Positions 1 through 64,000 of a stretch of 64,000 nucleotides of DNA are shown piece by piece. The DNA is taken from the NCBI RefSeq assembly GCF_029094525.1, contig NZ_CP119107.1:1302001-1366000 (forward strand), written 5' to 3'. The stretch comes from Pullulanibacillus sp. KACC 23026 (GTDB lineage Bacteria > Bacillota > Bacilli > Bacillales > Sporolactobacillaceae). Below the pieces are notes generated by a model. The model searched no databases. It saw only the letters and a program-made list of their open reading frames with translations, and was not told the DNA's origin. The stretch's first letter is position 1; each line of letters begins with the position of its first letter. Position numbers and translations under genes: made by a program.

Positions 1-2
1 AA

Positions 3-2876
3 ATGAGAAACAGTGAGCCTAAGATGCCTATACCGAAACAGGAACCGAAGGCGAATCCTGATCAACATCAACATCGTGCTGGAGGAACTTCATCCTCAAA
101 TCCGTCAACGGCCCCTGTAAAGAAAGCACGATTTGTCGCAACAACCGTCCCATCTCCTGTCTATGGGTTTCGTTCGAGACCTAAACCTGCTGAGATTATG
201 AAACCATCAGTAGAGGATAAGGAGAAAAAAGTGATTCCTGCAGAGAAACGTGACCTTGAAAAGCCAGCGTTTATCAGACAAGAGCATCACTCGAAGCCCT
301 CGAGTAGTCAGGTAGGGAGTCTCTTAAAAGACAATGCGCTACAGCCCTTTGAACAAAAGGGATTAACCTCTAGTGAAACGCCGCCAGCTGTTAGCCTTCC
401 TACAGGAGGGGAGCGGATTAAGCAAGAGATGCTACAAGACGCTCCTCCTGTTTCAGTCAATAAGCCGATCGAACAGGAAGCTGCACAAGAGCCGCGCCGA
501 GAGCCGATCAATGAGCCGATTGAGCAGGAGGCTGCACAAGAGCCGCACCGAGAGCCGATCAATGAGCCGATTGCGCAGGAAGCTGTACAAGAGCCGCACC
601 CAGAGCCGATCAATGAGCCGATTACGCAGGAAGCTGTACAAGAGCCGCGCCCAGAGTCGATCAATGAGCCGATTGCGCAGGAAGCTGCACAAGAGCCGCA
701 CCGAGAGCCGATCAATGAGTCGATTGCGCAGGAAGCTGCACAAGAGCCGCGCCGAGAGCCGATCAATGAGCCGATTGCGCAGGAAGCCGCACAAGAGCCG
801 CACCGAGAGTTGACGAATGAGCCGGTTGAACAGGAAGCTGTACAAGAGCCGCGGCCAGAGTTGACAAATGAGCCGATTGCGCAGGAAGCTGTACAAGAGC
901 CGCGCCCAGAGCCGATCAATGAGCCGATTGCGCAGGAAGCCGCACAAGAGCCGCGCCCAGAGTCGATCAATGAGCCGATTGCGCAGGAAGCTGTACAAGA
1001 GCCGCACCCAGAGCCGATCAATGAGCCGATTGCGCAGGAAGCTGTACAAGAGCCGCCCCCAGAGCCGATCAATGAGCCGATTGCGCAGGAAGCTGCACAA
1101 GAGCCGCACCCAGCGTTGACGAATGAGCCGGTCGAACAGGAAGCTCCGCAAGTTGTAGTCAGTGATCCGATTGATAAGAACGTTTCTCAGGAGGAACAAG
1201 AGGTAATCGTCGCCGTCCAAGAGAAACAAGAGCACGAGAATAAGCAAGACCAGATACCAGAGGCTCATGGTGGTTCTTCACCATCCCAGACGAATCAATC
1301 AGAAGAACCGTCCGGGACATCTGAGCGAGAACCGCTTACTGTGAGTCGACCACCTTCACCGCCACATCCAAAGCCGGCGGGTGTTCCGTTCAATGTGCTT
1401 ATGTATCAGTCAGATCGAGTCAGACAGCAACGATTAGAACGAAAAAGGACGAAGGCTCTGACCTTGGACTTATTGAGCGATCCCGGTCCCAATACAACGG
1501 TTGATGATAAAGAGTGGATTGAGAGTAAAAGGATTCTTTTAGCTGAATCTCTAAGAAATTTCAATGTAAAAGCAGATGTTATAAGTTATGTTCAAGGACC
1601 AACCGTGACGCGTTTTGAAATTCGCCTGCACCCTGGTGTTAAAGTGAATAAAGTGATTAGTTTGACTGAGGATTTGAAACTAGCACTTTCAGCGAGCCAA
1701 ATTCGGATCGCTCCTATTCCAGGGAAAAATACGGTTGGCATTGAGATTCCCAATCAATCTCGCAAACCCGTGCATCTGAAAGCATTATTGAGTTCCCAGG
1801 CTTACCAAAGCGCCAAATCCCCTTTGACCGCTGTATTAGGTCAAGACATCTCAGGGAATCATGTCGTGACTGATCTCGCGAAAATGCCTCATGGATTAAT
1901 TGCGGGAGCGACGGGTTCAGGGAAGAGTGTTTGCATTCATTCCTTAATTTTGAGTCTTATCTATAAAGCGACTCCTGATGAGCTTCGATTTATTCTCATC
2001 GACCCGAAAGTGGTGGAGCTAGCCACGTACCGGAATTTGCCGCATCTCGCTGCCCCTGTAATTACTCAAACGAGAGAGGCCGCACTTGCCTTAAAGTGGG
2101 CGGTGGATGAAATGGAAAATCGTTATCAATTATTTGCAGATACAGGTGTTCGTGATTTGTCGAGATATAACGATCTTGTTGGTACCGGAAAGATTGACGG
2201 ACCTAAATTACCTTATATTGTGATTGTGATTGATGAGCTTGCCGATTTAATGATGACAAGTCCGCAAGAGGTAGAGGCGGCGATCTGCCGTATTGCACAG
2301 AAGGCGAGAGCAGCGGGTATTCATATGCTGCTTGCTACACAGCGGCCATCTGTTGATGTCATTACGGGTTTGATCAAATCGAATATTCCAACTCGGATTG
2401 CCTTTAGTGTCTCCTCACAGGCTGATTCTAGAACCATTCTTGATATGAGCGGTGCTGAGAGATTATTAGGCCAAGGGGATTTATTATTCTCTGAAAATGG
2501 TTCAAGAAGTCTGCTTCGACTTCAAGGAACCTTTGTGACAGATGAGGAAATCGAAAAGATTACGAATACTTTTCACGATCAAGAGTCACCTGGTTATTTA
2601 TTTGATGCGAGTGATCTTCAAGAAAGGTCTTCCTGGGATCAAGAAGAGGATGAATTATTTGAAGAGGCGGGTCATTTTGTCATTGAGCAGGGACAAGCTT
2701 CTGTTTCGAGCCTGCAGAGACGCTTTCGAATCGGCTATAATCGCGCAGCACGACTCGTTGACCAATTAGAGGCAGCTGCAGTCATTACCGAATCAAATGG
2801 CTCGAAGCCTCGTCAAGTTTTAATGGACAGGATGACTTTTGAGTCAGATATTCTTAGTACGGAACGAATAGACTAA
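3..2876 (+). CDS. sftA: DNA translocase SftA (FtsK/SpoIIIE family), probably 5'-partial
   Basis: Cytosolic FtsK-type ATPase that clears chromosomal DNA from the closing septum. The C-terminal half is a full FtsK/SpoIIIE motor: Walker A GATGSGKS at about residue 635, Walker B around IVIDELADLM near residue 745, then the LLATQRPSVDVITG block, and a winged-helix gamma domain at about 890-940 (SLQRRFRIGYNRAARLVDQL). No membrane segments are seen, which fits SftA rather than SpoIIIE. Residues ~152-385 are 13 full copies plus a fragment of a 17-residue Glu/Pro/Gln repeat, an extreme low-complexity linker. The first in-frame ATG is at the window edge and no RBS is visible. Known SftA proteins have extra N-terminal residues before the VPSPVYGF-like motif, so the true start is probably upstream. 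The next gene is murC, as in B. subtilis. Confidence 0.93.
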   Translation: MRNSEPKMPIPKQEPKANPDQHQHRAGGTSSSNPSTAPVKKARFVATTVPSPVYGFRSRPKPAEIMKPSVEDKEKKVIPAEKRDLEKPAFIRQEHHSKPSSSQVGSLLKDNALQPFEQKGLTSSETPPAVSLPTGGERIKQEMLQDAPPVSVNKPIEQEAAQEPRREPINEPIEQEAAQEPHREPINEPIAQEAVQEPHPEPINEPITQEAVQEPRPESINEPIAQEAAQEPHREPINESIAQEAAQEPRREPINEPIAQEAAQEPHRELTNEPVEQEAVQEPRPELTNEPIAQEAVQEPRPEPINEPIAQEAAQEPRPESINEPIAQEAVQEPHPEPINEPIAQEAVQEPPPEPINEPIAQEAAQEPHPALTNEPVEQEAPQVVVSDPIDKNVSQEEQEVIVAVQEKQEHENKQDQIPEAHGGSSPSQTNQSEEPSGTSEREPLTVSRPPSPPHPKPAGVPFNVLMYQSDRVRQQRLERKRTKALTLDLLSDPGPNTTVDDKEWIESKRILLAESLRNFNVKADVISYVQGPTVTRFEIRLHPGVKVNKVISLTEDLKLALSASQIRIAPIPGKNTVGIEIPNQSRKPVHLKALLSSQAYQSAKSPLTAVLGQDISGNHVVTDLAKMPHGLIAGATGSGKSVCIHSLILSLIYKATPDELRFILIDPKVVELATYRNLPHLAAPVITQTREAALALKWAVDEMENRYQLFADTGVRDLSRYNDLVGTGKIDGPKLPYIVIVIDELADLMMTSPQEVEAAICRIAQKARAAGIHMLLATQRPSVDVITGLIKSNIPTRIAFSVSSQADSRTILDMSGAERLLGQGDLLFSENGSRSLLRLQGTFVTDEEIEKITNTFHDQESPGYLFDASDLQERSSWDQEEDELFEEAGHFVIEQGQASVSSLQRRFRIGYNRAARLVDQLEAAAVITESNGSKPRQVLMDRMTFESDILSTERID
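456..1150 (+). repeat. In-frame 51-bp tandem repeat in sftA (13 copies plus a fragment)
   Basis: Thirteen consecutive 51-bp units plus a partial fourteenth encode 17-residue units of the form INEPIAQEAxQEPxPEP. Substitutions fall mainly at a few positions (I/V, A/E/T, A/V, H/R/P). The unit is a multiple of three, so the frame is kept, as expected for coding expansion by slippage or unequal exchange. The encoded segment is strongly acidic, proline-rich and likely disordered. Confidence 0.95.
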
Positions 2877-2942
2877 TGAATTAATCTTTTACAATTGTAG
2901 AGAATAAAGGTAAAATATATTACGGATTTTCTAAGAGCTAAT

Positions 2943-3005
2943 TAACCGCCTGCAAGTCATTCGGTGCTAAAGCCACCTGGGAGTTGACATGTGGCGGTTC
3001 TTTTT
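2943..3005 (+). terminator. Long-armed terminator-like element after sftA
   Basis: AACCGCC (2943-2949) pairs with GGCGGTT (2993-2999), with a nested GCCAC/GTGGC pair, followed by a run of six T. The loop is unusually long (over 40 nt), so this is either the sftA terminator or the 3' end of a small structured RNA. Confidence 0.55.
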
Positions 3006-3095
3006 TAAAGAAACCAGCTCGGGAAGAATTAGGGAAAGAAAGAGGATGACCTGCTCTTAGAGGAAATGCCGCTTCTTGCCTTAGAGGATAATTTA

Positions 3096-3124
3096 TTAGC
3101 AACTGGTTGCAAAAGGCATATATT
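3096..3124 (+). promoter_or_regulatory. Candidate SigA promoter for murC
   Basis: TTAGCA, 17-nt spacer, TATATT, about 70 bp before the murC start. Four of six and five of six matches to consensus. The rest of the 320-bp gap between sftA and murC holds only the terminator-like element. Confidence 0.4.
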
Positions 3125-3196
3125 ATGTTAGAAGCCCAAAATAAATGTGTGCGTTCATGATAAGGTGCCACTTTATATAATGTGGAGGTTTACGGG

Positions 3197-4498
3197 ATGA
3201 CCAATTATCATTTTGTTGGAATTAAAGGGACTGGCATGAGTTCGCTCGCCCAAATATTACATGACATGGGTGAAACGGTGCAGGGATCGGATGTTACTAA
3301 ACACTTTTTCACCCAAGATGCTTTAGAAGAGAGAGAGATTCCGCTTCTGCCATTTTCTAGGGATAATATAAAAAAGGATCAAGTCGTCATCTGCGGGAAT
3401 GCGTTTCCTGATGATCATGAAGAGATTAAAGAAGCTCGGGCATTAGGTGCCGAAACGATTCGCTATGATGCGTTTCTCGGCCAGCTGTCTAAGCAATATA
3501 CAAGTGTAGCGATAACAGGCACTCATGGGAAAACCTCTACGACTGGACTCTTGGCCCATGTGTTTCGTGAATATGCTCCAACCTCCTACCTAATCGGCGA
3601 CGGAACAGGAGTAGGAGCTAAAGATAGTGAGTATTTTATTTTTGAAGCTTGTGAATATCGTCGCCACTTCTTATCTTACACACCGGATTACTGCTTAATT
3701 ACGAATATAGAATTTGACCATACTGATTACTACAAAGACTTAGAGGATGTTATAAGTGCTTTTCAAGAAATGGCATTGCGAGTTAAAAAGGCAATCATTG
3801 CTTGCGGGGATGACTTGAATGTCAGACAAATAAAAGCGATCGTGCCCATTGTCTATTACGGCATGTCTGAAGAAAACGACTATCAGGCGAGAAACATCGT
3901 TCGAACCGATGAGGGAACGACCTTTGATGTCTATCTGCACAAGCAATTCTTTGGCCGCTATACCATTCCAGGCTTTGGCGACCATCATGTCTTGAATGCT
4001 TTAGGCGTTATCGCGTTCTGTGATCGTGAAGGTGTTCCAAACTCGCTTCTTAAGGAAAGATTGGCAACATTCGGCGGAGTTAAACGACGTTTTTCAGAGA
4101 AAAAAATGGGCAATCAAGTGTTGGTTGATGATTATGCGCATCACCCTACTGAAATTAAAGCTACCATTCAAACTGCCCGTAACAAGTGGCCAGACAAAGA
4201 AGTATTGGCTGTCTTTCAACCCCATACCTTTACACGGACACTTGCTTTTCTTGATGGATTTGCTGAGAGCCTCCAGGCTGCTGATTACGTCTATTTGTGT
4301 GATATATTCGGATCCGCCAGAGAGTCGGGCGGAATGCTTACAATTGAAGATCTGCAGAGCAAGATTCCAAACTCAAAGCTTATGAACGATGAAACATTAG
4401 CTGAACTACAAAAGCACAAAGATGCTGTCATCCTTTTCATGGGAGCTGGAGATATTCAAAAATATCAAGAAGCATATGAACAATTGATAGGGGCTTAA
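3197..4498 (+). CDS. murC: UDP-N-acetylmuramate--L-alanine ligase MurC
   Basis: ATP-dependent ligase adding L-alanine to UDP-MurNAc, the first amino-acid step of cytoplasmic peptidoglycan precursor synthesis. The protein is 433 aa, the usual length. It opens with the Mur-ligase Rossmann motif [14 protein letters not shown], followed by the ATP loop [14 protein letters not shown] at about residue 107 and the C-terminal [10 protein letters not shown] motif. The ATG at 3197 is chosen over the in-frame GTG at 3182 because GTGGAGG (3182-3188) is the ribosome-binding site, 8 nt upstream, and [11 protein letters not shown] matches the family start. It lies between sftA and ytxG as in B. subtilis, with its own terminator overlapping the stop codon. 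Confidence 0.97.
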
Positions 4499-4524
4499 CT
4501 TTAAAAAAGTGCCCCTTTTTCTTT
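4490..4524 (+). terminator. murC terminator
   Basis: GGGGC (4490-4494, inside the last codons of murC) pairs with GCCCC (4511-4515), followed by TTTTTCTTTT. Confidence 0.7.
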
Positions 4525-4641
4525 TAATTCAGCCTATTTTCTTGATACAATAGAACTAGGTAAACTTGCAGGTATTATTGGCAAATGAATGGAAAGCTAA
4601 CCAAAAAAAAATTTAATAGATCTATTGGATAACAAAAGCCT

Positions 4642-4667
4642 GTTTGACTAAAATTAATTAAGGGTAT
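4642..4667 (+). promoter_or_regulatory. SigB-type general-stress promoter of ytxGH
   Basis: GTTTGA, 14-nt spacer, GGGTAT. This is very close to the SigB consensus GTTTAA-N12-15-GGGTAT and lies 26 bp before the start codon. In B. subtilis the ytxGH genes belong to the SigB general stress regulon, so motif and gene identity agree. Confidence 0.7.
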
Positions 4668-4692
4668 TACACTAAAAAGGAGGGCAACTATT

Positions 4693-5124
4693 TTGGAATG
4701 GATTCTATCACTGAGTGTCGCCTTGCTAGCGATTGCTTTTACGATCTTAGTGATCTATGTCTCGCAAACCTTAAAATCAGCTCAGAACTCGTTAAACAAT
4801 GTCTCTAAGACCATGAATGAGGTGGTTCATCAAATGGAAGGAATCACTCGTGAAACGACGGATCTATTACATAAAACCAATGTGATTACAGAAGAATTGC
4901 ATGAGCGTTCGAAAACTTTAACACCTATCTTTAATTCTATCCAGGGTGTGGGAGAATCGATTCAAACTATTAACCATTCCGTTCGCCGAATAACTGAGAC
5001 GGTAACAGAGAAAAGTGAACAATACTCTGAAGAGGTGGCACGTGTGCTTCAGTGGGGAGATGCAGCGTTAGATCTTTGGACGAAATGGAAAGTGAGACGT
5101 CAGCAAATCGGAAACGAAGATTAA
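4693..5124 (+). CDS. ytxG: DUF948 general stress protein YtxG
   Basis: 143 aa. One N-terminal membrane segment (about residues 3-25, rich in L/A/I/V) is followed by a long helical region with heptad-like spacing (about 30-110). This is the DUF948 architecture of B. subtilis YtxG, which has the same length. The start is TTG at 4693, set by AGGAGGG 8 nt upstream; no ATG is suitably placed. Molecular function is not established. The gene is paired with ytxH 35 bp downstream and preceded by a SigB-type promoter, so it is probably stress-induced. Confidence 0.88.
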   Translation: MEWILSLSVALLAIAFTILVIYVSQTLKSAQNSLNNVSKTMNEVVHQMEGITRETTDLLHKTNVITEELHERSKTLTPIFNSIQGVGESIQTINHSVRRITETVTEKSEQYSEEVARVLQWGDAALDLWTKWKVRRQQIGNED

Positions 5125-5159
5125 ACAGGAGAAATTTGATAAAGGGGAGGAAATAAATA

Positions 5160-5522
5160 ATGGGAAAAGACAAGAACGACTCGATAAACTTAAAAGATTT
5201 TATGATTGGAGCATTCTTTGGAGGAATAGTCGGTGCATCTTGCGCATTGCTTTTTGCTCCAAAGACGGGTAAAGAAATTAGACAAACGATTGGTGAACAA
5301 TCCATCTCCTTGAAAGATAAGGGCACGACTTTGGCTCAAAAAGCAAAAGAGAAATCGACTGACCTCGCGAAGAATATGAGTGATCAATCCTCTGCAATTG
5401 TGAGTCGAGTCAAGGAATGGCCAGTTGTGGGGAAGTCAACACCAGAGGCGGAAGATACGATTGAAGCCGAGACATTAAGAGAAATCGAAGCTTCACAATC
5501 AACAGAAGAAGATCAAGCCTGA
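5160..5522 (+). CDS. ytxH: YtxH family general stress protein
   Basis: 120 aa YtxH/DUF-type small protein. After a short polar start there is a Gly/Ala-rich membrane-associated segment (FMIGAFFGGIVGASCALLFAP, about residues 14-34) followed by the signature PKTGKEIRQTI and an amphipathic helical, Lys/Glu-rich remainder. The start ATG has AGGGGAGG 9 nt upstream. It is likely co-transcribed with ytxG from the SigB-type promoter. A strong terminator follows directly, so ytxG-ytxH is a two-gene unit; the third B. subtilis member, ytxJ, is absent here. Biochemical role unknown. Confidence 0.88.
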   Translation: MGKDKNDSINLKDFMIGAFFGGIVGASCALLFAPKTGKEIRQTIGEQSISLKDKGTTLAQKAKEKSTDLAKNMSDQSSAIVSRVKEWPVVGKSTPEAEDTIEAETLREIEASQSTEEDQA

Positions 5523-5550
5523 CGAGGCCATTAACAAAAGCAGATAGAGA

Positions 5551-5594
5551 CCCCAAAATTGTTAGAGAAACTCTGGCAATTTTGGGGTTTTTTT
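5551..5594 (+). terminator. ytxGH terminator
   Basis: Perfect 11-bp stem CCCCAAAATTG/CAATTTTGGGG (5551-5561 and 5577-5587) followed by seven T. Confidence 0.9.
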
Positions 5595-5745
5595 ATTAAA
5601 ACTTTTTTTGGAAACTAAGTTTATCTTAATTTTTAAAATTTATAAATGAGGGGAATACAAGGTTTGTCCCTAAATAAAAGGAAATTTTGTCATTCTTTAT
5701 GTTGCTTTAACGCATAAAAGCGTTTAATTATTAAAGTAAAAAGTC

Positions 5746-5774
5746 GTGACAAGATGTTAGCTCTCGTATATAAT
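5746..5774 (+). promoter_or_regulatory. SigA promoter of aroA
   Basis: GTGACA, 17-nt spacer, TATAAT, ending 34 bp before the aroA ATG. A weak cre-like sequence (TAAAAGCGTTTAAT, 5715-5728; three mismatches to the CcpA consensus) lies just upstream of the -35 and is noted only as a possibility. Confidence 0.75.
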
Positions 5775-5808
5775 ATTTCTTAAGATTGAAAAAGGTGGAG
5801 GGAGAAAC

Positions 5809-6888
5809 ATGAGTGAAAACACATTAGATGGCTTGCGCGGTCAGATTGACAAAATCGATGATCAACTCCTTGAGTTAATCAACCAGCGCGGTATCATTGT
5901 TCAAAAGATTGGCGAATTGAAAAAGGAAAAAGGGGTTGACCCTTATGACCCTGTCCGTGAACGCGCCATTATGGATAAGATTGCGGGACGCAACAATGGC
6001 CCATTTGAAACCGGACGTGTTCAGCATATCTTTAAAGAAATCTTAAAAATAGCGCTCTCGTTACAAGAAGAAGATCGCCGAAAAGCCTTATTGGTTTCAA
6101 GAAAACGCAAGCAAGAGAATACAGTCATTACTATACGTGGTGAGCGAATCGGTGATGGCGAACAGCGCCTGATTGCAGGACCTTGCTCCGTTGAAAGTTT
6201 TGAACAAACCGCGAGTGTAGCGGAACAAGTCAAAAAGCACGGCATTAAATTTTTACGCGGTGGTGCTTTTAAGCCAAGAACATCTCCTTATGATTTCCAA
6301 GGGCTTGGTGTTGAAGGACTCCAGATTCTTAAAAAAATTGCCGACAAATACGATCTTGCTGTTATTAGTGAAATCGTCTCCCCACATGATATTGAAATGG
6401 CTCAGGATTACTTGGATGTTATCCAAATCGGTGCCCGTAACATGCAGAATTTTGAGCTATTGAAAGCAGCCGGTCAAGCCCACAAACCTGTTTTACTAAA
6501 AAGAGGTCTCGCAGCAACGATTGATGAATTTATGAAAGCGGCTGAATACATTTACTACTCCGGGAATGAGAATATCATTTTGTGTGAGAGAGGGATTCGG
6601 ACGTTTGAACGAGCCACCCGTAATACTCTGGACATCTCGGCTGTTCCAATTCTTAAACAAGAAACGCATTTACCTGTGTTCGTCGATGTCACCCATTCAA
6701 CAGGCCGACGTGATTTGCTGATTCCAACGGCAAAAGCCGCGCTGGCAATTGGTGCAGATGGTGTAATGGTGGAAGTTCACCCGGATCCAAGTGTCGCTCT
6801 TTCTGATTCTGAGCAGCAAATGGATTTCAAGCAGTTTGATGAATTTGTGAAGGCACTTGAGCCATCTGGTCTATTAACAAAAGCATAA
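5809..6888 (+). CDS. aroA: Bifunctional chorismate mutase / DAHP synthase AroA
   Basis: First enzyme of the shikimate pathway (erythrose-4-phosphate + PEP to DAHP), fused to an N-terminal AroQ-type chorismate mutase. Residues ~1-90 are the all-helical mutase ([20 protein letters not shown]). Residues ~105-359 form the KDO8P/DAHP synthase barrel, with the AGPCSVES motif near residue 124, [14 protein letters not shown], and the late [10 protein letters not shown]. At 359 aa it matches B. subtilis AroA. The mutase domain in such fusions acts as the feedback sensor for chorismate/prephenate (family knowledge). RBS GGTGGAGGG precedes the ATG. It is followed by ccpA, the conserved arrangement. Confidence 0.96.
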
Positions 6889-6903
6889 GTAAGAAATGAA
6901 AAA

Positions 6904-6938
6904 GCCGTTCCTGCCAAATAAGGAGAACGGTTTTTTTT
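6904..6938 (+). terminator. aroA terminator
   Basis: CCGTTC/GAACGG stem, extended by further pairs towards the loop, with eight T after it. Confidence 0.8.
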
Positions 6939-7063
6939 ATTTATAGCGGTTGAAAGAGGACAAATTTGGGAATAAATGTGAGTAACGTCTATTTAAATAC
7001 GACATTTTTCATGATAAAAACACGATTCTACAAAAATTTTAAAATGAATACGCGTACATTAGC

Positions 7064-7101
7064 TTGACAAATAGACGTTCGCACCATAATTTGATTATAA
7101 T
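7064..7101 (+). promoter_or_regulatory. Promoter region of ccpA
   Basis: A perfect -35 TTGACA (7064-7069) is followed by two candidate -10 hexamers, CATAAT at 15 nt (7085-7090) and TATAAT at 26 nt (7096-7101). Neither spacing is ideal, so the exact promoter is unresolved. This and the aroA terminator are all that can be read in the 353-bp gap. Confidence 0.4.
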
Positions 7102-7241
7102 AGTAAAGAATAGACATAATGGCCGATTATATACAACTTAGTTTCATTTTATTGACCCTGAAAGTTGAAGACGCCAAGAAAGAGTTATAAAAATTCTATT
7201 ACGATTATTACGAGATTCCGTACATATGAGGAGGAGACGAA

Positions 7242-8252
7242 ATGAGTGCAACAATCTATGATGTAGCAAGAGAAGCAGGTGTGTCGATGGCGACGGTTTC
7301 TCGTGTTGTTAATGGCAATCCGAATGTCAAACCGACTACTCGGAAAAAAGTTTTAGCTGCCATTGAACAATTGGGGTATCGACCAAACGCGGTGGCCAGA
7401 GGACTTGCGAGTAAGAAGACAACAACGGTAGGGGTTATTATCCCTGATATCTCGAGTATTTTCTTTTCTGAGCTTGCCCGCGGTATTGAAGATATTGCGA
7501 CAATGTACAAATACAATATCATTTTAAGCAATTCTGATCAAAACTTGGATAAAGAATTGCATTTAATTAATACGATGCTTGGTAAACAAGTAGATGGCAT
7601 TGTGTTCATGGGTGGAAAAATTTCAGAGGAGCATATTCGCACCTTTAAGCAGTCATCCGTCCCTGTCGTTCTTGCGGCAACACTTGATGAGTCCAACCAA
7701 ATTCCTTCTGTCAACATTAATTATGAACAAGCTGTCTATGATGCGATTTCTTATTTTGTTGACCGCGGTCATCAAAGGATAGCAGCGGTTATAGGACCGG
7801 TTGAGGATCCTATTAATGGTGAAGCCAAATTAAAAGGCTATCGCCGTGCGCTAGAAGACGGTGGACTAACTTATAATGATGGCTATGTGGCAGTTGGAGA
7901 TTATACGTATGATTCAGGAAGCGAAGCGGTAGAACAGTTAATGCAGCTTCCTGAGAAGCCAACAGCTATCTTTACTGCAACAGATGAAATGGCCCTTGGG
8001 GTGATACATCAGATCCAAGATAACCATATGTCTGTACCAGATGACATTGAAGTAATCAGCTGTGAGAATACCCGTCTAGCCCAAATGGTCCGACCAACGC
8101 TCTCAACCATTGTTCAACCGCTTTATGATATCGGTGCTGTCGCCATGCGATTACTTACTAAGTATATGAATAAAGAAAGCGTTGATGAGGAAACCGTCGT
8201 ACTGCCTCATCGGATTGAATATCGTCATTCGACAAAAGAGCATCAAGACTAA
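7242..8252 (+). CDS. ccpA: Catabolite control protein A (LacI family)
   Basis: Global carbon-catabolite regulator that binds cre sites when complexed with HPr(Ser-P) or Crh. 336 aa. The LacI helix-turn-helix is at the N-terminus ([22 protein letters not shown], followed by the hinge helix [13 protein letters not shown] at about 48-60), then a periplasmic-binding-protein-like core. The sequence is close to Bacillus CcpA throughout (for example [22 protein letters not shown]). The ATG has AGGAGG 7 nt upstream. It sits directly after aroA as in B. subtilis. A matching cre box occurs in this window at 29339, before the sugar dehydrogenase cluster. Confidence 0.96.
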
Positions 8253-8313
8253 AAGCGGTTTAAAAGCAGCAAAGTTTGCAAAATGTGAAAAAAGCCAAAT
8301 GAAAAGAAAAGAG

Positions 8314-8350
8314 AAACCCCTCAGATCCAGTATCTGAGGGGTTTTGTTTT
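8314..8350. terminator. Bidirectional terminator between ccpA and the PBP gene
   Basis: Perfect 13-bp stem AAACCCCTCAGAT/ATCTGAGGGGTTT (8314-8326, 8332-8344) with T runs in both orientations, serving the two convergent genes. Confidence 0.9.
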
Positions 8351-8367
8351 AAAACTTTTTTATATGA

Positions 8368-11300
8368 TTAATCGCTTGATTGACCGCTTGTCTGGGTGCT
8401 CGTTTGACTGCTTGCACCTGACCCGTTAGAATTGTCTGTTCCAGTTTGGTTAACAGCCCCGCTATTTGTATCATTTCCTGAAGGATTGGTTGTTCCGTTT
8501 CCTTCTGAGGCGGTTGTCCCATTGTCTGTTCCGTCACCCTTATCTTCTGATGCCTTATTGTCTGAAGTAGGGTCTGTGGTAGTCGGACTATATTCACCTA
8601 CCATTATTTGGTCAGATGGAGCCGATTCTTTACCTGTTATATCAACAGCAGTGACATAGTAGGCTGCCGCTGATTGTGAGACTGAGATCGATAACGTGTC
8701 CGACATGACCTCAGAAATCTTTTTAAAGTCGTTTGTCCCGTTGGAGGCCTCATAGACTCGGTATCCTACAACATCATTTGAGGGACTCTTGGACCATGTA
8801 AGTTTACCCGATGAATAACCAACACTCGATGGTTTAGAAGGGGATTGGTTATCCGCATTGAACTCGGCCACTTGGATCGTATTCTTTAAAGGATTATTGC
8901 TAACCTCGTTCCATTGTATATAAGGAAGATGGCTTTTAATAAAGGACTCACTTAATAGAACACCAGACTTAGTAAATTGTGAAGGAGTACTTGAAAGAGC
9001 AGGGTATTCTTTTCCATTTATAATGACATAATTTCCTCTTTCAAAAGCGGTATCCTTCCCAGAAGGCTGGAACTTTGTATTAATTAAATCCGTTGATTGC
9101 ATACCTGCTGCCTTACAATCGCTCGAAGCGGGACCATTGGTCAAACCACAGAAGGTTTCGGTTACAACACCGCTTGGCTTTGAAAAGGACTGTTTCGGTG
9201 CCATTAATGAAGGCTCAACAGAATAAGCATCATTGGCAAGATCTGCCCATATTTGAGTGTTATGCTCATGATACGTGTAAGGGTCGAGCTCAAGCTTATG
9301 TACCTTTCCGTTGATCGTGACCTGCTGCTGGTCATATCCGTTCCAAACACCTAATGTCATTGACGGATTTCCAGCAACTAACCAAGAATCGTCCCAGTTC
9401 TGTGTCGTTCCTGTTTTTCCGTAAAGGTCACTATTAAAGTTAAGCAGGCTTTTCAGACCAGCTGCCGTTCCTTTATTAATGACATCTCGGAGCATATCAA
9501 TGACCATATAAGAGGTTTGCGGGCTGAAGACCTTTGTGGAAGTCGTTTTATGCTGATAAACGGTTTTTCCATTTTTATCAACGATCTTTTTAATCATGTA
9601 AGCACCCACAAAATTTCCGTCATTTGCAAACGTCGCATAAGCATTTGTGTCTTGTTCGACAGTTGTTCCGAGTGTTAACCCGCCAATGGCTACAGGTAAC
9701 GGTCCATTATCAGGATAAACAAGATTAGTAAAGCCCATCTTCTGAAGATAATTCAGAGGTTGGAAATGCTGCAAATTCTCCCAATAAGTTTGAATGGCAG
9801 GGAGGTTGTGCGATTCCGCCAAAGCATAACGAGCCGTTTCAAATCCATGGAAGAGACCGTCTCCCTCAGAGCCATAGTTATGCGGAGAATAATTGCCTGG
9901 ATAAGTCGTTGGTAAGTCCGCTAAGATGGTCCCCGGTGATAAAATTCCATTCTCTATGGCGGGCCCATAATCGAGCAATGGCTTCATGGTTGACCCGTTT
10001 TGCCGTTTCGCATCCAAAGCGTGGTTAATTTGAGAAAACTCCATTTTATTCTGTCGGCCGCCCACGAAACTAACAATGGCGCCCGTATCGTTTTTGATCA
10101 GAACGGCACCAAGCTCCATTGGGAAGGTCAGTGTTTTCTTTTCACCTGTCTTAGCATCCGTATAAGTGAACACTTTATCACTTTCATAGCCATTATAGGA
10201 AGTTGCTGTCTTCTGCATCTTGTCATATATTTGCTTATTAATGGTTGTGTAGATTTTATACCCGTTTTGATCTAATTGTTTTCCTGCATTGTCATAGAAT
10301 TCCTGATAGAGATCACTGTTTTTCTTTAAGGTTGTATAGTCTACCCCTTGTTTTTTGCAGATCTCCTGAATCGTGAGTTTGCTGTAGGCAGGGTAACTAT
10401 TCAGTGTTTTGAGCTTAGAAAGCGTGTCATAATCGTTCGAGAGTGTCGTCCCGTTATAGCCTTGATTGTTGGCGTTTACGATTGCTAACTGTTTGGCCGC
10501 TTCACTTCTTACCTCAGGCATAAGGTAAGGATATTTGGAGACAACGGGGTCGGTTTTCTTAACAAAATGCTTTTCGTAATCATAGTTAATTGCTTGATTA
10601 TATTGATCTTGGTTAATATAACCGGCATTCAGCATGTTCTTAAGCACATCATGAGCTCGATTCACACCTGCTGAAATATCACTCTTGACCCCTCCGCCAT
10701 TTAAAAATGGGGTATAAGCAAATGGATTTTTAGGGATCCCGGCAATAAAGGCAGCTTGCGGGAGGTTCAAATCCTTTGCATCGACACCAAAAATACCTTT
10801 TGCGGCGGTTTGAACACCTGCTATGTTTTGACCCGCAGCATTTCGTCCAAATGGAATGACATTTATGTACGCATCCAGAATCTCATTTTTGCTAAAGAAT
10901 CGGTCTAATCTTAGGGCTAATAATATTTCCTTTGCCTTCCGATCAAAGGAGACCTCATTTGTGAGAATCTGGTTTTTCACCAATTGTTGGGTGATCGTAC
11001 TTCCGCCCGTCACAATCGGCTGATTGGTTAGTTCTTGGAAGGTGGCTCGAATCACTGATTTGGGGACAACACCTTGATGTTGGTAGAAGAGTTCATCCTC
11101 TGTTGCAAGCAAAGCATCAATATAATTGCTTGAGACATCCTTAAGTTGAACGGGGGTCCGTAATAAGTCCGTTTTCAATTTGCCTAATTGGATGTTTCCG
11201 TCGAAATAAACAGTGCTTGTTTCGGAGTAATTATTGATGTCCTTTTTCATATCGGCATAGCTTAGAATGGGTTGTTTATGAACAAGAGAAGCAAAATACC

Positions 11301-11475
11301 CTGCTGCAACCCCTCCAAAGAAAAAGATGGAAATGAAGCCTAGAGATATAAGAATTAAAAATAAATTCCATATGACCTTTCCGCTTACTCGAAAGCTTTT
11401 TAATACTTTTTTCTGCTCTAACCAGGCAATGCCCTTATTTAGTTTGGCTAGAAGATCAGAAGGTTTAAATGACAT
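8368..11475 (-). CDS. Class A penicillin-binding protein with C-terminal FN3 domain
   Basis: Bifunctional cell-wall synthase of about 1035 aa, anchored by one N-terminal membrane helix. A GT51 glycosyltransferase (about 90-280, catalytic Glu in ATEDELFYQHQG near 126, then GGSTITQQLVKN) polymerises lipid II. A transpeptidase (about 450-770) carries SxxK as STMK near residue 495, SxN as SHN, and KTG as GKTGTTQ near 687. A fibronectin type III-like module follows at about 872-960, then a Ser/Thr/Gly/Asn-rich low-complexity tail. The start is set at 11475 (MSFKPSDLL) because GGGAGGAAGG lies just upstream; a longer reading to 11559 has no RBS. It fills the place where B. subtilis has mot/acu/acsA genes. 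Which PBP1A-type paralogue it corresponds to is not certain. Confidence 0.93.
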   Translation of the reverse strand: MSFKPSDLLAKLNKGIAWLEQKKVLKSFRVSGKVIWNLFLILISLGFISIFFFGGVAAGYFASLVHKQPILSYADMKKDINNYSETSTVYFDGNIQLGKLKTDLLRTPVQLKDVSSNYIDALLATEDELFYQHQGVVPKSVIRATFQELTNQPIVTGGSTITQQLVKNQILTNEVSFDRKAKEILLALRLDRFFSKNEILDAYINVIPFGRNAAGQNIAGVQTAAKGIFGVDAKDLNLPQAAFIAGIPKNPFAYTPFLNGGGVKSDISAGVNRAHDVLKNMLNAGYINQDQYNQAINYDYEKHFVKKTDPVVSKYPYLMPEVRSEAAKQLAIVNANNQGYNGTTLSNDYDTLSKLKTLNSYPAYSKLTIQEICKKQGVDYTTLKKNSDLYQEFYDNAGKQLDQNGYKIYTTINKQIYDKMQKTATSYNGYESDKVFTYTDAKTGEKKTLTFPMELGAVLIKNDTGAIVSFVGGRQNKMEFSQINHALDAKRQNGSTMKPLLDYGPAIENGILSPGTILADLPTTYPGNYSPHNYGSEGDGLFHGFETARYALAESHNLPAIQTYWENLQHFQPLNYLQKMGFTNLVYPDNGPLPVAIGGLTLGTTVEQDTNAYATFANDGNFVGAYMIKKIVDKNGKTVYQHKTTSTKVFSPQTSYMVIDMLRDVINKGTAAGLKSLLNFNSDLYGKTGTTQNWDDSWLVAGNPSMTLGVWNGYDQQQVTINGKVHKLELDPYTYHEHNTQIWADLANDAYSVEPSLMAPKQSFSKPSGVVTETFCGLTNGPASSDCKAAGMQSTDLINTKFQPSGKDTAFERGNYVIINGKEYPALSSTPSQFTKSGVLLSESFIKSHLPYIQWNEVSNNPLKNTIQVAEFNADNQSPSKPSSVGYSSGKLTWSKSPSNDVVGYRVYEASNGTNDFKKISEVMSDTLSISVSQSAAAYYVTAVDITGKESAPSDQIMVGEYSPTTTDPTSDNKASEDKGDGTDNGTTASEGNGTTNPSGNDTNSGAVNQTGTDNSNGSGASSQTSTQTSGQSSD

Positions 11476-11630
11476 AACTTCCTTCCTCCCTCTAAACAGA
11501 TCCCTAATGAGTTCTAGTGATTTGTTTAGGTAGTAACTTTTAAGCTGAAAACGCTCCATTATATTCTATCATATTTTTGTTTAAAGATGAGAAGTGCTAG
11601 AATAAAAGGTTGCTAGATTGATGGCAAATA

Positions 11631-11666
11631 AAAAGAGAGTGTCTCAAAGTTGAGACACTCTCTTTT
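11631..11666 (-). terminator. rpsD terminator
   Basis: 17-bp near-perfect inverted repeat (AAAAGAGAGTGTCTCAA and its complement, 2-nt centre) just after rpsD on the minus strand, followed by TTTTTATTT on that strand. Confidence 0.9.
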
Positions 11667-11687
11667 ATTTTAGCGTTTATCCGAAGA

Positions 11688-12290
11688 TTAACGAGAATAG
11701 AATTCGACGATCAACGCTTCTGTGATTTCAGCAGGAAGCTCTGAACGCTCAGGGAAACGAGTATAAGTTCCCTCAAGTGTATTCTCATCAAAAGTCACAT
11801 ATTCAGGAATGTAGTTGTTGGTTTCAATAGCTTCTTTGATGATGTCAAGGTTGCGAGATTTTTCTCTTACACCAATGACTTCACCTGGCTTAACGCGATA
11901 GGAAGGAATATCAACGCGTTGTCCGCCAACTAGGATGTGACCATGATTTACAAGCTGACGAGCTTGACGACGTGTACGGGCAAGACCCATACGGTAAACG
12001 AGGTTATCAAGGCGAGATTCAAGTAAAATCATGAAGTTTTCACCGTGAACACCTTTCATTTTACCAGCATCATCAAAAATGCGACGGAATTGACGCTCGT
12101 TCACTCCGTACATAAAACGAAGCTTTTGTTTTTCTTGTTGTTGCAAACCGTATTCAGACAGTTTGCGACGTTGGTTTGGACCGTGTTGCCCTGGTGCATA
12201 TGGGCGTTTTTCAATTTCTTTTCCCGTTCCGCTTAAAGAAATACCAAGACGGCGAGATTGTTTCCAACTTGGACCAGTATATCGAGCCAT
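11688..12290 (-). CDS. rpsD: 30S ribosomal protein S4
   Basis: 200 aa primary 16S rRNA-binding protein of the small subunit; in Bacillus it also represses its own synthesis by binding the mRNA leader. It begins [19 protein letters not shown] and carries the S4 RNA-binding domain at about 90-150 ([30 protein letters not shown]). AAGGAGGAG lies 8 nt before the ATG. It has its own strong SigA promoter, a ~180-nt leader and a strong terminator, so it is a monocistronic, probably autoregulated unit. Confidence 0.97.
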
Positions 12291-12469
12291 GGTTATGACT
12301 CCTCCTTTGTCATTTTATCGTATAAAATGACATGTGCGATCCTTTAAGTAGGATATTTTGTTTTATGCACCTTCACCCGACAGAAGAGGTTACGCGATGC
12401 ACCTTTATATGCATAAAGGAACAAAATAGGGCCTATAAAGGGAATTCGTACGCTGTCTCATTTTACACA
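12291..12469 (-). promoter_or_regulatory. rpsD leader, probable S4 autoregulatory RNA
   Basis: About 180 nt separate the rpsD promoter from its start codon. The leader holds a perfect 10-bp hairpin (GTCATTTTAT/ATAAAATGAC, 12309-12331) directly against the Shine-Dalgarno sequence, an ATCC/GGAT stem next to it, and a longer-range TGCAC/GTGCA pairing. Autogenous control of rpsD by S4 is established in B. subtilis. That this leader is the target is inferred from position and structure. Confidence 0.55.
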
Positions 12470-12475
12470 AACTCC

Positions 12476-12504
12476 ATTATAGGCATAACTTATCTTAAAG
12501 TCAA
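12476..12504 (-). promoter_or_regulatory. SigA promoter of rpsD
   Basis: On the minus strand TTGACT, 17-nt spacer, TATAAT. Near-consensus and correctly spaced. Confidence 0.78.
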
Positions 12505-12597
12505 CCTGTTGCCTGAATCTTTATCATCCTTGTTTGCCTAGTCTCAGGTTCCTAGATCGGGGATTGCTGACCGCAGCAAGTGCATAAAGACGGGGAA

Positions 12598-13077
12598 TTA
12601 GAGCTGTTCCGTTAGCGTAGCAACGAGCTGTTCGAGTCCCTTTTGGTCCGCTTCAGAGAAACGTTTTGTAGAAGGACTGTCGATATCTAATACACCGATA
12701 AGAGCTCCTTTTTTCTTAATTGGAATCACAATTTCGGATTGTGAAGCGGCATCGCAGGCAATGTGACCCTGAAAGTGATTGACATCTTCAACACGAATGG
12801 TTTGACCTTTTTCGGCAGCAGTCCCGCAAACTCCTTTTCCAATCGGGATGCGAATGCAGGCCGGCAGCCCTTGAAAAGGACCTAATACTAATTCTTTGCC
12901 ATCATATAAGTAAAATCCCACCCAATTTATATTTTCTAAGAATTGGGCTAGTAAGGCAGCTGTATTGGCTAGATTGGCGATTTGATTCGGTTCATCCTCT
13001 ATTAATGCCTTAAGCTGTTTATTGACTTGTTCATACTGTTCTTCAATGGTTCCATTATACTTGGTGACAGAAAACAT
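12598..13077 (-). CDS. ytsP: GAF-domain free methionine-(R)-sulfoxide reductase (YtsP-like)
   Basis: 159 aa, a single GAF domain of the fRMsr type that reduces free Met-R-sulfoxide. The diagnostic cysteines of this family are visible: one in GLPACIRIPIG, one in GKGVCGTAA and one in HIACD. The pocket residues NWVGFYL and the terminal LIGVLDIDSP are also typical. ATG at 13077 is preferred over the overlapping TTG at 13080 because AGGTGGAT lies 5 nt upstream. It lies between rpsD and the divergent refZ gene, as in other Bacillaceae. No clear terminator follows. Confidence 0.88.
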   Translation of the reverse strand: MFSVTKYNGTIEEQYEQVNKQLKALIEDEPNQIANLANTAALLAQFLENINWVGFYLYDGKELVLGPFQGLPACIRIPIGKGVCGTAAEKGQTIRVEDVNHFQGHIACDAASQSEIVIPIKKKGALIGVLDIDSPSTKRFSEADQKGLEQLVATLTEQL

Positions 13078-13232
13078 CAAAATCCACCTGCTTTCGATTT
13101 AAATAGTATAAGTGTAGCAAAAAATGAGCTTGGTTTCACGTTATTTGTCGAGAAGTTATTAAAGGAAATTTAATAAAGGTATAGAAAACGTAGATTATAG
13201 ACTAGACTTGGCTTTTTAAGGTGGTGAGAACA

Positions 13233-13871
13233 ATGGAGAAACGAAAAGATTCAAGGCAGGCTGTTCTGGATGCAGCTAGTCGTCTTTTTCATATGTATGG
13301 GTATGACGGAACTTCAGTAAGGGCGATTGCATCGGAAGCTGGAGTGAATGTGGCACTTATTTCTTATTATTTTGGTGGTAAGAAAGCCTTGCTCGAACAA
13401 TTGATGGAGCATTTCTTAAATGGATATATTTTAGAAATAGAAGCTTTTTTGAAAAAGAGAGAGGCGTCTGTGATCTTCCTCGATGATATCGTTCAATTAG
13501 CCGAATGCTTATTAGTTTATCAGGCCCATCATTTTTACATGGCAAGATTTGTTTTTCGCGAAATCACATTAGATTCGATGCTGACACGTGAGATTATGAC
13601 AACGTATCTTATGAAAGAGAAGTATTTATTGGAGGCCATTTTCCAACAAGTCGGATTAGTCGGTCTCGACCCTCATTATTCCTTGGATTTTTTAATCATG
13701 CAATTTCGTGATATGGTCATGTTGCCGTACAGTCAGCCTCAATACATTCGAAAAGTATACGGCTTACAACCCACCCAATCGACTTTTTTATCTCATTATA
13801 TAAAGCATGTCAGACTCTGGGTCAGAGGACTTGATGCGACAGCAACCCGCAAGCCAAAGCTCATCATATGA
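13233..13871 (+). CDS. refZ: TetR-family regulator of Z-ring positioning RefZ
   Basis: 212 aa. N-terminal TetR helix-turn-helix (DAASRLFHMYGYDGTSVRAIASEAGVNVALISYYFGGK, about 12-50) and an all-helical C-terminal domain that matches RefZ/YttP in length and in LDFLIMQFRDMVMLPYSQPQYIRKVYGLQP. RefZ binds motifs flanking the origin and promotes the shift of FtsZ from mid-cell to the pole during sporulation. ATG at 13233 is chosen because AAGGTGG (13218-13224) is its RBS; the GTG at 13221 lies inside that RBS. It lies upstream of ezrA, another Z-ring regulator, separated by the repeat region. Confidence 0.88.
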   Translation: MEKRKDSRQAVLDAASRLFHMYGYDGTSVRAIASEAGVNVALISYYFGGKKALLEQLMEHFLNGYILEIEAFLKKREASVIFLDDIVQLAECLLVYQAHHFYMARFVFREITLDSMLTREIMTTYLMKEKYLLEAIFQQVGLVGLDPHYSLDFLIMQFRDMVMLPYSQPQYIRKVYGLQPTQSTFLSHYIKHVRLWVRGLDATATRKPKLII

Positions 13872-13874
13872 AAA

Positions 13875-13903
13875 AAAAGGGCACCGATTGAGGTGTCCTT
13901 TTA
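13875..13903 (+). terminator. refZ terminator
   Basis: AAAAGGGCACC pairs with GGTGTCCTTTT with one mismatch. A G-rich tract (G5-T-G8) follows at about 13923-13937. Confidence 0.7.
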
Positions 13904-13982
13904 ATTTGGGGTTATAAGTGTATGGGGGTGGGGGGGGCTTGCAACACACACTTTGGGTGGCTCTGCGCACGCCTCATCCCTT

Positions 13983-14127
13983 GCCCACCATATTGGCTCA
14001 CAACTCGTTGAATTTAGTGGGTAAGGGAGTCATGCCCACCATATTGGCCTTAGATCCCGCTGAAAATGGTGGGCAAGGGAGTCATGCCCACCATATTGAC
14101 TCACAACTCGCTTAATATGGTGGGCAA
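13983..14127 (+). repeat. Three ~51-bp hairpin units (GCCCACCATATTG family)
   Basis: Units start at 13983, 14034 and 14086 (spacing 51 and 52 bp). Each begins GCCCACCATATTG and ends in its inverted complement (AGTGGG or GGTGGGC). In the third copy GCCCACCATATT and AATATGGTGGGC form a perfect 12-bp stem; the second also pairs well. Links between units read AAGGGAGTCAT. Confidence 0.85.
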
Positions 14128-14179
14128 ACTTGGCTTGTTCTCCACCTAAGCCCTGTTTTAGTTAATGGAGGCCCCATCA

Positions 14180-15175
14180 CACGCTCTGTTTTGTGTGATG
14201 GAGCCTCCAACGCGCACGTTTGGCCCTGCACCGGCCCCGGTTTTGTGTGATGGAGGCCCCAACGCACACGTTTGGCCCTGCACACGCTCTGTTTTTGTGT
14301 ATTGGAGGCTTCATCGCACACGTTTGGCCCCGCACCGGCCCCGATTTTGTGTGATGGAGGCCCCAACGCACACGTTTGGCCTTGCACCGGCCCCGATTTT
14401 GTGTGATGGAGGCCCCATCACACACGTTTGGCCCTGCACAGGCTCTGTTTTTGTGTATTGGAGGCTTCATCGCACACGTTTGGCCCTGCACACGCTCTGT
14501 TTTTGTGTGATGGAGGCCCCAACGCACACGTTTGGTCCCGCACCGGCCCCGATTTTGTGTGATGGAGGCCCCATCACACACGTTTGGTCCTGCACAGGCT
14601 CTGTTTTTGTGTGATGGAGCCTTCAACGCACACGTTTGGTCCTGCACAGGCCCCGATTTTGTGTGATGGGGCCCCCAACGCACACGTTTGGTCCTGCACA
14701 GGCTCTGTTTTTGTGTGATGGGGCCTCCAACGCACACGTTTGGCCCTGCACACGCTCTGTTTTTGTGTGATGGAGGCCCCAACGCACACGTTTGGCCCTG
14801 CACACGCTCTGTTTTTGTGTGATGGAGGCCCCAACGCACACGTTTGGCCTTGCACCGGCCCCGATTTTGTGTGATGGAGGCCCCAACGCACACGTTTGGC
14901 CTTGCACCGGCCCCGATTTTGTGTGATGGAGGCCCCATCACACACGTTTGGCCCCGCATCAGCCCCGATTTTGTGTGATGGAGCCTTCAACGCACACGTT
15001 TGGCCCCGCATCAGCCCCGATTTTGTGTGATGGGGCCCCCAACGCGCACGTCTGGCCCCGCACCGGCCCCGATTTTGTGTGATGGAGTCTCCAACGCACA
15101 CGTTTGGCCCCACACACGCTCTGTTTTTGTGTGATGGAGCCCCAACGCACACTTTTGCCTCCATCCCACGCTTCG
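14180..15175 (+). repeat. 19-copy, 52-bp intergenic tandem repeat upstream of ezrA
   Basis: Nineteen head-to-tail units of exactly 52 bp. The landmark TTGTGTGATGG recurs at 14191 and every 52 nt to 15127, with no indel. Each unit contains GTGTGATGG(A/G)G(C/G)CC, then CACACGTTTGG and a GC-rich junction that alternates between a CACACG-CTCTG form and a CACCGG-CCCCG form. GTGTGATGG and CCATCACAC make a perfect hairpin in some copies. GC is clearly higher than in flanking DNA. Degenerate half-units flank the array at about 14165 and 15190. No gene is supported between 13872 and 15501. Confidence 0.93.
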
Positions 15176-15363
15176 GCACCGCGCACCGCCTCGATTTGGA
15201 GCCTTCAATACGCATGCCCCATCCTTGGTTTGGCGAACGGAAATTTTCCTATCCTCATATCTGAAATTTTTTTGTGTTTAACTTCAAATAAAAGGATCCC
15301 GAGATGCTTTATAAAACACTCATCAAATTTTTATAAAAGTGGTGTCCAAAACTGGTAAATCCA

Positions 15364-15372
15364 TGGTATGAT
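15364..15372 (+). promoter_or_regulatory. Possible extended -10 promoter for ezrA
   Basis: TGGTATGAT, a TGn-extended -10 element, lies about 130 bp before ezrA and just beyond the repeat array. No convincing -35 is seen, so this is tentative. Confidence 0.3.
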
Positions 15373-15501
15373 AAAGACTGCATAATTTTATTTATTTTGA
15401 TATTTTTTTCATGAATTTTTTAAGAGTAAACGGCGATTTTGTCGTGTTCTGTCGACAAATGTTTGACGAAATACGGATCCCGATAGATTGGGGGAACATG
15501 A

Positions 15502-17202
15502 ATGTTGTTTTATGTGATTGTTGGACTTATCATCGTCATTGCCCTGATTGTTGGGTATGGTGCCTTTATGAGACGAAAAATATATAAGGATGTTGATCGC
15601 TACGCTAATTGGAAAATAAGTGTTATGAATCGACCGATTACGGATGAAATCTCTAAGGTAAAAAAAATGACTATGGGCGGGGAAACTGAAAAGAAATTTG
15701 AAGAATGGCGCCGTGATTGGGATGAAATTATTACTCTTCATCTCCCAAATGTTGAAGAGGCTCTCTTTGAAGCGGAGGAGTGCGCGGATAAATATCGATT
15801 CAAGAAGGCACGTGAGGTCCTGGCAACAGTCGATGAAAAGCTTAATGAAACCGAATTAAAGATCGGTCATATGCTTGAGGACTTAAATGTTGTTGTTGAA
15901 AGCGAAGCGCAAAATAAGAAGAATATTATTCCAATAAAAGAGCGTTATCATGACGTGAAGAAAACCTTAATCACCAGGCGCGGTGATTTTAAAAAAGCCA
16001 TTGGTTATTTTGAAAATGAGCTTAAAGAACTCGAAGAAAAACTAGAAAAATATGACCTTGAAACATCGCAGGGAAATGTCATTTTAGGCCGAGAGATTCT
16101 TACCGATGTTATGGAACAATTGGATCACCTTGAGGCAGACCTCCTCGATGTCCCTAAGTATTATAAAGATATCAAGATCATTCTCCCTAATCGGATCAAA
16201 GAACTTGAAGCCGGACTTGCTGAGATGACGGAAAAAGGCTATGTGTTAGATCACTTGGAGATTGAAACCTTTATAAATGAACTCCAAAACCATCTCATTG
16301 TTTACGAGACGGCGTTAGAGAATGCTTCTTTTAAAGAAGTCAAAGAAGGTCTTGCGGAAAGCTTCGAGCAATTAGAATGGATTTATACACAGCTAGAAAA
16401 AGAAGTGGAAGTTCGACATGCCCTTATAAAGGAAGTTCCTTCATTTAGACATGATTTAACCATTGTTGCCGGGAAAATTGAGATGATGAATCAAGAAACA
16501 GAAGAAGTTAAGAAGAGTTATCTATTAGATGAGGAAGATTTTAAAACGCGTGACAGCTTGGATGCGGTTTTTGAAGAGCTGCAAAAAGAGTTTGAAGAAG
16601 TGGACATCGTCTTTTCTGAAAATAAGCAGGCCTTTAGTATTTTATTTGAGAAGGTAGAGGATATGAGAGGGCATTTAAAAGATGTGCACTCGAAAACGGA
16701 AGCCTATCTTGAAAAATTACATCATCTTAGACATGATGAATTAGCTGCTAAAGAAAGCCTTCAGAAGCTTAAACAAAGACTTAATGAAGCTAAGCGTCTG
16801 GTACAAAAAAGCAATTTGCCAGGGATTCCTCAGACTTATGTTTCCTTGATTGAGGATTCAGATGAGTTATTATCGGAAGTCCGGGACCGATTAGATGAAA
16901 AGCCTTTAGCCATGGAGACGATTCTTCAGCTTTTAGAGGAATCTGAGGCACAAATGGACTTGGTCCATGATAAGACACTAGAAATGGTGGACTCGGCTAA
17001 TTTTACGGAACAATTGATTCAATACGGAAACCGGTATCGTCGTCAAAATCCTAGGCTTGATGAAGAACTTAAAGAAGCAGAAGCGGCTTTCAGAAGCTAT
17101 AATTACGGAGAATCTGTTGAGATTGCAGCGAGTGCTATAAACAAAATTGATCCAGGTGCTTTAAAGAAATTCCAAATCGTCAAGGAAGAACATATTAGTT
17201 AG
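15502..17202 (+). CDS. ezrA: Septation ring formation regulator EzrA
   Basis: 566 aa membrane-anchored negative regulator of FtsZ ring assembly. It has one N-terminal transmembrane helix (about 3-22, Nout/Ccyt in the family) followed by a long cytoplasmic region of spectrin-like coiled-coil repeats rich in Glu, Lys and Leu. The C-terminal block ends ...YNYGESVEIAASAINKIDPGA, the conserved EzrA patch region. Length and sequence match B. subtilis EzrA (562 aa). The ATG at 15502 has GGGGGA 6 nt upstream. Unlike B. subtilis, it is separated from refZ by ~1.6 kb of tandem repeats. Confidence 0.95.
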   Translation: MLFYVIVGLIIVIALIVGYGAFMRRKIYKDVDRYANWKISVMNRPITDEISKVKKMTMGGETEKKFEEWRRDWDEIITLHLPNVEEALFEAEECADKYRFKKAREVLATVDEKLNETELKIGHMLEDLNVVVESEAQNKKNIIPIKERYHDVKKTLITRRGDFKKAIGYFENELKELEEKLEKYDLETSQGNVILGREILTDVMEQLDHLEADLLDVPKYYKDIKIILPNRIKELEAGLAEMTEKGYVLDHLEIETFINELQNHLIVYETALENASFKEVKEGLAESFEQLEWIYTQLEKEVEVRHALIKEVPSFRHDLTIVAGKIEMMNQETEEVKKSYLLDEEDFKTRDSLDAVFEELQKEFEEVDIVFSENKQAFSILFEKVEDMRGHLKDVHSKTEAYLEKLHHLRHDELAAKESLQKLKQRLNEAKRLVQKSNLPGIPQTYVSLIEDSDELLSEVRDRLDEKPLAMETILQLLEESEAQMDLVHDKTLEMVDSANFTEQLIQYGNRYRRQNPRLDEELKEAEAAFRSYNYGESVEIAASAINKIDPGALKKFQIVKEEHIS

Positions 17203-17458
17203 TGTCACAAGAGACGATCCCGAGCACTGACCTCTTTAGAAACATCTCATCCAAACGGAAAGGTGTAAAAGGTAGAGGCGGCTTCTTTTGGGAACGTCTT
17301 TTTTATACGTTAAAAAAATGTTTGGGAACTAAGTATAAGGGAAACAAGCTTTGCTGCCTTCGCCTAAAGCTTGGTGCGAGCCTTGTTTTCTTTACTTGTT
17401 TTTGCAACCATATGAGTATAAGATAAAAATTTGTAGACGAAAAAGAGGAGGGACACTC
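17203..17458 (+). other. ezrA-nifZ intergenic region with a branched inverted repeat
   Basis: AAACAAG (about 17341) pairs with CTTGTTT (about 17383), enclosing AGCTTT/AAAGCT, and is followed by T-rich sequence. It resembles a leader terminator or attenuator ahead of nifZ. It does not match the TPP or T-box consensus elements I looked for. Confidence 0.35.
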
Positions 17459-18607
17459 ATGATTTATCTTGATAACAGTGCTACAACTCGAGTGTATCCA
17501 GAGGTACTGGAGACCTATCTTAAAGTAGCGGATTCCTTTTTTGCCAATCCTTCCTCCATTCATAAGCTAGGCGGTCAATCGGAAGAACTCCTGAAAAAAA
17601 CACGTGAACAGGCAGCACGATTGCTTCAAGTGGAGGATCGAGAGCTTGTTTTTACTTCTGGGGGAACAGAAGGTAACAATCTTGCTATAAAGGGGACGGC
17701 CTTTTATTATCGGCAACGTGGAAAGCATTTGATCACGACATCGGTCGAACATGCGGCGAGCTTTGAAGCTTTTAAGCAACTCGAATCGATTGGCTATGAT
17801 GTGACTTACTTAGACGTCGATCGTTCTGGCAAAGTAGATATTGAGCAATTGAAAGAAGCTATTCGACCGGATACGATTCTCGTCTCTCTTCTTCATGTCA
17901 ACAATGAAACGGGCAGTATTCAAGATGTGGAACAGATCGGTTCATGTTTGAGCCATTATCCTAAAATTCTATTTCATGTGGACCATGTTCAGGGCCTCAC
18001 AAAAGTACCGCTTCATTTTAAGAAAGCTCAAATTGACTTATGCACGATGTCTGGACATAAAATCCACGGACCAAAAGGGACAGGCCTTTTATATATAAGA
18101 AACGGGGTGAAACTTGCTCCCCTATTTGCAGGTGGAGGTCAAGAGGGAGAGCTCCGTTCTGGTACAGAAAACCTTCCGGGAAATGTAGCCTTGGTTAAAG
18201 CACTGCGGCTATCGCTTGAGAAGATGGAGAAAGGGATTCCTCGAATGAAACGTTTGATGGGGAAATTAAGATCGGATCTTGAGAAGTCAACCTTTGTAAC
18301 GATAAACACGCCTCAAGACGGAGCCCCGCACATTCTCAGCTTATCGGTACATGGCATTAAAGCAGAAGTGTTAATTCATGCACTTGATCAAGAGGAGATT
18401 TATATTTCAACAAAGTCAGCGTGTTCTTCAAAAAGTGAAGGAGCAAGCCGTGTCTTGTTGGGCACAGGAATTCCAGAAAAAGAGGCGGAATCAGCCATTC
18501 GAATTAGCCTCTCATTCGAAACAACCGATGAAGAGATTGAAACTTTTCTAAATGTGTTTCATCAAAAAGTGGAAGAGCTAAGACGTGTTATGGGAGGAAA
18601 ACCATGA
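17459..18607 (+). CDS. nifZ: Cysteine desulfurase NifZ (IscS/NifS class)
   Basis: 382 aa PLP-dependent enzyme that takes sulfur from L-cysteine as an enzyme persulfide and passes it to ThiI. It begins MIYLDNSATT. The PLP lysine lies in MSGHKIHGPKGTG (about residue 200) and the persulfide cysteine in STKSACSSKSEG (about residue 320). The start is ATG 17459 with GAGGAGGG 6 nt upstream; the longer frame reaching 17351 has no RBS. The stop overlaps the thiI start (ATGA), indicating a tight two-gene operon for 4-thiouridine in tRNA and possibly thiamin thiazole sulfur. The nifZ name rests on this pairing. Confidence 0.93.
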   Translation: MIYLDNSATTRVYPEVLETYLKVADSFFANPSSIHKLGGQSEELLKKTREQAARLLQVEDRELVFTSGGTEGNNLAIKGTAFYYRQRGKHLITTSVEHAASFEAFKQLESIGYDVTYLDVDRSGKVDIEQLKEAIRPDTILVSLLHVNNETGSIQDVEQIGSCLSHYPKILFHVDHVQGLTKVPLHFKKAQIDLCTMSGHKIHGPKGTGLLYIRNGVKLAPLFAGGGQEGELRSGTENLPGNVALVKALRLSLEKMEKGIPRMKRLMGKLRSDLEKSTFVTINTPQDGAPHILSLSVHGIKAEVLIHALDQEEIYISTKSACSSKSEGASRVLLGTGIPEKEAESAIRISLSFETTDEEIETFLNVFHQKVEELRRVMGGKP

Positions 18608-19797
18608 ATTATGACATTTTAAGCTTAAGATATGGCGAGTTGTCACTTAAAGGTAAGAATAAAAAGGGATTTTATGATACTTTGTTTCGTACCGTAAAAA
18701 AACAGCTTCAGCCTTTTCAAAATATAGAACTAGAAAAACATTTTGACCATATTAATATAAGGTTGAATGGACATGATCACGAAGCTATTCTTCATGCCTT
18801 GAAATATGTTTTTGGGATTCATGTGATTCGAGCTGGTATTCAAGTTGAAAAGTCCTTGGATGCGATGAAAGAAGGCGCCCTTCGATTAATCGAAGGCGAC
18901 TCGAGTATTCAAACCTTTAAAATTTCAGCGCGTCGAAAAGATAAGCAGTTTCCTTATCCAGCCTATGAGATTAATAACGAGCTTGGGGGATATTTGCTCG
19001 AAAATAGGGACGGCCTTAAGGTTGACGTCCATAACCCTGATGTGGATATAAAAGTTGAAGTGAAGCCTTATTATGTTAACATTTTTGGAAAAGCCATTAA
19101 GGGACCTGGTGGAATGCCTGTGGGAACGGGAGGGAAAATCCTTTTAATGCTTTCAGGTGGAATTGACAGTCCTGTTGCGGGATTTCAATTGTTAAAGCGA
19201 GGCGCCGTCCTCGAAGGCATTCATTTTCATAGTCCCCCTTACACAAGTGAACGCGCGAAACAAAAAGTGATTGATCTCAGTCGACGTTTGAAGGAAATCG
19301 GTGGCGAGTTCAAGCTTCATGTTGTGCCTTTTACGAAAGCACAGTTGGCGATTCATGAAAAAGCACCTGCCAATTATGCGATTACCTTAATGAGGCGAAT
19401 GATGCTCAGAATAGCGGAAAAGTGGGCATCGGAAAGAGGCGCATTAGCTCTCGCAACAGGTGAAAGCTTAGGCCAGGTTGCCAGTCAAACGCTTAGCAGT
19501 ATGCACACGATCAATGAAGTGACCAATTATCCGGTCCTGCGCCCGCTTATTTCGGAGGATAAAGTCGATATCATTGCTATTGCCCAGGAAATTGACACGT
19601 ATGATATTTCGATTCGTCCTTATGAAGATTGTTGTACGATCTTTCTTCCAAAAGCCCCTAAAACAAAGCCAAGTCGTGAAAAAGCCGCTTTGTTCGAGGC
19701 CGATTTAGATATTGAAGCACTAGTGGCGGAGGCGGTTGCAGGGATTGAAACACTTGATCTTCGAAAAGATGAGCTAGACCTTGAGGATTTATTTTAA
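18604..19797 (+). CDS. thiI: tRNA 4-thiouridine synthetase ThiI
   Basis: 397 aa. N-terminal ferredoxin-like and THUMP domains (about 1-165) bind tRNA. The PP-loop ATP-pyrophosphatase motif LMLSGGIDSPVAG is at about residue 180 and adenylates U8. The C-terminal rhodanese domain found in E. coli ThiI is absent, as normal in Bacillus. EDCCTIFLPKAPKTKPS is the conserved cysteine segment near residue 345. It is translationally coupled to nifZ by a 4-nt overlap. A terminator follows. Confidence 0.96.
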   Translation: MNYDILSLRYGELSLKGKNKKGFYDTLFRTVKKQLQPFQNIELEKHFDHINIRLNGHDHEAILHALKYVFGIHVIRAGIQVEKSLDAMKEGALRLIEGDSSIQTFKISARRKDKQFPYPAYEINNELGGYLLENRDGLKVDVHNPDVDIKVEVKPYYVNIFGKAIKGPGGMPVGTGGKILLMLSGGIDSPVAGFQLLKRGAVLEGIHFHSPPYTSERAKQKVIDLSRRLKEIGGEFKLHVVPFTKAQLAIHEKAPANYAITLMRRMMLRIAEKWASERGALALATGESLGQVASQTLSSMHTINEVTNYPVLRPLISEDKVDIIAIAQEIDTYDISIRPYEDCCTIFLPKAPKTKPSREKAALFEADLDIEALVAEAVAGIETLDLRKDELDLEDLF

Positions 19798-19809
19798 ATA
19801 GTGCTTTGG

Positions 19810-19840
19810 AAAAAGTCCGTTAATCAACGGGCTTTTTTTG
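19810..19840 (+). terminator. nifZ-thiI terminator
   Basis: AAAAAGTCCGTT pairs with AACGGGCTTTTT (one G-U pair), tetraloop AATC, then further T. Confidence 0.85.
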
Positions 19841-19866
19841 TAAGAAATAATTACCAATTGGATATT

Positions 19867-19897
19867 TGCATGGAATCCTCCTTTATTACAGATGATA
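19867..19897 (+). promoter_or_regulatory. Possible SigG promoter of the SASP gene
   Basis: TGCATG, 18-nt spacer, GATGATA, compared with the forespore SigG consensus TGnATA-N17/18-CATnnTA. Position and gene type support SigG; the match itself is imperfect. Confidence 0.42.
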
Positions 19898-19922
19898 TAA
19901 GTACACAAGGAGGTGATACTCA

Positions 19923-20120
19923 ATGGCTGATAACAACAGCAATCAAATCCTCGTAGCAGGTGCAGAGCAAGCAATTGACCAAATGAAGCAAGAAATTGCT
20001 CAAGAATTTGGTGTACAGCTTGGCGCTGATACCACTTCTCGCGCTAACGGTTCTGTTGGTGGAGAAATTACGAAACGCCTTGTTGCAACTGCTCAGCAAC
20101 AACTTGGTGGTCATTTCTAA
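19923..20120 (+). CDS. sspA: Alpha/beta-type small acid-soluble spore protein
   Basis: 65 aa. SASP proteins coat and protect spore DNA against UV and chemicals and are degraded by GPR at germination. Both family signatures are visible: the GPR-cleavage region around [19 protein letters not shown] and the second motif [37 protein letters not shown] precedes the ATG. Its place directly after thiI matches B. subtilis sspA; the symbol is by position and could be another alpha/beta paralogue. A strong terminator follows. Confidence 0.94.
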
Positions 20121-20140
20121 ATTAAATAGAATTTGGCTAT

Positions 20141-20172
20141 GGAGAGGTGGCTCTGGTCACCTCTCTATTTTT
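20141..20172 (+). terminator. sspA terminator
   Basis: GAGAGGTG/CACCTCTC stem with an 8-nt loop, followed by a T-rich run. Confidence 0.85.
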
Positions 20173-20289
20173 ATTGGGTTTTTTACCAATAAATTGCTTG
20201 TTTTTTCTGACGATCCTTTCTTTCAAAACCTTCACCCCTCTTGTATAATAAGAAGGAAAAAGAAAACGCTTAAGGAAGGGGAGTTGAGT

Positions 20290-21867
20290 ATGGAGTCTTT
20301 GATTGCGCCAGCCCGATATAATTTCACCTCTGAGATTGAAAAATATGCGCAAAATTCTTCTAAGTTAGCACTTAAATTTGAAAATATGGATGGAACAACC
20401 TTCACACTTACATATTTTGAACTCATGGAAAGAGCCAATGCTTTTGCCAATGGCCTGACTAAATTAGGCCTAAAACAAGGTGATCGCATTCTTGTGATGA
20501 TGCCGCGATCCATTACGACATATGTGGTTTATGTTGCTGCATTAAAAGCAGGGCTTGTGATTGTGCCAACCTCTGAAATGTTAAGGCCAAAAGATTTATC
20601 TTATCGCTTAAACCATTCAGAGGCGCTTGCAGTGGTAGTGCAAGATCAATTGACCGATCGAATTGACCAAGCTGAACATGAAACGGTTCAATATAAGATT
20701 GCAGTTGGGAATGCTCCTTCCTCAAGTTGGTTGACTTATGATACGGTTGTTGAGGGGAACTCAACCCATTTCATAGCAGCAGATACATCAAAAGATGATA
20801 TGGCCTTTCTAGCCTATACTTCTGGGACGACTGGTAATCCTAAAGGCGTTGTTCACACACATAGCTGGGCTTATGCCCACATTCGGACAGCCTCCAAAAG
20901 CTGGTTGGATATTCAAGAGGATGATCTTGTTTGGGCAACCGCAGGACCCGGCTGGGCGAAATGGTTATGGTCACCCTTCCTTTCTGTTTTAGGCTCAGGA
21001 GCCACAGGTTTTGTCTATAATGGCCCTTTTTCAGCCGGGAAGTATTTAGAATTGCTTCAAAATAATAAAATAAATGTGCTTTGCTGCACACCAACTGAAT
21101 ACCGTCTTATGGCGAAAGAGGATGGGCTGGAGACATTTAATCTGTCTTCATTAAGAAGTGCGGTATCGGCAGGTGAGCCCTTAAATAGAGAAGTGATTGA
21201 GACATTCGAGAAATTATTTAACGTCTCAGTACGAGATGGATATGGGCAAACTGAAAATACGCTCCTAGTGTGTACACAAGTCGGCATGGAAGCACGCCCG
21301 GGTTCGATGGGCAAGCCAACCCCGGGAAATCGTGTAGAAATTATCACTGAAGACGGGGATGCAGCAGATGTAGGCGAAGTCGGGGACATTGCCGTTCATC
21401 GAAGCACGCCAGCTCTTTTCAAGTATTATTACAAAGACGAAGAAAGGACGGCTGCCTCTTATAGAGGAAATTACTATATAACGGGTGACCGTGCTAAAAA
21501 AGATAAAGATGGCTATTTTTGGTTTGATGGACGCCGCGATGATATTATTATCAGTTCCGGATATACTATCGGGCCATTCGAAGTAGAGGATGCGCTTGTC
21601 AAACATCCAAAGGTAAAAGAATGTGCAGTTGTCGCGAGCCCAGATCCTGATCGCGGCAATGTAGTAAAGGCTTATGTGGTGTTGCGTCATCCAGAGGATC
21701 AAAATGACCTTTCATTAGTCAAAGAACTTCAAGATCATGTCAAGGAATTAACCGCACCCTATAAATACCCGCGAAAGATTGAGTTTGTCGAGGATCTTCC
21801 AAAAACAACTTCTGGTAAAATCCGCAGAATTGAGCTTAGAGATCGCGAATTCAAAAACGCTCAGTAA
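20290..21867 (+). CDS. ytcI: Acyl-CoA synthetase (AMP-forming), YtcI-like
   Basis: 525 aa ANL-superfamily enzyme activating a carboxylate with ATP and CoA. The P-loop-like A3 motif is AYTSGTTGNPKGVVH (about residue 177), followed by the A5 motif DGYGQTEN, the A7 aspartate in YYITGDRAKKDKDGYFWFDGR, and the C-terminal catalytic lysine in TTSGKIRR. It resembles the medium-chain acyl-CoA synthetase branch, so the substrate is probably a short or medium fatty or organic acid; this is inferred. The ATG at 20290 is set by GGAAGGGGAG 6 nt upstream; the frame is open to 19996 across sspA, but that part is spurious. The ytcI name is by similarity and position. Confidence 0.85.
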   Translation: MESLIAPARYNFTSEIEKYAQNSSKLALKFENMDGTTFTLTYFELMERANAFANGLTKLGLKQGDRILVMMPRSITTYVVYVAALKAGLVIVPTSEMLRPKDLSYRLNHSEALAVVVQDQLTDRIDQAEHETVQYKIAVGNAPSSSWLTYDTVVEGNSTHFIAADTSKDDMAFLAYTSGTTGNPKGVVHTHSWAYAHIRTASKSWLDIQEDDLVWATAGPGWAKWLWSPFLSVLGSGATGFVYNGPFSAGKYLELLQNNKINVLCCTPTEYRLMAKEDGLETFNLSSLRSAVSAGEPLNREVIETFEKLFNVSVRDGYGQTENTLLVCTQVGMEARPGSMGKPTPGNRVEIITEDGDAADVGEVGDIAVHRSTPALFKYYYKDEERTAASYRGNYYITGDRAKKDKDGYFWFDGRRDDIIISSGYTIGPFEVEDALVKHPKVKECAVVASPDPDRGNVVKAYVVLRHPEDQNDLSLVKELQDHVKELTAPYKYPRKIEFVEDLPKTTSGKIRRIELRDREFKNAQ

Positions 21868-21972
21868 TTTATTGCGAATGGAGTCCGCACGTTCAGTTTT
21901 TGTGAGAGGCGTAGTCAGTAATGGCTGCGCCTGCTCGACTTTTTAATGGTTAGGGAGGGGCTTGAGAAATCT

Positions 21973-23568
21973 ATGGGAACACTTTGGTTAGGGCGCGTAC
22001 GCACAATGGACAGACAGAATGACATACAAGAAGCGGTGTTTGTTGACAATGGACGAATTGAGGCGGTAGGATCCGTTGCGGATTTGCGGGAGACATTTTC
22101 TGATCGAATTCAGAAAATTCAAGATGTCAGGCCGTTTACTATCTATCCGGGGTTTGTAGATAGCCATTTGCATTTAATGGGACTGGGACTTCAATTGGCT
22201 CGTCTTGATCTTTCAACCGCACGCTCTTCAGCTGAAATGAAAGAAAGCTTAAATTTTGAAGCGCAAAAAACACCGCTTGGAGAATGGATTATTGGAGAAG
22301 GCTGGAATGAAAATCGTTGGCCGGACAGAAAAATTTTTCATAAACATGAGTTGGATGCTATTTCCCCTCATCACCCAATGAGTTTAACGAGAATTTGCCA
22401 TCATGCGGTCCTAGTGAATTCCCTCGCTTTGTCCAAAGCCGGCATTCATGCTGAAACACCTGACCCACCTGGTGGCGTCATCGTGAGAGATGATAACGGT
22501 GAACCAACTGGACTGTTGCTTGATCAAGCTCAAAACTTGATTGCTCAAGCGATGCCGGAAGTTTCTCTTGAAAAGCTGGTTCAAGCAGGCCACCGTGCCA
22601 TGGATCACTTAATCTCCCTTGGATTAGTTGGGGGCCATACAGAAGATCTTGCCTACTATGGGAAGTTAAAAAAGCCTTTTGAAGCGTATCAAACAATACT
22701 TAAGAGTCGTCATTTTCGAACCCATCTGCTTGTTCATCATGAAGTCCTTGATGAGATGGATGAAAATGGAGTAAAGCCTTTAGCGGTCATGGGAGATCTC
22801 TCTTTTGGCGCCATGAAGCTGTTTGCTGATGGGGCTTATGGAGGAAGGACGGCTTGGTTAAGACGTCCTTATCAGGATGCCCCTGAGACAATGGGGGTTG
22901 CGATTCATACCCCTGAACAGCTCAAAGACTGGGTGAAAAAAGCAAGGGATAAACAGATGCCCGTTGCGATTCATGCTATTGGCGATCAAGCTTTTGACAC
23001 CGCTCTTTCGGCCATTGAGGCTCATCCTAATCAGACGGCGATGAGAGATCGTCTGATTCATGGACAATTGGTACCACCTGATTTGCGAAAAAGAATGAAG
23101 AAGACGGGGGCCATCCTTGATATTCAACCTACCTTTGTTTTGTCTGATTTCCCATGGGTAATAGAGCGGCTTGGAGAAGACAGAATGAAGGATGCGTATG
23201 CTTGGAAGACGTTAATCGAGGAAGGCATCCCTTGTGCAGGCGGTTCAGATGCGCCTATTGAAAAGGCGGACCCATTACTCGGAATCTATGCAGCCGTCGC
23301 TCGTAAGCGGCCAAATGAGACAGATGAAGGTTACTTTCCTTCTCAAAAGCTCTCGATCAGACAAGCTGTTGAATTATATACAACAGGGAGCGCCTATGCG
23401 GTCAATCAAGAACACCAAATGGGCCAAATCCATCCCGGTTATCTCGCCGACTTTACGATTTTAGATCACGACCTATTTGAAATCGACCAGGAAGCCATTC
23501 CATCTGTAAAAGTTGTTAGGACGGTCATCGGTGGCGAAACGGTCTTTGAAAGAAAAAACCTCGATTGA
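21973..23568 (+). CDS. ytcJ: Metal-dependent amidohydrolase (YtcJ-like)
   Basis: About 531 aa amidohydrolase_3 family protein. Metal-binding HxH is in DSHLHLMG (about residue 63). Further ligands are in FADGAYGGRTAWL, AIHAIGDQA and the late GGSDAPIE aspartate. It ends in the beta-sandwich segment LADFTILDHDL. The family hydrolyses amide or cyclic-amide substrates; the actual substrate is unknown. Start choice is uncertain: AGGGAGGGG (about 21951-21960) suggests ATG 21973 at a long 12-nt spacing, while ATG 21946 has no RBS. The neighbour ytcI is upstream. Confidence 0.82.
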   Translation: MGTLWLGRVRTMDRQNDIQEAVFVDNGRIEAVGSVADLRETFSDRIQKIQDVRPFTIYPGFVDSHLHLMGLGLQLARLDLSTARSSAEMKESLNFEAQKTPLGEWIIGEGWNENRWPDRKIFHKHELDAISPHHPMSLTRICHHAVLVNSLALSKAGIHAETPDPPGGVIVRDDNGEPTGLLLDQAQNLIAQAMPEVSLEKLVQAGHRAMDHLISLGLVGGHTEDLAYYGKLKKPFEAYQTILKSRHFRTHLLVHHEVLDEMDENGVKPLAVMGDLSFGAMKLFADGAYGGRTAWLRRPYQDAPETMGVAIHTPEQLKDWVKKARDKQMPVAIHAIGDQAFDTALSAIEAHPNQTAMRDRLIHGQLVPPDLRKRMKKTGAILDIQPTFVLSDFPWVIERLGEDRMKDAYAWKTLIEEGIPCAGGSDAPIEKADPLLGIYAAVARKRPNETDEGYFPSQKLSIRQAVELYTTGSAYAVNQEHQMGQIHPGYLADFTILDHDLFEIDQEAIPSVKVVRTVIGGETVFERKNLD

Positions 23569-23629
23569 AAAAATGGGACCACTGAAAAACGCTTGTTTTA
23601 TAATTTAGTGATCTTGCTCAATTAAAAAA

Positions 23630-23672
23630 AGGCGACTCGAATTCAGCTTTTGAATTTTTGAGTCGTCTTTTT
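23630..23672 (+). terminator. Terminator after the amidohydrolase gene
   Basis: GGCGACTC(GA)ATTCA pairs with TGAAT(TTTT)GAGTCGTC, followed by TTTTTCG. The remainder of the gap to 23888 shows no gene. Confidence 0.8.
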
Positions 23673-23827
23673 CGTCTAATGGAATCGTTTAGTTATCCCT
23701 CAAAGATGAAAGAGAGGAGTCTATGGTCAGGCAAGTCAACCACAATCAATAAAGGAATAGATGGTCAGTCGAGACACTGAAAAAATCAAAAACCCATGCC
23801 GAGACTATAAATTGCATTTGCTTGCAA

Positions 23828-23837
23828 GGGGATAGTA
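23828..23837 (+). promoter_or_regulatory. Possible SigF-type -10 element before ytfI-ytfJ
   Basis: GGGGATAGTA fits the forespore SigF -10 pattern GGnnAnAnTA. No convincing -35 is seen at 15 nt. It is considered because ytfJ (gerW) is a forespore gene in B. subtilis. Confidence 0.3.
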
Positions 23838-23888
23838 TTAATTGTCTCTTAACATCCTATACTGTGAACAATAGGAGTGAGGGAGAGC

Positions 23889-24548
23889 ATGCTTTGGCTG
23901 AAATGGGTAGTAGGTATCCTTCTTGTACTGTTAGTAGTGATGATTATACTTAATTTCCTATTAATAAAAATTAAGTTGAAAGCAGATGTTGAAGACCTTG
24001 ACGGACACTTAGAAGGGTTTGTTTACATATGGAAATGGAAAGTCTTCCATTTTTCAATCCCTGATGTTCACATCGATGAGGACCCGATCGAGTTGACGAT
24101 CCAAAATAAAACCTCCATAACTGAAGAGCAAGAGAAGACACTGAACAAAGATCAGTTAACGCATCTCTATAGTAATTTTAAAAGCATTTTGGACATTATG
24201 GGAAAGAGAAAAAAAAAATCCCCGCTCTTAAAAATAAAAGACTTTAATTGGGAAACGTCTGTTGGGTGTCATCAAGCAGATCAGACTGCTATTGCCATTG
24301 GGGTCTGCTGGGCGCTCAAATCAACTCTTCTTGGGGTAGTTCAATCCTTTATGTATTTGGAATCTCCCTATTATAATATTTTGCCTCTTTTTAATGAATG
24401 GCACTTTGAAACCCATCTGTCATGCATGATTTCTTTTCGATTGGGAAAGGCTATAAGGCAAGCAATTTGGATACGAAAGCAGTTTAAAAGGAGGCAGTTG
24501 CTCCATGGGGGAACATCCTATTCAAGGACTCATGAAGACAGCGCTTGA
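23889..24548 (+). CDS. ytfI: DUF2953 membrane protein YtfI
   Basis: 219 aa. One N-terminal transmembrane helix (about 5-28) is followed by a beta-rich DUF2953 region (KIKLKADVEDLDGHLEGFVYIWKWKVFHFSIPDV...) and a basic C-terminus. Function unknown in the family; it is usually linked to the spore germination gene ytfJ. ATG 23889 is favoured over GTG 23877, although AGGGAG lies rather close. The 3' end overlaps ytfJ by 44 bp, so the two are one transcript. Confidence 0.82.
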   Translation: MLWLKWVVGILLVLLVVMIILNFLLIKIKLKADVEDLDGHLEGFVYIWKWKVFHFSIPDVHIDEDPIELTIQNKTSITEEQEKTLNKDQLTHLYSNFKSILDIMGKRKKKSPLLKIKDFNWETSVGCHQADQTAIAIGVCWALKSTLLGVVQSFMYLESPYYNILPLFNEWHFETHLSCMISFRLGKAIRQAIWIRKQFKRRQLLHGGTSYSRTHEDSA

Positions 24549-24981
24549 GAGTTTGCAAGAAATGACTGATGTCAACACCATTATCGGCGAACCGATTGAA
24601 ACCCCAGATGGTCATGTGATCTTGACTGTTTCAAAGGTTGGATTTGGCTTCGCTGCCGGTGGAAGCAATTTTAAAGGCTCTAAGTCGCAAGAAGGTCAAA
24701 AAGATCAAGAAAGCGACAGTAGTGGAGGCGGCGATTCCTTACCGTTTGGAGGAGGCAGCGGCGGAGGGGTATCCATTACTCCAATTGCTTTTCTTATTGC
24801 AGGTCCTAAAGGCATTCAAATGATCCATCTTGATAACAGTACTCATCTCTTTGAAAAAATGATGGATCTTGCTCCTCAAGCCATTGATAAAATTCAGCAG
24901 TTGATGAAAAACAAAGGAACGGGAAGTAAAGGAAACGGAGGAGGCGGCTTACAAGGAAATCAGGATGACATTTATAACTAA
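24505..24981 (+). CDS. gerW: Spore protein YtfJ/GerW
   Basis: 158 aa GerW family (YtfJ), found only in spore formers. The conserved core NTIIGEPIETPDGHVILTVSKVGFGFAAGGS (about 24-53) is followed by a Gly/Ser-rich insert and SITPIAFLIAGPKGIQMIHLD (about 90-110). In B. subtilis GerW affects localisation of the cortex-lytic enzyme SleB. A near-ideal AAAAGGAGG lies about 10 nt before the ATG, inside ytfI. Overlap with ytfI implies co-translation in the forespore. tpx, which follows in B. subtilis, is missing; ytxK comes next. Confidence 0.88.
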   Translation: MGEHPIQGLMKTALESLQEMTDVNTIIGEPIETPDGHVILTVSKVGFGFAAGGSNFKGSKSQEGQKDQESDSSGGGDSLPFGGGSGGGVSITPIAFLIAGPKGIQMIHLDNSTHLFEKMMDLAPQAIDKIQQLMKNKGTGSKGNGGGGLQGNQDDIYN

Positions 24982-24982
24982 A

Positions 24983-25020
24983 AGGACTAGGGGGCAGATT
25001 AGGAGTCTGGTCCCTTTTAA
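24983..25020 (+). terminator. Possible terminator after ytfIJ
   Basis: AAAGGAC at the start pairs imperfectly with GTCCCTTTT at the end of the 35-nt element. Weak T run. Confidence 0.45.
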
Positions 25021-25053
25021 TATGGTATTATAGCGAAAGGAGGGAAGGTATTT

Positions 25054-26043
25054 ATGGTTCTTGAAACAGAAGTAACACGTTTATTTTCCGCATTAGATCA
25101 GAGTGTTCAATATTTGGCTGAAGCTGAATCGCAATCTTATCTGGAGAGTCTTATACAGGTTGGCCCTTATATTACGGACCAAGAAATTCCAGAGACATTC
25201 GAAAAAACGTTATTGGCCAGTCTCGATCCGTTTTGGTCAGGAACTTTTACAAAAGAGTCGATTCGCCGGGCTTTTCAATTGTCTGTCCTCAAAGGTCTAA
25301 AATCAACCGATCAGGCCCATCATCATGTGACACCAGATACGGTTTCTTTATTTATGGGGTATTTAGCCCAATTACTAAACTTTAAACAAGAAAGTGTTAT
25401 CACGGTATTGGATCTGGCTGTCGGGTCAGCGAATCTTATAACAGCCGTTTTAAATCAACTGAAAACTCCGGCTCACGGGATAGGGGTGGATGTGGATGAT
25501 CTTATGATTCGGCTTGCTATGACAAACGCCAATCTTCAGCAGACAACGTTGGAACTTTTTCGTCAAGATGCGTTCCGCCCGCTCTTAATTGATCCGGCTG
25601 ATTTAGTGGTCAGTGATCTTCCAGTGGGTTACTACCCGGACAAGCAACAGGCTCAATCATTTAAGGTGGCTCAAGAATCCGAGCAGCCATTTAGTCACCA
25701 TCTGATGATTGAACAGCACTTAACTTATTTAAAACCAGGCGGTTATGCCATCATGATGGTTCCGAACACGCTTTTCCAGGAAGATGAGCGTCACCGTTTA
25801 AATCAGTTGATTCAAGAAGAAGCGGTTATATTAGGTTTTCTGCAACTGCCGAGCTCCCTTTTTAAGACGGATTCACAAGGCCGAAGTCTATTAATCCTTC
25901 AGAAACAAGGGGAAGGTGTACAAAAGCCGAAGCAAGCCTTACTCGCTCAACTTCCAAGCTTTTCAAATAAAGAAGCTTTTTCTTCCATGCTATTAGAAAT
26001 TCAGAATTGGTTTAAGGACTACCAATCCTCAAAATCTAACTAA
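25054..26043 (+). CDS. ytxK: Class I SAM-dependent methyltransferase YtxK
   Basis: 329 aa, N6-adenine-methyltransferase-like fold. SAM-binding motif I is VLDLAVGSANLITAVL (about residue 127) and the motif IV position reads SDLPVGYYP (about residue 188) in place of the NPPY of active DNA/protein methylases. The C-terminus resembles the type I HsdM catalytic domain, but there is no HsdS or HsdR partner, so it is a housekeeping protein and not a restriction system. Substrate unknown. AAGGAGGGAAGG precedes the ATG. ackA, its downstream neighbour in B. subtilis, is absent. Confidence 0.88.
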   Translation: MVLETEVTRLFSALDQSVQYLAEAESQSYLESLIQVGPYITDQEIPETFEKTLLASLDPFWSGTFTKESIRRAFQLSVLKGLKSTDQAHHHVTPDTVSLFMGYLAQLLNFKQESVITVLDLAVGSANLITAVLNQLKTPAHGIGVDVDDLMIRLAMTNANLQQTTLELFRQDAFRPLLIDPADLVVSDLPVGYYPDKQQAQSFKVAQESEQPFSHHLMIEQHLTYLKPGGYAIMMVPNTLFQEDERHRLNQLIQEEAVILGFLQLPSSLFKTDSQGRSLLILQKQGEGVQKPKQALLAQLPSFSNKEAFSSMLLEIQNWFKDYQSSKSN

Positions 26044-26088
26044 AAAGCTCTCGTTTTGGGAGCTATGGACGATCTAAGGAGAGACAGT

Positions 26089-26595
26089 ATGTCAGTACAA
26101 GCTAGGCAAAATCAAGGGGTTCAATCGATTGGTTTTGGAATTATTACCGTTAGTGACACCCGTACACAAGAAACAGACAAGAGCGGTCAATTTTTAATAG
26201 AAGCCGTGAAAGCAGCTGAACATCAAATTGAAAGTTATCAACTTATAAAAGATGAACAAAGCGTTATTAAAAAGACTATTGAAAACTTAATGGTTCAGCC
26301 AAAGGTCGAGGCGATTATTATAAATGGGGGTACGGGTATTGCCAAGCGTGATGTCACTTATGAAGCGGTAGAAGCACTACTCGAAAAAGAATTGCCAGGT
26401 TTCGGTGAGCTTTTTCGTTATTTAAGTTTTACGGAAGATATTGGAACAGGTGCGATGCTCAGTCGTGCGATTGCCGGTGTTGTGAATGGAAAAGCCCTGT
26501 TCTCCTTGCCGGGGTCGACAGGGGCGGTCCGTTTAGGATTAACTCGGCTGATTCTCCCTGAAATTCGTCATATTGTTCATGAATTAAATAAATAA
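26089..26595 (+). CDS. moaB: Molybdenum cofactor biosynthesis protein MoaB
   Basis: 168 aa MoaB/MogA-fold protein. The family adenylates molybdopterin for molybdate insertion, though Bacillus MoaB's exact step is less certain. Motifs: GIITVSDTR near the N-terminus, NGGTGIAKRDVTYEA (about residue 83) and the C-terminal SLPGSTGAVRLGL. ATG 26089 follows AAGGAGAGACAGT; the reading frame extends upstream to 26056 without an RBS. No other moa/mob gene is in the window. Confidence 0.92.
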   Translation: MSVQARQNQGVQSIGFGIITVSDTRTQETDKSGQFLIEAVKAAEHQIESYQLIKDEQSVIKKTIENLMVQPKVEAIIINGGTGIAKRDVTYEAVEALLEKELPGFGELFRYLSFTEDIGTGAMLSRAIAGVVNGKALFSLPGSTGAVRLGLTRLILPEIRHIVHELNK

Positions 26596-26632
26596 GTAAA
26601 CGAACAACAAAGACGGGAGGAGGAACTTAACC

Positions 26633-27406
26633 ATGAGGCGTCATGCTCTCATAACAGCTGGGACAAAGGGGATTGGACGACAAGTGACGGAGCATTTTTT
26701 GCAAAAGGGATACTCGGTAACGGTTAACTATCGGTCTGAGGATGAATCGGTTGCGTCCTTAAGGGCAAAATGGATTCATTTGAAAGAACGGCTTCAATTC
26801 ATCCAAGGAGATGTGACGGATGAGAAGGCTGTGGACGCGTTAGTCCGCTCTGCTAAGCAGCGATTTGGCCGTATTGATTGCTGCCTAAATAATGCTGGAC
26901 CGTTTGTTTTTGAGAGAAAGAAAATAGTGGATTACAGCGAAGAAGAGTGGACCTATCTTCTAAACGGTAACTTGACGTCTGTGTTTCGCTTGGCCAAACA
27001 GGTGGTACCGATTATGAGAGAGCAGCGATTTGGCCGTTGGATTACATATGGGTTTCAGGAAGCGGACCGGGCTCCAGGGTGGATGTATCGAGGTCCATTT
27101 GCTGCAGTCAAAACAGGCCTGGTTTCTTTTACACGAACATTGGCACTAGAAGAAAGTGAATATGGGATAACCGCCAATATGGTTTGTCCAGGGGTTATAG
27201 TGGGTGACATGAAAGAGGCATCGATCGCTCAAGCAGAAGCGGAAGAGGAGTCTAACACTCCTTTTGGCCGCTCAGCAACGGGAGAAGATGTCGCGCGGCT
27301 AATAGCCTTCTTATGTGAAGAGAATTCCGTCATGATATCGGGATCGGTGATTGATGTAACGGGAGGCGTCGACACGATTCATCAGTTTCGGTTTCGAGCA
27401 CAATAA
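26633..27406 (+). CDS. Short-chain dehydrogenase/reductase-like protein (YtkK-like)
   Basis: 257 aa SDR fold. The cofactor loop TAGTKGIGRQV (about 8-18), an Asp in QGDVTDEK and NNAG near residue 86 are in place. The active-site segment reads YRGPFAAVKTG near residue 153: the residue in the Tyr position of the catalytic YxxxK is Phe (FAAVK), and the earlier Ser position is also altered (YGFQEADRAPGW). Either it is not a standard oxidoreductase or catalysis uses the Tyr four residues upstream. GGGAGGAGG lies 9 nt before the ATG. Position suggests B. subtilis ytkK, but I do not assign the symbol. Confidence 0.85.
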   Translation: MRRHALITAGTKGIGRQVTEHFLQKGYSVTVNYRSEDESVASLRAKWIHLKERLQFIQGDVTDEKAVDALVRSAKQRFGRIDCCLNNAGPFVFERKKIVDYSEEEWTYLLNGNLTSVFRLAKQVVPIMREQRFGRWITYGFQEADRAPGWMYRGPFAAVKTGLVSFTRTLALEESEYGITANMVCPGVIVGDMKEASIAQAEAEEESNTPFGRSATGEDVARLIAFLCEENSVMISGSVIDVTGGVDTIHQFRFRAQ

Positions 27407-27496
27407 GCTTTCTGGGGCTTTTTATGCTGGAAAAGCTATGTTGGCATGTATAAAAAAGGAAATGGATCCCCACATTATTTAATGAGGTGATCACAC

Positions 27497-27871
27497 ATGA
27501 GGAAAGCAATGACTATGGTTTTTCTATCGTTCCTCTTATTACTGCCGCTTAAAGCAGCACAAGCCCAGCCGGTTAGTCACGATAAAGTTATCAAAATAAG
27601 CCTCCGATTAGAGAAAACGGATGTTTTTTTTGCTTATATTGAACCGGATCGCTACATTTATCGAAAAGGAAATCAAGAGATCAGCGGGCCAAAAGCTAAG
27701 GCTGCTGTTCTAAAAGAAATAACGACGTTGTCTTTGACACCTGAAACCACCTCTGAACAGATTGTTCATCTTCTTCAAACCACTGATTTTCCGTCAATAA
27801 AATCAATGGATATTCGGATGATTGATTCGGATAATCATCTGTATACATGGGTATGGAATCAAAAGGGTTGA
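27497..27871 (+). CDS. Small secreted protein of unknown function
   Basis: 124 aa. A classical signal peptide (MRKAMTMVFLSFLLLLPLKAAQAQP, cleavage likely after AQA near residue 23) precedes a ~100-residue alternating beta/alpha domain with no cysteines and no motif I recognise. GAGGTGATCACAC precedes the ATG. It stands alone between the SDR gene and ald with no visible operon partner. It is probably exported or retained on the outer membrane face; there is no lipobox. Function unassigned. Confidence 0.7.
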   Translation: MRKAMTMVFLSFLLLLPLKAAQAQPVSHDKVIKISLRLEKTDVFFAYIEPDRYIYRKGNQEISGPKAKAAVLKEITTLSLTPETTSEQIVHLLQTTDFPSIKSMDIRMIDSDNHLYTWVWNQKG

Positions 27872-28016
27872 TTTTTCTGGTGATTCAAACTATTTAGCGA
27901 CACCTTGCAAAAGTCACATAATTGGCGTAAAACTGAATTGGAAGCATGATGAAGGACTTCCATAATATGCTTTTTGGTTAGGAAGAATTTGAATGGTAGC
28001 TTAGGAGGAGAAACTC

Positions 28017-29144
28017 ATGCGTATTGGAGTGCCAAAGGAAATTAAAAATAATGAGAATCGCGTTGCTTTAACCCCTGCAGGAACGGTCCATTTGGTTAAA
28101 ACGGGACATCAGGTTTTTGTTGAGACTAATGCGGGGTTAGGCTCAGGGTTTTCCGACGAGGAATACCAAGCAGCCGGTGCGGCGATTGTGAGTACACCTG
28201 AAGAAGCCTGGTCACAAGAAATGGTGATGAAGGTAAAGGAGCCTCTTCCAGAGGAATATGACTATTTCTATGAAGGACTTATTCTTTTTACCTATTTACA
28301 TCTTGCTCCAGAACCTGAATTGACACGTGCTTTAACGGAGAAGAAAGTTGTTGGGATTGCCTATGAAACCGTTCAACTTCAAAACGGTTCACTCCCCCTT
28401 CTGACGCCAATGAGTGAGGTGGCAGGACGTATGGCTTCTCAAATCGGGGCTCAATTTCTTGAAAAGCCTCATGGTGGGAAGGGAATCCTTCTAGGCGGTA
28501 TTCCGGGGGTTAAACGTGGAAAGGTAGCGATCATTGGCGGGGGGATCGTGGGAACCAATGCGGCTAAGATTGCCGTTGGCTTAGGAGCCGATGTCACCCT
28601 TCTCGATTTGAATCCTGATCGCTTGCGTCAATTAGATGATATATTTGGTAAATCGGTTCATACATTAATGTCGAATCCTTTTAACATTGCAGAATCAGTT
28701 AAGGAGGCAGATCTTGTGATTGGGGCGGTTCTCATCCCAGGAGCAAAAGCCCCGCGACTTGTAACTGAAGAGATGGTAAAATCCATGTCTGAAGGTTCCG
28801 TGGTAGTGGATGTTGCGATTGACCAAGGCGGTATTTTTGAAACAACCGATCATATTACAACGCATGATGACCCAACTTATGTGAAGCATGGTGTCGTTCA
28901 TTATGCGGTTGCCAATATGCCAGGAGCGGTTCCACGCACTTCGACCATTGGCTTAACGAATGTGACAGTCCCTTATGCAGCCCGAATTGCATCACTTGGG
29001 TTTGGACAGGCATGTCTTGCTGATCCAGCCTTGCTTAAAGGAATCAATACACTTGATGGTTACGTCACCTACCAAGCAGTGGCTGACGCACATGGATTAG
29101 AGTATCGTTCCGCCAGTGATCTTCTTAAAGGTCATATTAAATAA
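28017..29144 (+). CDS. ald: Alanine dehydrogenase
   Basis: 375 aa NAD-dependent enzyme interconverting L-alanine and pyruvate plus ammonia, used in alanine catabolism and in sporulation and germination. It begins [22 protein letters not shown] with the substrate Arg and Lys in VGIAYETVQ-adjacent blocks. The NAD Rossmann loop [18 protein letters not shown] is at about residue 170, and the signature [17 protein letters not shown] is near residue 298. TAGGAGGAG lies 6 nt before the ATG. Single-gene unit with its own terminator. Confidence 0.97.
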
Positions 29145-29220
29145 GCCTTAAACGGAACGAACGCATAAGTTAAAGCATTCGCTTAGGTCAAAGGAAGTTA
29201 AAAAAAATATCCGTTTTTAG

Positions 29221-29255
29221 AAGATGATCTCTGGCTTAACAGGGTCATCTTTTTA
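29221..29255 (+). terminator. Terminator downstream of ald
   Basis: AAGATGA pairs with TCATCTT around a 17-nt loop that can extend the stem, followed by TTTTTATT. Confidence 0.7.
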
Positions 29256-29338
29256 TTCAATATAAAGGCGTGCTTCTAGACTTTCTTCATAAAATGAGGT
29301 AACTTGGTAGAATAGTAAGTTTATTTATTAGCTTAAGT

Positions 29339-29352
29339 TGAAAGCGTTTACT
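29339..29352 (+). promoter_or_regulatory. CcpA cre box before the sugar dehydrogenase cluster
   Basis: TGAAAGCGTTTACT matches the cre consensus TGWAANCGNTNWCA at every position but the last. It lies 24 bp before the start codon at 29376, a position expected for repression by roadblock. The cognate regulator ccpA is in this window. Confidence 0.68.
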
Positions 29353-29375
29353 GAATCTAATTGGAAAAGGCAGGG

Positions 29376-30497
29376 ATGGATGTGACTGAATTGAAGGTGG
29401 GGATCATTGGCTGCGGCAATATTAGCTCCATTTATTTTCAAGCGGGTCAAAAGTTCGAAGCCATTAATATAGTGGCGTGTGCGGATCTGGATTTGGAACG
29501 TGCCAAAGCACGTGCAAAGGAATATCACATTCCAAAAGCTTATTCAGTCCAGGAACTCTTAAATGATCCTGAGATTGATCTAGTCTTGAATTTGACCATT
29601 CCTAAGGCGCATGCTGAGATTGCCTGTGCGGCACTTGAGTCCGGCAAACATGTATATGGGGAAAAGCCTCTCGCTATTTCTTTAGAAGATGGGAAGAAAA
29701 TTTTAGATGTTGCCGGGACTAAGGGACTCCTGGTTGGAAACGCGCCCGATACTTTTTTAGGCGGCGGACTGCAAACATGCCGAAAAATAATCGATGAAGG
29801 ATGGATCGGAACACCTGTTGCGGCAACGGCCTTTATGATGGGACCCGGTCATGAGCGATGGCATCCGGATCCGGAGTTTTATTATCAAACAGGCGGCGGA
29901 CCTATGTTCGATATGGGGCCCTATTATTTGACGGCTTTGATTTCGTTACTCGGACCGGTTTCTCGAGTAACGGGTTCAACAAGAATCACTTATCCTGAAC
30001 GCACGATCACGAGTGAGCCTAAAAAGGGTCAGAAAATTAAGGTTGAAGTACCTACGCATGTTGCGGGGCTTCTCGATTTTGATTCGGGTGTCGTGGGGAC
30101 ACTTGTCACAAGCTTTGATGTTTGGCATCATAATATGCCATGGATTGAAATCTACGGAAGCGAAGGGACTTTAAGAGTACCCGATCCAAACACGTTTGGA
30201 GGGCCAGTTCTTTTGAGAAGACATGATGCCGCGGATTGGTCTGAACTGCCATTGAGTCATGGATTTACTGAGAATAGCCGAGGAATCGGTCTTGTCGATA
30301 TGGCCTATGCTTTACATAATAAACGTGAGCACCGTGCCAATGGTGAGATGGCCTATCATGTGCTTGAGATCATGCATGGCTTTCACGAAGCAGCCGAAAA
30401 AGGCAGTCATTATTCGGTTAAGAGTACATGCAAGCGTCCGCAAGCATTTCCTGGCGGCTTAAATTCTAATAATATTAGTACTCTCTTAAACAAGTAA
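29376..30497 (+). CDS. Gfo/Idh/MocA family NAD(P)-dependent sugar dehydrogenase (first)
   Basis: About 373 aa. N-terminal Rossmann domain with [14 protein letters not shown], followed by the family signature EKP in [10 protein letters not shown] (about residue 93). The C-terminal GFO_IDH_MocA alpha/beta domain contains [16 protein letters not shown] (about 178-193). Members oxidise or isomerise sugars, inositols or sugar acids; the substrate cannot be deduced. Start codon is uncertain among ATG 29376, GTG 29382 and TTG 29361; AAAGG upstream favours 29376. A cre box precedes it, so it is likely catabolite-repressed. It forms a cluster with a second dehydrogenase and a ThuA protein. Confidence 0.88.
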
Positions 30498-30530
30498 TGG
30501 GGAAAGTCTTGAACTCAGGTCGGGATTTTG

Positions 30531-30549
30531 TAAAAACGAATCGTTTTTA
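30531..30549 (+). promoter_or_regulatory. Palindrome between the two dehydrogenase genes
   Basis: TAAAAACG-AAT-CGTTTTTA, 8-bp perfect arms around 3 nt, 36 bp before the second dehydrogenase start. The loop is too short for a terminator, so it may be an operator for a local regulator. Tentative. Confidence 0.3.
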
Positions 30550-30585
30550 AGGGAGATGCCTTTATATAGTTAGAAAGGGATGGTG

Positions 30586-31746
30586 ATGAGCATGTCTCAA
30601 AAGGAAATACGAATTGGAATGATAGGCTATCAGTTTATGGGTAAGATGCATAGCCATGCATACCGTGATTTTCCGTTTTATTTTGATACAGAGGTTAAGC
30701 CGGTCTTACAAGCCATTGCCGGGCGCAATGAAGCGGCTGTTAAGGCAGCGGCTGAAAAGATGGGATGGGCGAGCTATGAAACAGATTGGCGGCGCTTAAT
30801 TGAACGGGATGATATCGATGTGATTGATATTTCAACACCCAATCATACCCATGCTGAAATTGCTCTTGCGGCAGCAGAAGCAGGAAAACACATTATTATT
30901 GAAAAGCCGCTCTCGCTTACCGTTGAAGAAGCAGAGAGGATGCTTGAAGCGGTTAAGAAAAATAAGGTTATTCATATGATTTGTCATAATTACCGTTTTT
31001 CTCCAGCTGTTCAATATGCCAAAAAGCTGATTGATGAAGGACGGTTAGGCAAGCTGTATCATATACGTGCAAATTATTTGCAGGATTATATTGTGGATCC
31101 GGATTTTCCGCTGGTTTGGAGGCTCCAAAAGGATGTGTCCGGTTCAGGCTCTCTTGGTGACATTGGGGCGCATAGCATTGATCTCGCTCGGTTTTTGGTT
31201 GGAGAATTTAAGGAGCTTGTCTCCATCATGGAAACCTTTATTAAGGAACGCCCGATTGCTTCCCTCCAAGGCGGGTTAAGTGCTACGGCTGATACGAGCC
31301 AAAAGGGTGAGGTGACCGTTGATGATGCGGCTCTGTTTCTTGCCCGATTTGATAATGGCGTGCTGGGTACCTTTGAAGCAACACGGTTTGCTCAAGGGAA
31401 CCGGAATAAAAATAAATTTGAAATCAATGGGGAAAAAGGCTCGATCCGCTGGGACATGGAGAACATGAATAATCTCGAGGTCTATCTGGCAGATGATGAA
31501 CCCGGTCTGCAAGGCTTCCGACTGATCAACTGTACGGAGGAACATCATCCTTATGCAGGTGCCTATTGGCCGGCTGGTCACATTATTGGTTACGAACACA
31601 CCTTTATTAATTTAATCCATGACTTTTTGGAGGCAGTGGCAGCTGGCACTCAGCCGAAGCCAGACTTTGAGGATGGGCTAAAGAACCAAAAAGTATTAGC
31701 AGCCGTTGAAGAATCCGCCCGATTAAAAAGCTGGGTAAGCCTCTAG
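30586..31746 (+). CDS. Gfo/Idh/MocA family NAD(P)-dependent sugar dehydrogenase (second)
   Basis: About 386 aa. Rossmann motif IGMIGYQFMGKMHSHAY at the N-terminus, STPNHTHAEIA and the EKP signature in IIEKPLSLTVEE (about residue 106). The C-terminal domain has GSLGDIGAHSIDLARFL (about 190-206), with a likely catalytic His. It is divergent from the gene upstream, so it is a functional partner and not a recent duplicate. Of the four close candidate starts at 30580-30592, ATG 30586 fits AAAGGG at 6 nt best. Such pairs commonly act in successive oxidation and reduction of a sugar, for example 3-keto-sugar pathways; this is inference. Confidence 0.87.
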   Translation: MSMSQKEIRIGMIGYQFMGKMHSHAYRDFPFYFDTEVKPVLQAIAGRNEAAVKAAAEKMGWASYETDWRRLIERDDIDVIDISTPNHTHAEIALAAAEAGKHIIIEKPLSLTVEEAERMLEAVKKNKVIHMICHNYRFSPAVQYAKKLIDEGRLGKLYHIRANYLQDYIVDPDFPLVWRLQKDVSGSGSLGDIGAHSIDLARFLVGEFKELVSIMETFIKERPIASLQGGLSATADTSQKGEVTVDDAALFLARFDNGVLGTFEATRFAQGNRNKNKFEINGEKGSIRWDMENMNNLEVYLADDEPGLQGFRLINCTEEHHPYAGAYWPAGHIIGYEHTFINLIHDFLEAVAAGTQPKPDFEDGLKNQKVLAAVEESARLKSWVSL

Positions 31747-31770
31747 TAAGTGGTCGGATTAATAGCAAAT

Positions 31771-32335
31771 AGCGCAATGAGGTTACGCTCAGGCGTTGGG
31801 AATGGGCAAAAAAAGCGGAAATAGAGTAATGAGGTTACGCCTAATTAGTTTAGGCGTAACGCGGATACGTTAACGCGTTGGGAATGGGCAAAAAAAACGG
31901 AAATAGAGTAATGAGGTTACGCCTAATTAGTTTAGGCGTAACGAGAATGCGTTAACGCGTTGGGAAAGGGCGAAAAAAGTGGAAATAGAGTAATGAGGTT
32001 ACGCCTAATTAGTTTAGGCGTAACGAGAATGCGTTAACGCGTTGGAAATGGACGAAAAACCGGCAAATAGAGTAATGAGGTTACGCCTAATTAGTTTAGG
32101 CGTAACGAGAATGCGTTAACGCGTTGGAAATGGACGAAAAACCGGCAAATAGAGTAATGAGGTTACGCCTAATTAGTTTAGGCGTAACGAGAATGCGTTA
32201 ACGCGTTGGGAAAAGGCGAAAAAAGCGGAAATAGAGTAATGAGGTTACGCCTAATTAGTTAAGGCGTAACGAGAATACGTTAACGCATAAGAAAATGGCC
32301 ACTTGGCAAAATGGCGTAACGAGAATGCGTTATCG
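31771..32335 (+). repeat. 82-bp tandem repeat array (six units plus one 52-bp unit) upstream of thuA
   Basis: The landmark GAGTAATGAGGTTACGCC recurs at 31824, 31906, 31988, 32070, 32152 and 32234, every 82 bp. A shorter first unit (31771) lacks ~30 bp and gives a 52-bp step. Each full unit holds a perfect hairpin GTTACGCCTAA/TTAGGCGTAAC and the palindrome GCGTTAACGC. Copies differ by a few substitutions; the last is the most diverged. No gene lies between 31747 and 32381. Confidence 0.93.
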
Positions 32336-32381
32336 AATTGGATCGACACAAAACGAACAATTGGTGGAGGAGAGGGTCTTC

Positions 32382-33032
32382 ATGAAAAAAGCGTTAATCT
32401 TTCAAGGTGGATGGCAAGGGCATGAGCCTGAACAAGTAGCTGCTATTTTAGCTGGTATTTTGAGAGAAGAAGATTTTGAGGTAAAGATTACGAATACTTT
32501 AGAAACCTTAGAACAAGAGGATTTGACAACTTATGATTTGATCGTGCCGAATTGGACTCAAGACACGATTACGCGCGAGCAGCTGAATCCGCTGCTTGAG
32601 GCGGTTGCTCAAGGAACGGGCTTAGCAGGATTACACGGCGGGATGGGCGATTCATTTCGGATGGAGACAGACTATCAGTTTATGGTAGGCGGGCAATGGG
32701 TAGCGCATCCTGGAAATGATGGCATCACCTATACGGTCAAAATCAATGACCCTGATCATCCTTTGACTAAAGGAATGAAGGACTTTGAAGTGACCTCTGA
32801 ACAGTACTATTTACATGTGGACCCGGCCGTTCGTGTGCATGCTACCACTCGTTTTCCAAATGCAGAGGGACCGTATGCTGCAAATGGAGAAGTCGATATC
32901 CCTGTTGTTTGGACGAAAAAATGGGGTGAAGGTAAGGTCTATTATTGTTCCTTGGGCCATGTTGCTGAAATCGTCAAAATGCCTGAGGTTATTGAATTGA
33001 TGCGAAACGGGATGGTGTGGGCCGCTCGTTAA
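32382..33032 (+). CDS. ThuA-like domain protein
   Basis: 216 aa, class I glutamine-amidotransferase-like ThuA fold. It begins MKKALIFQGGWQGHEPEQVA and contains GLAGLHGGMGDSF (about residue 84), then YYLHVDP and WTKKWGEGKVYYCSLGH (about 180-196), all typical of ThuA. ThuA proteins accompany sugar dehydrogenases in trehalose, maltitol and 3-keto-disaccharide utilisation. The start is ATG 32382, with GGTGGAGG and AGAGGG just upstream; the longer frame to 32295 runs into the repeat array. The 82-bp array separates it from the two dehydrogenases, so co-transcription is doubtful. Confidence 0.9.
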   Translation: MKKALIFQGGWQGHEPEQVAAILAGILREEDFEVKITNTLETLEQEDLTTYDLIVPNWTQDTITREQLNPLLEAVAQGTGLAGLHGGMGDSFRMETDYQFMVGGQWVAHPGNDGITYTVKINDPDHPLTKGMKDFEVTSEQYYLHVDPAVRVHATTRFPNAEGPYAANGEVDIPVVWTKKWGEGKVYYCSLGHVAEIVKMPEVIELMRNGMVWAAR

Positions 33033-33120
33033 TGATTTTTTAGAGGACGAGAGAATTTGGAAATGGAGGGACAGACCTCTCCGAACGGGAACGGTTAATC
33101 CTTCAGTAGGAGTCTGTCCA

Positions 33121-33160
33121 AAAAAAGCGTTGAACCAATGGGCTCAACGCTTTTTTTTAT
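33121..33160. terminator. Bidirectional terminator between thuA-like and pepQ-like genes
   Basis: AAAGCGTTGA/TCAACGCTTT stem with a 10-nt loop, flanked by A7 and T8. Confidence 0.88.
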
Positions 33161-33167
33161 GTATCTA

Positions 33168-34268
33168 TTAGGAGATGACGGTTAACTCTTTAGGGAATTG
33201 GGTGAGCGTCAAAGCGCCCTCTTTCGTCAAATAGACGTCGTCTTCAATTCGGACGCCGCCGACTTCTGGGATATAAATACCAGGCTCGACTGTAAACACC
33301 ATGCCTTCTTTTAACAGGCTATCATTATCATGACTCATGGACGGGGCTTCGTGAATACTAAGACCGAGGCCATGACCTAGACGGTGGGAAAAATAGTCGC
33401 CATAACCTTTGTTCTCGATAACGGAACGAGCGACAAGGTCCAGGTCCCCTATGCGCATCCCGGGAATCGCTTGTTTTATGGCTGCTCTTTCAGCTTCTAA
33501 TACCGTTTGATAGATCTCCTCCTGCTTTTCAGAAGCGTGCTTGTAGACAAAAGTACGAGTGATATCCGAACAATAGCCATCCACAATAACTCCGAGGTCA
33601 AACAAGACAAAATCGCCTTCGCGAATCTGACGGTCGTCTGGTTTTCCATGAGGGGAGGCCGTTTTGTCACCAGCTAAGACCATTGTAGAAAAGGACATCT
33701 CAGATATGCCCCGTTTCTTAAGTGAATATTCGATCTCAGCGATGATGGATTGCTCGGATTTTCCTTTTTTAATAAGGCTAGCTCCAACCTCTATGGCAAA
33801 ATCGGCCATTTTGGCTGCTTGCTGAAGTTTCTCGATTTCGCTTGGATCTTTTATCGTTCTTAAACTATTAAGCACAGGCTCTATCGTTATAAAAGAGACC
33901 GATTCGCCAAGCTGTTCGAGTTTTTCCACTCGAGAATAAGTGATGTGTGAGCTTTCAACTCCAATTTTAAGAGTCTTGGATAAGCCGCGGCTTTCAAGCT
34001 GCTGTTTGACAAACGTCCAAGGATCTTCATGGTCTCCGTAGCCGATTAATTCACCTTCCCAGCCGGAAGCTCTAGCATCTGTTTTCTCCATTGCTGGGCA
34101 GATAAGAAATGGCGCCGCTTCAGGAAAAACAAACAGGGCAAGCAAGCGTTCATGCGGGTTGGAACGAAACCCTGTTAAGTAAAATATAGACATAGGATCG
34201 GATACGAATCCAAATGAAAAATCAAGTTGTTTGATCTCGTTGATCAACTTGGTCAAACGATGGTTCAC
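33168..34268 (-). CDS. M24 family Xaa-Pro dipeptidase/aminopeptidase (PepQ-like)
   Basis: 366 aa creatinase/prolidase. The N-terminal domain is at about 1-125. The C-terminal pita-bread domain has all five metal ligands visible: Asp in LFDLGV, Asp in SDITR, His in RLGHGLGL, Glu in FTVEPGIY and Glu in VRIEDD. It cleaves Xaa-Pro dipeptides or N-terminal Xaa-Pro bonds. The start is GTG at 34268, set by GAGGAGG 7 nt upstream. It is convergent with the ThuA gene and divergent from ytkL. Confidence 0.9.
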   Translation of the reverse strand: MNHRLTKLINEIKQLDFSFGFVSDPMSIFYLTGFRSNPHERLLALFVFPEAAPFLICPAMEKTDARASGWEGELIGYGDHEDPWTFVKQQLESRGLSKTLKIGVESSHITYSRVEKLEQLGESVSFITIEPVLNSLRTIKDPSEIEKLQQAAKMADFAIEVGASLIKKGKSEQSIIAEIEYSLKKRGISEMSFSTMVLAGDKTASPHGKPDDRQIREGDFVLFDLGVIVDGYCSDITRTFVYKHASEKQEEIYQTVLEAERAAIKQAIPGMRIGDLDLVARSVIENKGYGDYFSHRLGHGLGLSIHEAPSMSHDNDSLLKEGMVFTVEPGIYIPEVGGVRIEDDVYLTKEGALTLTQFPKELTVIS

Positions 34269-34436
34269 TTTGAGTCCTCCTCATGATAAATCGATTATTG
34301 GTTTATTCTATCATAAATAATCTGAATAGGTATTAGAGAAACTTTTAGGGTGCTATATATTTGATTAGAGGAAAAGAGAGGAGATATAGTAAAAGAGAAA
34401 GGTTCATTATTAATTAACTATAGAAGGAGTGTCAGG

Positions 34437-35117
34437 ATGAAACTTACATACTTTGGACATTCAACCGTTCTTTTTGAAACAGAAAAAGGCAACTTTATTA
34501 TCGATCCTTTTATTTCGGGAAATGGTTCTAATTCGTTGAGTGTCGATGATGTGCCGAAGCTGGATGCGATCCTTTTAACCCACGGTCATAATGATCATGT
34601 CGGTGATGCGTTTGATTTGGCTAAACGTGACGGTGCTGTCATTGTTGCGGTTGCTGAACTTGCTGGTTACGCCGCTTCAAAAGGGGCAAAAGCACACGGT
34701 ATGTCAATAGGAGGCGGCTACAATTTTGATTTCGGCCGTGTGACGTATACGATTGCTTTTCACGGTTCGAGTTATACAGATGAGAATAATAACATTATTT
34801 ATACGGGAATGCCAGGTGGATTGCTCTTAAATGTTGAGGGGAAAACGATCTATCATGCAGGGGATACAGCCCTCTACTCGGATATGAAACTGCTGGGCGA
34901 ACGACACAAGATCGATCTTGCTTTCTTGCCGATTGGTGACAACTTTACCATGGGACCAGAGGAAGCGGCTATTGCAGCTGAATGGGTCGGTGCCAAAGTA
35001 GTAGTGCCTATTCACTACAATACGTTCCCTGTTATTGAACAGGATCCTCATGCTTTTGTTGCTTCATTAAAGGCAGAAGGTAAAATTATGAATCCTGGCG
35101 ATAGCCTTACCCTATAA
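34437..35117 (+). CDS. ytkL: UPF0173 metal-dependent hydrolase YtkL
   Basis: 226 aa metallo-beta-lactamase-fold protein (L-ascorbate-6-phosphate lactonase-like UPF0173). It has the Zn motif [10 protein letters not shown] (about 52-61), [11 protein letters not shown] (about 140) and the late PIHYNTFP histidine. Substrate unknown; widespread housekeeping family. AGAAGGAGTGTCAGG precedes the ATG. Monocistronic with a strong terminator. Confidence 0.92.
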
Positions 35118-35128
35118 AAAATGTTTTA

Positions 35129-35175
35129 AAAAACCTTTCGTTTGATGGCCATATGGCATGACGAAAGGTTTTTCT
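35129..35175 (+). terminator. ytkL terminator
   Basis: AAAAACCTTTCGT pairs perfectly with ACGAAAGGTTTTT (35129-35141, 35161-35173). Confidence 0.88.
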
Positions 35176-35367
35176 CATATTCGTCAAAATGAGTTGCTGT
35201 CTCAGTTCAACTAGTGTTCAGGCAGGGATCGGATCGCTATCGTGATGAATGGAGGGACCTGTCAATCACGATTCTTTAATCATAAAAGATTAGATGGCGT
35301 CTCCTCACTTTTGTTTTATAGTGCTTCTCGGTATAATAGTGTCAGTATAAAGGACGGGAGAACCGCT

Positions 35368-36675
35368 ATGGTAACGAAGCACGAACAACTCTTAGAGTAC
35401 ATAAAAGGGTTAGAGATTGGACATAAAATTTCTGTTCGCCAAGTGGCGAGAGCATTGAGTGTTAGTGAGGGGACTGCATACCGAGCCATAAAGGATGCAG
35501 AGAACCAAGGGTTTGTCAGCACGATTGAACGGGTCGGCACCATTCGTATTGAGAAAAAGCACAAAGGAAATATCGAGCGCCTGACTTATGCAGAAGTGGT
35601 TAATATTGTGGATGGGCAGGTGCTTGGCGGAAAAGAGGGACTCCATAAAACCTTGAACCGCTTTGTCATAGGAGCTATGAAGCTTGAAGCCATGATGCGC
35701 TATATTGACGCGGGAGGGCTTTTGATTGTAGGAAATCGCGATCAGGCTCATGAAAAGGCGCTTCAGGCGGGGGCAGCCGTTCTGATTACGGGTGGATTTG
35801 ATACACGTGAGGATGTGAAGCGTCTCGCGGATAGTCTTCAGCTTCCTGTTATCTCGACCTCTTATGATACGTTTACAGTTGCTGCGATGATTAATCGGGC
35901 TATTTATGATCAGTTAATCAAAAAAGAAATTTTGCTCGTATCGGATATTTTAATCCCGCTCGAAAAGACAAGTGCGTTGCTCCTTAATGATAAAGTAGAG
36001 GAATGGCACCGTCAAAATGAGCGGACAGGACATAGTCGTTATCCAGTTATGGATAGCAGTCAACGGCTTTGTGGGATCGTCACCTCAAAAGATATTATCG
36101 GCCGGCCTAGAGACTTGACCATTGAAAAAGTAATGACGAAAGACCCTATAACCGTCAGTCAAACAACTTCTGTCGCCTCTGCTGCTCACAGGATGATTTG
36201 GGAGGGGATTGAGTGCTTGCCGGTAATGGGACAAAATAGGAAGCTTATGGGAATCATTACCCGACAAGACGTGCTAAAAGCGCTGCAGATGAGTCAAAGA
36301 CAACCCCAGGTCGGTGAGACGATTGATGATTTGGTAGATGATCAGTTGAGTGAAATGGAGGGTGAAGAGGGGCAATTCCGATTCGACGTCAGTCCGCAAA
36401 TGACGAACCACTTAGGGATGCTGTCTAACGGTGTAATGACGACCGCTGTTACAACAGTGGCAAGGCGTTATTTTCATCGCTATAAAAAAGGGGATTTAGT
36501 CATTGAAACGATTACTTTTTATTATCTAAAGCCCGTCCAGCTTGAAAGCACCGTTCTTATCAAATTAAATATATTAGAAGAGACAAGACGCACGGCAAAA
36601 TTCGATGTTGACTTATTTAACGAAGGACAGGCTGTTGGCAAAGCTTTCATTGTCTCACAGTTTATACCGCATTAA
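35368..36675 (+). CDS. ytoI: HTH-DRTGG-CBS-hotdog protein YtoI
   Basis: 435 aa multidomain protein. An N-terminal winged helix (VRQVARALSVSEGTAYRAIKDAENQGFV, about 22-50) is followed by a DRTGG domain (about 70-170), two CBS domains (about 190-310, VMTKDPITVSQTTSVASAAHRM) and a C-terminal hotdog/thioesterase-like domain (about 330-435). The layout suggests a ligand-sensing regulator, with CBS domains binding an adenine nucleotide; the regulated process is unknown. ATG 35368 follows AAGGACGGGAG; a longer frame to 35242 has no RBS. A TATAAT at 35332-35337 is a likely -10. Confidence 0.9.
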   Translation: MVTKHEQLLEYIKGLEIGHKISVRQVARALSVSEGTAYRAIKDAENQGFVSTIERVGTIRIEKKHKGNIERLTYAEVVNIVDGQVLGGKEGLHKTLNRFVIGAMKLEAMMRYIDAGGLLIVGNRDQAHEKALQAGAAVLITGGFDTREDVKRLADSLQLPVISTSYDTFTVAAMINRAIYDQLIKKEILLVSDILIPLEKTSALLLNDKVEEWHRQNERTGHSRYPVMDSSQRLCGIVTSKDIIGRPRDLTIEKVMTKDPITVSQTTSVASAAHRMIWEGIECLPVMGQNRKLMGIITRQDVLKALQMSQRQPQVGETIDDLVDDQLSEMEGEEGQFRFDVSPQMTNHLGMLSNGVMTTAVTTVARRYFHRYKKGDLVIETITFYYLKPVQLESTVLIKLNILEETRRTAKFDVDLFNEGQAVGKAFIVSQFIPH

Positions 36676-36705
36676 GTAAGGTCCCTCATCATCTAAGAGA
36701 TCTTT

Positions 36706-37008
36706 TTAGAGCGTACCTTGGTTTCTCTCCCGCTGAATCTCAAAATAATAAAAGCGAGAACGCTTGATATAATCATAGGCAAAAAAGGCTCCATAAAGAA
36801 TGAAAATACAGGCGATGATTAAAGTGATTAAGTGATGTTGAATAAACAAGCGATTGAGACCAAATGTCACCAAGAAAATTCCGACTGCAATGTTCCCTTT
36901 TGCGGCATTAAATTTCTTTACTAGAGGATGCTTGGATCGATAGGCTTTTGCTTGATACATAATAAAGAGCAGTGCCGAAAAGATAATGAGAATGATTAAC
37001 GTTGGCAT
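36706..37008 (-). CDS. ytpI: YtpI family membrane protein
   Basis: 100 aa with three predicted membrane helices (about 3-22, 45-62, 66-86) separated by short basic loops. The conserved YtpI core KFNAAKGNIAVGIFLVTFGLNRLF is visible. Function unknown; found in spore-forming Bacillaceae next to ytoI and nrnA. The start is set at 37008 (MPTLIIL), with AGGAG about 10 nt upstream and agreement with the family N-terminus; the frame continues to 37050. Confidence 0.82.
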   Translation of the reverse strand: MPTLIILIIFSALLFIMYQAKAYRSKHPLVKKFNAAKGNIAVGIFLVTFGLNRLFIQHHLITLIIACIFILYGAFFAYDYIKRSRFYYFEIQRERNQGTL

Positions 37009-37189
37009 GATTGCAACAACTCCTAACCTTTTTAGAGTGGTGGGCGTCATCCTTCAACTGGCCTAATCTTGCCTTAATGGATCATCTAAAACTTAATTGT
37101 TTTATTAGTTTAACTTTTTTTGAAATGAAAAGCGAGTGAATTCATATAGGAAACAAGCATCTTTTAAAGAAATGGGAGGGCATATAACA

Positions 37190-38119
37190 ATGGAAGACTT
37201 ATTTTCACTAATTAAAGCTTATGACACAATTGTGATTCATCGTCACGTCCGTCCTGATCCCGATGCGCTCGGGTCACAAGCCGGTCTCTCTGCTTTAATC
37301 AAGGATAATTTTCGAAACAAAAAGGTGTACATGGTCGGTGAAGAGGTTGCGTCTCTTACTTTCATTGCCAAAATGGACACGATCCAGGATGACCTGTATA
37401 AAGGAGCGCTTGTGATTGTTTGTGACACCGCCAATCTTGCGCGGATCAGTGACCAGCGGTATAAGCTTGGAGAAAAGCTGTTGAAAATTGATCATCATCC
37501 TAATAATGAACCGTATGGCGATTGGATGTGGGTGGATACGGATGCGAGCTCAGTCAGTGAGATGATTGCTTCCCTCTATGAGGCAAATTCAGATCTCACT
37601 TTATCGGAAGAGGCAGCCGAAGCTCTCTATGCGGGGATTGTGGGAGACACCGGGCGGTTCCAGTTTTCCAATACAACCTCTAAGACCCATCGGCTTGTGG
37701 CAAAGCTTTTAGAAAAAAATATACAAGCTGAAAAGCTGATTAATCAAATGGAGTTGATGCCTCTTGCTCAGCTTCGTTTGCAGGGAGAAGTGCTGCGGTC
37801 CTTTGACTTTCTTGAAGGTGGAGTTGGGGTCATGCGCTTGACCAAGGAACTTTTAGACGCTTATGCTTTATCGAGCATAGAAGCTTCCAATCTAGTAAAC
37901 AGCTTCTCCTCATTAGAAGGGCTTAAGGCATGGGTCTTTTTTATTGAAGAACCGGATAAGATTCGTGTTCGATTACGCTCGAAAGGTCCTATGATCCATA
38001 CACTTGCGGCCCGTTATAACGGTGGGGGACACCCGATGGCAAGCGGGGCAACCGTCTATTCATGGGAAGAAGCCCAAGTACTTGTGGAAGAGCTTCAATC
38101 GATTTGTCTCAAAGTTTGA
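37190..38119 (+). CDS. nrnA: Bifunctional oligoribonuclease / pAp phosphatase NrnA
   Basis: 309 aa DHH/DHHA1 phosphoesterase. It degrades nano-RNA (2-5 nt) and dephosphorylates pAp, replacing Orn and CysQ. The DHH motifs are IVIHRHVRPDPDALGSQ (about 14-30), VCDTAN (Asp near 83) and KIDHHPNN (about 103). The DHHA1 C-terminus carries GGGHPMASGA (about 284). ATG 37190 has GGGAGGG 9 nt upstream. Same neighbourhood (ytpI, ytrH/I, dnaE) as B. subtilis ytqI. Confidence 0.95.
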   Translation: MEDLFSLIKAYDTIVIHRHVRPDPDALGSQAGLSALIKDNFRNKKVYMVGEEVASLTFIAKMDTIQDDLYKGALVIVCDTANLARISDQRYKLGEKLLKIDHHPNNEPYGDWMWVDTDASSVSEMIASLYEANSDLTLSEEAAEALYAGIVGDTGRFQFSNTTSKTHRLVAKLLEKNIQAEKLINQMELMPLAQLRLQGEVLRSFDFLEGGVGVMRLTKELLDAYALSSIEASNLVNSFSSLEGLKAWVFFIEEPDKIRVRLRSKGPMIHTLAARYNGGGHPMASGATVYSWEEAQVLVEELQSICLKV

Positions 38120-38170
38120 CAATCTGGGAAGGCAGCCCGTTTGTTTCTGTGATGATCTGTCGAAAAAAAG

Positions 38171-38216
38171 GATCCCTTTACCTCGGGCATAAGCGGCCAA
38201 AGTAAAGGGATTTTTA
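38171..38216. terminator. Bidirectional terminator between nrnA and the ytzJ-like gene
   Basis: ATCCCTTTAC (38172-38181) pairs with GTAAAGGGAT (38202-38211), flanked by A7 and T5. Confidence 0.85.
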
Positions 38217-38218
38217 AC

Positions 38219-38398
38219 TTATTTTGAAGGTGTGAACCAAAACCCAATAGGGGTAAGTTCTTCGAGGACATTCAGCTTCCTTTTCTCAATCTCTCTTCGA
38301 ACAAGACGAGCCACTTCTTGGGAATCGGTATAAGCGGAATAACCCTTCTCAATCAACTGGAGTTTTGACTCAGCCAGTTGATGACGGTCAAAAACCAT
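38219..38398 (-). CDS. Small conserved protein, YtzJ-like
   Basis: 59 aa, soluble, helical, charged (MVFDRHQLAESKLQLIEKGY...). It ends in an aromatic segment. ATG 38398 has GGAGG 8 nt upstream; upstream in-frame GTG/ATG codons fall inside that RBS. It is on the same strand as and downstream of ytrH-ytrI, and position and size suggest B. subtilis YtzJ. No function is known. Confidence 0.7.
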   Translation of the reverse strand: MVFDRHQLAESKLQLIEKGYSAYTDSQEVARLVRREIEKRKLNVLEELTPIGFWFTPSK

Positions 38399-38493
38399 TG
38401 ACATCACCTCCACTTTTTCCTCCTTTTATTTTACAATAAATTTGCGAAAATTACGATAAAACAACAGAGATGAAAGGAAAAATGAAAAAGGTG

Positions 38494-39003
38494 TTAGGTT
38501 TGCGTTTGTTTAATGACTTTAACTTGTACCTCGAGGTTCGAGAAGATGACAACGCTTTGGACCTGGACTTGATAGACATTATTCTCAATTACAAAGGGAT
38601 GGTCGTTAATTAAATTGAAGATAAGAGCCTGATTTTTAGCAACCGATTCGATATCATTCCCAATGATTGGCCGAAGCTGGTCTTTGATTTGATCAATCAA
38701 ATCAATTTTCTTGAGCCCGTCTAACTTAATATTAGGAGTGGTTTCGACTGTGACCTTAATCTCTTGAATGGTCAGTTCCTTTTGGAGATCTTCGTTTTGC
38801 GTTTCTGATTTTTCGAGTAAGACTTTGTTTTGGTCTTCTAAATCCTCAATCGTCTTTTTTTGTTGATTAATAAGCAGTAATTGTCGCTCCTGTGCCTCAC
38901 CGTTTATATAAATAAAAAAGCCAAAGCCTATGATGGCGCCAATGATAATGCCGGCAAAAAAACGCTGCCAGCTCGGATCGCGATAATAAGGAGGAACTCT
39001 CAT
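38494..39003 (-). CDS. ytrI: Sporulation membrane protein YtrI
   Basis: 169 aa. One N-terminal transmembrane helix (about 14-33) is followed by a coiled coil (about 40-80, QKKTIEDLEDQNKVLLEKSE) and a C-terminal beta-rich domain. It overlaps ytrH by 4 nt (ATGA), so the pair is translationally coupled. In B. subtilis ytrHI is a SigE-dependent mother-cell operon needed for full sporulation. The mechanism is not established. Confidence 0.88.
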   Translation of the reverse strand: MRVPPYYRDPSWQRFFAGIIIGAIIGFGFFIYINGEAQERQLLLINQQKKTIEDLEDQNKVLLEKSETQNEDLQKELTIQEIKVTVETTPNIKLDGLKKIDLIDQIKDQLRPIIGNDIESVAKNQALIFNLINDHPFVIENNVYQVQVQSVVIFSNLEVQVKVIKQTQT

Positions 39004-39332
39004 CGTGTTTCCTGAGTAATCCAGTGAACGATAAATGTTGCCGTATGGGCGCCTGTCATAGCAGCAACAATGAGAAGCAATTGTTTAACGACTTCTGTAG
39101 GGGTTCCACCCAGAAAGCCCCTTTCTAAATTTTCAAGGGCATCCATTGAACCGCCCATCGCAGAGACAACTGCCCAAACTTTTAGCCGGATAGCAAGTCC
39201 GGTGATCTCGATAAGGGGAGGGCGATTGACTAGGTAGGCCGCAATCCCGCCGACGAGAGAGCCGCCAATTAAGACTCCAAAGGCTATGAAATAATACATA
39301 ATGGCCTGGGTGAAAAAGCTTTTTAAGTCCAT
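39000..39332 (-). CDS. ytrH: Sporulation membrane protein YtrH
   Basis: 110 aa, strongly hydrophobic, with about three membrane helices (about 10-35, 45-62, 84-104) and the conserved segment AMGGSMDALENLERGFLGGTP. It is the first gene of the ytrH-ytrI operon behind a SigE-type promoter. RBS AGAGGTG precedes the ATG. Divergent from dnaE. Confidence 0.9.
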   Translation of the reverse strand: MDLKSFFTQAIMYYFIAFGVLIGGSLVGGIAAYLVNRPPLIEITGLAIRLKVWAVVSAMGGSMDALENLERGFLGGTPTEVVKQLLLIVAAMTGAHTATFIVHWITQETR

Positions 39333-39376
39333 GTGGACACCTCTGACTAATTTAGTGTGAAAGTCTTTTTATAACT

Positions 39377-39406
39377 AGTTTATGGGACGAGTCTTGAAGG
39401 TATGAC
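39377..39406 (-). promoter_or_regulatory. SigE-type mother-cell promoter of ytrHI
   Basis: On the minus strand GTCATACC, 14-nt spacer, CATAAACT, compared with the SigE consensus (-35 GKCATATT, -10 CATACANT). It is 45 bp before ytrH. The B. subtilis operon is SigE-controlled, so motif and gene agree. Confidence 0.65.
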
Positions 39407-39508
39407 GGTTTTCGGGAGGGGCTGGATTGAGCTATAATGGAAGGAAGAATGTTTGAAGAACGGTCCTTATTAGTGCAAGGAAGACGTAGGGGAAGGAGGT
39501 TTAAGCCT

Positions 39509-42500
39509 TTGAGTTTTGTCCATTTACATGTTCATAGTGAATACAGTTTATTAGATTCTACCTGCCGAATCCCATCACTGGTTCAGAAGGCGAAATCGCA
39601 GGGAATGCAAGCACTTGCTGTAACCGATACAAATGTCCTTTATGGCGTCGTCCCTTTTTACAAAGCTTGTTTGGAGCATCACATTCATCCAGTGATTGGA
39701 ATGGCCATGAAATACTTCTCAAAAAACGGAACAGGAACAAACAAACGTTTTTCGACACTCACCCTGCTTGCGAAAACAAATAAAGGGTACCAAAATTTGA
39801 TTGAAATCAGCACGCGTCTGCAGTCGGTTCGAGAGGTTACTCTTGAAGTTGCCGGACTTGACCGCTTTTCAGAGGACTTGATTGTTCTATCCGGTGGAGC
39901 AAGAGGGGAAATTGAACAAGCTCTTTTGAATAACGAGCGGGAAAAAGCGAGACAGCAAAGTCTTTATTTTAAAAAAATATTTGGCTCTCGTTTTTATTTG
40001 GAATTACAAAGAACAGGTCATGCTCATGATGAAAGACGGTTGTTTCTTCAAAGAGAGCTAGCGAAGGAACTTGAGATTCCAATGGTTGTGAGCCACTCCA
40101 TTCATTATCTTGAGCGAAATGAAGCCCTTGCTCATCAAAGTCTTGCTTGTATTCGTTTAGGTGAAACGTTAGATGCAACTGCCAATATTCAAGGGGAGGC
40201 GTACTTTAAATCGATTGAAGAGATGACCGCCCTTTTTCCGGACGACCGTGAAGCGCTTAAGCAAAGTCTTCGTTTAGCTGAAGAATGCCAAGTCACATTT
40301 GATTTCAGCCAAACTTATTTACCGAAGTATCCGACTCCGCGTGGTGAGTCAACCAAAGATTACCTCCATTCGTTATGTCACAAAGGGCTCGAAAAAAGAT
40401 ATGGGGGCTTGCTGCCAGAGGCTCAAGAGCGCTTAAGCTATGAGCTTTCGATTATCGATCGAATGGGATTTAGTGATTATTTTCTTGTGATTTGGGATGT
40501 TATTCGGTATGCGAGAAGGCAGGGCATCATTCCAGGGCCTGGAAGGGGATCGGCCGCTGGTTCACTTGTTGCCTATACATTGGGGATTACGGATGTCGAC
40601 CCGATTAAGCACCATTTATTGTTTGAACGCTTCTTAAATCCCGAGCGTGTGACCATGCCTGATATTGATATCGATTTTCCGGATAATCGAAGAGAAGAGG
40701 TCATCCGATATGTCCAGGAGCGTTATGGGAAGCGACAGGTTGCTCAAATTGGAACATTTGGAACGCTCTCAGCAAAGGCTGCATTAAGAGATTTGGGACG
40801 CGTCTTATCCATGAAACCGCGGGACTTAGACCGCATCACCTCACTCATCCCTTCACAGCATGGGGTGACTTTAGACAAGGCTTACCAAGAATCCGCTCCG
40901 CTGCGCCAGCTTATTAAGCAGTCTGAGGCTTATCGCAAGCTGTATAGCCTCGCAAAAATGATTGAAGGCCTTCCAAGGCATACATCGGTACATGCTGCTG
41001 GCATTATAATTAATGATTTTCCGTTGACGGAGCTGGTTCCGCTTCAAGAAGGCAGAGATGGACTCTTTGTCACTCAGTTTCCAATGGAAGTGCTAGAGGC
41101 AATAGGCCTGATCAAAATGGACTTCCTTGGCCTTCGAAATTTAACTCTTATCGAAGAGATCCTGATGAACATTGAAGAGGAAGGGCGAAAGAAACCACAG
41201 CTTACGTCTTTGCCTCTAGACGATCCAGATACATTTCAGCTTTTGGCGAGAGGGGAAACGGATGGGATATTTCAGTTGGAATCGTCAGGGATGCGTGATG
41301 TATTGAAGCGGCTAAAACCGACTGCCTTTGAAGATGTCGTGGCCGTGTGTGCTTTATATCGGCCGGGTCCGATGCAAAATATTCCGGCTTTTATTGAGGG
41401 GAAGCATGGGGAAAGGGAAATAGATCTGCTCCACCCTGACTTAGAGCCGATTCTATCGCCAACCTATGGGGTGATTGTCTATCAAGAACAAATCATGCAG
41501 ATCGCTTCTGTAATGGCTGGATTTACACTGGGGGAGGCAGATATCCTCCGACGTGCCGTTTCTAAAAAGAAGCGAGAGGTGCTTGAGGAGCAGAAAGTCT
41601 ATTTCCTTAAAGGCTGTGCTTCAAAGGGCTATCCGCTTCCTTTGGCAGAGAAGGTCTATGATTGGATAGTTCGGTTTGCCGACTATGGGTTTAACCGTTC
41701 ACATGCGGTCGCTTACGCGTTAATTGCCTATCGGCTTGCCTATCTAAAAGCTCATTATCCGGCTTCTTTTATTACAGCCCTGCTTTCAAGCGTCGGCCAC
41801 CACCCTGAGAAGCTATCCGAGTATGTCTCGCTTCTTAAGGAACAGGGATTGAAACTGCTTCCGCCATCTATAAATAAAAGTAAATCTCATTTTACAACGG
41901 ATCCAATGGGAGTTCGTTTCGGACTTTCGGGCATTAAATATGTTGGACTTCCGGCGGTTCTCCACATTCTAGAGAAGCGTCAAGATGGCCGTTATAAAGA
42001 CCTGCAGGATTTTTGTATCCGGGTATCGTCCAAGCGGGTCACGCGCCGAGCGATCGAATCTCTGATAATGGCAGGGGCTATGGATGAATTCGGGATAGAC
42101 CGGGCTCAGATGCTTGCAGCGCTCGATCTCATCCTGCAAAGAGCTTATGAGGAACAGGAACGTGCAGTACGTGGACAAGCTTCTTTCATGAATGATGAAA
42201 GCCCTGCATTATCTATTGAGGTTCCTCCCTTTCGATTTGAAGAACGATTGGCAATGGAGAAGGATGTCTTAGGTTTTTATATAAGCGGTCATCCAACTGA
42301 GCCTTACCGAGAAGCGGCATCCAAATGGGGAGCCCATTCAATCAATGAAGCTCAATCAGGGGCATTGAACCGATTGAGCGTCCTGCTTGAAAGCATGAAG
42401 TTGATCAAGACGAAGGCAGGTAAATCGATGGCCTTTGCCCGAATCTCAGATGAAACAGGCAGTCTAGAAGCGGTTGTTTTCCCAGCTGTTCTTGAAACCT

Positions 42501-42871
42501 ATCGATTGATTCTTCAAGAGGGAGAACTCTTATTCGTTGAAGGAACGATCGAAAAGAATAAATCAAGTGCGGGCTCTCAGTTCATACTAGAAAGAGCATT
42601 AAAGCTGAAGGAGCTCTCAGGGGCGCAACCACCTCTTAAGAAGCAACAGGGCAGCTCTTTGTATTTGAAAGTGCGTTCCACGGATTCTTCGGTTCTTCAA
42701 GCAGTTAAAGAATGCCTTTTGGCTCATAATGGTGGCCATCCTGTATATATCTATTATGAGGACAAAGGGGAAACCCTTCTTCTTCCTAAGGACTATCAGT
42801 CAAGTGCTGATTCAGAGACGCTCGCACAACTGGAACAATTACTCGGAAAGGCGAATGTTCGCTTAAAATAG
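39509..42871 (+). CDS. dnaE: DNA polymerase III alpha subunit DnaE
   Basis: About 1120 aa C-family polymerase that extends RNA primers on the lagging strand before hand-off to PolC. Layout: N-terminal PHP domain (FVHLHVHSEYSLLDS), palm with catalytic aspartates in MPDIDIDFPDNRR (about residue 395) and the finger/helix-hairpin-helix region. A C-terminal OB fold is at about 985-1060. No proofreading domain is inserted, so it is DnaE and not PolC. The start is a TTG at 39509, fixed by GGAAGGAGGT 8 nt upstream and by the family start SFVHLHVHS; the frame extends to 39437 without an RBS. A perfect -10 TATAAT lies at 39433-39438. Confidence 0.96.
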   Translation: MSFVHLHVHSEYSLLDSTCRIPSLVQKAKSQGMQALAVTDTNVLYGVVPFYKACLEHHIHPVIGMAMKYFSKNGTGTNKRFSTLTLLAKTNKGYQNLIEISTRLQSVREVTLEVAGLDRFSEDLIVLSGGARGEIEQALLNNEREKARQQSLYFKKIFGSRFYLELQRTGHAHDERRLFLQRELAKELEIPMVVSHSIHYLERNEALAHQSLACIRLGETLDATANIQGEAYFKSIEEMTALFPDDREALKQSLRLAEECQVTFDFSQTYLPKYPTPRGESTKDYLHSLCHKGLEKRYGGLLPEAQERLSYELSIIDRMGFSDYFLVIWDVIRYARRQGIIPGPGRGSAAGSLVAYTLGITDVDPIKHHLLFERFLNPERVTMPDIDIDFPDNRREEVIRYVQERYGKRQVAQIGTFGTLSAKAALRDLGRVLSMKPRDLDRITSLIPSQHGVTLDKAYQESAPLRQLIKQSEAYRKLYSLAKMIEGLPRHTSVHAAGIIINDFPLTELVPLQEGRDGLFVTQFPMEVLEAIGLIKMDFLGLRNLTLIEEILMNIEEEGRKKPQLTSLPLDDPDTFQLLARGETDGIFQLESSGMRDVLKRLKPTAFEDVVAVCALYRPGPMQNIPAFIEGKHGEREIDLLHPDLEPILSPTYGVIVYQEQIMQIASVMAGFTLGEADILRRAVSKKKREVLEEQKVYFLKGCASKGYPLPLAEKVYDWIVRFADYGFNRSHAVAYALIAYRLAYLKAHYPASFITALLSSVGHHPEKLSEYVSLLKEQGLKLLPPSINKSKSHFTTDPMGVRFGLSGIKYVGLPAVLHILEKRQDGRYKDLQDFCIRVSSKRVTRRAIESLIMAGAMDEFGIDRAQMLAALDLILQRAYEEQERAVRGQASFMNDESPALSIEVPPFRFEERLAMEKDVLGFYISGHPTEPYREAASKWGAHSINEAQSGALNRLSVLLESMKLIKTKAGKSMAFARISDETGSLEAVVFPAVLETYRLILQEGELLFVEGTIEKNKSSAGSQFILERALKLKELSGAQPPLKKQQGSSLYLKVRSTDSSVLQAVKECLLAHNGGHPVYIYYEDKGETLLLPKDYQSSADSETLAQLEQLLGKANVRLK

Positions 42872-43043
42872 ATCCCCTTCTCTATCAAGAGAGGCCGTTA
42901 TCGTTTGAACCTTGGTTTTTAAAATCTTACTTGGGTTTCAGAAACTATAAAAGATTCCTCTAGAGAGGGCGTCGGCTCATAGAACATAACGGTTTCGACG
43001 GGAGGTCTAAACAAGCGTTTCTATGCCATATAATAGCATAAGG

Positions 43044-43073
43044 TTGACGAGCCTTTCCCTTTTCTAATAAAAT
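43044..43073 (+). promoter_or_regulatory. Candidate SigA promoter of accDA
   Basis: TTGACG, 18-nt spacer, TAAAAT, about 140 bp upstream of accD. The remainder of the 342-bp gap after dnaE shows no gene. I see no FapR-type operator. Confidence 0.45.
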
Positions 43074-43213
43074 TAGTCTGTTAGGCCTTATTCTCATTTT
43101 TAATTTGAGCTATCGTATTTCTTATGAAATACCTATTTAAGAGAGTTGTTCCGATTGAGAATACAAAGTGCACAGATCTTAAAAAGAGACTTTAGTAAGT
43201 AGGTGAATGTGTA

Positions 43214-44086
43214 GTGTTGAACAACTTTTTTAATAAAAAGAAGCAATATGTCACAGTCCCATCTTCAGGTGTCAAACAGGATGTACCAGAAGGGCTCATG
43301 AAGAAGTGCCCGAGATGTAAAAAGATTATGTATACGAAAGAGTTAAAACAAAATCTATCGGTATGTGCATCCTGCGGGTATCATTACCCGCTGACAGCAT
43401 GGGAAAGAATTGAAAGCCTAATGGACGAAGGGACTTTCGAAGAATTCGATGAGGCCATGTCCTCTGTTAATCCTTTAGATTTTCCGGGTTACGAAGACAA
43501 GCTTAAAGCAGGTCGGGACAAGTCCGGTCTGAACGAAGCGATCGTGACGGGAAAAGGGATGATGGATGGCTATGAGTTTGTCATTGCTGTGATGGATTCA
43601 CGTTTCATTATGGGTAGTATGGGATCCGTTGTCGGAGAAAAGATAACGAGAGCTGTTGAAAGGGCGATGAAAGAGCATCTCCCATTCATTATTTTCACAG
43701 CAAGCGGCGGAGCAAGGATGCAAGAAGGATCGCTCAGTCTGATGCAAATGGCCAAAACAAGTGCCTTGCTCAATCTCTATAGCCGTAACGGAGGGCTGTT
43801 CATTACTGTGATGACTCACCCAACTACTGGTGGTGTGACGGCAAGCTTTGCTTCGCTAGGTGATTTTAATTTTGCAGAACCTGGCGCTTTAATCGGTTTT
43901 GCTGGACGGCGAATTATCGAACAGACCATTCGAGAAGATTTACCGGAGGATTTCCAGACATCCGAGTTTTTACTGAAACATGGTCAATTAGATCGTGTTA
44001 TCCCAAGAGATGAGTTGAAAGAGACTCTTGGGACCATTCTTGCAATGCATTATAAAAGAGGTGATGAAGCGTGGTTCCTGGATTAG
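43214..44086 (+). CDS. accD: Acetyl-CoA carboxylase carboxyltransferase subunit beta
   Basis: 290 aa. With AccA it transfers carboxyl from carboxybiotin to acetyl-CoA, the committed step of fatty acid synthesis. It has an N-terminal four-cysteine zinc finger (CPRCKKIMY ... CASCGYHYP, about 32-56) and a crotonase-like core ([12 protein letters not shown], about 158; [12 protein letters not shown]). The start is GTG 43214 behind AGGTGA. The last 16 bp overlap accA. ytsJ (malic enzyme), which precedes accD in B. subtilis, is missing. Confidence 0.95.
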
Positions 44087-45042
44087 AATTCGAAAAGCCG
44101 ATTATCGAACTTAGAAATAAAATCAAAGAGCTTCAGGATTTCATGTCCACTAAAGGGATTGACTTGTCGGATGAGGTGGCTCGCTTAACCGATCGCCTTC
44201 ATAAACTGGAGAAAGACACTTATGGCAATATGTCTCCATGGGAACGTGTTCAATTGGCAAGACATATGGATCGTCCCACAACGCTTGATTATATTCCGCA
44301 CCTTTTCACCGATTTTATTGAAATGCATGGTGACCGACTGTACGGAGATGACGAAGCTGTTGTTGCGGGCATTGCTGAGTTCCATGGCCGTCCTGTCACC
44401 ATCATTGGTGAGCAGCGAGGACGAGACACGAAGGAGAATTTGCGCCGCAATTTTGGGATGCCTCACCCTGAAGGCTATCGGAAAGCACTCCGTCTCATGA
44501 AACAGGCCGAAAAGTTCAACCGACCGATCATTACATTCATTGATACCAAAGGTGCTTTTCCTGGTAAAGCAGCAGAGGAGAGAGGCCAAGGAGAAGCGAT
44601 CGCGCGGAATTTGTTTGAGATGGCTGGTCTAAGAGTCCCCATTATTTGTGTCGTTATTGGCGAAGGCGCAAGCGGTGGTGCGCTTGCTATTGGGGTTGGG
44701 AATCGTCTGCTTATGCTTGAGAATTCCTGGTATTCCGTTATCTCTCCTGAAGGCGCTGCGGCTTTGTTATGGAAGGATGCAGGGCAGGCAGAGCGGGCTG
44801 CACGTACGATGAAAATTACGGCGCCTGATTTGCTGGAGCTTGGGATTATTGATGAACTTGTCCCAGAGATTACAGGAGGCGCTCATCACGATCCGGTTGA
44901 GCAAGCTAAGCGACTTGATCACTTTTTGGTCAAGCATCTTAATGAACTAAGCACACTTACCAAAGATGAACTCGTGATGCAACGGCTCGAAAAGTACCGC
45001 CATATGGGAGCCTTTGAGGTTGAAAGCGATTTCATAAAATGA
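44071..45042 (+). CDS. accA: Acetyl-CoA carboxylase carboxyltransferase subunit alpha
   Basis: 323 aa partner of AccD. N-terminal helical segment ([18 protein letters not shown]), then the crotonase-fold core with [21 protein letters not shown] (about 130-150), [20 protein letters not shown] and [15 protein letters not shown] (about 200). The start is GTG 44071 inside accD, with GAGGTGATG upstream, giving translational coupling and a 1:1 ratio of subunits. Confidence 0.96.
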
Positions 45043-45046
45043 GGTA

Positions 45047-45088
45047 ACGTGTTTTCTGTAACAATTGTTATAGAAAACACGTTTTTTA
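45047..45088 (+). terminator. accDA terminator
   Basis: Perfect arms ACGTGTTTTCT/AGAAAACACGT with a TAACAATTGTTA centre that also pairs, then six T. Confidence 0.9.
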
Positions 45089-45125
45089 TATGTTTTAATT
45101 TATATAGATAAGAAATGGAGGTTTT

Positions 45126-45154
45126 CTAAAAAAAACGCTATCGTTTTTTTTTAG
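45126..45154 (+). repeat. AT-rich palindrome upstream of pfkA
   Basis: CT-A8-CG, tetraloop CTAT, CG-T9-AG. It may be a second terminator after accDA or an operator for pfkA, about 90 bp before the pfkA start. The sequence alone does not decide. Confidence 0.5.
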
Positions 45155-45243
45155 TGGCCCGTTACATATCCTGCTTAGCAATAGTCCAATATGTTTAAGG
45201 TATTCATTAATCATGAAGAGATTTTTATGGGGAGTGTGCTTAA

Positions 45244-46203
<960 letters not shown>

Positions 46204-46220
46204 TGAGGGGAATGGTTTAA

Positions 46221-47972
46221 ATGAGAAAAACAAAGATCGTATGTACAATTGGCCCAGCCAGTGAAACTGTCGAAAAGCTTGAACAATTAATGAATGCTGG
46301 GATGAACGTTGCCCGCTTGAATTTTTCACATGGTGACCATGAAGAGCATGGCAACCGCATTAAGAACATTCGTATAGCTGCTGAGAAGAACGGGAAAACC
46401 ATTGGGATTCTTCTAGATACCAAAGGCCCTGAAATTCGAACAGGCGACATGGCCACAGATAAAGTTCACTTGGAAAAGGGGCAGAAGCTTGTTATCAGCA
46501 TGGAACCTGTAAAAGGGACTGCTGAGAGAATCTCTGTGACTTACACAGAACTTGCTTCTGATGTTCATCCTGGTTCCACGATCCTTTTAGATGATGGATT
46601 AATCGGACTAAAGGTCGTATCAGCGACTAGCAATGAAATCGTGACAGAAGTGCTTAACACAGGAGATCTTAAGAGCAAAAAAGGGGTCAATGTTCCTGGC
46701 GTAAGTGTTAATTTGCCAGGTATCACCAAAAAAGATGCGGAAGATATTTTGTTCGGGATTGAACAAGGCATTGATTTTATTGCCGCTTCCTTTGTTCGTC
46801 GAGCATCCGATGTATTGGAAATTCGGGAGTTGCTTGAGAAAAACGGCGGCGAGCACATCATGATTATTCCTAAGATTGAAAATCAAGAAGGCGTTGAAAA
46901 CATTGATGAGATTTTAGAAGTATCAGATGGGCTAATGGTTGCGCGTGGTGATTTAGGTGTTGAAATTCCAGCTGAAGAAGTGCCGCTCGTTCAAAAAATG
47001 CTCATTAAAAAATGCAACAAATTAGGGAAGCCGGTCATTACTGCGACACAAATGCTTGATTCCATGCAACGGAATCCTCGTCCAACTCGTGCTGAAGCGA
47101 GTGACGTGGCCAACGCTATTTTTGACGGTACGGATGCGATTATGTTATCTGGTGAAACGGCTGCAGGGGATTATCCGGTTGAAGCGGTTGAAACAATGCA
47201 TCGGATCGCCCTTCGTACGGAACAGTCACTTGATTATCAGCAAATGTTAAGTGTAAGAAGCAAGACCAACACCTCGATTACGGATTCTATTGGCCAAGCA
47301 GTTGCTCATACTGCCTTGAATTTAAATGTATCCTCGATCATTACATCAACGTATAGTGGCCATTCGGCATTTGTTGTGGCAAAATATCGTCCGAAAGCTA
47401 ATATCGTAGCTGTAACGAGCACCGAAAAGGCATTGCGCCGCTTATCATTAGTATGGGGTGTTTATCCTCAGCTTGGTAAATTGGCAGAGACAACAGACGA
47501 AATGCTGGACTCCTCTGTTGATGCTGCAGTAGAATCCGGTTATGTGAAGCATGGTGACCTTGTCGTGATAACAGCGGGTGTCCCTGTCGGTGAGGTTGGA
47601 ACGACGAATTTACTTAAAATTCATGTTGTTGGACAGGTTTTGGCCAAAGGGCAAGGAATTGGCCGTAAGTCAGCAAGCGGTCCTGTCTATGTAACGAATG
47701 ATCCAGCAGATGCTGTTGCCAATATGCCGGATGGTGCCGTGCTTGTAACAGCTAGCACAGATCGTGAGTTCACACCGGCTATGGAACGTGCGGCTGCAGT
47801 GATCACTGAAGAAGGCGGCCTTACCTCTCATGCCGCTGTTGTAGGGATTAACCTTGATATTCCTGTTATTGTTGGTGTCAGTGATGCTGTTAACCTTCTC
47901 CGTTCAGTCGAGTCGGTCACGATTGATGCTGAAAGAGGAAATATCTATAACGGTCATGCTAAAGTCCTATAA
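46221..47972 (+). CDS. pyk: Pyruvate kinase with C-terminal PEP-utilizer-like domain
   Basis: 583 aa. The N-terminal barrel has the active-site signature [18 protein letters not shown] (about 215-232), [10 protein letters not shown] and [12 protein letters not shown]. Residues ~475-583 are the extra domain of Bacillus enzymes ([14 protein letters not shown] ... [11 protein letters not shown] ... VPVIVGV-like), homologous to the phosphohistidine domain of PEP-utilising enzymes, with the TSHAA histidine kept. It converts PEP to pyruvate and ATP. Co-transcribed with pfkA. No mdh or malic enzyme genes accompany it here. Confidence 0.96.
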
Positions 47973-48050
47973 TTAAGAGTTAATGATAGAATAAGGAGAG
48001 GGGACAAACCTTCTCCTTTTTCTGATTATAGAGTGGAGGTTAAGGCAAGA

Positions 48051-48473
48051 ATGAAAACTCATGCAAAGCTTCGTGTTCGCTATTCAGAGACGGATCAAAT
48101 GGGTATCGTGCACCATAGTCAGTATATTAATTGGTTTGAAGTAGGTCGTACTCATCATATAAGAGAACTTGGTCATACGTATCGTGAAATTGAAACTGCC
48201 GGTTTCTATCTTCCGGTGATTGGGGTGCATGTCACTTATCATACGCCTGCCCTTTATGAAGATGTGATTCGGATTGAAACCGAAATCCATAGTTATAATG
48301 GGGTACGGCTTCATTTCAAATATAGAGCGGTTAGAGAAGAAGATGGAGAACTTGTCGCCGAAGGAATAACTGAGCATTGCTGGACGACAACAGATATGAG
48401 ACCGTGTAAGATGCAAAGGAAATGGCCGGAGCTTCATCAAAAAATCGAAAAGGATTTCAAAGAGTTTTCATAA
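48051..48473 (+). CDS. Acyl-CoA thioesterase (YbgC / 4-hydroxybenzoyl-CoA thioesterase type)
   Basis: 140 aa single hotdog domain. The catalytic-site signature YSETDQMGIVHHSQYINWFEVGR (Asp in ETDQMG) places it in the YbgC/4HBT family, which hydrolyses short acyl-CoA thioesters. ATG 48051 is chosen over the upstream GTG inside the GTGGAGG RBS. Its stop overlaps the fxsA start by 1 nt (TAATG), so the two are coupled. Substrate unknown. Confidence 0.87.
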   Translation: MKTHAKLRVRYSETDQMGIVHHSQYINWFEVGRTHHIRELGHTYREIETAGFYLPVIGVHVTYHTPALYEDVIRIETEIHSYNGVRLHFKYRAVREEDGELVAEGITEHCWTTTDMRPCKMQRKWPELHQKIEKDFKEFS

Positions 48474-48865
48474 TGAAACGATTAATGCCTTTATTTATCC
48501 TTGTTCCCTTAATAGAACTCTGGTTGTTTTTCCTTTCCGGCAAGTACATTGGTATTCTTGCAACAATAGGAATTGTTCTGTTAACAGGGGTTATTGGAGC
48601 AAGCCTTGCAAGAAGAGAAGGGCTTGCGGTTTTTCATCGGGCAAAGGAACAATTAAGGATGGGGCGTTTGCCTGGGGAAGAGCTGATTGAAGGGTTTTTA
48701 GTTTTAGCAGGAGGCTTGTTACTGTTAACGCCTGGCTATTTGACGGATTTGACGGGATTGCTGTTAATGATCCCAAGAGTTAGAAGGCGGTTAGTTAAGC
48801 CAATAAGACGAAGACTGCAACAACAGCTTTCAAAGGGACGGTTTGAATTTTTCTACAGAAGATAA
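48473..48865 (+). CDS. fxsA: FxsA family membrane protein
   Basis: 130 aa. Two to three membrane helices in the first ~85 residues (FILVPLIELWLFFLSGKYIG; ATIGIVLLTGVIGASLA; GLLLLTPGYLTDLTGLLLM) with the conserved TPGYLTDLTG loop, then a basic tail. FxsA of E. coli suppresses F-plasmid exclusion of phage T7; the normal role is unknown. The start is coupled to the upstream stop (TAATG). It follows pyk as in B. subtilis, with a thioesterase gene inserted. Confidence 0.88.
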   Translation: MKRLMPLFILVPLIELWLFFLSGKYIGILATIGIVLLTGVIGASLARREGLAVFHRAKEQLRMGRLPGEELIEGFLVLAGGLLLLTPGYLTDLTGLLLMIPRVRRRLVKPIRRRLQQQLSKGRFEFFYRR

Positions 48866-48879
48866 GTTTATAGAGCAAA

Positions 48880-48920
48880 AAAGAAGTCGACATTCAGTTA
48901 GAATGCTGACTTCTTTTTTT
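48880..48920. terminator. Bidirectional terminator between fxsA and ytvI
   Basis: AAGAAGTC-G-ACATTC pairs with GAATG-C-TGACTTCTT, flanked by A and T runs. Confidence 0.87.
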
Positions 48921-50081
48921 TCATTTGGGAAGGGTTCGGTCGCCGATGATATAACTCCAGATATTCCGAAAGACATCGGCCTGTGAGAGCGTATTGATGA
49001 CAATTAAGACGATCGGACCTAAGACAAGGCCCAAAAATCCTAATAGCTTAAAGCCGATAAAGATAGCGACGAGTGTAGGCAGAGGATTTAAACCAATATT
49101 GGATGAGATAATTTTAGGCTCCATAATTTGCCGCTGTATGATGACAACCGCATAGAGAATGGCGAGTCCTATCGCCATAAAATACTGTTTTGAGAAATAA
49201 GAATAAATGATCCAAGGGAGAAAGACAGAACCGGTTCCAAGGTAAGGGAACATATCAGCAAGCCCAGTTAGAAAAGCAATCGTAACAGGGTGGGCCACTC
49301 TAAGTACCACTAGTCCAATAAGAATAATGACAGCGGTAATTGAAATCAGAGTTAAGTGAGCCCTGATAAATCCGAGAAAGGCCTGCCTTAATCCTTCATA
49401 GACATTTTGAAGGCTTCGAGAAACGCTCTCAGGGAGCTTAGAGTCGAAATAATCACCAAGTTTATACCAATCCTTCGTCATAAAGAAAGTGGCGAGACAA
49501 ATAAAGATTAACCCTGTAATGATGTTTGGCAGGGACACGACCATATTGGTTAAATAAGTAATAACGTGGGTTCCAAGATTGCTTAGATTGGTGGCAAGTT
49601 TTTGACCAAGATGGTTCATGTTGTCTTGAATCGTCAGTTGTTCGGATTGGTCTAATGTACTGATAAGATGTGTAATATGCCCCCACATTGGAAGCAATGT
49701 GTTTACAAAATAACTTTGAATGTAGCGGCTTAATAGCTGGACATGGCTCGGAACGACATCGTTTAGATAAACGAGTCCATTAATGAGTTGAAGGATGATG
49801 AGTGTCACAATTCCTGAAATGACAGCAAAGATAAGAAAAATGACAATAAAGGTGGCGACTCCGCGATGCATGTTGGTTTTTACTTGAATAAAGGTGACAA
49901 CAGGATTTAAAAAGAAGGAAAGGATAATGGCGATTATAAATGGATAAGCGTATTTTATCCCATAATAAAAAGCGGCTCCAATTAAGACACAAATAGCAGC
50001 GACTAGAAGCAAACGGAAAGTAATAAAGATATAGCGCAAAATATTGGTTATGTAATGAGAATTCAGGTGGCTCACCTCCAT
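48921..50081 (-). CDS. ytvI: Sporulation integral membrane protein YtvI (AI-2E/PerM family)
   Basis: 386 aa polytopic protein with about eight helices and the PerM-family pattern: N-terminal helix pair, large external helical region (about 110-200), then the C-terminal bundle with FPYLGTGSVFLPWI and GLNPLPTLVAIFIGFKLLGFLGLVLGPI. Linked to sporulation in B. subtilis; transport substrate unknown. Start uncertain: ATG 50081 overlaps the only RBS-like sequence (GGAGGTGAG), which would better serve a CTG at 50066. Confidence 0.85.
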   Translation of the reverse strand: MEVSHLNSHYITNILRYIFITFRLLLVAAICVLIGAAFYYGIKYAYPFIIAIILSFFLNPVVTFIQVKTNMHRGVATFIVIFLIFAVISGIVTLIILQLINGLVYLNDVVPSHVQLLSRYIQSYFVNTLLPMWGHITHLISTLDQSEQLTIQDNMNHLGQKLATNLSNLGTHVITYLTNMVVSLPNIITGLIFICLATFFMTKDWYKLGDYFDSKLPESVSRSLQNVYEGLRQAFLGFIRAHLTLISITAVIILIGLVVLRVAHPVTIAFLTGLADMFPYLGTGSVFLPWIIYSYFSKQYFMAIGLAILYAVVIIQRQIMEPKIISSNIGLNPLPTLVAIFIGFKLLGFLGLVLGPIVLIVINTLSQADVFRNIWSYIIGDRTLPK

Positions 50082-50258
50082 TTTGACACAAGCCTTTTCT
50101 ATATCTTATGGTGATTCTTGTGTGATGAATCACAAAATCTTGGATAAGGAAAAATCAAGCCTTAAAAATGCTTAAAAAATTAAAAGCAAGTTTCTTGTTT
50201 AGAGGATGTTTTGTCCTTATTTTACACGTCTTAAATGTGACATTCAACGAAAAGGCGA

Positions 50259-50652
50259 AGGGAATAAGCAACTAACTGTGCTCAAAATCCTTTTTGGAAA
50301 GATTGGGATTTCTCGCATACATGGGTTTATGAGAGTGTTATGGGAATAGATAACTAACTGTGCTCAAAATCCTTTTTGGAAAGATTGGGATTTCTCGCAT
50401 ACATGGGTTGATGAGAGTGTTATGGAAATAAGTAAATGGCTGTGCTCAAAATCCTTTTTGGAAAGATTGGGATTTCTCGCATACTTGGGTTGATGAGAGT
50501 GTTATGGGAATAAGTAAATGGCTGTGCTCAAAATCCTTTTTGGAAAGATTGGGATTTCTCGCATACATGGGTTGATGAGAGTGTTATGGAAATAAGTAAA
50601 TGGCTGTGCTCAAAATCCTTTTTGGAAAGATTGGGATTTCTCGCATACTTGA
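50259..50652 (+). repeat. 82-bp tandem repeat array upstream of citZ (four full units plus a partial fifth)
   Basis: The landmark CTGTGCTCAAAATCC recurs at 50276, 50358, 50440, 50522 and 50604, every 82 bp, with near-identity between copies. Units contain AAATCC and GGATTT arms that can pair. Sequence is unrelated to the 31771-32335 array. No gene is seen in the 722 bp between ytvI and citZ; 50082-50258 holds nothing recognisable. Confidence 0.93.
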
Positions 50653-50698
50653 ATGAAGCCTAGTCGAAGAAGGGAATTCAATAAAGTATGCTAAAATG

Positions 50699-50727
50699 TT
50701 CACAAATCGATTATGTTTGTTTATAAT
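50699..50727 (+). promoter_or_regulatory. SigA promoter of citZ
   Basis: TTCACA, 17-nt spacer, TATAAT, about 77 bp before the start codon and 47 bp after the repeat array. Confidence 0.72.
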
Positions 50728-50729
50728 TG

Positions 50730-50746
50730 AATGTGGTGATCACATT
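50730..50746 (+). promoter_or_regulatory. Operator-like palindrome over the citZ start point
   Basis: AATGTG-GTGAT-CACATT, perfect 6-bp arms with 5-nt centre, directly after the -10 and across the expected transcription start. It does not match cre or the CcpC pattern ATAA-N7-TTAT. A repressor site is inferred. Confidence 0.4.
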
Positions 50747-50803
50747 GAATAGTTAGTCAATTAGATTTCCTGGTATTGGTTAGATAGAGAAGGAGGAGAT
50801 TGA

Positions 50804-51919
50804 ATGCCAGCTACTAAGGGTTTAGAAGGGGTTGTCGCAACCACTTCTGGAATTAGTTCCATCATTGATGGTGTTTTAACCTATAAGGGGTATGATATTG
50901 ATGACCTCGCAGATCATGCTTCTTTTGAAGAAGTCGTTTACTTATTATGGAACGATGATCTGCCAAACCAGCAACAACTGGATGCTTTCAAAAAAGAACT
51001 TGCTGGGAATGCAGCGGTTCCTGCTGAAGTTTTTGAACAGATTAAAGCCTTTCCTCTTAATACCATTCATCCGATGGCCGTTCTCCGCACAGCTGTTTCA
51101 ACACTAGGAGTCTTTGATAGTGAAGCAGATGTTATGGATGAAACCGCTAACCGTCGAAAAGCGATCCGCTTGCAAGCACAAATTGCGACGGTTGTTGCAG
51201 GCTTTGCTCGCATTAGAGATGGAAAAGATCCTGTTGCTCCACGCACTGATTTGGGATATGCAGCGAATTTCCTTTACATGCTCTTTGATCGTGAACCAAA
51301 TGAAACAGAAGTTGAAGCTTTTAATAAAGCGCTTGTCCTTCATGCTGACCATGAACTTAACGCGTCCACTTTTACAGCGCGTGTTTGTGTAGCTACTCTT
51401 TCAGATGTTTATTCTGGAATTGTTGCCGCAATCGGTGCCCTCAAAGGACCTCTTCACGGCGGTGCTAATGAGCAAGTTATGAAAATGCTTACTGAAATCG
51501 GTTCAGTTGAAAACGTTCCCTCGTATTTAGAAAATGCTTTTGCAAATAAAGAAAAAATCATGGGCTTCGGACACCGTGTTTATAAAAATGGTGATCCACG
51601 CGCGAAGCACCTTAAAGAAATGTCTCGTCAGTTGACTGAACGCTCAGGCGAGAAAAAATGGTATGATATGTCTATTAAGATTAATGAAATCGTCACCAAT
51701 GAGAAAGGTCTCCTCCCAAACGTTGATTTTTATTCCGCTAGTGTTTATCATAGCTTAGGGATTTCTCATGATTTATTCACCCCTATTTTTGCAGTTAGCC
51801 GGATGTCAGGCTGGCTTGCTCATATTCTAGAGCAATACAGCAACAACCGCCTCATTCGTCCTCGTGCAGAGTATGTAGGCCCTGATAAACGCGCCTATGT
51901 GTCGATTCAAGATCGTTAA
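50804..51919 (+). CDS. citZ: Citrate synthase
   Basis: 371 aa type II citrate synthase condensing oxaloacetate and acetyl-CoA. Catalytic residues are in their motifs: His in LKGPLHGGANEQVMKML (about residue 218), His in GFGHRVYKNGDPRAKHL (about 257) and Asp in PNVDFYSASVYHSLGI (about 308). AGGAGGAG precedes the ATG. It is first gene of the citZ-icd operon; mdh, third gene in B. subtilis, is not present here. Confidence 0.96.
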   Translation: MPATKGLEGVVATTSGISSIIDGVLTYKGYDIDDLADHASFEEVVYLLWNDDLPNQQQLDAFKKELAGNAAVPAEVFEQIKAFPLNTIHPMAVLRTAVSTLGVFDSEADVMDETANRRKAIRLQAQIATVVAGFARIRDGKDPVAPRTDLGYAANFLYMLFDREPNETEVEAFNKALVLHADHELNASTFTARVCVATLSDVYSGIVAAIGALKGPLHGGANEQVMKMLTEIGSVENVPSYLENAFANKEKIMGFGHRVYKNGDPRAKHLKEMSRQLTERSGEKKWYDMSIKINEIVTNEKGLLPNVDFYSASVYHSLGISHDLFTPIFAVSRMSGWLAHILEQYSNNRLIRPRAEYVGPDKRAYVSIQDR

Positions 51920-51994
51920 TTTGAGTTAGATCGGGAGGAACCTCCTCCCTTATCTATGTATTATCTATAGGATTTCTTAGGAGGGTATTAACCA

Positions 51995-53266
51995 ATGGCA
52001 AACGGAGAAAAAATTACAGTTTCAAATGGTCAATTAAACGTACCTGATTACCCAATCATTCCTTTTATTGAAGGGGATGGAACGGGTCCTGATATTTGGG
52101 CAGCTGCTCACCGAGTTCTAGAAGCCGCTGTTGAAAAAGCATATAACGGTAAAAAGCAAATTGTTTGGAAAGAAGTATTAGCGGGTGAAAAAGCATTCAA
52201 CCAAACGGGCGAATGGTTACCTAGCGAAACTCTCGATGTGATTCGTGAGTACATAATTGGTATTAAAGGGCCACTTACAACACCAGTAGGCGGTGGGATT
52301 CGTTCTTTAAACGTAGCGCTTCGTCAAGAACTTGACTTGTTCACATGCTTGCGTCCGGTTCGTTACTTTGAAGGGGTTCCATCACCTGTTAAACACCCCG
52401 AAAAAACGGACATGGTTATCTTCCGTGAAAACACTGAAGATATCTATGCAGGGATTGAATATGAAAAAGGCACAGAAGCTGTTCAAAAAGTCATTGCTTT
52501 CTTGCAAAATGAAATGGGCGTTAACAAAATCCGCTTCCCAGAAACTTCTGGTATTGGTATTAAGCCGGTTTCTGAAGAGGGAACGAAACGTCTAGTGCGC
52601 GCTGCGATTCAATATGCAATCAACGAAGGCCGCAAGAGTGTAACGCTTGTTCATAAAGGGAACATCATGAAATTTACAGAAGGTGCCTTCAAAAAATGGG
52701 GCTATGAAGTCGCAGAAGAAGAATTCAGCGAAAAAGTCTTCACATGGGCCCAATATGATCGCTTAGTTGAAACAGAAGGTAAAGACGCAGCTAACAAAGC
52801 ACAAGAGGCGGCTTTAGCTGAAGGTAAAATCCTAGTTAAAGATACAATTGCTGATATTTTCTTACAACAAATCTTAACTCGTCCAGAAGAGTTCGATGTG
52901 GTAGCAACGATGAACCTTAACGGGGACTACATCTCTGATGCGCTTGCTGCACAAGTCGGCGGAATCGGGATTGCACCTGGTGCTAACATCAACTACGAAA
53001 CGGGCCATGCTATTTTCGAAGCGACTCACGGTACGGCTCCTAAGTACGCTGGACTTGATAAAGTAAATCCATCTTCAGAGATCCTTTCCGGCGTTCTAAT
53101 GCTTGAACACCTTGGCTGGCACGAAGCAGCTAAGCTCATCGTTGATTCCATGGAAAAAACGATTGCAAGCAAAGTCGTCACTTATGACTTTGCCCGTCTC
53201 ATGGATGGTGCGACTGAAGTTAAATGCTCTGAGTTTGGTGACGAGCTCATCAAAAATATGGATTAA
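51995..53266 (+). CDS. icd: NADP-dependent isocitrate dehydrogenase
   Basis: 423 aa, same length as B. subtilis Icd. Converts isocitrate to 2-oxoglutarate. Substrate motif: [23 protein letters not shown] with the phosphorylatable-type Ser (about residues 93-115). The late [26 protein letters not shown] block (about 308-333) carries the metal ligand Asp, and a NADP-specificity segment follows. AGGAGGG lies 9 nt before the ATG. Terminator directly after. Confidence 0.97.
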
Positions 53267-53274
53267 TAATAGGA

Positions 53275-53312
53275 AAGTGGTTTGGGTAAGCTTTTACCCG
53301 AACCGCTTTTTT
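53275..53312 (+). terminator. citZ-icd terminator
   Basis: AGTGGTT(T)GGGTAA pairs with TTACCCGAACCGCT (with one bulge), tetraloop GCTT, seven T. Confidence 0.85.
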
Positions 53313-53512
53313 TCTGCTTTAAAAAGGAATCCGTAAAAAGTGTTATGAAGGTCCTTTGAAGAAATCTGTGTCTTACAAGGTCTATTTTTCACTAGAGAGT
53401 CCTGCTGGTTGAGCCGCAAGCAGCTTTCAATAATCTAATGGGCGTGTAAAATAAGGAAGGTATGGGCTCGATATAAACGTTTGATGGATGTTACAATACG
53501 ATGACCATTTGG

Positions 53513-53549
53513 AACCTGATTTGGAGAAGACTCTGAACCAGGTTTTTTT
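53513..53549 (+). terminator. Orphan terminator in the icd-phoP gap
   Basis: AACCTG (53513-53518) pairs with CAGGTT (53539-53544), followed by TTTTT. No coding gene lies between the icd terminator and this one, so it may end a short RNA or be a remnant. The rest of the 550-bp gap shows no gene. Confidence 0.6.
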
Positions 53550-53816
53550 AATCTGAGATAAGTTTAGACAAGCCATTAGGGGCCAATATCATGATTAATA
53601 GTCTTTTATTCACTCTTTGGTAAGCGGGCAACTCTAGTAAGAATGCCGTCTGTACAAAACTTTATTGTTGGGTGCAAAAAGTGTATGATAAAAAGAGATT
53701 GTCATGAACTAGCAGGCTATTATAGTTTTGATAGGGATCTCTAAATAATGAAAAAGTGATAAGGTATTGGTAGCTGGCTTCAGGATTCGAGAACCAATAC
53801 CAGGGGAGGATAATAG

Positions 53817-54530
53817 GTGGTTAAGCGAATTTTGGCAGTAGATGATGAACCTTCTATCTTGACGTTATTATCTTTTAATCTTGAGAGGGCTGGTTTTCAG
53901 GTTTTACAGTCTGCAAATGGGCGTGAGGCACTGGATATAGCCCGTACTGAAGCGTTAGATCTCGTCATTTTAGATGTTATGCTCCCAGAGATGGATGGTT
54001 TGGAAGTATGCCGAGAGCTTAGACAGGAGAAGAGCACCTTGCCTGTCATGATGTTAACGGCTAAGGATGATGAATTTGATAAGGTTCTAGGTCTTGAACT
54101 TGGGGCAGATGATTATATGACCAAGCCTTTTAGTCCGAGAGAGCTTGTTGCAAGAGTCAAAGCTCTTCTTAGGCGCTCCCAACTATCTGAACCAGCCGCT
54201 GAGGTGGCTGCTTCGCCTGTTCAACAGCTTACTGTAGGAGATTTGGTGATTGACCCGTCAAATTATGAGGCGACGTTTAAAGGCGAACTGATGACGTTGA
54301 CCCCTAAGGAATTTGAACTCCTATATTATCTTGTTAAGAATTCAAATAAGGTTTTAACACGTGATCAATTGCTTAGCTCTGTCTGGCAATATGATTTTGC
54401 CGGGGATACTCGAATTGTTGATGTGCATGTGAGTCATTTGAGAGAAAAAATTGAGGACGACACACGTCATCCAAAATATATTATAACGGTAAGAGGACTG
54501 GGTTATAAATTTGAGGGCGGCCGTGCATGA
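53817..54530 (+). CDS. phoP: Phosphate-response regulator PhoP
   Basis: 237 aa OmpR-family response regulator. Receiver domain with DDE triad (VDDEPS), phospho-acceptor Asp in LVILDVMLPEMDGLE (about residue 53) and Lys in YMTKPFSPRE (about 103). C-terminal winged helix ends in VHVSHLREKIEDDTRHPKYIITVRGLGYKF. The start is GTG 53817 with GGGGAGGA 7 nt upstream. The stop overlaps phoR (ATGA). The phoP assignment rests on similarity plus its place between icd and polA as in B. subtilis. Confidence 0.92.
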   Translation: MVKRILAVDDEPSILTLLSFNLERAGFQVLQSANGREALDIARTEALDLVILDVMLPEMDGLEVCRELRQEKSTLPVMMLTAKDDEFDKVLGLELGADDYMTKPFSPRELVARVKALLRRSQLSEPAAEVAASPVQQLTVGDLVIDPSNYEATFKGELMTLTPKEFELLYYLVKNSNKVLTRDQLLSSVWQYDFAGDTRIVDVHVSHLREKIEDDTRHPKYIITVRGLGYKFEGGRA

Positions 54531-55813
54531 TTCCGCTCATTCTTGTCTGTTTTCTCTTTCTCATTATTCTTATTCGGATCATTAGTTATTACCGGAGGGT
54601 TCTAAAAGGGGCAACAGATCTATTGATTGATTTGACAAAAGGTAATTTCAGCCAGCGGATTATCGCTTCTAATTACAGGGGCACAGCGCGTCGGTTAAAC
54701 ACCGTCTTGAATCAAATGGCTAGAGATATGGAAAGATTAGAGAAGACCTATTTAGCCCAGGAGGACCAGCTAAAAACACTCATTGAAAACATTGGGAGCG
54801 GGCTGGTTTTTATTGATGCAGATCGCAGAGTCATCCTGGTCAATCGAAGCTATCGAGAAACATTTAAATTAGGAGATCAGGATTGGCGGGATCAACCTTA
54901 TGAGCAGGTGACCCCAACCCAGGAGGTTAACGCCCTTATACTCGAGTCCTTTGCTACTGAAAAACGGCTGTCCAAAACTTATAAGATAAACATTAATATT
55001 TATCGAAAATATTTTGATGTCTCTTGTGCACCTGTTATTGATTCTAAGCAACGAGTCCGCGGGGTTGTTGTCTTATTTCATGATATTACTGAGCTTAAGA
55101 ATCTTGAACAAATGCGAAAGGATTTTGTAGCGAACGTCTCTCATGAACTGAAAACACCTATCACTTCAATTATTGGATTTTCCGAAACCTTATTAGATAG
55201 CAGTTACCAAGACAGAGAGCTTTCAGAAAAATTTTTAGGGATCATAATGTATGAAAGCAAGCGTCTGCAAAATCTTGTTCATGATCTTTTAGAGCTATCT
55301 AAAATCGAACAGCCTCATTATTCCATTCCTTTAATCCCTACTGAAGTGATCCCCGTTATGAATGAATCTCTCCCATCGCTAACAGAACGTGCTCAAGCAA
55401 AAGCCATTGATATTCAGCTGGATTATAAGAATGCAGGGATAAAAGTACTAAGTGATCCAAGCCGGCTGAAACAGATTATCGTTAATCTTGTAAACAATGC
55501 GATTGCTTACACACCGCAGGGAGGAAGAGTCTCCATTGAAGTAAGGGAAGAGGAGCAGTGGGGCATCTTGGAAGTATCGGACACGGGTATTGGCATAGAG
55601 AAGAAAGAACTACCTCGAATATTTGAACGATTTTATAGGGTGGACAAAGCAAGAAGCAGAGATTCTGGAGGAACCGGTCTCGGACTTGCCATTGTAAAGC
55701 ATCTAGTTGAAGCGCATGGTGGAGAGATCGAGGCTAACAGTGAAGTTGGTAAAGGCTCCACATTTACCATTTATTTTAAAAAAGCTTTAGAAGAAGAGGA
55801 GTCCGATACATGA
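54527..55813 (+). CDS. phoR: Sensor histidine kinase PhoR, compact form lacking the extracytoplasmic domain
   Basis: 428 aa, against about 579 in B. subtilis. It begins with a single transmembrane helix (about 2-20), then directly a HAMP-like linker (about 22-80), a PAS domain (about 90-190, LIENIGSGLVFIDADRRVILVN), HisKA with the phospho-His in FVANVSHELKTPITSI (about residue 205) and HATPase (N box IVNLVNNAIAYTP, DTGIGI, GGTGLGLAIV). The first helix and extracellular sensor of Bacillus PhoR are missing. No frameshift or upstream remnant is seen: the ATG overlaps the phoP stop. It overlaps polA by 4 nt. Confidence 0.9.
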   Translation: MIPLILVCFLFLIILIRIISYYRRVLKGATDLLIDLTKGNFSQRIIASNYRGTARRLNTVLNQMARDMERLEKTYLAQEDQLKTLIENIGSGLVFIDADRRVILVNRSYRETFKLGDQDWRDQPYEQVTPTQEVNALILESFATEKRLSKTYKININIYRKYFDVSCAPVIDSKQRVRGVVVLFHDITELKNLEQMRKDFVANVSHELKTPITSIIGFSETLLDSSYQDRELSEKFLGIIMYESKRLQNLVHDLLELSKIEQPHYSIPLIPTEVIPVMNESLPSLTERAQAKAIDIQLDYKNAGIKVLSDPSRLKQIIVNLVNNAIAYTPQGGRVSIEVREEEQWGILEVSDTGIGIEKKELPRIFERFYRVDKARSRDSGGTGLGLAIVKHLVEAHGGEIEANSEVGKGSTFTIYFKKALEEEESDT

Positions 55814-58440
55814 ATAAACTCGTTTTGATCGATGGCAATAGTATCGCCTACCGAGCCTTTTTTGCCCTGCCTCTCTTAAATAATGAAAAGGGAGTTTATA
55901 CAAACGCAGTCTATGGCTTCACGATGATGCTGCTCAAAGTGATCGAGGAGGAGCAGCCCACACATATGCTCGTGGCATTTGATGCAGGAAAGACGACCTT
56001 CAGACATAAGACGTTTAAGGAATACAAAGGGACACGACAAAAAACACCGCCCGAACTTTCCGAACAGCTGCCTTTCATTCATGAGGTAGTTGATTTACTA
56101 GGCATTCCTCGCTATGAGAAAGAACTGTATGAAGCCGATGATTTGATTGGGACTTTGTCTAAGCGAGCAGCTAAAGAGGGCTGGTCGGTTAAAATATTTT
56201 CTGGAGATAAGGATTTATTGCAGCTCGTCGATGATAACATCACGGTCTCTTTGACGCGTAAAGGGATTACGGAAGTGGATGAGTACACGCCTGAGAAGGT
56301 GCGTGAACGCTATGAAATCGATCCGATTAAAGTGATTGATTTGAAGGGGTTTATGGGAGATAACTCTGATAACATTCCAGGTGTACCGGGTGTCGGTGAA
56401 AAGACAGCCATTAAACTTCTTAAGCAGTTTGGCTCATTGGAGGCTGTTTTTGACCATTTGGATGAGGTATCTGGGAAAAAGCTCAAAGAGAAATTAACAG
56501 AGTTTGAACAACAGGCTTATATGAGCAAAGAGCTTGCGACTATTTTTACAGAAGCGCCTGTTGATGCGGCCCTTTCTGAGCTTACGTTTAATCAGCATTA
56601 CAGTGAAGACCTTATTGCTCTTTTTAAAGAGTTGGAATTTAATACCTTGCTTGAGCGAATCGGCTTTGAAGAAGTCAAAGATCAAGCGGCTGAGGAGGTG
56701 GACGTTTCCTTTGAAACATTAAAGGAAGTAAAGCCTCAAGATCTTCCAAAAGAAGCGTCGCTAATCGTTGAATTGAATGAAGAAAACTATCATTTTACGT
56801 CCATTAATGGATTCGCTCTATACTCTGAAGATGGCGGCGTATTTATTCCTAAAGAGGTCGCTTTCCAGTCAGATGCTTTTAAAGTGTGGTTATCTAATCC
56901 TGAATTTAAGAAAATTGTATTTGATCAAAAGGCAGCAGCTGTTGCTTTGCATTGGCATGGGATAGAGCTTAAGGGTGTGACTTTTGATGTCAGTCTGGCT
57001 GCTTACCTTATTGACCCCTCAGAATCAGCAGTGGATGTGGCGGGGCTCGCCAAGCGGCATCATATCCATGTGGCTTTTTCAGATGAGGCCGTTTATGGAA
57101 AAGGGGCAAAAAGAAGCATCCCAGCGGATGACGTGTTAGGGGATCATCTCGCAAGAAAAGCCATGGCACTTGAAAAGCTAGTTCCGATCCTGAAGGAAGC
57201 ACTCGAAGACAATCAACAGCAAAGTCTCTATTATGAGTTAGAGATGCCTCTTTCACAAGTACTTGAAGAAATGGAAGAGACGGGCATCGCCGTTAGTAAA
57301 GAAGCGCTTGATGAGATGGGAAAAGAGTTTTCGGCATCACTTGATCGATTGGAGAAAGAGATTCATCAGCTGGCAGGGGTTGAATTCAATATTAATTCAC
57401 CTAAACAGCTCGGTGAAATTTTATTTGAAAAATTGAATCTCCCAGCGGCTAAAAAGACAAAAACCGGCTATTCGACTTCGGCCGATGTTTTAGAAAAACT
57501 TGCCGGACAACACGAGATTATAGATAAGATTTTAGAATATCGTCAATTGGGGAAATTAAGCTCCACTTATATCGACGGTCTATTAAAGGTCATCCACCCA
57601 AAAACAGGGAAGATTCATACAAGATATAATCAGGCTCTAACCCAAACCGGCCGACTGAGCTCAACGGATCCTAACCTGCAGAACATTCCCATTCGAATGG
57701 AAGAAGGCAGGCGTATTCGCCATGCGTTTATTCCTGCTCACGAAGGCTGGACGATTCTTTCCGCTGACTATTCACAAATTGAGTTGCGAGTCCTCGCTCA
57801 TATCGCCGAGGATGCTAATCTGATTGAAGCTTTTCAGGAGGAACGAGACATTCATACGAAAACGGCCATGGATGTTTTTGGGGTTAAGGAAGACGAAGTC
57901 ACCGATCTGATGCGCCGTCATGCGAAGGCGGTTAATTTCGGGATTGTCTATGGAATCAGTGATTTTGGATTGTCGCAAAGCCTTCGGATTACGAGAAAGG
58001 AAGCTGGCGCGTTTATTGAAAAATATCTGGAAAGCTACCCTGGTGTCAAAGCTTATATGACAGATGTTGTTCAAAAAGCCAAACGGGATGGCTATGTGAC
58101 GACACTGCTTCATCGCCGCCGCTATCTGCCGGATATTACAAGCCGTCAGTTCAATCGCCGGAGTTTTGCAGAACGCACGGCCATGAATACCCCTATTCAA
58201 GGGAGTGCGGCAGATATCATTAAAATGGCGATGGTTAATATGTCCCACCGGTTAAAAGCAGAAGGGTTGAAGTCCAAGATGCTTCTGCAAGTGCATGACG
58301 AACTTATTTTCGAGGTTCCTGAAGAGGAATTAGAACTTATGAAAACTTTAGTGCCAAACGTCATGGAAGAGGCAATAGAGCTCAAGGTTCCTTTAAAAGC
58401 AGATGTATCGTTTGGACCAACCTGGTATGATGCAAAATAG
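55810..58440 (+). CDS. polA: DNA polymerase I
   Basis: 876 aa. The 5' nuclease domain (about 1-290) has DGNSIAYRAFFAL and GDNSDNIPGVPGVGEKTA. The 3'-5' exonuclease-like domain (about 300-465) lacks the acidic catalytic residues, as usual in Bacillus PolA. The polymerase domain has motif A DYSQIELRVLAHI (about 653), motif B RRHAKAVNFGIVYGIS (about 701) and motif C QVHDELIFE (about 826). Works in Okazaki-fragment processing and repair. The ATGA overlap with phoR makes phoP-phoR-polA a likely single transcript. Confidence 0.96.
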   Translation: MNKLVLIDGNSIAYRAFFALPLLNNEKGVYTNAVYGFTMMLLKVIEEEQPTHMLVAFDAGKTTFRHKTFKEYKGTRQKTPPELSEQLPFIHEVVDLLGIPRYEKELYEADDLIGTLSKRAAKEGWSVKIFSGDKDLLQLVDDNITVSLTRKGITEVDEYTPEKVRERYEIDPIKVIDLKGFMGDNSDNIPGVPGVGEKTAIKLLKQFGSLEAVFDHLDEVSGKKLKEKLTEFEQQAYMSKELATIFTEAPVDAALSELTFNQHYSEDLIALFKELEFNTLLERIGFEEVKDQAAEEVDVSFETLKEVKPQDLPKEASLIVELNEENYHFTSINGFALYSEDGGVFIPKEVAFQSDAFKVWLSNPEFKKIVFDQKAAAVALHWHGIELKGVTFDVSLAAYLIDPSESAVDVAGLAKRHHIHVAFSDEAVYGKGAKRSIPADDVLGDHLARKAMALEKLVPILKEALEDNQQQSLYYELEMPLSQVLEEMEETGIAVSKEALDEMGKEFSASLDRLEKEIHQLAGVEFNINSPKQLGEILFEKLNLPAAKKTKTGYSTSADVLEKLAGQHEIIDKILEYRQLGKLSSTYIDGLLKVIHPKTGKIHTRYNQALTQTGRLSSTDPNLQNIPIRMEEGRRIRHAFIPAHEGWTILSADYSQIELRVLAHIAEDANLIEAFQEERDIHTKTAMDVFGVKEDEVTDLMRRHAKAVNFGIVYGISDFGLSQSLRITRKEAGAFIEKYLESYPGVKAYMTDVVQKAKRDGYVTTLLHRRRYLPDITSRQFNRRSFAERTAMNTPIQGSAADIIKMAMVNMSHRLKAEGLKSKMLLQVHDELIFEVPEEELELMKTLVPNVMEEAIELKVPLKADVSFGPTWYDAK

Positions 58441-58453
58441 AAAGTGAGAAAAT

Positions 58454-58498
58454 AGCCGCATCCTTAAGTTTTAAAAGAGCTAAGGAAGGCTTTTTTTC
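58454..58498 (+). terminator. polA terminator
   Basis: AGCC...CCTTA pairs with TAAGG.AGGCT, followed by seven T, in the polA-mutM gap. Confidence 0.75.
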
Positions 58499-58517
58499 TA
58501 TTGAAAGGAAGCGTTGT

Positions 58518-59366
58518 ATGCCTGAATTACCTGAAGTCGAAACAGTGAAGGAAACGCTTAAGCAACTGGTTCTTGGCAAAACCATTCGCGATGTTGTGAT
58601 TTTTTGGCCAAAATTAATTAAAGAGCCGCCTGATTCACATGAATTTGCGGAGCGTCTTAAGGGGCAAACCATTCATAACATCAGGAGAAGAGGGAAGTTT
58701 CTCTGCCTAGACCTTGATGAGGAGGTGCTTGTTTCCCATCTCCGTATGGAGGGAAAGTATGTCTATTTCAACCACCGAGCGGATGTCACGAAGGATGCTC
58801 ATACGCATGTCATTTTTACCTTTACGGATGGAAGCGAACTCCATTACAAGGATGTGCGCAAGTTTGGGACGATGCATGTTTTTCCAAAAGGGGAAGAAGA
58901 ACGGCGGCTTCCGTTAGTGCAGCTTGGACCAGAGCCCCTGGAAGAGCGCTTTACGGCTGCTCTTCTTAAACAACGCTTAAAGAATACAACAAGAGCCATT
59001 AAGTTAGCGTTGCTTGATCAGACCGTTGTTGTTGGTCTAGGAAATATCTATGTCGATGAAGCACTGTTCAGGGCACGCATACACCCTGAGACACCGACCG
59101 ATCAAGTGAGTCAGGCCAAGCTGAACCAATTAGTCCCAGCCATAAAAGAAACGCTGGGAGAAGCGGTCGAAATGGGAGGCAGTACAGTAAGAACTTACCG
59201 AAACGGACAAGGAAGAATGGGCATGTTCCAACAGAAGCTTGCGGTGTATGGGCGAGAAGGTGAGCCTTGTGTGGAATGCGGCACGCCAATAAAGAAGATA
59301 AAACTCGGCGGCCGCGGCACTCATTTTTGTCCAAACTGTCAAAAGAGGAGGAAGCGGCGTGCTTAA
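58518..59366 (+). CDS. mutM: Formamidopyrimidine-DNA glycosylase MutM (Fpg)
   Basis: 282 aa repair enzyme removing 8-oxoguanine and ring-opened purines. N-terminal PELPEVETVKETL supplies the catalytic Pro and Glu. Helix-two-turn-helix region with VGLGNIYVDEALF (about 174). C-terminal zinc finger CVECGTPIKKIKLGGRGTHFCPNCQ (about 252-276). GAAAGGAAG precedes the ATG. The last 8 bp overlap coaE. Confidence 0.96.
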   Translation: MPELPEVETVKETLKQLVLGKTIRDVVIFWPKLIKEPPDSHEFAERLKGQTIHNIRRRGKFLCLDLDEEVLVSHLRMEGKYVYFNHRADVTKDAHTHVIFTFTDGSELHYKDVRKFGTMHVFPKGEEERRLPLVQLGPEPLEERFTAALLKQRLKNTTRAIKLALLDQTVVVGLGNIYVDEALFRARIHPETPTDQVSQAKLNQLVPAIKETLGEAVEMGGSTVRTYRNGQGRMGMFQQKLAVYGREGEPCVECGTPIKKIKLGGRGTHFCPNCQKRRKRRA

Positions 59367-59964
59367 GATTGGGTTGACGGGCGGCATTGCAAGCGGGAAA
59401 AGTACGGTATCTAAGATGTTGTTTGATTTGGGGATTCCAGTGATTGATGCGGATATTGCCTCGAGAAAAGTGGTTGAGCCTGGGATGCCTGCATTGGACG
59501 AAATCGTGCAAGCATTTGGGGACGTCCTTCAAAGGGAGGGTCAGCTGGATCGCAAAAAGCTTGGGTTCATTATTTTCCAGGATGAATCAAAACGAAAGCA
59601 GTTGAACGCGATTGTCCATCCAAGGGTGCGCGAATGGATGCAGGCACAACTCGCGATTTATGAGAAGAAAGCTGTTCCGGCGGTTGTTCTTGATATTCCA
59701 CTCTTAATCGAGAGTCAATTAACGGATTGGTGTGACAAAGTGCTGTTAGTCTATGTATCAGCCCAAACACAGCTGCAACGATTAATGGCGCGTGATCATT
59801 TGAAAGAAGAGGACGCACGCCTTCGTATCCAAGCGCAAATGCCCCTTGAAGATAAGCGAGCTTATGCGGAGCGGATCATTAACAATGAGGGATCGATTCT
59901 TGAGACTCGGGAACAGCTTTTACACATTCTTCAAGAGTGGCACGTTCCTTTTTCCATTCATTAA
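59359..59964 (+). CDS. coaE: Dephospho-CoA kinase CoaE
   Basis: 201 aa P-loop kinase catalysing the last step of coenzyme A synthesis. Walker A is GLTGGIASGKST at residues 5-16, with IDADIASRKVV (about 29) and LDIPLLIES (about 112). The start is GTG 59359 inside mutM, with GAGGAGG 7-8 nt upstream, giving a translationally coupled mutM-coaE pair. ytaF, next in B. subtilis, is absent. Confidence 0.95.
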   Translation: MLKIGLTGGIASGKSTVSKMLFDLGIPVIDADIASRKVVEPGMPALDEIVQAFGDVLQREGQLDRKKLGFIIFQDESKRKQLNAIVHPRVREWMQAQLAIYEKKAVPAVVLDIPLLIESQLTDWCDKVLLVYVSAQTQLQRLMARDHLKEEDARLRIQAQMPLEDKRAYAERIINNEGSILETREQLLHILQEWHVPFSIH

Positions 59965-60090
59965 GCGCGATAAGGGACCTCTTTTTCAAATTGTGGCAAG
60001 AGGCACTTCCGGATTGATGAAGGCGCGCTCTCGTACATAGAGAGGTGGCAAGCTTAGTCAAAAACCCCTTAATAACTTGTAATTCTAAAA

Positions 60091-60117
60091 GGGCGCCAAA
60101 CTTTTTGGCGCTTTTTC
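60091..60117 (+). terminator. coaE terminator
   Basis: GCGCCAAA and TTTGGCGC arms with a 4-nt loop, then TTTTT, about 130 bp after coaE. Confidence 0.82.
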
Positions 60118-60179
60118 CATTAAAAGATTGAAGCAGCTTGTCTAAAGTTTGTTATAATAAAAGAAAAAGGACGGTGCTA

Positions 60180-60548
60180 ATGATGAGTTTTTTTTCACGA
60201 CTCTTTGAAACTCATATTGAAACAAGAGATAATCATTCTGATCAGCGACTCAAAACGCATTACTATAAAGCAACCAAAAATAAAATTTTAGAAACTTGCC
60301 GGGAGTGGATTAACAAAGAACACGCCTTAACCTTGATGGCGGATTCGGCAGACCGCGGCGAAATTGCTGCCAAAGTCCACGGAAAACGAAAAGGGCTTCT
60401 CGTCTTAACGGTTATTTCTGCAAGCCCTATGAAAACGTCTGTGGATGTCTCTTTCACAGTGGATAGAGGATTGAATGCCGGCTATGGACAAACACTCTGT
60501 TCAAGTTTGTATCAGCACCTTTCTCGAACCTATCAGTTGGTTGATTGA
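60180..60548 (+). CDS. Conserved-looking hypothetical protein
   Basis: 122 aa, soluble, no signal peptide or membrane helix. A charged N-terminal half (LFETHIETRDNHSDQRLKTHYYKATKNK) is followed by a beta-rich segment (AKVHGKRKGLLVLTVISASPMKTSVDVSFTVD). It sits between coaE and nrdR, where B. subtilis has gapB and speD. The start is ATG 60180 (next codon also ATG), with AAAAGGA 8 nt upstream. I do not recognise the family. Codon use looks like the neighbours, so it is probably a native gene. Confidence 0.7.
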   Translation: MMSFFSRLFETHIETRDNHSDQRLKTHYYKATKNKILETCREWINKEHALTLMADSADRGEIAAKVHGKRKGLLVLTVISASPMKTSVDVSFTVDRGLNAGYGQTLCSSLYQHLSRTYQLVD

Positions 60549-60643
60549 AGTTTCTGCAAGTTTAGAGATGAAGTTTAGGCTTGTCTCTTCTTGTCGTTTT
60601 TTGTACTATTAAAGAAAAGCTGAGGTTGGGCAGGTGAATAGTG

Positions 60644-61111
60644 ATGCATTGTCCAAGTTGTCATCATGTCGGGACACGTGTATTGGATTCGCGACCGGTT
60701 AATGAAGGTCGATCGATTAGAAGACGTCGAGAATGTGAAGCATGCCATTATCGCTTTACGACCTTTGAAACCGTTGAGGAAATCCCTTTAGTCGTTGTGA
60801 AAAAAGGGGAGAATCGTGAATCTTTTAATAGAGATAAGATATTGAGAGGGTTAATTAAAGCTTGTGAAAAACGGCCGGTACCCCTTGAAAAGCTGGAAGA
60901 CGCGGTCAATCGAATTGAAAAAGAATTGAGAAGCCGCGGCGTTTCCGAGATTAAGAGTGATGAAATCGGGGAATTAGTGATGGATGAGCTGTCTCAAATT
61001 GATGAAGTGGCTTATGTTCGATTCGCTTCGGTTTATCGCCAGTTTAAGGATATTAATGTGTTTATTCATGAACTGAAAGACTTATTAAAAAAAGTGAACA
61101 AAGATGACTAA
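60644..61111 (+). CDS. nrdR: Transcriptional repressor NrdR
   Basis: 155 aa. N-terminal zinc ribbon [17 protein letters not shown]...[16 protein letters not shown] (about 1-44) and a C-terminal ATP-cone ([25 protein letters not shown], about 49-73) that senses ATP/dATP to repress ribonucleotide reductase genes. ATG 60644 follows AGGTGA at 6 nt. It lies upstream of dnaB-dnaI as in most Bacillales. Confidence 0.95.
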
Positions 61112-61136
61112 AGGCTGACATGGCCAGAAGAAGCTT

Positions 61137-61188
61137 ATAGCGTGCTGTTACCTCCATTTTTTTTGAGGTGTCAACACGCTTTGTTATT
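61137..61188 (+). terminator. nrdR terminator
   Basis: AGCGTG...ACCTC pairs with GAGGT...CACGCT, interrupted by short internal loops, then TTGTTATT. Confidence 0.6.
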
Positions 61189-61220
61189 CCTGAAAAAATA
61201 GTGAAAAAAGGGGGATCCGC

Positions 61221-62603
61221 ATGTCACTTCATTGGAAAGAGTTATTACCTGTTGATCAGTATGTGGCCGCCCAACCTGAAGCTATTGATTATCGTCATCT
61301 TGAAATTCTGACCAGCCTTTACCAGCCGCTTATTGGTCCATTGGCTTGTCAGCTCTATACCACTTTGTTTTTTGAATCTCAAAAACAAGGGGAGCGGAGT
61401 CACAATCACTTAATGCTGCAGACAGCTTGTACGCTTGAGACGCTTTTGCGTGAAAGGAAAAAGCTCGAGGCAATGGGGCTTTTAACTGTTTTTAAGAAGA
61501 AAACAGATGAGAGTTCTCTATTTATCTATCAATTAAAGCGTCCGCTCGAACCTGATGTTTTTTTTGCGGATGGTGTTTTAAATATATATTTGTTCAACCG
61601 ATTAGGCCGGCATGAATATATGAGACTCAAACAACAGTTTAATTCGTCTATGCCTATACAAGAGGATGAGTATGAAGAGGTGACGGCTTCGTTTAATGAG
61701 ATTTATGCTTCTCTAAGGCCGTCTGAACTTAAGAATCTTCATAACGAGGTGGAGAATTCACTCCCATTGAAGGAACCCCAATCATCAAAGCCAAAGCTTT
61801 CGGTTTCCTTTGATTTTGATGAACTCTACTTGCATCTATCCGATTGTATTATCTCCAAAGAGTCTTTTACGGAACCGGTCAAGGAGGTTATTGTTCAGCT
61901 TTCCTTTGTGTACCAGATCGGACCGCAAGCCATGGCTCACATTATCCAGCAATCCTTTCTTCACAACGATGAGATCGATATCCCTGCTTTAAGAAAAGCG
62001 GTGAGGCATTATTACCAGCTTGAAAATGGCAATCAACTGCCAATGCTCAGCTTAAGAGTGCCAAAAATGGACAAGAAACCGAATCGAGAAGAGGACGAAC
62101 AGCTAACGGAATATGAGGCACAAGTTCGCCTTTTTGAAAGTCTCTCGCCATATGATTTGCTGCGGCATTTGGCAGGAGGCGCAGAGCCTGTCCAATCCGA
62201 TTTGCGCATTGTGGAAGGTCTATTAATCGATCAGAAACTGCCTGCTGGTGTCATCAATGTTTTATTAGATTACACGATGTTAGTCAACGATAAGAAACTT
62301 ATTAAGAGTTATATAGAAAAGATCGCCAGTCATTGGACGCGCAAGAAGATTCAGACCGTGCGGGACGCGATGGCTTTAGCAAAGTCTGAGCATAAGAAAT
62401 ATCAAGATTGGAAGAAGCAATCGTCCACTCGCTCAACAAGAGGAACGTCTCGTTCAAGAACAACAAATGGGCACCAAGAAGTCATTCCGCAATGGATGAA
62501 GGAAACGAAATCGAGTGAAGCCCCTGTGAAAACCAATTCATCCAAAAACACGCTTTCAGAAGAAGAGGAAAAATGGCTGGATGATTATCTAAAAAGCCTT
62601 TAG
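61221..62603 (+). CDS. dnaB: Replication initiation and membrane attachment protein DnaB
   Basis: 460 aa Bacillus-type DnaB, not the helicase. It works with DnaD and DnaI to load the replicative helicase at oriC and at stalled forks. N-terminal winged-helix domain (about 1-120, LEILTSLYQPLIGPLACQLYTTLF) and C-terminal DnaB/DnaD domain (about 310-400, ESLSPYDLLRHLAGG ... VINVLLDYTMLVNDKKL), then a basic, Ser/Arg-rich linker and acidic tail. RBS AAGGGGGA precedes the ATG. dnaI follows 11 bp downstream. Confidence 0.95.
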   Translation: MSLHWKELLPVDQYVAAQPEAIDYRHLEILTSLYQPLIGPLACQLYTTLFFESQKQGERSHNHLMLQTACTLETLLRERKKLEAMGLLTVFKKKTDESSLFIYQLKRPLEPDVFFADGVLNIYLFNRLGRHEYMRLKQQFNSSMPIQEDEYEEVTASFNEIYASLRPSELKNLHNEVENSLPLKEPQSSKPKLSVSFDFDELYLHLSDCIISKESFTEPVKEVIVQLSFVYQIGPQAMAHIIQQSFLHNDEIDIPALRKAVRHYYQLENGNQLPMLSLRVPKMDKKPNREEDEQLTEYEAQVRLFESLSPYDLLRHLAGGAEPVQSDLRIVEGLLIDQKLPAGVINVLLDYTMLVNDKKLIKSYIEKIASHWTRKKIQTVRDAMALAKSEHKKYQDWKKQSSTRSTRGTSRSRTTNGHQEVIPQWMKETKSSEAPVKTNSSKNTLSEEEEKWLDDYLKSL

Positions 62604-62614
62604 GCGGTGATTAA

Positions 62615-63556
62615 GTGGAATCTATTAAGCAAACTCTTAACCAAATGCTCAGAAACCAAAAACCAGAACAAAATATGGAGTCGTTTCGCACTTATGTCTA
62701 TCAAGACTCGGACGTACAAGCGTTTTTAAAGGCACATCCGGAATCAGCGGATGCGCTTTTGACACGCTATCTATCAAAAGCTTATGAAGTTGCAGAAGCG
62801 AACCATAACTGTGCGGCATGTCCAGGGCTTGAGAAATGCCCTAATGTACTACCAGGCTATCAACCTAGTTTGGTTGACGATAAGGGCGGGATTACGGTGA
62901 CCTACCATCCTTGTTCAATTAAGCTTCAGGTTGAGCAACAGAAACGACAGAAGACCTTGATTAAGAGTTATTATGTTCCTCAAAAAATCCTAAAGGCGAC
63001 GTTTCGAACGATCGACAGCACGGAACAGGAGCGCAAGGTAGCGTTAAGAGAAGCGGTTCGGTTTGTGGAACATTACTTGCAAGATCCGCAAAGTACGAAA
63101 GGTCTGTACTTTTATGGCGACTTTGGAGTCGGGAAAACGCATATTATGGGGGCTATTTTAAATACTTTGGCTGAAAGAGGTCAAGTGGAATCTTTAATGG
63201 TTTATACACCTGACTTTTTTAGAGAAATAAAAAATTCGATCCAAGACAGTTCGGTTGAGGACAAGCTTGAGTACATTCGAACGGTTCCTTTGCTTGTTTT
63301 AGATGATATTGGGGCAGAGACGATGGGCCCATGGATTCGCGATGATGTTCTTGGAAGCATTCTTCAAAGGCGTGTCATGGAAAATCTCCCAACTCTTTTT
63401 ACTTCGAATTATAATTTGGATGAATTAGAAGAACATCTTGCTTATTCAAATAAAAGCGGGATTGAGCTCGTTAAAGCCAAACGATTAATGGAGCGGATTC
63501 GTCATTATACAGTGGCCGTTTCGCTCAGAGGAAGAAACAGAAGATCAGATATATAG
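62615..63556 (+). CDS. dnaI: Primosomal helicase loader DnaI
   Basis: 313 aa AAA+ ATPase that loads the DnaC helicase. The N-terminal helicase-binding domain has a zinc-type cysteine cluster (CAACPGLEKCP near residue 67, and a further Cys). Walker A is YGDFGVGKTH (about 168-177), Walker B is LLVLDDIGAE (about 227), and the sensor is LFTSNYNLDEL (about 263). The start is GTG 62615 behind AGGCGGTGA. Operon dnaB-dnaI. Confidence 0.96.
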   Translation: MESIKQTLNQMLRNQKPEQNMESFRTYVYQDSDVQAFLKAHPESADALLTRYLSKAYEVAEANHNCAACPGLEKCPNVLPGYQPSLVDDKGGITVTYHPCSIKLQVEQQKRQKTLIKSYYVPQKILKATFRTIDSTEQERKVALREAVRFVEHYLQDPQSTKGLYFYGDFGVGKTHIMGAILNTLAERGQVESLMVYTPDFFREIKNSIQDSSVEDKLEYIRTVPLLVLDDIGAETMGPWIRDDVLGSILQRRVMENLPTLFTSNYNLDELEEHLAYSNKSGIELVKAKRLMERIRHYTVAVSLRGRNRRSDI

Positions 63557-63565
63557 AATGAATGA

Positions 63566-63605
63566 GAGTGTTCCAAACGCTGACGTTTTGGGGCACTCTT
63601 TTTTT
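63566..63605 (+). terminator. dnaB-dnaI terminator
   Basis: GAGTG..CCAAACG pairs with CGTTTTGG..CACTC, tetraloop, then seven T. A G5-A-G6 tract follows immediately. Confidence 0.82.
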
Positions 63606-63699
63606 GGGGGAGGGGGGCCTGTACGGCTTGTCCTTGCGTCTCTAACCTATGCTCCGAGGCGGGTTGTCTTGAGTTAGTAGTGTGACAAGCTGAGGCAAT

Positions 63700-63791
63700 T
63701 TCTAACGGACATGGAGTCCATTAGAAGGTGAAATCGAGGGTGGAAAGGGCGAAAATGGGGCTGTAACGGACTGAGTGTCCGTTACAGCCCC
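63700..63791 (+). repeat. Two related hairpins sharing TAACGGAC/GTCC arms
   Basis: 63700-63726: TTCTAACGGAC and GTCCATTAGAA pair with one mismatch around ATGGA. 63757-63791: GGGGCTGTAACGGAC and GTCCGTTACAGCCCC form a perfect 15-bp stem with a 5-nt loop. Neither is followed by a T run, so they are not ordinary terminators. They lie in the dnaI-ytxC gap, which otherwise holds no gene. Confidence 0.85.
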
Positions 63792-63920
63792 AACTTCAGG
63801 AAATGGCGTTCATTCGGGGAAGAAGCTGCATGGAGAAAATTCAAGTAATAGGCTAGTCATTTTTTTGGTTGGGTTCCCATATAGTGTTATAAACGTTGTT
63901 GCTTAGGGAGGGGACTGTTT

Positions 63921-64000
63921 TTGATTGCTGTCAGTTTTGCGTCTCGCGAAGAGGCTGAGGCTTTATATAAAATGCTTGATGATCCTGAGAATCGGACGCT
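63921..64000 (+). CDS. ytxC: Start of YtxC-like sporulation protein (3'-partial)
   Basis: Open frame running off the window end: 26 codons starting MIAVSFASREEAEALYKMLDD. The start is TTG 63921, with GGGAGGGG 7 nt upstream. The identity is inferred mainly from position, since ytxC follows dnaI in B. subtilis, and from a helical N-terminus of the expected kind. Too little sequence is present for a firm call. Confidence 0.5.
   Translation, partial: MIAVSFASREEAEALYKMLDDPENRT

Follow-up and report, generated by a model that had tools for sequence, protein, structure and literature searches.

The intergenic gap upstream of ezrA in Pullulanibacillus sp. KACC 23026 holds a tandem array whose units vary in sequence and keep one length, which raises the question of what fixes that length and whether the array serves the genes beside it. 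We analyzed a 64,000-bp window around this locus (Table 1; positions in this section refer to the window) together with the chromosome, a single contig of 4.80 Mb. TRF describes the array as a repeat of period 52 with 18.7 copies, 86% matches, 0% indels and a score of 1288. Counted by core spacing, its 19 left half-sites run from 14193 to 15129, or 18 x 52 = 936 bp; the few 51- and 53-bp steps in this count are an artefact of an alternative regular expression that begins one base earlier. Both methods bear out the initial annotation, which had described 19 consecutive units at an exact 52-bp step over 936 bp. Inspection of the sequence shows a 1-bp loss in the degenerate final copy after 15129. 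The array has a GC content of 58.7%, compared to 41.3% in an 800-kb sample of the genome.

The products of the flanking genes are a GAF-domain protein, a TetR-family regulator, EzrA and a class-V aminotransferase. These Pfam assignments confirm the reported position between ezrA, whose product is 49% identical to EzrA of Pullulanibacillus camelliae, and the TetR-family gene, which from the gene order of B. subtilis we take to be refZ. A distance of 344 bp separates the array from the start of ezrA. Immediately upstream of the array lies a second array of period 52, unlike it in sequence, whose family assignment is the weakest in our census (score 0.17; its family and strand were chosen by inspection). 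A promoter scan upstream of ezrA gave one site, on the opposite strand, against 1.5 expected, and terminator-like sites there numbered 0 against 2.7 expected. Rfam returned no match above the gathering score in the 64-kb window. The window contains two further repeats: a 51-bp, 13.6-copy repeat at 457-1152 within a 957-amino-acid open reading frame, which is coding and apparently unrelated to the satellites, and an 82-bp array at 50276-50648 (4.5 copies, 96% matches) that falls outside the families described below.

Table 1. Repeat arrays and genes at and near the locus, in window coordinates
Feature	Position	Strand	Basis
Family-A 52-bp satellite array, 19 cores	14189..15157	+	TRF, core spacing, sequence
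Family-E array, period 52, 2.8 copies, inverted repeat TGCCCACCATATT..AATATGGTGGGCA	13982..14127	-	TRF
Family-C array, period 82, 6.0 copies, 81/82-bp class	31793..32286	+	TRF, genome-wide family census
TetR-family regulator gene	13221..13871	+	ORF, Pfam TetR_N E=2.6e-16
ezrA	15502..17202	+	ORF, Pfam EzrA 526 bits, E=1e-157

A genome rich in satellite families

The initial annotation had proposed a search for the unit elsewhere in the genome. As a blastn query against its own chromosome, the array gave 52 matches at about 29 places (grouped by hand), and it belongs to a satellite family with loci throughout the genome. Combining TRF with similarity searches, we counted at least 121 arrays in five families (A, 26; B, 20; C, 38; D, 33; E, 4), which together occupy at least 117,653 bp (117.7 kb), or 2.45% of the chromosome. 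Units are 52 bp long in families A and B, 81 or 82 bp in C and 51 or 52 bp in E, and family D proceeds in 21-bp steps that average 20.79 bp. The family counts are lower bounds: TRF covered 1.49 Mb (a systematic 800-kb sample, the window and places found by similarity), 40 of 71 candidates were scored for C and 40 of 42 for D, and E was counted without a similarity search. Scores assigned 110 arrays to families, and 11 arrays missed in the first pass were included after inspection, their family and strand being assigned manually. Judged against gene calls from a simple codon-score script rather than an annotation pipeline, the arrays are intergenic except for seven that such calls overlap by at least 30%; four of these belong to family C, and the 2.3-copy A array at 2627444 and the E array at 589613 are overlapped wholly. 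At G000:C1:469346-475560, two large family-D arrays with many higher-order periods lie inside 6.2 kb.

These properties place the array in a known, unexplained class of 52-nt bacterial satellites. Subirana and Messeguer (PMC8161180) described constant-length, noncoding satellites of 52 or 20-21 nt that form several families per genome and are species-specific. They remarked that 20-21 nt corresponds to two helical turns, proposed that the satellites act as nucleoid-protein sites or as RNAs, and did not settle what holds them at exactly 52 or 21 bp in unrelated bacteria. Constant length, noncoding position and several families at many loci are all present in this genome, as are units of 52 +/- 1 bp, short conserved motifs together with their reverse inside the unit, and a 21-bp class. 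Unlike in that study, 52-bp, 21-bp and 81/82-bp classes coexist here, and helical phasing is measured; we found no description of an 81/82-bp satellite class in our literature search. Dispersed families of noncoding satellites were rare in an earlier survey (PMC6749651). The STAR elements of Staphylococcus (PMC3532100) are likewise intergenic, dispersed and GC-rich, with tandem units of about 50 nt and locus-specific sequence, and their function is similarly unexplained. The arrays here differ from them in being strictly periodic and in not being built on the STAR core; the 14-bp core T(G/A/T)TGTTG(G/T)GGCCC(C/A) had 0 matches in the 121 arrays.

Constant length, palindromic core and helical phase

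Constant spacing despite substitutions, noted initially for the single array, proved to be a property of whole families. Among core-to-core steps of 46-58 bp, 323 of 330 in family A are exactly 52 bp (the others are six of 51 and one of 54), as are 425 of 440 in family B. Units differ from the consensus of their own array by 4.8 of 52 positions in A (321 units from 23 of the 26 arrays) and 5.4 of 52 in B (421 units from 20 arrays), and array consensuses differ from each other by 15.0 and 10.1 of 52 positions, respectively. Taken as products of the per-unit figures, the differing bases sum to about 1,500 in A and 2,300 in B. These divergence statistics come from core-anchored units of exact length, and the information on indels comes solely from the step counts. 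In family C, steps of 76-88 bp comprise 204 of 81 bp, 175 of 82 bp and two others, and the 81- and 82-bp steps are mixed in 27 of the 34 arrays with at least five steps. Family D has 1,073 steps of 21 bp, 188 of 41 bp and 70 of 40 bp; in patterns such as 21, 21, 21, 21, 41, these yield a mean step of 20.79 +/- 0.07 bp across 33 arrays. The mean step of family D thus equals two turns of 10.4 bp, reached by 41- or 40-bp steps among the 21s. Homogenisation by unequal exchange, which the initial annotation had offered as one cause of constant length, would not by itself explain a single length at loci that differ at 15 of 52 positions.

Within the unit, an imperfect palindrome of 23-25 bp is followed by a more variable spacer. 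Because unit statistics anchored on the core (72% match, exact length) inflate core conservation and pairing, the conservation of family A was recomputed with phase-based units, which are free of core anchoring. In 24 A arrays treated in this way, one base occupies at least 90% of consensuses at 15 of the 23 palindrome positions versus 8 of the 29 other positions. The family A core consists of two unlike half-sites: pairs 5-7/25-27 and 11-12/20-21 are Watson-Crick in 93-97% of cases, and the rest in 19-75%. In core-anchored units, pair 10/22 has the same base on both sides, a mismatch, in 19 of 23 arrays versus 13.2 expected (p 0.01; within arrays, p 0.07). Because this covariation runs against pairing, it speaks neither for a perfectly paired RNA hairpin nor for a perfect dyad. 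The 25-bp core of family B, GGCGTTCATC-AAGGG-GATGAACGCC, is more regular; in core-anchored units, Watson-Crick pairing reaches 94%, and 211 of the 421 units have ten pairs without a mismatch. In units of this kind, wobble pairs amount to 1.3% and 1.3% on the two strands in B and to 8.3% and 10.1% in A. This near equality favors a symmetry of the DNA over a hairpin in one RNA, in a test that mixed array orientations weaken. Across 31 unit consensuses, 15 have no significant palindrome.

A length of 52 bp corresponds to five turns of B-DNA, as the initial annotation had pointed out, and we found this correspondence reflected in base composition. For the 27 consensus units from 13 species published in PMC8161180 (Table 1 of that study), the mean A/T power at 10.4 bp, the fifth harmonic, is 3.0, compared to 1.03 in base shuffles (p 0.0005, 2,000 shuffles); one family per species gives 3.1. 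Control windows drawn from the present genome, rather than from the species of the published families, have means of 1.26 (intergenic, n = 4,046) and 1.11 (coding, n = 2,340), and sets of 27 random intergenic windows never reached 3.0 in 20,000 draws. By A/T content, 10.4 bp is the top of 13 harmonics in 16 of the 27 published families, and 11 peak elsewhere. Averaged over the set, no other harmonic is as large, whether A/T, AA/TT or A-tract runs are measured (p 0.001 each), and 10.4 bp ranks first in individual families in 9 of 27 by AA/TT and 8 of 27 by A-tract runs. The consensuses of families A and B together have an A/T power of 3.97 versus about 1.0 when shuffled (p 0.0045; p 0.002 in a repeat test), and in both families the signal exceeds all 60 column permutations. 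By this plain A/T measure, 10.4 bp leads all harmonics in B, and in A only 26 bp exceeds it. By AA/TT, a 7.4-bp harmonic exceeds the 10.4-bp one (k5 p 0.04), and by A-tract runs the 10.4-bp signal is not significant (p 0.12). The 38 arrays of family C do not fit 10.4 bp per turn, with peaks at 10.2, 11.6 and 20.4 bp.

The A/T signal also has a defined relation to the palindrome. Among the 16 families with a significant palindrome, related ones included, 15 have an A/T phase within 0.9 rad of pi relative to the palindrome center, so that the dyad is G/C-rich and A/T lies half a turn away; for a symmetric signal, this phase amounts to a choice between 0 and pi. The opposite phase occurs in one palindromic family, pseudalcaliphilus 26_53_11. 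In a stricter set, with five related families dropped and 300 shuffles, the phase is near pi in 9 of 9; 26_53_11 is outside this set because its palindrome missed p 0.05, and not through relatedness. As far as we searched the literature, a 10.4-bp phasing test of 52-nt satellites is new, although a study by Subirana and Messeguer in J. Bacteriol. 2020 (doi 10.1128/JB.00229-20) may contain one. For bacterial genomes at large, phasing of A-tracts and a connection with nucleoid proteins have been described (PMC3940949).

Occurrence in other genomes and placement on the chromosome

The initial annotation placed the array between two Z-ring regulators and held that complete absence from close relatives with normal refZ-ezrA behaviour would point to neutral satellite DNA. 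TRF applied to up to 1.5 kb upstream of ezrA (523 bp in L110) found no 52-bp array in 24 of the 25 other genomes of the family, G004 being left out, and two of these regions (L120 and L121) have weak 20-bp rows of 1.9 copies. There is likewise no such array upstream of ezrA in P. camelliae, a species perhaps among the 24 genomes. In addition, the 26 family-A arrays occupy many other intergenic gaps. On both grounds we rejected the Z-ring link, and the array has no shown link to either flanking gene, the TetR-family gene or ezrA. A search with array A gave no match in 38 relatives and none in the plasmids searched. The family A core, with 197 + 204 hits in this genome, is absent from 112 of 119 other genomes of the order and present at a single site in seven, counted as at most one per strand per genome.

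The class itself extends beyond this genome. A strict pattern of the B core occurs in 13 of 397 genomes of the order and exceeds two sites here (119 + 70) and in just two others, G317 (12) and G075 (7); a reversed-pattern control gave 0 in all three. A looser pattern, in which a palindromic site may score on both strands, gave 63 + 112 hits, many at 52-bp steps, in the family member G008 and at most 10 in each of the other 24 relatives. TRF detects 52-bp arrays in G317 and G075 and one such array in G008. Judged by sequence, the B core is therefore common to 52-bp arrays of three other genomes, across bacterial families, and by eye it also resembles B. litoralis 42_52_9 and B. coagulans 8_52_18. 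No sequence conservation was reported among the satellites of PMC8161180, in contrast to this sharing between bacterial families. The absence that the initial annotation would have taken as a refutation thus holds for the ezrA locus, but not for the class, given the other 52-bp arrays in G008, G075 and G317.

In viral contigs, core A matched 0 stretches and core B 19, of which 18 have a single match and one (L244) has three at irregular distances; L243 and L244 belong to the same contig. A phage origin was rejected after TRF found no 52-bp array in L234, L243 and L244, the three of the 19 viral core-B loci examined in this way. Another genome, G020, carries an array at L104:14769-15851 with 20-21-bp subunits (CGGCTGAAAAAAG) and higher-order periods of 102, 183, 285 and 387 bp, which is like family D in form and has another sequence.

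Along the chromosome, the origin lies near position 0, where there are two parS sites, and the sign of the GC skew switches from the sample at 2.42 Mb to that at 2.54 Mb; for counting orientation, we set the terminus at 2.48 Mb. Taken together, the arrays follow Poisson spacing (gap CV 1.04, null 0.84-1.18) and are distributed evenly between origin and terminus (KS p 0.53). Regular spacing was not found, and nothing in this placement points to regular loops. By family, arrays of A and B are concentrated in the half around the terminus (KS p 0.002 and 0.0004), and those of C and D show no significant deviation (p 0.07 each). Neighbors belong to the same family in 41 cases versus 29.3 expected (p 0.007). 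In eight Mantel tests of similarity against chromosomal distance, family A gave rho -0.15 (p 0.02), its most similar arrays lying 470 kb apart versus 1,010 kb by chance (p 0.0015); B and C gave nothing and D p 0.11, and with mirrored distance from the origin, A gave p 0.025 and D p 0.03. We draw nothing firm from these similarity-distance results.

For 113 of the 121 arrays the gene context could be read, and 86 of these lie in co-directional, 15 in convergent and 12 in divergent gaps. The corresponding numbers for array-free gaps of at least 150 bp are 174, 32 and 51, so divergent gaps look somewhat under-used. The median distance of arrays is 146 bp from the 3' ends and 224 bp from the 5' starts of genes. 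Of the 117 A-D arrays, 87 are co-oriented with replication (A, 19/26; B, 16/20; C, 28/38; D, 24/33), a share about equal to that of genes (521 of 637 in the sample); two strand calls disagreed for the arrays at 2627444 and 3759658, and each choice shifts the orientation count by one. Of the 83 arrays between co-directional genes, 62 are on the strand of those genes. Replication and transcription are not separable as the cause of this orientation, the 10 discordant pairs dividing six against four.

Explanations for a constant 52-bp unit

The reading that we consider best is that the arrays are helix-phased, dyad-symmetric DNA modules for a putative nucleoid protein, with a probability of roughly 0.45, slightly short of an even chance. 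Each 52-bp unit would be a five-turn module with an imperfect palindrome, a G/C-rich dyad and a more variable spacer, and its A/T-rich stretches, half a helical turn off the dyad, would recur at 10.4 bp. Tandem units would then bring all dyads and A/T stretches to the same side of the helix, where a nucleoid protein with dyad symmetry may bind or bend each unit and might polymerize along the array. We infer that such a complex could form a local scaffold in intergenic DNA, whatever the neighboring genes, with a possible role in chromosome folding. Support comes from the constant unit length, the palindrome being more conserved than the rest of the unit, the A/T phasing at 10.4 bp, the mean step of family D, the phase of the dyad, the near equality of wobble pairs on the two strands, the recurrence of the B core at 52-bp spacing in other genomes and the presence of arrays in all three kinds of gap. 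Several results sit poorly with this reading. The 10.4-bp signal in our own A and B families is clear for plain A/T content only, family C is off 10.4 bp, and 11 of the 27 published families peak at another harmonic; 15 of 31 consensuses lack a significant palindrome, one palindromic family has the opposite phase, and the family A palindrome mostly keeps a mismatch. Poisson spacing and overall uniform placement also count against it, as does the transcription of 52-nt repeats reported for B. coagulans (PMC8625621).

That transcription is instead what would be expected if the arrays worked through RNAs with hairpins, such as sponges or antisense RNAs, and palindromes able to fold and the excess of arrays on the genes' strand in co-directional gaps (62 of 83) agree with such a role. 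However, G-U pairs are not in excess over A-C in the stems on either strand (mixed orientations weaken this test), arrays also occur in convergent and divergent gaps and in reverse, one stem position is mismatched in 19 of 23 family-A arrays, and Rfam has no match in the window. The 10.4-bp phasing is a property of DNA, and orientation is inseparable from replication. The structured noncoding RNA raised in the initial annotation, with neither strand favored by wobble pairs, thus seems improbable while keeping some weight. More credit, though still less than an even chance by some way, goes to neutral or selfish satellite DNA, in which units would spread and be homogenised through slippage and unequal exchange, and the length and phase would come from a mutational preference for whole-turn duplications in curved DNA and not from selection. 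The random chromosomal placement, the distance of arrays from gene ends, the lack of matches to the array in 38 relatives and of an array before ezrA in 24, the scarcity of core A in the order (absent in 112 and single in 7 of 119 genomes) and the only partial conservation of satellites between B. coagulans strains (PMC8161180) are all consistent with it. Against it, the palindrome is conserved within units while the spacer drifts, the B core is common to several bacterial families, and few length changes accompany base differences that number about 1,500 in A and 2,300 in B. REP/BIME palindromes share with the arrays their dispersed, extragenic position (PMC3733652). Palindromes, dispersal, seven Y1-transposase matches in the genome and co-orientation with replication would suit a spread of REP/BIME-like units on single-stranded DNA by a RAYT or IS200-type transposase. 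We regard this origin as very unlikely, because the exact 52-bp tandem period is unlike REP, GTAG or CGTC tags near the palindrome ends are practically missing (no more than 2 of 321 units in A and none of 421 in B), and just one of the seven Y1 matches (2239370, with a stop) lies less than 1 kb from an A-E array. A local element controlling expression of refZ or ezrA, or placement of the Z ring, is suggested by the position between these genes and is the least credible proposal, given the 344 bp to the ezrA start, the occurrence of family A in many other gaps and the lack of such an array upstream of ezrA in 24 relatives and P. camelliae.

A broader and more doubtful proposal is that the 52-bp and 21-bp satellites form one structural code of whole-turn modules, with A/T stretches in phase and the G/C dyad opposite, read by a putative nucleoid protein of Firmicutes, and that the B core marks the site of one such protein. 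Such modules would follow a pattern similar to the nucleosomal DNA sequence rule. The phasing and dyad findings offer a physical reason for 52 bp that is directly testable in vitro, the shared B core provides bait DNA from several genera for finding a protein, and family C, being off 10.4 bp, constitutes a natural counter-test of helical phasing.

Two further features of the chromosome concern mobile or palindromic sequences. The Y1 (IS200-type) transposase frame with a stop, at G000:C1:2239370-2239726, has the family-C array of 2240094 as a neighbor at a distance of about 370 bp. At G000:C1 450234, 601160, 873865 and 2931610, short repeats of 39-50 bp have in common a GGGACGGATCTC-like or related palindrome and possibly represent a separate family of REP type.
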